20,112 bases of DNA from a virus. The position numbers were made by a program, and so were the translations under genes. The notes below the pieces were generated by a model. That model saw nothing but the letters and a program-made list of their open reading frames with translations. It ran no database searches and was not told where the DNA came from. Shown here in pieces: positions 1-20,112 of the stretch (the first letter of the stretch is position 1; each line of letters begins with the position of its first letter). Where the stretch lies: the IMG/VR virus record IMGVR_UViG_3300017735_000144, positions 1-20,112 of that record. One strand, written 5' to 3'.

Positions 1-38
1 GATGAATGCTTCACCTATCTAAACGAGGAGTCACTGTA

Positions 39-263
39 ATGGATAAGGCAAAAGAGAAACTCAATACCTTGGCTGATGATTGGGGATATGAAAGCCCATT
101 GGATATGCTGGAGTCTATCGGCCTGCTAGCATCCCCTGCAATTTGCATGAATGACGATTGCGATTATACGACGGATATTGAGCCAGATAACGCAAGGGGA
201 TGGTGTGAGTGCTGCAATACTAACACTGTTGCTAGCGCCCTATTGTTAGCGGGATTTATCTAA
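39..263 (+). CDS. Small cysteine-containing phage protein, unknown function
   Basis: This is a 74-residue protein starting at ATG 39. I preferred that start over the in-frame ATG at 6 because a GAGGAG ribosome-binding site lies at 25-30, about 8 bases upstream. The N-terminal half is acidic and probably helical. The C-terminal half has a cysteine cluster (CMNDDC, then CECC after a short acidic stretch) followed by a hydrophobic tail ending in LLLAGFI. The cysteine pairs look like a small zinc ribbon, but that is inference from spacing only. Similar short proteins ending in a TNTVxSALxLAG-like tail are familiar from marine phage genomes, with no known function. Its stop overlaps the start of the next gene (TAATG), so the two are probably translationally coupled. 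Confidence 0.7.
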   Translation: MDKAKEKLNTLADDWGYESPLDMLESIGLLASPAICMNDDCDYTTDIEPDNARGWCECCNTNTVASALLLAGFI

Positions 264-412
264 TGGAATGGCGAGTCTATATGCTAACGGGTGGCAAGCG
301 GTTTTGTTATTATACCTGCGCTTGTGAAGCCCATGCAATCGACAAGCGGCTAGTGCTGGAACATAAGCACGACTCCCGCTATCAATTCGAGATAGAGCCG
401 CACGTTTTCTAA
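263..412 (+). CDS. Very small hypothetical protein (49 residues)
   Basis: This 49-residue reading frame begins at the ATG that overlaps the previous stop codon (TAATG at 261-265) and ends at TAA 410-412. The product starts MEWRVYMLTGGKRFCYY and has a small cysteine cluster (CYYTCAC) followed by a basic and histidine-rich stretch. I do not recognise a family. Evidence that it is real is the exact stop/start overlap with the upstream gene, the sensible amino-acid composition, and the intrinsic terminator only 25 bases after its stop, which makes it the last gene of the upstream operon. A minus-strand frame across the same bases is longer but has no such context. Confidence 0.6.
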   Translation: MEWRVYMLTGGKRFCYYTCACEAHAIDKRLVLEHKHDSRYQFEIEPHVF

Positions 413-436
413 GGTACATCCCACGCTCTAACATTG

Positions 437-458
437 GCTCCGCTTAGGCGGGGCTTTT
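437..458 (+). terminator. Intrinsic terminator ending the upstream operon
   Basis: A GC-rich 7-bp stem (GCTCCGC at 437-443 pairing with GCGGGGC at 448-454, one G-U pair) with a 4-base loop is followed directly by TTTT and, after GTCG, another TTTT. It lies 25 bases after the last upstream gene, so it should end transcription of the preceding operon and isolate it from the late genes. Confidence 0.8.
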
Positions 459-489
459 GTCGTTTTGTCAATCGTTTAACCTATAGAAT

Positions 490-503
490 TGAACGGGCGT
501 TCA
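490..503. repeat. Perfect inverted repeat TGAACG-GG-CGTTCA
   Basis: TGAACG (490-495) and CGTTCA (498-503) are exact reverse complements separated by GG. The site is 31 bases beyond the terminator and could be an operator or a small hairpin. No neighbouring promoter elements with good spacing were found. Confidence 0.45.
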
Positions 504-570
504 GTTAATGGGGCTCAGTTTCAGACTGGCGAATCACATGCGGGGAGTGGGCGAATCGCCTATCCTCTGT

Positions 571-644
571 CAAGTTTTTCTTTTGTTTACTCACGTTTTG
601 TTACAGTTTTGCACGTTTTTGTAACATTTGTCACATTTTTGTTG
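571..644. repeat. Iteron-like array of ~20-bp T-rich direct repeats
   Basis: Three clear units start at 592 (CACGTTTTGTTACA), 612 (CACGTTTTTGTAACA) and 632 (CACATTTTTGTT), exactly 20 bp apart. A more diverged unit begins at 571 (CAAGTTTTTC). An inverted copy, TGTTACAAAACGG, lies at 811-823. The 20-bp period is close to two helical turns, so a protein bound to each unit would sit on one face of the DNA. This is typical of iterons in replication origins and also of multi-site regulator arrays. Function is inference. Confidence 0.6.
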
Positions 645-868
645 GGGCCCCTTGACATTACGGGCGAATCACTTTCGGCGGCCCGTTAACACCACATGAA
701 TCCAAAACCAAAAATTACTTTTGCCCTACCCACCACGTTCAAACGGACGTTATATCTGGAGTACCCACCAAGGTATATATCGGCGGAAATCCGCTTACGT
801 CATCACGAACTGTTACAAAACGGTAATATTACTCACGAAAACACGACAAAAAACAGAAAATACTTTCG

Positions 869-898
869 TTGTAAAACAGTCGATTGTAAAATAGTTGA
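869..898. repeat. 15-bp tandem duplication
   Basis: TTGTAAAACAGTCGA (869-883) is followed immediately by TTGTAAAATAGTTGA (884-898), a 13 of 15 match. The second copy runs into a perfect TTGACA hexamer at 895-900. The unit shares the TGTAAnAAAAC flavour of the inverted 571-644 repeats. Confidence 0.55.
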
Positions 899-925
899 CA
901 AAAAGTAAAAATAAAGTGAATAATA
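895..925 (+). promoter_or_regulatory. Candidate sigma-70-like promoter for the late operon
   Basis: A perfect -35 box TTGACA (895-900) is followed after 19 bases by AATAAT (920-925), five of six matches to TATAAT, inside an AT-rich tract. The spacer is longer than the usual 17, so the call is tentative. If real, transcription would start near 932, about 280 bases before terS, and all four 12-bp palindromes would lie in the transcribed leader. Confidence 0.35.
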
Positions 926-961
926 TTCTGAAATATATCCCTATAGTAATATGAGAGAGAG

Positions 962-1163
962 AGTAACTTAAGTTTTAACGTAAATTATTACCACTACGAT
1001 ATATACTACTAGACTATATAACGTAAGTCATAACTATAGTTACTCCCCTCAAGAATCACTCCTACAAGTTAAACCAAGAAGTATGTTCTCACAGATATAA
1101 CTTAAGTTACAAAGTTCTTGCCGATTAACTGTAGGTAGTGATATCGACTACCCACTTAAGTTA
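962..1163. repeat. Four-copy 12-bp palindrome cluster (TAACTTAAGTTA type)
   Basis: Two copies are perfect 12-bp palindromes: TAACTATAGTTA at 1031-1042 and TAACTTAAGTTA at 1098-1109. Two are near-copies: TAACTTAAGTTT at 962-973 (11 of 12) and CCACTTAAGTTA at 1152-1163 (10 of 12). Centres are 69, 67 and 54 bases apart. Such a cluster suggests binding of a dimeric protein such as a late regulator or the small terminase subunit. The last copy ends 45 bases before the terS start. Confidence 0.6.
1134..1152. repeat. Inverted repeat GGTAGT-(7)-ACTACC
   Basis: GGTAGT (1134-1139) and ACTACC (1147-1152) are exact reverse complements around a 7-base loop, directly abutting the last 12-bp palindrome copy. 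It may be a hairpin in the terS leader or a further protein site. Confidence 0.35.
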
Positions 1164-1208
1164 CCTTTAATCTTGTCGTTAATAGCCCGTAGGGCGGAGA
1201 CTATCGTT

Positions 1209-1637
1209 ATGATCGCAGCATTACCCTACAGTAAGTTAGTAGAGAAGCACATCTTGGACTGTATCCAAGGTGGCATTGGTATTCGTCAAATGATTGCCTC
1301 AATGCAACACCTACAGGATGCCCCAAAGTCTTTATCCACTATGTACAAAATCTATGGGTCGTTCATTGAGATGGAACGAGCGAAGATCAATGGTGCTGTC
1401 GGTAAGAGGGTCATAGACCAAGCACTAGATGGTGACTTTAAATCACAAGAATTGTTCCTACGATCTAAGGGTGGCTGGAGTCCAACTCAGACTAACATTG
1501 AAGTTGAGCAAGAGACTGACCCTGACCTAGACGAAAGTGCTGTTGACACACTTATGTCGTTACTTGGATACAACGAAAATGCCCCCGAAGAAGAAACAAC
1601 CTGTACCTGTGAGGAAGATAACTGCCGATGCTCTTAG
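1209..1637 (+). CDS. terS: Terminase small subunit
   Basis: This 142-residue protein should recognise the packaging site on concatemeric phage DNA and hand it to the large subunit. I chose ATG 1209, which has GGAG at 1196-1199 nine bases upstream; an in-frame TTG at 1173 lacks such a site. The N-terminal 60 residues are helical and basic enough for a DNA-binding helix-turn-helix. The central part (STMYKIYG, GDFKSQELFLRSKGGWSPT) is the conserved core seen in small terminases of related phages, from my knowledge of the family. The C terminus is acidic and ends in a cysteine-rich tail with two CxC motifs. Its last 59 bases overlap the large-subunit gene in another frame. Confidence 0.82.
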   Translation: MIAALPYSKLVEKHILDCIQGGIGIRQMIASMQHLQDAPKSLSTMYKIYGSFIEMERAKINGAVGKRVIDQALDGDFKSQELFLRSKGGWSPTQTNIEVEQETDPDLDESAVDTLMSLLGYNENAPEEETTCTCEEDNCRCS

Positions 1638-2985
1638 AGGATTACCTCAGAGTAAAGTTAAGGACATCTTCGAGCAACTAGGGCCACAGAAGACCGAAGA
1701 ACTCAAGCATGACTGGATGTTCTGGGCTAGAGATAACCAACTGGAGCCTATCAATGACGATTGGAACACTTGGTTCATTAACGCTGGTCGTGGATTTGGT
1801 AAAACTAGGTCAGGCGTTGAGTGGGTTAGAGATAATGTTAAGCGTGGTGTTAAGCGTATAGCTGCTGTAGCTTCCACTAACTCAGATATTGAACGAGTTA
1901 TGGTCAAGGGTGAATCTGGTTTCCTATCGGTATGCTGGAAGGGTGACAGAACCTACGCAGGTAAGAAGATGGGGTTCCCTGAGTGGTCTCCAACTAAACG
2001 TACACTAACATGGGAGAATGGAGCGCAAGTACAGTTCTTCTCCGCTGAGGAACCTGAGCGTCTCCGTGGCCCACAGTTTGAGTTAGCATGGTGTGATGAG
2101 ACTGCTGCTTGGAACAAGGACATGGACACTTGGCAGATGCTACAGTTTTGTATGCGTCTGGGTAAACACCCAAGGATCATGGTTACGACCACCCCTAAGC
2201 CAACCAAACTTATTCGTCAGATACTCAAAGACCCTAAGACTGTAGTTACCACTGGTAGTACCTTTGATAACTCAGCTAACCTAGCTAACACATACCTCAC
2301 TGCTGTTAAAGAGCAGTACGAAGGAACTAGACTAGGTAGACAAGAGCTTTATGAAGAAGTCCTAGAAGAAGCTCAAGGAGCCTTGTGGACTACAGCTATG
2401 CTAGATGACGCCTCAGTTAAGCATGAGGTAGTCCCAGACCTTTCCCGTATTGTCGTTGCACTTGATCCCGCTGTTACCTCTAACGCTGAGAGTGACATGA
2501 CGGGTATTGTTGTCGCAGGTATTGACATTAACGGTATTGCCTATGTCCTCGGAGATTATACTGATAGGCTATCACCACAGGGTTGGGCATCTAAAGCTAT
2601 TCAACTGTATCACCAATACCAAGCTGACCGTATTGTAGCGGAAGTTAACCAAGGTGGTGATATGGTTAAACAGACGATCCACGGAGAAGACCCTACAGTA
2701 CCCTATAAGGCTGTTAGAGCATCTCATGGTAAGTTCGCTAGGGCTGAACTTTTATCGGCATTGTACGAGCGTGGTTTAGTAAAGCATGTGGCTAATCCCC
2801 CTGATGGGGCTTCGCTAAACGAACTAGAGACACAAATGAGAACATGGGAACCACTAGGGTCGATTGGCTCCCCAGATAGACTTGATGCCTGTGTATGGGC
2901 AATTACAGACCTCTCACTCAACGGATATGCGAAACCCAAACTGACCCTCGCTTACTCAAGTGCCAAGGGACTTTCACAGAAATAA
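1579..2985 (+). CDS. terL: Terminase large subunit (ATPase and nuclease)
   Basis: This 468-residue packaging motor pumps DNA through the portal and cuts it. The N-terminal ATPase has a Walker A motif (AGRGFGKT, residues 69-76), a Walker B (ELAWCDE, D173 and E174) and a coupling motif (VTTTPKP, about 202-208). The C-terminal RNase H-like nuclease shows its acidic triad in ALDPAVT (D296), VAEVNQGG (E355) and DRLDACVWA (D433/D436). It resembles the GTA-type, Terminase_6 or COG5323 DNA-packaging proteins, and the length is normal. ATG 1579 lacks a good ribosome-binding site, but its long overlap with terS suggests coupled translation. An upstream in-frame GTG at 1537 is less likely. Confidence 0.95.
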   Translation: MPPKKKQPVPVRKITADALRGLPQSKVKDIFEQLGPQKTEELKHDWMFWARDNQLEPINDDWNTWFINAGRGFGKTRSGVEWVRDNVKRGVKRIAAVASTNSDIERVMVKGESGFLSVCWKGDRTYAGKKMGFPEWSPTKRTLTWENGAQVQFFSAEEPERLRGPQFELAWCDETAAWNKDMDTWQMLQFCMRLGKHPRIMVTTTPKPTKLIRQILKDPKTVVTTGSTFDNSANLANTYLTAVKEQYEGTRLGRQELYEEVLEEAQGALWTTAMLDDASVKHEVVPDLSRIVVALDPAVTSNAESDMTGIVVAGIDINGIAYVLGDYTDRLSPQGWASKAIQLYHQYQADRIVAEVNQGGDMVKQTIHGEDPTVPYKAVRASHGKFARAELLSALYERGLVKHVANPPDGASLNELETQMRTWEPLGSIGSPDRLDACVWAITDLSLNGYAKPKLTLAYSSAKGLSQK

Positions 2986-3001
2986 TAATGGAACCTACCT
3001 C

Positions 3002-4339
3002 ATGGTTAAGAAGCTCTCAGAAGCCAAAGCTAAATCCACCCTTGGTGTAGCTGGCGATAACACACATAACGGTCAAATCCGTGCTGATGAGTTTCTCCCT
3101 GAACTGCGTGGCAAGAAAGCCATTCGCAAGTACCGTGAGATGCGTGACAACGATAGTACCGTTGGTGCTGTTATGTATTCTGTTGAGCAAATCCTTCGTG
3201 ATGTTGACCTTCATGTTAACCCAGTTGACGAGAGTGATGCAGCTAAAGCGGAAGCTGACTTCGTTAAGAGCGTTCTTGATGACATGGATCATACACTAGA
3301 TGACCACATTGCAGAAGCCTTGTCGTTTCTGTCGTATGGCTTCGGTTGGTTCGAGGTTATCTACAAGCGGCGTGTTGGCCCAACTGAGCGTTCTGATAAG
3401 AAACACTCTAAATACACAGATGGACGTATTGGTGTGCGTAAGATTGCAGCCCGTGCGCCTTGGACTATAAATAAGTTTGACGTAGATCAAAAGACTGGTG
3501 ATGTTCTAGGTATTGAGCAGTCAGTCGGGCTTATGGCAAGCAGAAACTATATCCCACTTAATAAGTCATTGTATTACCGCACTACCTCAATAAATGGTGA
3601 TCCAAGTGGCCGTAGTATTCTTCGTAACGCTTATACTTCTTACGAGTACCTTAACAACTTACAGGCTATTGAGGCCATTGCGGTTGAACGAGAGTTGGCG
3701 GGTATTCCTGTCGCTCGTATTCCCGCTGAGTATCTTTCTGGGGACGCTTCTTCTGCTCAATCAGGATTTGTACACAACTTGCAGCAAATCTTACGAGACG
3801 TTAAGTTCAACGAGCAAGGTTACATTATACTGCCATCCGACACCTACCCCGATAAAGATGGAGCACCTTCCTCCACTAGATTAGTTGACATTGAGCTTAT
3901 GGCATCCAATGGTAAACGCAACATTGACATCAATCCAATCGTTAGTCGTTACCAGCATGACATTGCTCGTTCTGTACTTTCTGAGTTTCTTCTGCTTGGT
4001 TCCTCTGGGGGTTCTTATGCTCTCTCCAAGTCGAAGACAGACCTGTTCCTCCGTGCGCTTGAGAGTTACATCCAAGCAATCGTTGACGTTCTCAACAAAC
4101 AGTTGGTCGAGCGTCTTTGGCAGTTGAACGGTCTGAATTATGACCTGATGCCAACTATCACTGCTGGTGATGTCGCTCCACATGATCTCCGTGAGGTTGC
4201 AGCCTTCCTCCGTAACTTGAATGGCGCTAACATTGATGTATCCTCTCACCCAGAGGTTGTTAAAGACCTTATGGACATAGCTGACTTGGAATACGACCCT
4301 GATGTTGGTCAGCCCACTACAGTTGAAGAGGAAGAGTAA
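3002..4339 (+). CDS. Portal protein (DUF935, Mu gp29-like)
   Basis: This 445-residue protein should form the dodecameric ring at one capsid vertex through which DNA enters and leaves. It follows terL by 16 bases. The pattern is that of the DUF935 / Mu gp29 portal family: an N-terminal region that includes REMRDNDSTVGAVMYSVE, the conserved SYGFGWFEVIYKRR at residues 111-124, a later SILRNAY-type helix, a central wing, and a C-terminal region ending in an acidic EEEE tail. ATG 3002 is chosen; a GTG at 2960 in the same frame overlaps terL and lacks a ribosome-binding site. The site before 3002 is also weak (GGAA at 2990-2993), so the start is uncertain by a few codons. Confidence 0.88.
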   Translation: MVKKLSEAKAKSTLGVAGDNTHNGQIRADEFLPELRGKKAIRKYREMRDNDSTVGAVMYSVEQILRDVDLHVNPVDESDAAKAEADFVKSVLDDMDHTLDDHIAEALSFLSYGFGWFEVIYKRRVGPTERSDKKHSKYTDGRIGVRKIAARAPWTINKFDVDQKTGDVLGIEQSVGLMASRNYIPLNKSLYYRTTSINGDPSGRSILRNAYTSYEYLNNLQAIEAIAVERELAGIPVARIPAEYLSGDASSAQSGFVHNLQQILRDVKFNEQGYIILPSDTYPDKDGAPSSTRLVDIELMASNGKRNIDINPIVSRYQHDIARSVLSEFLLLGSSGGSYALSKSKTDLFLRALESYIQAIVDVLNKQLVERLWQLNGLNYDLMPTITAGDVAPHDLREVAAFLRNLNGANIDVSSHPEVVKDLMDIADLEYDPDVGQPTTVEEEE

Positions 4340-4341
4340 CA

Positions 4342-4707
4342 ATGGCAAGTCTAGCAAACGCAGTTCTTGACGATGGTTTGTCAACCTTGACGACAAATGG
4401 TACTCGTATCGACATCTGTTCTACTGAACCTACGACATACGCACAAGCCACCTCTACCTATTCTCTAGGTACATCCTCCACAACAACAGGTTCCCCTGCT
4501 GATAGAACTGGTGGTGGGCGTGAGGTTACGGTAGCGGCGGTAACAGACGCAAGTGTTACAGGCACAGGAACAGCATCCTTCTACGCTATCACGGACGGTT
4601 CTGGCACTCTATACGCCACTGGGGGTTTAAGCACATCTCAGTCTGTCACAGTAGGCAACACATTCTCGTTAGGTTCGTTTACTATCGGTATTCCTGACCC
4701 AGCATAA
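4342..4707 (+). CDS. Small beta-rich structural protein of unknown role
   Basis: This 121-residue protein is rich in Thr, Ser, Gly and Ala with almost no charged residues in its C-terminal two thirds, as expected for an all-beta virion protein. The N terminus is a short helix (ANAVLDDGLSTL). Conserved-looking elements are DICSTEPTTY, RTGGGREVTVAA and the end FTIGIPDPA. I recall similar proteins next to portals in other proteobacterial phages, without a function. GAGGAAGAG at the end of the portal gene serves as the ribosome-binding site. A decoration, fibre-base or head accessory role is inference from position and composition. Confidence 0.75.
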   Translation: MASLANAVLDDGLSTLTTNGTRIDICSTEPTTYAQATSTYSLGTSSTTTGSPADRTGGGREVTVAAVTDASVTGTGTASFYAITDGSGTLYATGGLSTSQSVTVGNTFSLGSFTIGIPDPA

Positions 4708-4721
4708 AAGGGGGTTAGGGT

Positions 4722-6038
4722 ATGACAGACTTAGTTGCAGTCAGTATTCTCACTGGCCCACCCCAGTCTTTATCTGTTGATACTTCCCACCTGACAGATG
4801 ACAGCTTAATTACAGACTGGCAGACGTACTTCTTCGCTGCCGACACAACGATAACACAGTCCCAGAGTATTTCCGTTACGGCCATACTAACGGGTCAACC
4901 TATTGTCTCTACAACTGGTTTAATCCAAGTCTACGGCTTCCAAGCTAACGACCTTGTGACAGGCCAGCCAGTCCTATCTGACGCTACCTTAACGGAGAAC
5001 TACCCGTTACAAGCTGATGGTGTACTTGCTGCACAACCTGTTGTTTCTGTAGCTCCTATAACGGAAGCTGAGAACTTTTCAGCGGTCAACCTTATATCTG
5101 GCGTACCAGAAGTTGACACTGCATCAATAACGCAAAACAATACCCTGTTAGCTGGGGACATCTTAACGGGTAGACCTGTTGTAGAAGACGCAACAAACCC
5201 TGACGTAATACTCACACAGGAGATAGATCAAATGTTCGGAGGGTGGCAGAGGCGCACATACGAAGTTCCAGATGGTCGCCTAGTTCAATCTGAGCGTGAA
5301 ATACAGTCTACTTACGGTGACGTTGTATCTATAGACAGGAAAGCCAAGTCTCTCCTTAAGTTTGGTAAGTCAGCAGAACTAACCGCAAACACTTTAGAGA
5401 CCGTCTGGACAGTAGGTGGAAACGAAGCCTACATCTCAGACGATGGTATCACACACATCTCCTCTTCTTCCGCATCTGATACACAAGAGATTAGGGTCGA
5501 AGGTCACACAATATCAGGCGACGATTTAACCTTTGTGGTTCAGTTAGTTACACTAAGTGGTCAGACACCCGTAGCACTGAACACAGGTGTTGCAAGAATA
5601 TCCAGAATATCTAACAACAGCGGAACAGAACTTGTTGGTCGTGTAGTCGCATATGAGGATACGGCAACTAGCAATGGTGTCCCAACTGATGAAACTAAGA
5701 TACACATTGATATTCCTCTGGGGTTTCAACAGTCCTTCAAGGCAGCGACATCTTTCAGTAAAGAAGACTACTACGTTATGACTGGTTTCTATGGGGCGGT
5801 AAGTGCCAAACAGTCTGCTGCCGTTGACTTCTACGTTGAAATAAAGAAACCAAATGGGGTATTCTTGCAGACAGCTTGCTTTACCGCATCTTCAACTGGC
5901 GGAAACTCTGACATAAGCCTTGATCCCGCAATTATTGTACCAAAGAACTCAGATGTTCGTGTGAGATGTGAGACAACGGATAACAACGCAGTCGTATTTG
6001 GTATATTCAAAGGTTATCTAGCAAAGGTTACAGGTTAA
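4722..6038 (+). CDS. Virion protein with seven-unit 23-residue repeat domain
   Basis: This 438-residue protein has a clear two-part structure. Residues 1-160 are a tandem repeat of the form ILTGxPxVxxAxITxxxxLxA. The key prolines fall at 14, 60, 83, 106, 129 and 152, an exact 23-residue period with one degenerate unit centred near 37. A short linker (MFGGWQRRTYEVPDGR) leads to a 250-residue beta-rich C-terminal domain (LETVWTVGGNEAY, RVEGHTISGDDLTF, VPKNSDVRVRC). I recall this domain from structural proteins of marine phages. The repeat could form a stalk or fibrous spacer that displays the C-terminal domain on the capsid; this is inference. A GGGGGTTAGGG tract precedes ATG 4722. Confidence 0.8.
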   Translation: MTDLVAVSILTGPPQSLSVDTSHLTDDSLITDWQTYFFAADTTITQSQSISVTAILTGQPIVSTTGLIQVYGFQANDLVTGQPVLSDATLTENYPLQADGVLAAQPVVSVAPITEAENFSAVNLISGVPEVDTASITQNNTLLAGDILTGRPVVEDATNPDVILTQEIDQMFGGWQRRTYEVPDGRLVQSEREIQSTYGDVVSIDRKAKSLLKFGKSAELTANTLETVWTVGGNEAYISDDGITHISSSSASDTQEIRVEGHTISGDDLTFVVQLVTLSGQTPVALNTGVARISRISNNSGTELVGRVVAYEDTATSNGVPTDETKIHIDIPLGFQQSFKAATSFSKEDYYVMTGFYGAVSAKQSAAVDFYVEIKKPNGVFLQTACFTASSTGGNSDISLDPAIIVPKNSDVRVRCETTDNNAVVFGIFKGYLAKVTG

Positions 6039-7153
6039 TGAAAGTTGGACAAAAGGTATCTTGGAATAGTTCTGGTGGAACTGCCCGTGGAATTATCCGT
6101 CAGGTTGTTCGTGACGGTAAGGTCTCTGGCATACCTGTAAAGATCACAGGCACAAAAGAAGAACCTGCCGCTCGTATTGAGATCATTGATGACGAAGGTA
6201 AGCCTACAGGTACTATGGTAGGCCACAAGTTATCAACTCTCCGCAAGGCACAATACGCTAACGACATCTTCACTACTGAGCCAGAAGCTATCTCTCGTTC
6301 TATGGACTTGGGCATGGGTGGAGCCACTCACGTTTCTGACTACGATGGACAGGCTGTTTACATGCCCGGTGAGAGCCACGAGGCGTACCTTTCGTTCTAC
6401 GAAGGGGGTAAGGCTACCGAAGAGGCAGAAGAGCCATCAGTGAGCCGTATAGAGGCTCTCAGGGCTGTTGTAGCTGAGATACTAAAGGTAGACTTTGCCA
6501 AGGCTGAATATCAGGGTGAAACTGTTACCCTAAACAAGCCTCGGCGTATCAAGGGTGGCAACAAGAAGTTTGAAGTATTCGTACAGGACGGTGGTAAGGT
6601 TAAACGGGTAGCTTTCGGAGACCCTAACATGGAAATTCGTCGTGATGATCCTAAAGCTCGTGCCAATTTCCGCTCCCGCCATTCTTGCGATACCAAGAAA
6701 GATAAAACAACGGCTGGCTACTGGTCATGTCGTATGTGGGAATCCAACACATCGGTGGGTGAAATGACAAAGAATATTGAAGGTAAAATCCTCAAGACTG
6801 ACGACGAACAGCGTATGGTCTACGGATGGGCTTCTGTAGTTACAGAAAAGGGTGAGGCAGTTATTGATCGTCAGGGTGACGTTATCGAAGCTGGCACACT
6901 GGTAAAAGCCGTTAATGAATTTATGGAGCATGTGCGGGTCGGCAAGGCCATGCACGTTGGAGATCAGGTTGGCGTAGTTGTCCACTCTCTTCCTATCACT
7001 AAAGAAATTGGTGATGCTCTTGGTATCCAGTCTGATCGTGAAGGATGGGTTGTCGCTTACAAAGTATTCGATGATACCGTCTGGGATATGGTCAAATCTG
7101 GTGAACTCGCTGCGTTCTCTATAGGTGGACGTGCTATTAAGGAGGAAATCTAA
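6038..7153 (+). CDS. Prohead protease (XkdF-type) fused to Tudor-like domain
   Basis: This 371-residue protein carries three regions. Residues 1-72 (VGQKVSWNSSGGTARG) match the HVA1/Tudor-like small beta-barrel. Residues 163-234 form a basic module with GDPNMEIRRDDP, RHSCDT and GYWSCRMW, known to me beside head proteases of marine phages but of unknown function. Residues 245-371 are an XkdF-like S78_2 prohead protease, with YGWASVVTEKG, a likely catalytic His (H306 in KAMHVG) and Ser (S361 in AAFSIGG). It should cleave scaffold and capsid during head maturation. The frame stops right after the Ser motif, and the usual terminal strand lies in the next gene. The start overlaps the previous stop (TAATG). 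Confidence 0.85.
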   Translation: MKVGQKVSWNSSGGTARGIIRQVVRDGKVSGIPVKITGTKEEPAARIEIIDDEGKPTGTMVGHKLSTLRKAQYANDIFTTEPEAISRSMDLGMGGATHVSDYDGQAVYMPGESHEAYLSFYEGGKATEEAEEPSVSRIEALRAVVAEILKVDFAKAEYQGETVTLNKPRRIKGGNKKFEVFVQDGGKVKRVAFGDPNMEIRRDDPKARANFRSRHSCDTKKDKTTAGYWSCRMWESNTSVGEMTKNIEGKILKTDDEQRMVYGWASVVTEKGEAVIDRQGDVIEAGTLVKAVNEFMEHVRVGKAMHVGDQVGVVVHSLPITKEIGDALGIQSDREGWVVAYKVFDDTVWDMVKSGELAAFSIGGRAIKEEI

Positions 7154-7157
7154 CTTG
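7140..7157 (+). promoter_or_regulatory. Strong ribosome-binding site with TTG start at protease/scaffold junction
   Basis: AGGAGG (7140-7145) inside the last codons of the protease gene is 9 bases before TTG 7155, one base after the protease stop TAA (7151-7153). It decides the TTG start of the scaffold gene. The order AGGAGG, two bases, one sense codon, stop, C also resembles the prfB +1 frameshift signal. Confidence 0.7.
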
Positions 7158-8006
7158 CCTAATCTCCTGAAAAACTTGCACCTTGAAGAACTTTCCCTTG
7201 TGGATCGTCCAGCCAATGCACAAGCAATGGTTTCCCTCTTCAAGCGTGACAATTCCGAAGAGGAAATTACGAAAATGAATGAAGATATGGAAGCCAAAGT
7301 AAAGGCGTACATGGATGACAAAGGCTGTGGACGTGGCGAAGCTATGAAAGCTCTCGGTTACGACATGGAAAAAGCTGACGAAGCTGTTGAAGAGGTCGCT
7401 GAGAAGTCTGACCTTGAGGCTGTAGAAGCTCCCGAAGTTGATGTTGAAGCACTTAAGGCTGATGTTGATCGTCTTACTGCTGAAAACCAACACCTCCGCA
7501 AAGGTCTGATTGACAACGGTTACGTTATTCGTGCCGACTCAATTGAGAAGAAAGCGGAAGAAGAAATGATGGACATCGACGGTGAGATGGTAGCTAAGAG
7601 CGACATCCCAGCCCCAGTCCTGAAAGCACTTGAAGCTGCTGCTGTAGCCAAGCGTGAAAGTGAAATCGAAAAGGCTGACATTGAGTTGACAAAGAAAGCA
7701 GAAGAAGTTCTGCCACACTTTGAAGCTGGTGCAGCTAAGTCACTTCTGAAATCATTCTCAGAAGATGAAGCAATTATGGTAATGCTCAAGGCCGCTGATG
7801 CAGCTTTTGAAGCCTCCATGCAAGAATTTGGTAAGTCCGATGTAGACGGTGAGTTCGCTACCTCTGCTGACAAACTGGATGCTCTCGTAAAGTCCTACAT
7901 GGACGAAAACCAACTGAAAAAGAGTGAGTTCGCCAAGGCTTATGCTGCTGTAGCTAAGACCGACGAAGGCAAAGCACTCATCACTAAATCCTACAAAGGG
8001 GAATAA
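7155..8006 (+). CDS. Scaffold-like protein carrying the protease C-terminal strand
   Basis: This 283-residue protein is strongly acidic, rich in Ala, Glu and Lys, and almost entirely helical, with coiled-coil heptads near residues 97-118. That composition and its place between protease and capsid gene fit an internal scaffold that templates procapsid assembly and is then degraded. Residues 9-25 (LEELSLVDRPANAQAMV), however, look like the closing strand of XkdF-type proteases. The start is TTG 7155, supported by AGGAGG nine bases upstream. An internal ATG at 7275 (residue 41), with AGGA ten bases before it, could give a shorter, pure scaffold, as in nested protease/scaffold genes of other phages. 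Confidence 0.78.
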   Translation: MPNLLKNLHLEELSLVDRPANAQAMVSLFKRDNSEEEITKMNEDMEAKVKAYMDDKGCGRGEAMKALGYDMEKADEAVEEVAEKSDLEAVEAPEVDVEALKADVDRLTAENQHLRKGLIDNGYVIRADSIEKKAEEEMMDIDGEMVAKSDIPAPVLKALEAAAVAKRESEIEKADIELTKKAEEVLPHFEAGAAKSLLKSFSEDEAIMVMLKAADAAFEASMQEFGKSDVDGEFATSADKLDALVKSYMDENQLKKSEFAKAYAAVAKTDEGKALITKSYKGE

Positions 8007-8008
8007 CA

Positions 8009-8380
8009 ATGGCCGTTATGCAGTCTCGTGATAACCGCACTTTTATCGCTGGGGAAGACCTTTCCGCAGCACAATTCAAATTCGTAACTCTGGAAGCTGA
8101 CGGTCAAGTTGACCTAGCTGACGCTGCTGGTGAGAACGCTATGGGCGTATGTCTTGCTGGTGCTGCTGCTGGCGCTGCCGTGACCGTATGTGTCTCAGGT
8201 TCCGTCATGGTAGAAGCTGGTGGTGCTATTACTGCTGGCGATCAAATCCAAACTGGCGCAGATGGCACAGCCCTTCTCGCAGCCACAGGTGATGTTGTAC
8301 TTGGTTATGCCCGTGAAGACGGTGTAGATGGTCAGATCATCGAAATCGAAATGATCCAAGGTGGCAACGTAGCTGCCTAA
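8009..8380 (+). CDS. Capsid decoration / cement protein (DUF2190-like)
   Basis: This 123-residue Gly/Ala/Val-rich protein has the pattern of DUF2190-type capsid cement proteins: an N-terminal segment (MQSRDNRTFIAGEDLSA), then a beta domain with AMGVCLAGAAAGAAVTVC, GAITAGDQIQTGADG and a terminal YAREDGVDGQIIEIEM strand. Such proteins bind the outside of the expanded shell as trimers or pentamers and stabilise it. Its place directly before the major capsid gene is the usual one. AAAGGGGAA lies about seven bases upstream of ATG 8009, which is only two bases from the scaffold stop. Confidence 0.8.
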   Translation: MAVMQSRDNRTFIAGEDLSAAQFKFVTLEADGQVDLADAAGENAMGVCLAGAAAGAAVTVCVSGSVMVEAGGAITAGDQIQTGADGTALLAATGDVVLGYAREDGVDGQIIEIEMIQGGNVAA

Positions 8381-8404
8381 TCTAGCATTTAAAGGAATAA
8401 TCTA

Positions 8405-9385
8405 ATGCCACTTTTGACCCCATCTCAGGTACATATTGACCAGCCGTTGTCTAATCTGACACTGGCCTATGTACAAGAACAAACTAACTTTGTCGCTGAT
8501 AAAGTATTTCCAACCGTAGGCGTTGCTCGTCAGTCTGACAAGTTCTACACCTATGACCGTGCGAACATGAACCGCTCTGGTGACGTAAAGAAACTTGCGC
8601 CACGCACAGAAGTTAATCGCATCGGTATGGCAATCTCCAACGATGCTTACTACGCTGACGTGTATGGCCTCGGCATGGACTTCGATGAGCAGACTATCGC
8701 TAACGAAGATGCAATGTTGGAAATCCGTTCCGCTGGCGCACAGACATTGACAACTCGCTTGTTGATCGACCGTGAAGAGCGTTTCGCTGACACATTCTTT
8801 AAGGCTGGCGTCTGGACTACAGACGTAACTCCTGCAAACTTGTGGTCTGACTACACTAACTCCACACCAATCTCTGACGTAACTAATGGTCGTCGTACCA
8901 TGCAGTTGGCATCAGGTGGCTTCAAGCCAAACACAATGGTTGTTGGTAAAGAAGTTCGTGACATCTTGGTTAACCACCCAGACATCCTCGCCCGTTTGAA
9001 CGGTGGCGCAACTGTAACAAACACAGCTTTGATTACAGATGCTAAACTGGCAGAAATCTTTGAAGTAGAGAACTTCTACGTCATGGAAGCTGTTAAGAAC
9101 GGTGCTGCCGAAGGTCTTGCTGAAAGCAACTCTTTCATCGGTGGTAAGAACGCTCTGTTGGTACACACACCTCGTGCATCAGGTCTGATGACCCCTGCCG
9201 CTGGTTTGACATTCGCATGGAACTCAGTTCCCGGCGTAAACAACCTCGGTGTTACCGTTGAGTCCTTCTCTGACGATGCTCTCAAGCGTCAACAGGTTGC
9301 AGAACACATCCAAGTTAAAATGTCCTATGACATGAAAGTCACAGGCGCTGACTTGGGTTACTTCTTCTCAGCCGTAATCGCCTAA
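8405..9385 (+). CDS. Major capsid protein
   Basis: This 326-residue protein should form the icosahedral shell. The N-terminal sequence (LLTPSQVHIDQPLSNLTLAY), the VFPTVGVARQSDKFYTYD segment and the RLLIDREERFADTFFKAGVW helix are features I know from a capsid family in proteobacterial phages, presumed to have the HK97 fold. The C-terminal half holds beta strands and ends in a hydrophobic LGYFFSAVIA. No long N-terminal scaffold-like delta domain is present, consistent with the separate scaffold gene. AAAGGA precedes the ATG. Codon choice favours a narrow codon set, as expected for an abundant product, and a strong hairpin follows the gene. Confidence 0.9.
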   Translation: MPLLTPSQVHIDQPLSNLTLAYVQEQTNFVADKVFPTVGVARQSDKFYTYDRANMNRSGDVKKLAPRTEVNRIGMAISNDAYYADVYGLGMDFDEQTIANEDAMLEIRSAGAQTLTTRLLIDREERFADTFFKAGVWTTDVTPANLWSDYTNSTPISDVTNGRRTMQLASGGFKPNTMVVGKEVRDILVNHPDILARLNGGATVTNTALITDAKLAEIFEVENFYVMEAVKNGAAEGLAESNSFIGGKNALLVHTPRASGLMTPAAGLTFAWNSVPGVNNLGVTVESFSDDALKRQQVAEHIQVKMSYDMKVTGADLGYFFSAVIA

Positions 9386-9401
9386 GCGATACTACTAAAG
9401 G

Positions 9402-9431
9402 TGTACCCTGAGCTTAACGGCTTGGGGTACA
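9402..9431 (+). other. Strong hairpin after the major capsid gene, no T-run
   Basis: A 12-bp stem (9402-9413 with 9420-9431, including two G-U pairs) closes a 6-base loop 17 bases after the capsid stop. It lacks the run of T needed for an intrinsic terminator. It more likely protects the 3' end of capsid mRNA, or partly attenuates downstream transcription. Confidence 0.65.
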
Positions 9432-9480
9432 ACCCAATATATAACAGAACATAACAGTATTCATATAATGGAGAGTCCCT

Positions 9481-9906
9481 ATGCACCCCACATACTTGGG
9501 TTGGCAGGTCGATTGGCCTGTGTTTATCAAGATGCCTTTACTGGCGGATAATACGAATTGGAAACGTGGAGATCACTTTAACTGGGCAGAGCGAGGGATA
9601 GACCAAGACAAGGTTTCTACCTTATACGCCGCTGGTTACATTCACCACAACAAAGAGCTTGAGGTTCAGAACAAGGTTGGAGATCGACTGTCTGAACTTG
9701 CTGGTAAAGACTTAGAGACCTTAGTTAACCTACTTAATGTCGAGGTAAACAAACGTACCTCCAGTAAGACAGAGTTTGAAGCTAAGAAGTGTAAGAAGTC
9801 TAAGATTGACGACAAGCAACGTGGCCTAATCAGGCGCTTCCTTAATGTTAATCGCTGGATTACGGAAGACTTCTACGACATTCGAGACAAGGTTCTCGCT
9901 GACTAA
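9481..9906 (+). CDS. Conserved phage protein of unknown function between capsid and connector
   Basis: This 141-residue protein has Trp-rich N-terminal sequence (YLGWQVDWPVF, NWKRGDHFNWAERGID) followed by a LYAAGYIHHNKE element, a helical acidic middle (LAGKDLETLVNLLNVEV) and a lysine-rich linker leading to a basic helical C terminus. I do not recognise a named family. The short helical middle resembles the SAP/Rho-N-type motifs that sometimes occur between capsid and connector genes, but the match is weak. It is preceded by GGAGAG five bases before the ATG and by an AT-rich spacer with the hexamer TATAAT (9464-9469), for which I found no matching -35 box. Confidence 0.7.
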   Translation: MHPTYLGWQVDWPVFIKMPLLADNTNWKRGDHFNWAERGIDQDKVSTLYAAGYIHHNKELEVQNKVGDRLSELAGKDLETLVNLLNVEVNKRTSSKTEFEAKKCKKSKIDDKQRGLIRRFLNVNRWITEDFYDIRDKVLAD

Positions 9907-9926
9907 TAACAACGGAGACGACTTAC

Positions 9927-10382
9927 ATGGCATGGTCTTACGATCCTACAGACTTGGACACTACCACGGCCTCTGGTCGTCTCAATACAGTACGCCTATT
10001 GGTTGGCGATACTAACACTGATGACCAACAGGTTCAAAACGAAGAGGTTACGTTTGCCCTTTCTGAGAACGGCAGTAACGTGTATTACTCAGGAGCTTGG
10101 ATTGCCCGTGTCATTGCCTCTAAATACTCCCGACAGGTAACGACACAATTAAGTGGTGCTTTGAGTGCTGACTATTCCGACTTAGCCAAGCAGTATATGG
10201 CTCTAGCAGATAACCTAGAGTACCAAGGTAAGACCGCAGGTGCTTCGGTAGGGGTCTTAGCTGGTGGTATCACTAAGAGTACCGTTGAGGCTGTACGAGC
10301 TAACACTAACCGTATCGAAGGCTCCTTCCGTAGAGATCGTTTCAAGAACCCACCAAGCTACCAAACACCTGAATACGAATAA
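9927..10382 (+). CDS. Head-tail connector (adaptor) protein
   Basis: This 151-residue protein is mostly helical. The N-terminal pattern TASGRLNTVRLLVGDTNTDD, then NEEVTFALSENG and a Ser/Ala-rich helix (AWIARVIASKYSRQV), is that of gp6-like head-tail adaptors, which form a ring beneath the portal. The C terminus is basic and probably disordered (FRRDRFKNPPSYQTPEYE). Its place after the capsid gene and before head-closure and neck genes supports the role. The assignment is from sequence pattern and order; no catalytic motif is expected. Confidence 0.7.
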   Translation: MAWSYDPTDLDTTTASGRLNTVRLLVGDTNTDDQQVQNEEVTFALSENGSNVYYSGAWIARVIASKYSRQVTTQLSGALSADYSDLAKQYMALADNLEYQGKTAGASVGVLAGGITKSTVEAVRANTNRIEGSFRRDRFKNPPSYQTPEYE

Positions 10383-10392
10383 GGAGTAAGAT

Positions 10393-10749
10393 ATGTCATT
10401 CCGCTCCTTTGACCTACTAAATCTCGTGAGAGACTTTGGTTCAGATGTAACACTTAGGAAGACCAGTACGGCTGGAACCTATAACCCTGCTACAGGTACA
10501 GTAGATGGCGCAGCCACCACAGACTATACTGTAAGTTCTTACTTCTTTAATTTCTCTGTGGGGCTTCCCATTGGTGACGAAGTTCGTCGTGGGTCTAGCC
10601 GCTGTATCATCCCAGCACTAGGTCTTGCTGTCGTCCCTGACGATGAAGACAAGGTTATTGGCCTTGGTAATACATACGAGATCGTATCAGTGCAAACCTT
10701 CTACAGTGATGGTCTTGCCATCTGCTATGTGTGTGAGGTTAGAGACTGA
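10393..10749 (+). CDS. Head-closure / head-tail joining protein
   Basis: This 118-residue beta-rich protein has the features of small head-closure proteins that plug the connector: an N-terminal helix (FDLLNLVRDFG), a strand pair (SDVTLRKTSTAGTYNPATG), a loop (GLPIGDEVRRGSSRCIIPA) and a terminal strand set that reads as GNTYEIVSVQTFYSDGLAICY. AAGGAG precedes the ATG by six bases. Its stop overlaps the next start (TGATG). Position between adaptor and gp10-like neck gene supports the call. Confidence 0.62.
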   Translation: MSFRSFDLLNLVRDFGSDVTLRKTSTAGTYNPATGTVDGAATTDYTVSSYFFNFSVGLPIGDEVRRGSSRCIIPALGLAVVPDDEDKVIGLGNTYEIVSVQTFYSDGLAICYVCEVRD

Positions 10750-11174
10750 TGAGTATTCAAGCAACAATGAATGCCTTTAAGGATAAGATAGAAAACAGAG
10801 TAGCTGGTGAAGTTGAACAAAAGTTTGATGAGATAGCTTCCTACGCAGTTTATGTTGCTGTCCCTGACCAATCTATCGACACAGGTGCTTATGTAACTTC
10901 ATTTTCCATTGGTAAAGCAGGTTTTGGTGGCGGTAGGAGCAAAAGTTCAGACAACAGGCCCAAGAACCAGAACCCACAAGCCATGAAAGACCAAGCCTAC
11001 TCTCAGCTTATCGGTGACATAGATCGTATAGACTTTAAGACAACTCTAGAGTCTGGTGATGCAAGGTTCACTCTTCGTAACCGATCCCCTCACGCTAGAG
11101 ATGTTGAGGATGGTACTAACTGGAGACGCTCGGGATACCATGTCTTCGCAAAGATTAGGAACCAGTTCGGATGA
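10749..11174 (+). CDS. Neck / tail-completion protein (HK97 gp10-like)
   Basis: This 141-residue protein begins with an N-terminal helix (KDKIENRVAGEVEQKFDEI) followed by VPDQSIDTGAYVTSFSI and, near the C terminus, RNRSPHARDVEDGTNW. That last element matches the NxxPYAxxVExG signature of HK97 gp10-type neck proteins. It probably takes part in joining head and tail. Both neighbours overlap it by a few bases, so translation is likely coupled through the block 10393-11593. Confidence 0.68.
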   Translation: MSIQATMNAFKDKIENRVAGEVEQKFDEIASYAVYVAVPDQSIDTGAYVTSFSIGKAGFGGGRSKSSDNRPKNQNPQAMKDQAYSQLIGDIDRIDFKTTLESGDARFTLRNRSPHARDVEDGTNWRRSGYHVFAKIRNQFG

Positions 11175-11593
11175 GTATTTACAATGACATTCGTGCCGCT
11201 CTTGAGAGCCACTTAGCTAATACCGCTGGACTACCCTCTGGAATAGCCTATGAGAACGTCTCATTTGAGCCTCAGACAGGCACTAGCTTCCTCAAGGTAT
11301 CCTTTGTCCCAACGTCTCGTAGACCCGCTGTACGAGGCTTAAATCCGCAACAACGGTATCAAGGTGTCTTCCGTGTATTCTGTTACACACCCGAAGGTAA
11401 TGGCCCGTCTACTGCTGACGATATATCCAACAAGGTTATGACAGCCTTTGAAGCTACAACAGACATTTCTTTCACTAACGGTGATGCTGAGACATTCATA
11501 GTCTCCATTGACTACGCTGAGAGAGACAATGGCTTCGTAGATAGCCCGTGGTATTACACGGTAGTTAATATCGGCTGGTATATCTACTCATAA
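11171..11593 (+). CDS. Tail terminator protein (DUF4128-like)
   Basis: This 140-residue protein has an N-terminal helix (YNDIRAALESHLANTAG), then beta strands with TSFLKVSFVPTSRRPAVRG, QQRYQGVFRVFCYTPEGNG and a C-terminal YAERDNGFVDSPWYYTVV segment. This is the layout of DUF4128 / gpU-like tail terminators, which cap the finished tail tube and provide the interface to the head. It overlaps the previous gene by four bases (ATGA). Placement just before the tail tube gene agrees. Confidence 0.7.
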   Translation: MSIYNDIRAALESHLANTAGLPSGIAYENVSFEPQTGTSFLKVSFVPTSRRPAVRGLNPQQRYQGVFRVFCYTPEGNGPSTADDISNKVMTAFEATTDISFTNGDAETFIVSIDYAERDNGFVDSPWYYTVVNIGWYIYS

Positions 11594-11606
11594 AGAAAGA
11601 ACCACT

Positions 11607-11765
11607 ATGACTAAAGCAAGTAAGAATTTTGTCTACTCAGGCAAGACATATCTCATCGGAGATGAGGTTCCCGCTAAAGTAGCTACGGCTGTTGATCCTT
11701 CCTGCACGGAAAAGCCAAAAGCTAAGAAACCAACAAATACTAATCCTATTCTTGAAGGAGAATAA
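11607..11765 (+). CDS. Very small protein before the tail tube gene (52 residues)
   Basis: This 52-residue frame runs from ATG 11607 to TAA 11763-11765, two bases before the tail tube start. The product begins MTKASKNFVYSGKTYLIGD and continues EVPAKVATA with a lysine- and proline-rich C terminus. Short proteins with a YxxGDEVPA-type core occur at this position in other siphophage tail modules, of unknown function; the core may be a single small beta motif. The upstream ribosome-binding site is weak (AAGAAAGA), but AAGGAGAA at its own 3' end supplies the site for the tail tube gene. Confidence 0.65.
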   Translation: MTKASKNFVYSGKTYLIGDEVPAKVATAVDPSCTEKPKAKKPTNTNPILEGE

Positions 11766-11767
11766 AC

Positions 11768-12682
11768 ATGGCTTTTGCACAAGGTAGCCGTTCCAGTCTC
11801 TCGTACATTGCAGAGACATCTTTCGGCACTACGCCATCCACACCCACTTTCGCTAACCTTCCGATTAACTCACACTCCTTGGACTTGACCAAAGATCGTG
11901 TTGAAGGTAATGAAATCCAAGCTGACCGTATGACACGAGTTGACCGTCACGGTAACAAGCAAGCTGGTGGCTCTATCGAAGTTGATCTCCGTAAAGGTGA
12001 CTATGACGAACTGCTAGAATCAGCTTTCTTTAACTCGTATGCTACAAACGTCTTGAAGGTTGGTACTACACCTAAGTTCTTTACAATCGAAGATGCAGCT
12101 AACGACATTGCTCAGTTCCGTCTGTTCACAGGTATGGCAGTTTCTACCGCCAGCTTTTCCATCGCCCCTAACCAAATGGTCACAGCGACTTTCGACATGG
12201 TTGGCAAAGGTATGACACAGGCTGGTACAACAGGTTCCACTGGTGGTACACCAACAGCTTCGACAACTAACTCACCTTTCGATAGCTACTCAGGTACTAT
12301 CACAGATGGTGGTTCAGGTATTTCCATTGTTACCTCTATTGACTTTAGCCTCTCTAACTCTTTGGCTCCTACCTTCGTAGTTGGCGCTGACAATGCACAG
12401 TCTCTTGAGTTTGGTAGTGCTGTTGTTGAAGGTACAATGACAGTTTACTACGAAGATGAAACACTCATTAACAAGTTCCTGAACGAAACTGAAAGCTCAA
12501 TCACCGTATCTGTTGACGATCCTACAGGCTCCAACGCATATACATTTGAGTTCCCTCGTGTAAAATATAATGGTGCGTCTGTACCACTTCAAAACCCTCA
12601 GTCTCGTTTGATTACACTGCCATTCGTGGCTCTGTACGACACAACTGAGAATACAAACTTGAAGATGACACGCACAGCGTAA
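11768..12682 (+). CDS. Major tail tube protein
   Basis: This 304-residue protein should stack in hexameric rings to form the tail tube. It resembles the Phage_tube_2 family: N-terminal GSRSSLSYIAETSFGTTPS, a conserved RMTRVDRHGNKQAGGSIEV, a glycine- and threonine-rich insertion near residues 155-170 and a C-terminal strand set (ITVSVDDPTGSNAYTFEF). AAGGAG lies about seven bases before the ATG. Like the major capsid gene, it uses a narrow codon set and is followed by a strong hairpin, both consistent with a highly abundant product. Confidence 0.87.
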   Translation: MAFAQGSRSSLSYIAETSFGTTPSTPTFANLPINSHSLDLTKDRVEGNEIQADRMTRVDRHGNKQAGGSIEVDLRKGDYDELLESAFFNSYATNVLKVGTTPKFFTIEDAANDIAQFRLFTGMAVSTASFSIAPNQMVTATFDMVGKGMTQAGTTGSTGGTPTASTTNSPFDSYSGTITDGGSGISIVTSIDFSLSNSLAPTFVVGADNAQSLEFGSAVVEGTMTVYYEDETLINKFLNETESSITVSVDDPTGSNAYTFEFPRVKYNGASVPLQNPQSRLITLPFVALYDTTENTNLKMTRTA

Positions 12683-12683
12683 T

Positions 12684-12730
12684 CCCTAGCTAGGGCGGGG
12701 AGGCGTTGGTGTCGGGTCTGATGCCTCCCC
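12684..12730 (+). other. Palindrome and strong hairpin after the tail tube gene
   Basis: CCCTAGCTAGGG (12684-12695) is a perfect 12-bp palindrome directly after the stop. It is followed by GGGGAGGC (12697-12704) pairing with GCCTCCCC (12723-12730), 8 bp extended by weaker pairs. No T-run follows, so a full intrinsic terminator is unlikely. An mRNA 3'-end stabiliser or a partial attenuator that lowers chaperone and tape-measure expression fits better. Confidence 0.65.
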
Positions 12731-12781
12731 ACTATAAATCACCCGACATAACCTCGACAACACATCAAAAGGAATCCCGAC

Positions 12782-13183
12782 ATGGACTTGATGAACATTG
12801 GTACTACTAAAGAAACTACAGATGTAACCCTGTACAATCCCGTTAACTCTGAAATCCTGACTAATGAGGATCGTTCAGAGATGACCATTACAGTACATGG
12901 GCCATACTCGAAGAAATACAAAACTATCTCTCACGCTCAACAGAACCGCCGCTTGATGAAAGCGCAACGGACTGGTGGTAAGCTCAACCTCACTGCTGAG
13001 GAAATTGAAGCATCCGCATTAGACCTTCTGGTAAAGTGCGTGAGTGGATGGAACATTACCCTTAGTGGTGAACAACCAGACTGTACAGAAGCTAAGGTAC
13101 GAGAAGTGTTTGAAGCACTCCCTTGGGTTCGTGAACAGGTTGATGCTGCCTTGGGTGATGCACAGGCTTTTTTGGACAAGTAA
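12782..13183 (+). CDS. Tail assembly chaperone, short form (G-like)
   Basis: This 133-residue protein is the upstream half of the frameshifted chaperone pair. It is acidic, with an N-terminal beta part (TDVTLYNPVNSEILT, MTITVHGPYSKKY) and a helical C terminus (TEAKVREVFEALPWVREQVD). By analogy with lambda gpG it binds the tape measure during tail assembly and is absent from the finished virion. AAAGGA precedes ATG 12782. A TTTTTTG slippery heptamer lies three codons before its stop, producing the longer GT product in a minority of passes. Confidence 0.83.
   Translation: MDLMNIGTTKETTDVTLYNPVNSEILTNEDRSEMTITVHGPYSKKYKTISHAQQNRRLMKAQRTGGKLNLTAEEIEASALDLLVKCVSGWNITLSGEQPDCTEAKVREVFEALPWVREQVDAALGDAQAFLDK
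13168..13174 (+). promoter_or_regulatory. Programmed -1 frameshift slippery heptamer (T TTT TTG)
   Basis: In the G frame the codons are GCT TTT TTG GAC AAG TAA. The heptamer T-TTT-TTG at 13168-13174 fits X-XXY-YYZ exactly. A -1 slip moves ribosomes into the frame open to 13554, bypassing the stop at 13181-13183. Frame arithmetic was checked on the sequence. No obvious stimulatory hairpin was seen downstream. Confidence 0.88.
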
Positions 13184-13554
13184 AGGCTGAACTAGAGGAG
13201 TACGCTGAGTATTCCTTTAGGATGGGTAGGAAGGTCTCTGGTAGCAAAGGTAAGGCTACAGAGGCCGACCACCTAGCCCAAGTCGCCAAACAGCTAGGCA
13301 AAGAACTAGCGGAAGTTGAACAGGCTAATGCTGACGCAATCTTCCCTGATGCAGCCTCTCACTTATGGGCAACCTTCATAGAGCTACACGATGGTAGAAC
13401 TTACGGTATGAGTGGCCCTAACCCAATATCTTATGACATCATTAAAGCATGGTGTGATATTACAAGTGTAGACCTTTCGCCTTGGGAGGTAAGCATTATA
13501 AAGTCTCTGGATAACCTCTGGATTAAAACTACTGGCGAGGAAGATAATGGCTGA
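13174..13554 (+). CDS. Tail assembly chaperone, T part of the GT frameshift product
   Basis: This frame is expressed by -1 slippage from G and adds 126 residues, giving a GT protein of 257. It has no ribosome-binding site of its own; the first ATG (13222) is internal to the conserved part. The sequence has DHLAQVAKQLGKELAEVEQ followed by LWATFIELHDGRTYGMSGPN, PISYDIIKAWCDI and LSPWEVSIIKSLDNLW. That order is characteristic of the T domain, which recruits tail tube subunits to the tape measure. The end overlaps the tape-measure start by eight bases. The fused reading frame runs from 12782. Confidence 0.85.
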   Translation, partial: GQVKAELEEYAEYSFRMGRKVSGSKGKATEADHLAQVAKQLGKELAEVEQANADAIFPDAASHLWATFIELHDGRTYGMSGPNPISYDIIKAWCDITSVDLSPWEVSIIKSLDNLWIKTTGEEDNG

Positions 13555-16500
13555 CCTGATTCAAATCCAATATGAAGTCGTTGACAAGGGTAAGTCTCTT
13601 AAAACGGCTCTCACTGGTGTTGAGAGAATGGAGAAGTCTCTAGCTAAACTATCTAAAGAGATAACTTCTGGAACTGTGACCCAAGACCGCCAGAGAAAGG
13701 CACTCATAGCTTACGGAAGAGAGCTAAAGAGATTAACTGGTATGACAGGCACTCAGGCTTATGGTGCTGTAGTAAAGTATAAGAACGCTCTGGTTAATCA
13801 GACTGTAGCTCAAAACAAAGCTGCTATAGCGTCTCAAAGACTAGCTAAAGTTCAAGACTACTTAGCTACGAGGCAAGAGAGGGTTACTCTTGCTACACAA
13901 AAGCAAAATGCTGCGTTGCATCAAACCAAGAATAAAATGAACGGCTCAAACATGGCTGTTCAACAGCTTGGTTATCAGTTCGGTGACTTTGCTGTACAGG
14001 TTCAAGGTGGAACAAGTGCATTTGTCGCATTTAGCCAACAGGCTTCTCAGCTAGTCGGTATCCTACCTATGGTTGCTGGCCCACTTGGGTTGAGCGTGGG
14101 CGCTGCCGTTGGTTTATCTGCCGCCCTTGGTATCCTTATCCCTATCGGTAGTGCCGTTGGTCGTATGTTCGTGGAAATGGGCGGCAGTGCTGAAAGTGCT
14201 TCAAAAGACTTAGACGCTCTGAAAAAAGCCATCGAAGATTTAGAGTCGGTTACAGATGATGTAGCTGAGGCTATGACTTTCTCGCTTGAGGGAGTATTTG
14301 ACGGAGCTACAGAAGAGCTACAGAATTTACTACGCACCTATAAAGAGATGAAGGCTGAAATTGCCAAAGAGGCTCTTGCTAAAAGCCTTATGCCTCTAGT
14401 TAACAATATCTCTGACATGATGGATGAGTTAACTGAAAAGAAATCCTCTCGACAAGCCTTAATAGATGTTTCTGACGATAATCTCCCCAAGGCTACAAAA
14501 AACAAGATAGTACAAGAGATGATAGCTATTGCAGAGATGCAAGTTGAGGCTGGTAAATTCCTTACGGGGATACAGACAGCCCTCCAAGGCCCATCCGAAA
14601 AATTCGCTGAGAATATGTTAAAGGTCTCTAAATCTATCACCAATAGTGACACTGCTACACAGAGCATGAAGGATCAGTTACACAAAATTCTAGCTGAGTC
14701 TGGTATACTTGCACAACTACAGGAGGATGCGGCAAAGAAACAAGAGCGGGCTGTAAAGAATCAAGAAGCTGGCCTTAAGATGCTTGCCAAGGCTAGGGCT
14801 TTGGACGCAAAGCTATTAGCTGATGACAGGAAGAGAGCAGAAGCAATAGCGGAAGAGGACAGAGTAGAGAATATAAATACCCTAGCTGAACTTGAGATTG
14901 CCCTATTTAAAGCAAATGCTGCTTATGTAAAAAGAGAGAAGGAACTTGATGCTGCTGGCGATCTAGCAATCTTAACTAATCAAGCTGACAAAGAAAGAGA
15001 ATTAACGGCAGCTAACTCTAAGTATGAGAGGGAACAAGCTGCCATCCGCATAAAAGAGCTTGAAGAGTTAAATAATAAGATAACGGAGATGGCTGAAAGG
15101 CTGGCAATCCCATTTGCGGCAGCTTTAGACTTAATACGACAAGCTAAGAAAGAGGCTGAGGTTGGACTTGATGCTTTCGGTGGCGCTGGTTCATTTAAGT
15201 ACGGTGGCTCACAGAAGTTCAATGGTCTAGCGGAATACGAAAAGAGCCTCAAAAAAGCCACTAAGGCTACGAAAGATGCTGAGAAGGCTGCTGAGGCACT
15301 CCGTAAGGAACTAGAGGCACCAATGGTTAAGGCTATTGACAGTGTATCTAATGCCTTCGGTGACTTCATAGCTGATGGCCTAAAGGACTTCAAGAGCTTC
15401 GCAAAATCTATCGTCGGTTCATTCAAGTCGATGATCTCACAGATGATTGCCACTGCCGCTCGTAATAAGATCATGCTGTCGCTGGGCATGGGTGGCTCTG
15501 GGTTTGCAGCTTCTGCTGCTGCTGGCAATGTGGCTGGTGTTGGTGGTAATGCTGCTTTTGGCCCCATAGGTTCTTTCATGGGTTCTTTCGCTGGCGGGGG
15601 TGCTGCTGGTACAGGTCTCTTGGGTGGTTTAGGGACAGGTATTAGCGCCTTTGGTGGAGGTATAGGGGCTGGCTTTGGGGCTTCCTTTGGTTCCCTTGGT
15701 ACACTACTAAGTGGAGGTTCAACCGTAGCTGCTGGTGGTGCAGGTTTCGCTGCTACTCTAGGTGCTGCAATCCCAGCTATTGCCGCTGTAGCTGTAGTCG
15801 TAGGTCTCTTGAGCAAGAAGACTAAGCTCCTCGACAGTGGCCTAAGAACCACCATCGAAGGTTTTGACGTAGCAATCGAAACATTCAAGACGACACAGAG
15901 TAGTCGTTTGTTTGGGTTACTAAAGTCCAGAGCTAAAACAGGTTACGAAGCTGCAAGTGCAGAAGTTGCTGACCCACTGATTGAAGCTATCGGTAACATG
16001 CAACAAAGCATAATTGATGCTGCTGGTACTCTAGGTATCGGTGCAAGTGCTTTTGATGACTTTAGCTACCAGTTCAAACTGTCGCTAAAAGGTCTAACCG
16101 AAGAGCAACAACTAGAGAAGATCAACGAAGAGATCAATAAGATGGGCGATAGCTTTGCCTCTCTGACTGGTCACTTTGAGACAATGAACGAGTTGCTTGA
16201 GGCTGCTAACCAGCGTATGCAACTACAGAACCGTCTGGATCAACTCTTAGGTAACAACCAAGCTATCTTGACACGACAGCGTGAAGCTGAACTGTCGGCT
16301 ATGCACGAGTTGAACCGACCGCTAGCACAGATGGTCTACAACCTTGAGGATGCTCAGGCTTCTGTACAGAGTGCATTTGCTTCCCTTGGCGCTTCTATAG
16401 AGGCCGAAAAGAAACGCTTGCGTGATGCCTTTACATCTATCGTAGATGGTCTCAATAAACGCCTTGATGTTGCTAACGAAACTATGGCCCGTAGCAACAG

Positions 16501-17506
16501 TATATACAGTATGCTTGAGAGTGCAGTATCTGGTCGTTCAATAACTTCTGGTATTGGTCAATCACTTTCTCGTAGGGAAGGCGCTCTAGGGTTTATTCGT
16601 GGGGGTGACTTCTCCGACGAAAGAAAGCTAGAGGAAGCACTTGACGTTGTAGCTGAACCCTCAGAGGGCTTGTTTAGCTCCTTCGTGGACTACGCAAGAG
16701 ACTTCTCTCGTACTAGCATTACCCTTGAAGAAGCTAAGAAGGTAGCACAAGTACAGTTAACTGCTGATGAGAAGTCGGTTCTCCTTTTAGAGGAACAGAT
16801 TGCTCAGGCTCAGGTTGACCTTGATGCACAGCTTGAGGCTCTCGACAAACAGTACCAAATGCAAGTTGACCAGTACAATGCCTTACTTGGTATTGATACA
16901 AATGTTAAGTCTGTTGAGGAAGCTATTGGTACACTTCGTAGTGCCATTGAAGCCCTAGCCTCTGCTCAAGCTGCTGCTAAAGCTGCTGCTGCTGTTGGTA
17001 CTGCTGGTGCTGGTACAGGTGCTGCCGCCGCTGGAATAAAGTTGACTGGTGAAAAATACCAAGGTTACGATTTAGGTAATATCAGAGGTGCTGCTGACCT
17101 GATGGCTGCTGCTGCACAAAACAATATTCAAACCTCTGGTCAAACTGGCGCTCAAATCCAACAAGCCCTTTCCAATGCTACTGGCCTTGCTATTAACATG
17201 GATAATGCTACAAGGGGCAAACAGTTTGCTATGGGGGGTTATCACACTGGTGGTCTCCGTATGGTTGGTGAGCGTGGCCCTGAGCTTGAAGCTACTGGCC
17301 CATCTCGTATCTTCTCACATAACCAAACCTCTGGTATGTTCAAAGACCCTGACCTCAAGGAAGCTGTCAATGACCTTCGTAGGGAAGTCTCAGGTCTACG
17401 GAGTGAGCAACGTCAGATGCAAGCAAGTAATGCTAAGTATGTGAAGCGTAACTACGATATTAACCGTAAGTGGGACGTTGATGGTCTACCAGCTACAAGG
17501 ACATAA
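13547..17506 (+). CDS. Tape measure protein
   Basis: This 1319-residue protein is the longest in the window and should set tail length, at most about 200 nm if fully helical. It is largely helical and rich in Ala, Lys and Glu. Two hydrophobic stretches stand out: residues about 171-209 and a Gly/Ala-rich region at about 650-757, the kind of segments proposed to insert in the host membrane during DNA entry. A conserved tape-measure end motif (GGLRMVGERGPELEATG) lies near 1235-1252, followed by a coiled coil (DLKEAVNDLRREVSGLRSEQ). I see no lytic transglycosylase or peptidase motif. GAGGAAGATA precedes the ATG, which overlaps the GT end. Confidence 0.93.
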   Translation: MADLIQIQYEVVDKGKSLKTALTGVERMEKSLAKLSKEITSGTVTQDRQRKALIAYGRELKRLTGMTGTQAYGAVVKYKNALVNQTVAQNKAAIASQRLAKVQDYLATRQERVTLATQKQNAALHQTKNKMNGSNMAVQQLGYQFGDFAVQVQGGTSAFVAFSQQASQLVGILPMVAGPLGLSVGAAVGLSAALGILIPIGSAVGRMFVEMGGSAESASKDLDALKKAIEDLESVTDDVAEAMTFSLEGVFDGATEELQNLLRTYKEMKAEIAKEALAKSLMPLVNNISDMMDELTEKKSSRQALIDVSDDNLPKATKNKIVQEMIAIAEMQVEAGKFLTGIQTALQGPSEKFAENMLKVSKSITNSDTATQSMKDQLHKILAESGILAQLQEDAAKKQERAVKNQEAGLKMLAKARALDAKLLADDRKRAEAIAEEDRVENINTLAELEIALFKANAAYVKREKELDAAGDLAILTNQADKERELTAANSKYEREQAAIRIKELEELNNKITEMAERLAIPFAAALDLIRQAKKEAEVGLDAFGGAGSFKYGGSQKFNGLAEYEKSLKKATKATKDAEKAAEALRKELEAPMVKAIDSVSNAFGDFIADGLKDFKSFAKSIVGSFKSMISQMIATAARNKIMLSLGMGGSGFAASAAAGNVAGVGGNAAFGPIGSFMGSFAGGGAAGTGLLGGLGTGISAFGGGIGAGFGASFGSLGTLLSGGSTVAAGGAGFAATLGAAIPAIAAVAVVVGLLSKKTKLLDSGLRTTIEGFDVAIETFKTTQSSRLFGLLKSRAKTGYEAASAEVADPLIEAIGNMQQSIIDAAGTLGIGASAFDDFSYQFKLSLKGLTEEQQLEKINEEINKMGDSFASLTGHFETMNELLEAANQRMQLQNRLDQLLGNNQAILTRQREAELSAMHELNRPLAQMVYNLEDAQASVQSAFASLGASIEAEKKRLRDAFTSIVDGLNKRLDVANETMARSNSIYSMLESAVSGRSITSGIGQSLSRREGALGFIRGGDFSDERKLEEALDVVAEPSEGLFSSFVDYARDFSRTSITLEEAKKVAQVQLTADEKSVLLLEEQIAQAQVDLDAQLEALDKQYQMQVDQYNALLGIDTNVKSVEEAIGTLRSAIEALASAQAAAKAAAAVGTAGAGTGAAAAGIKLTGEKYQGYDLGNIRGAADLMAAAAQNNIQTSGQTGAQIQQALSNATGLAINMDNATRGKQFAMGGYHTGGLRMVGERGPELEATGPSRIFSHNQTSGMFKDPDLKEAVNDLRREVSGLRSEQRQMQASNAKYVKRNYDINRKWDVDGLPATRT

Positions 17507-17509
17507 TAG

Positions 17510-18427
17510 ATGCAGCTAATCAAACCTGTGACAGTTACGGATAGTATTCTAACTGCTACTAATATCACCGAAGATGATTATGCTGTGTGGAACAGTGGGA
17601 CTGCTTATGTCGTTGGTGACAAGGCTATTTCCACTGTTACCCACCGTATATACGAAGCTCTAATCAACAACACTAATGTCGATCCCACAGGTACAGCTAC
17701 CGACCCTGCCACATGGCTTGACATTGGTGCTACTAACCGTTGGAAGGCTTTCGATCAGAAGATCAGTGATCCTGTAACTAACCTTAACCTTATCGAATAC
17801 ACCCTCAACGACCCTAACTCTAATGTTACCTCTGTTGCCCTATTTGGTCTTAAGGGTATTTCAGCTAACGTGACTGTAACTGACACTACTGTAGGTGGAG
17901 ATGGTGAGGTCTACAATCAAACTGTGTCTCTGCTAGACAACAGAAACATTGTTGATTGGTACACATATTTCTTCGAGGAGCAGGTACAAAAGGAACAAGC
18001 ACAGTTCCTAGACCTACCGCCCTACCTTGGCTCTAACGTAGAGGTTACAGTTACCTCAGCAACTGGTGATACTACAGAACTAGGACAGCTTGTGTTAGGG
18101 TTCCTGAGTGGTATCGGTCTGACAACTTACGGTACAGCCATTAGCATTGAAGACTACTCACGCAAGGAAGTAGATGCCTTTGGTAACTTTATCATTGTTC
18201 AGAGGGACTTTGCTCAGTTAGCTGACTTTGATGTACAGTTTGAGACACAGAACGCTCGTAAGATACAAAGAACATTGGCTGACTTTAGGGCAACACCAAT
18301 CGTTTATGTAGGTTCAGAAGATACTTCCTACGGTACTACTATCTATGGGTTCTACCGTAGATTTGATTTAACACTTGAAGGCCCATCTCTGTCATTCGGC
18401 GCTATTGAAGTAGAAGGATTAACTTAA
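17510..18427 (+). CDS. Distal tail protein with carbohydrate-binding-like module
   Basis: This 305-residue protein follows the tape measure by three bases, with AAGGA eight bases before the ATG. Residues 24-82 resemble a CBM5/12-type chitin/cellulose-binding fold: VWNSGTAYVVGDKAI, then HRIYEALINN and DPATWLDIG, with aromatic residues W27, Y33, Y48 and W69. The rest is beta-rich (NVEVTVTSATGDTTELG, SIEDYSRKEVDAFGNF). Proteins with this N terminus (LIKPVTVTDSILTATN) follow tape-measure genes in related phages. The position suggests a distal tail or hub protein that links tube to fibres and may touch surface glycans. A sugar ligand is inference. Confidence 0.72.
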   Translation: MQLIKPVTVTDSILTATNITEDDYAVWNSGTAYVVGDKAISTVTHRIYEALINNTNVDPTGTATDPATWLDIGATNRWKAFDQKISDPVTNLNLIEYTLNDPNSNVTSVALFGLKGISANVTVTDTTVGGDGEVYNQTVSLLDNRNIVDWYTYFFEEQVQKEQAQFLDLPPYLGSNVEVTVTSATGDTTELGQLVLGFLSGIGLTTYGTAISIEDYSRKEVDAFGNFIIVQRDFAQLADFDVQFETQNARKIQRTLADFRATPIVYVGSEDTSYGTTIYGFYRRFDLTLEGPSLSFGAIEVEGLT

Positions 18428-18428
18428 T

Positions 18429-19196
18429 ATGGCATACCCACCAATATCGGCACTACCATCACCACCCAGTAGACAAGACCCCGCTAACTTCGCTGATGAG
18501 GCTGATGCTTTTCTGGGGGCTTTGCCTACATTCCAAACTGAGACTAACGCTCTTGCAGCATACATGGAAGATACAACTGCTGCTGCTGCTGAGGCTTCTG
18601 CTACTGCCGCTGCTGCAAGTGCTTCTGCTGCTGCCACTAGCGCCACAGGGGCTGCTACAAGCGCAACTAACTCTGCTAACTCAGCTACAGCCGCTGCTAA
18701 CTCTGCTGCCTCTGCTGGTGGCGTTCTGTGGGTCTCAGGTACATCCTACGCTGTAGGCTACGTTGTTTACTCTCCGATCACCTTTACCAACTATCGTTGT
18801 ATCCAAGCTACATCAGGTACTACTGATCCTTCTCTTGATGAAACTAACTGGGTATCTACAGGTGGTGGCGGTGGTGGTGGTCTTACGGAACAGACAGCTA
18901 CTACGACAGCTACTACAGAGACTGCCATTGCTACTTATGTCGCTGCTGAGTATACAGCTATGGAACTCACGGTAGTTGCTGACAGTGGAGGTGAACGTAC
19001 TATCACTAAGTTACTTGTCGTCCACAATGGTACAACAGCTTCTGCTACACAGTATGGTGAAGTAAGCACTGCTACTGTTCTCTCCACTTACGATGTAGAT
19101 GTGTCAGGTTCTAATGTTCGTCTTCTGGCTACTCCAGCTTCTGCCACAAGCACAGAGTTTACAACTAAAGAGAACTTATTTGAGCCATTGACTTGA
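18429..19196 (+). CDS. Tail fibre-like protein with Ala-rich stalk and CBM-like domain
   Basis: This 255-residue protein has four parts. Residues 1-42 (PSRQDPANFADEADAFLGAL, then PTFQTETN) form the usual N-terminal anchor of phage tail fibres. Residues 46-96 are an Ala/Ser/Thr low-complexity stretch likely to make a trimeric stalk. Residues 99-145 are a second CBM5/12-like module (VLWVSGTSYAVGYVVY, with W101, Y107 and W141). After a seven-glycine hinge comes a small beta domain (residues 152-255). It probably takes part in host recognition. AAGGA lies about ten bases before the ATG. The stalk DNA is GCT-rich and repetitive, so length variation between isolates is likely. Confidence 0.75.
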   Translation: MAYPPISALPSPPSRQDPANFADEADAFLGALPTFQTETNALAAYMEDTTAAAAEASATAAAASASAAATSATGAATSATNSANSATAAANSAASAGGVLWVSGTSYAVGYVVYSPITFTNYRCIQATSGTTDPSLDETNWVSTGGGGGGGLTEQTATTTATTETAIATYVAAEYTAMELTVVADSGGERTITKLLVVHNGTTASATQYGEVSTATVLSTYDVDVSGSNVRLLATPASATSTEFTTKENLFEPLT

Positions 19197-19222
19197 TGAT
19201 AACGGCAAGGGGAGAGTGAACC

Positions 19223-20112
19223 ATGTCAAACAATAAAGACTTCAAAGTAAAGAACGGTATTCAACCCACGGTCTATCACGAGGCTGTGGGTACAGTTGTG
19301 TCTGGTTTACAACTATACTCTATTTCTGGTCTTACCTCTGATAACAAGAGTTTTTCTGTTCAAACTCAAGAGAGTAATTTTCAAGACTTTGCATTTAATA
19401 CCTCAGGGACAAAATTCTATGTGATAGGCCACAGCACAGATGCTGTGCACCAGTATAGTATGTCAACAGCGTGGGACATTTCTACTGCATCTTATGACAG
19501 TAAGTCTTTTTCTGTTTCCTCTCAGGATGCCGTACCTATAGGTATCCAGATTAGTTCTGATGGAACTAAAGTTTATGTTGTTGGCGCTGCAAGTGACACT
19601 ATTTACCAATACAATCTAAGCACTCCTTTTGATGCTTCCACAGGGTCTTACAGCGGTACAGGCTTTAGTCTTTCTAGCCAATCCAACGACCCTGCGGGTA
19701 TAACATTTAAGACAGACGGGACAAAGTTATATTATTTATCTGCGTCAAGTCCCGCTGTTCTTTATCAGTACTCACTAAGCACAGCATGGGATTTATCTAC
19801 TATTAGCTATGATAGTATAAGTCACTCGTTTGGTAATAACAATACGCGAAGGAGTGTTGAGCTTAGTTCCGATGGTACTAAAGCTATTGTTTGGAATGAG
19901 ACTTCTGGTGTGTTTGAAGAGTACAGCTTATCAACAGCTTATGATATAACAACAATAAGTTCATCTCCAATTGCCACAGCTTCCAGTACCTTATCGACGG
20001 GTAGATTGAGAGTAAAAGCTGATGGCGCAAAGATTTATCAAATAAATTCCTCCGACGACACAATCGTCCAATACTCCACAGTCCTAAACACAGCATCCCT
20101 AGACCTATCCAC
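19223..20112 (+). CDS. Beta-propeller tail fibre / receptor-binding protein, 3' truncated by window
   Basis: The reading frame is open from ATG 19223 (AAGGGGAGAG about seven bases upstream) to the window edge, giving 296 residues without a stop. The N terminus (SNNKDFKVKNGIQPT) resembles the anchor of other marine phage fibres. The remainder is a series of blades of the form SSDGTKVYVVGxxSDxIYQY followed by LSTAWDxSTxSYDS. The GTK motifs are at residues 62, 114, 166 and 218, exactly 52 apart, and GAK is at 268. This is a beta-propeller-like repeat protein, probably displayed at the tail tip for receptor binding. Two bases of a further codon remain, and the gene continues beyond 20112. Confidence 0.8.
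   Translation, partial: MSNNKDFKVKNGIQPTVYHEAVGTVVSGLQLYSISGLTSDNKSFSVQTQESNFQDFAFNTSGTKFYVIGHSTDAVHQYSMSTAWDISTASYDSKSFSVSSQDAVPIGIQISSDGTKVYVVGAASDTIYQYNLSTPFDASTGSYSGTGFSLSSQSNDPAGITFKTDGTKLYYLSASSPAVLYQYSLSTAWDLSTISYDSISHSFGNNNTRRSVELSSDGTKAIVWNETSGVFEEYSLSTAYDITTISSSPIATASSTLSTGRLRVKADGAKIYQINSSDDTIVQYSTVLNTASLDLS

Follow-up and report, generated by a model that had tools for sequence, protein, structure and literature searches.

The repeats at positions 571-644 of the viral DNA studied here raise the question whether a short-period array in front of packaging genes serves replication, packaging or transcription. The DNA is a linear IMG/VR virus record of 20,112 bp that was analysed as a whole (the window); it carries no stated completeness and is probably a fragment. 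The first-pass annotation had listed a replication origin, a binding site for an initiator or for the terminase, and a multi-site regulator as possible functions. In a comparison with 50,697 phage records, the sole close DNA relative of the window was Roseobacter phage CRP-6 (MK613348), whose host is Roseobacter RCA FZCC0042 and with which it shares the order of modules and a terminase large subunit (TerL) of 64% identity. TerL is encoded at 1540-2985 (+ strand; PHROG 979, E 9e-43) and is followed by portal, head protease-like, major head and tape-measure proteins. The gene in the TerS position (1209-1637, + strand) encodes a product of 142 aa that gave no match in a PHROGs search up to E 0.1. 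Between this gene and two small genes that end at about 411 lies a control region of about 700 bp, which contains the array. Its left border is formed by a terminator-like hairpin with a T run, recognized by eye at 437-458 (+ strand), 3' of the two small genes. A scan of the window against Rfam at gathering scores detected no family. Relatives were collected through TerL, which led to 80 loci kept of 358 found, and through a leader pattern described below. Four long relatives were available for inspection of gene context: CRP-6 (44.9 kb), G001 (46.1 kb), G002 (36.1 kb) and G003 (32.5 kb).

The repeat strings that had been reported are present exactly, with CACGTTTTGTTACA at 592, CACGTTTTTGTAACA at 612, CACATTTTTGTT at 632 and TGTTACAAAACGG at 811-823. 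The series had been extended by a diverged unit at 571, but this lies 21 and not 20 bp 5' of 592. Taken as a single sequence the periodicity is modest and mildly unusual. The best 40-nt self-match within 462-1170 is found at lag 20 (25/40 positions); when lags 8-40 were examined in 500 dinucleotide shuffles, 11 attained this level; in local shuffles lag 20 was reached by 3/1000, lag 10 (23/40) by 23/1000 and any lag by 21/500. Column conservation was scored over 22 distinct sequences of close relatives. In these, 15 of the 19 columns of unit 1 (591-609) are invariant, as are nine of ten at 619-628 (TGTAACATT). The CACG part of the reported second unit (611-618, + strand) is altered in relatives, with two of eight columns invariant, and the reported third unit, TGTCACATTTTT (629-640, strand not assigned), keeps five of 12 and slides by 1 bp. 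Relatives place unit 3 at 20 from unit 2, or at 21 where 1 bp is inserted; the 20-bp spacing is exact in the strings of the window but its register has not been kept by evolution. Counted from start to start, all 22 close relatives have the same step of 29 nt between TCACG of unit 1 and TGTAACA. The heptamers TGTTACA and TGTAACA are mutually inverted and stand 14 nt apart in the window. Since unit 1, and with it the element called U1 below, is near-invariant together with TGTAACA while units 2 and 3 drift, the array does not consist of three equal iterons. The strongly conserved part is U1 plus the inverted TGTAACA only, instead of three or more direct repeats at constant spacing. It is conservation in relatives that shows the repeats to be real, and it also redefines their unit.

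The underlying unit, here called U, was deduced from divergent relatives and is the 16-bp sequence ATCACGAATTGTTACA; on the opposite strand it reads as a 10-bp direct repeat, GTAAC-N5-GTGAT. On the basis of conservation the main candidate operator unit of the window is U1, at about 590-606 on the + strand (CTCACGTTTTGTTACA / TCACGTTTTGTTACAG). At the U1 position two relatives, L102 and L124, carry exact U. The inverted heptamer TGTAACA occupies 620-626 on the - strand, where it reads TGTTACA, 14 nt past the TGTTACA of U1. A direct copy with one mismatch to U, ATCACGAACTGTTACA, is found at 802-817 (+ strand) and is called U2; its counterpart at 10805 in G003 is an exact U. The sequence at 811-823 had been described as an inverted copy, and 594-608 and 808-822 do match in inverted orientation at 93%. 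This match arises because TGTTACA is nearly palindromic, and the relatives show the string to be a piece of the direct copy at 802-817.

U1 is flanked by two conserved arms. The left arm, GCGAATCACATGCGGGGAGTGGGCGAATCGCCTATCCTCTGTCAAG (529-575, strand not assigned), has 30 of 47 columns invariant in the 22 relatives and contains two GANTC sites, at 531 and 553, as well as a TTGACA that faces outward on the - strand. The right arm or promoter region D, GGGGCCCC (644-670, + strand), contains TTGACA at 652-657 and GANTC at 666-670, and 16 of 20 columns at 651-670 are invariant in the same set. Further downstream, 29 of 37 columns at 689-725 are invariant around the conserved leader block TGAATCCAAAACCAAAAATTACTTTTGC (697-724, + strand), the pattern of which matched 61 viral stretches and provided the second collection of relatives. 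The block is covered by an ORF of 70 aa (696-908), which also includes U2 and the reality of which is doubtful: its frame is kept by a 12-bp insertion in L015/L035, CTG stands in place of its ATG in several relatives, and in the divergent L037 the frame seems, by eye, to stop early. In L044, L045 and L074 small genes lie just 5' of D, between the arms in L044 and L074 (by eye). The promoters of these small genes in L045 and L044 read TTGAC(A/C)-N6-GAATC-N6-TAT(AAA/TGT), with a GANTC within the spacer (by eye). A leftward promoter from U1 (TTGACA-17-AGGATA), noted by eye, was rejected on account of a -10 that is too variable.

U is a rare sequence in these genomes. At up to three mismatches there is one site in CRP-6, two in G001, three in G002, four in G003 and three in the window. 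In the four long relatives (32-46 kb) every match with at most two mismatches falls in a control region, either the terS leader, the promoter of the primase operon beside a phage sigma gene, or the early divergent region. This specific sequence recurs at control regions and is rare elsewhere in these genomes. In all four long relatives U is found at another location, about 7 kb from the terS leader, where the sigma gene of the phage has its 3' end and the primase-containing operon follows downstream. There U overlaps the stop codon of the sigma gene in G001, G002 and G003; in CRP-6 it lies just 5' of the stop and has one mismatch. This small gene matches Sigma70_r4 (2.6e-11 in G003, 2.8e-12 in G001) and PHROG 351 and 1740, both described as 'RNA polymerase sigma factor'; CRP-6 gp14 matches PHROG 1740 at 1.3e-7, yet stays below the Pfam cut-off. 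After removal of duplicates from 95 matches, 62 distinct D regions were available, and 39 of these have U at up to four mismatches in the 250 bp upstream. The other 23 lack U at that threshold and distance, L019 and L121 being cut by contig ends. In the terS leader of CRP-6 no U was found at up to three mismatches, its sole U being the one at the primase promoter, and the two arms are almost joined. A regulatory role of U at terS would therefore be confined to part of the group.

The position of U relative to promoter elements is restricted. In divergent relatives D has the form TTGACA-~17-TATAC..GATTC. Among these, 19 distinct contexts have U at no more than one mismatch and 18 of them also have the TTGAC box. 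In these 18 the distance from U to TTGAC is 15 nt in 12, 16 in one, 26 in three, 35 in one and 37 in one, giving a mean resultant of 0.967 at 10.5 bp. Read from these spacings, the shifts correspond to roughly one and two turns of the helix. A TA[TC][AG][ACT] box follows 15-21 nt past TTGAC in 11 of the 18 contexts, at 17 nt in eight. At promoters of the primase type the -10 (TATAAG and variants) lies 24-25 nt past the GTGA of U in 24 of 32 pattern matches, with the primase gene checked in part of these 24 contexts. In one further relative (L238) the distance from U to the -10 is 34-35 nt, one turn more, and we take the remaining seven as other kinds of site. The contexts share ancestry, and the counts are not independent trials, although the cases at 26, 35 and 37 nt and that of L238 seem to have shifted separately. 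With a spacing to the -35 or -10 that is fixed or changes by helical turns, the geometry is that of a transcription-factor operator. The orientation of U is opposite between D and the primase promoters.

In the window the distance from U1 to TTGACA (652) is 46 nt, or 15 + 31, which is about three turns and in phase with the spacing of 15. A GcrA/CcrM-controlled promoter would contain a GANTC, and the one at 666 lies 8 nt past the TTGACA of D. The promoter is weak in the clade of the window, where no convincing -10 box was found at D, and D may therefore not be the target of U1 in this clade. A second heptamer follows exact U at an offset of 3 in 14, of 4 in four and of 13-14 in five of 123 distinct viral contexts; in the window the offset is 14. 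These offsets suggest that the full site is a pair of halves which can be placed one turn further apart.

A probable late promoter of the phage-sigma type, GAATAATATTCTGAAATATATCCC-TATAGT, was recognized at 918-947 (+ strand) through its covariation with the primase-operon promoter. Over ten distinct pairs, the late and primase-operon promoters of one genome are identical at 22.0 of 30 positions on average, against 16.7 of 30 for pairs from different genomes. In 10,000 permutations the score of the own pairs was never reached, in a test that ignores phylogeny. The excess resides in the -35 (0.80 for own and 0.56 for other pairs) and in the extended -10 (0.86 and 0.62); values for the middle of the spacer differ little (0.40 and 0.35). 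L102 and L113 run contrary to this trend, their own pair not being the best match. A -35 and -10 that are lineage-specific and common to two promoters of one genome are expected of a phage sigma factor, and the simplest reading is that this factor would read both the primase-operon and the late promoters. As far as the available parts of the reports on phiEco32 and Salmonella phage 7-11 indicate, these phages encode their own sigma factor (PMC8948821, PMC4331800), and late genes would be under a phage sigma here too. The phage group and the motif differ from what those parts describe, and in the group of the window, unlike in phiEco32 and 7-11 as described there, a putative operator of 16 bp is found both abutting the primase promoter of phage-sigma type and in the terS leader.

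Other elements of the late leader were noted. A stem ACC[AAGAA]...[TTCTT]GCCGAT at 1073-1125 (+ strand) is a possible structured RNA in front of terS. The terS leaders of relatives contain the pattern ACC[NNNNN]G[AT]A[CT]...[NNNNN]GC[CT]GA, with paired variants AAGAC/GTCTT, AAAAC/GTTTT, AAGAA/TTCTT, ATGAC/GTCAT and AAGAT/ATCTT among 27 listed elements that were preselected for at least four of five pairs. The repeats GTAACTTAAGT/ACTTAAGTTAC occur at 963, 1100 and 1154, and ACTTAAGT recurs in the leaders of relatives.

The exact 16-mer of U is present in at least 120 viral stretches. Among the matches listed there are 118 U loci, of which 54 have a protein of the family and 64 do not; L180, one of the 54, is counted through an out-of-frame terS query alone, its U context being that of the clade of the window, and of the 64 many may match by chance or within coding sequence. 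U stands directly before a TTGAC(A/T) or TAGACA box in L143, L149, L166, L167, L169, L173, L217 and L221. In an unrelated phage group (L163, L216, L237, L243) it precedes TTGACA-16/17-TATAAT by 21-22 nt. No binder of U was identified among the 12 proteins and the sigma factor that were scanned of the 69 annotated in CRP-6. The only other possible regulator in this set is gp05, a small WYL_2 protein (28.6 bits, cut-off 26.7). Proteins common to the U loci of different phage groups comprise structural and metabolic ones and a terminase cluster, with no clear regulator among them; one small early protein is common to the family and one locus of another group (L163).

A host regulon motif was considered and rejected. 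Of 394 genomes in the family to which the Loktanella genome belongs, four contain the exact 15-mer, against one match of the control; the exact 17-mer occurs in 58 bacterial stretches, many of them redundant. Ten of these stretches are Bartonella with one shared context, and six are Actinomarina/OCS155, also with one shared context that is apparently coding; by our own estimate the others are near chance with a mild alphaproteobacterial excess. ChvI and BvrR were rejected as binders since their motifs, as given in the available parts of the publications, differ from U. The 15- and 16-mers of U had no match in the literature texts that were searched, and among the matches listed for promoters or sigma factors of CRP-6 and roseophages nothing concerned the U motif. 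In the main text of the CRP-6 paper (PMC6918029) the words sigma and promoter are absent. Tentatively, and with rather more doubt than confidence, U could be a widely shared phage operator that occurs in several unrelated groups, alone or as a dyad of about 35 bp, upstream of replication or late promoters and recognized by one conserved regulator. Many of these groups are marine and probably infect Alphaproteobacteria. The regulator would then either come from the host, with hardly any sites in its chromosome, or be a small protein of phage origin that has been exchanged among the groups.

Further repeats and methylation sites were seen in these genomes. In most of the records GANTC (CcrM) sites are thinly spread but crowd upstream of terS, with dense blocks at 1-1600 of the window, 3-7 kb of G001, 13-17 kb of G002, 6-11 kb of G003 and 42.4-44.9 kb of CRP-6, where 38 of 69 sites fall in the last 2.5 kb. 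Sites that fit TGTTTCACGTGAAACA, the bacterial parS consensus, are present in L105 (2692), L116 (6057), L123 (428) and L131 (3491); those in L105 and L123 lie just upstream of D, beside TGTTACA elements. Separate arrays of the TTTCCAC/TTTCCATCGG type occur in the region of the GC-skew minimum (CRP-6 44,3xx-44,927, G001 ~3.3 kb, G002 ~16.8 kb, G003 ~7.9 kb), and the divergent early region of CRP-6 has many copies of GTGACATT(C/T)(C/T)TGC-AAC. These early-region arrays are another candidate for an origin.

In view of the above, the functions that could explain the array have to be weighed against each other. Iteron origins of plasmids and P1-like phages have short repeats at near-helical spacing with methylation sites nearby, and the window resembles them in these respects. 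If a phage initiator bound the repeats, the GANTC sites, which cluster at and upstream of the array, would place initiation under methylation control. The direct and inverted repeats, the phased T tracts and the non-coding location would fit, as would the U upstream of the primase operon. The GC skew gives a mixed picture. Its minimum is broad and lies upstream of D by about 2.4 kb in CRP-6, about 1-3 kb in G002 and 0.6-2.6 kb in G003, while the minimum about 3 kb upstream in G001 applies only if the contig ends are taken as joined. In G003 and G002 it approaches D to 0.6-1.1 kb; in CRP-6 it coincides with the divergent early region, where separate repeats occur, and the skew may follow transcription. 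No initiator family was detected in the 13 of 69 CRP-6 proteins scanned, only two elements are conserved, and U is shared with a second promoter and is in phase with promoters, which sets the locus apart from iteron origins. The origin or initiator function put forward initially has gained no positive support, and we regard it as unlikely. A cos or pac signal bound by TerS or terminase would account for conserved non-coding DNA directly upstream of terL and the gene in the terS position. However, U is also found about 7 kb away at the primase operon, the terS leader of CRP-6 does without it, and in L044 and L074 a small gene appears, by eye, to lie between the arms. The terminase site that had been suggested has no positive evidence in its favour, and a packaging signal is rather improbable.

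A special case of an operator would be a site for a host response regulator of the OmpR family, such as CenR. The direct repeat GTAAC-N5-GTGAT of U is reminiscent of the half-site repeats of this family, and U abuts a TTGAC(A/T) or TAGACA box in several unrelated phages and in an Aurantimonas match (L298). According to the available part of a study of CenR of Rhodobacter sphaeroides, its sites lie directly upstream of the -35 in 28 of 31 cases and have the motif TGA-N8-TGA with an 11-bp step (PMC9275681). The step of U is 10 bp, its orientation is reversed at D and a matching host regulon is missing. Upstream of tolQ/rpoH at 59 host loci, with start codons chosen crudely and two upstream regions cut short, the CenR-like N7 form was found at six and the 10-bp variant at one, and the best match to the 15-mer of U had three mismatches. 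Within the Loktanella family the exact 15-mer is limited to the four genomes mentioned above. CenR itself was rejected on spacing, as far as its motif is described in that part of the study, and a host regulator of this family is unlikely, marginally more so than an origin. The T tracts, which by eye recur roughly each 10 bp over 575-640, could act as curved DNA or as an UP element that needs no specific protein. The best-conserved part, though, consists of the heptamers TTACAG and TGTAACA, and a U in which GAATTG replaces the T tract is kept exactly elsewhere, which makes this very improbable. Chance repeats in T-rich DNA would be compatible with a single-sequence significance of about 2-4%, but conservation, the second locus and the phasing contradict this, and it hardly deserves credence.

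What remains is the multi-site regulator, the one function on the initial list that is supported: U recurs at a second promoter, that of the primase operon, its position is in helical phase with the -35 or at a constant distance from the -10, and it is found beside promoters of unrelated phages. As far as comparison between related genomes can establish it, U is a conserved, rare element that is phased with promoters. We consider it probable that 571-644 is a transcription-factor operator between the upstream gene block and the packaging and late operon of a relative of the CRP-6-type marine roseophages. The array is most likely a docking site for a gene-switch protein that is also used at the promoter of replication genes and in unrelated phages. 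The operator would comprise U1, the inverted TGTAACA (620-626) and weaker half-sites, with U2 as a second copy. A dimeric regulator could bind U1 and the inverted heptamer on the face of the helix that is used by RNA polymerase. Activation is likelier than repression because U lies upstream of the promoter. The same regulator would control promoter D and the primase-operon promoter together and could thereby link the replication and packaging modules, after which the sigma factor of the phage would drive the late genes from 918-947.

The "iteron" reading that a single sequence invites changes once relatives are compared. As a kind of element U is an ordinary operator; its exact sharing among unrelated phages would be unusual. 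Because U is conserved exactly across divergent and unrelated phages, its binder is a concrete target for a pulldown. For the CRP-6 type, an abundant and little-studied group of marine phages, the analysis gives a first regulatory map, which consists of an operator that would be common to the replication and packaging modules and a pair of probable phage-sigma promoters that covary by lineage.
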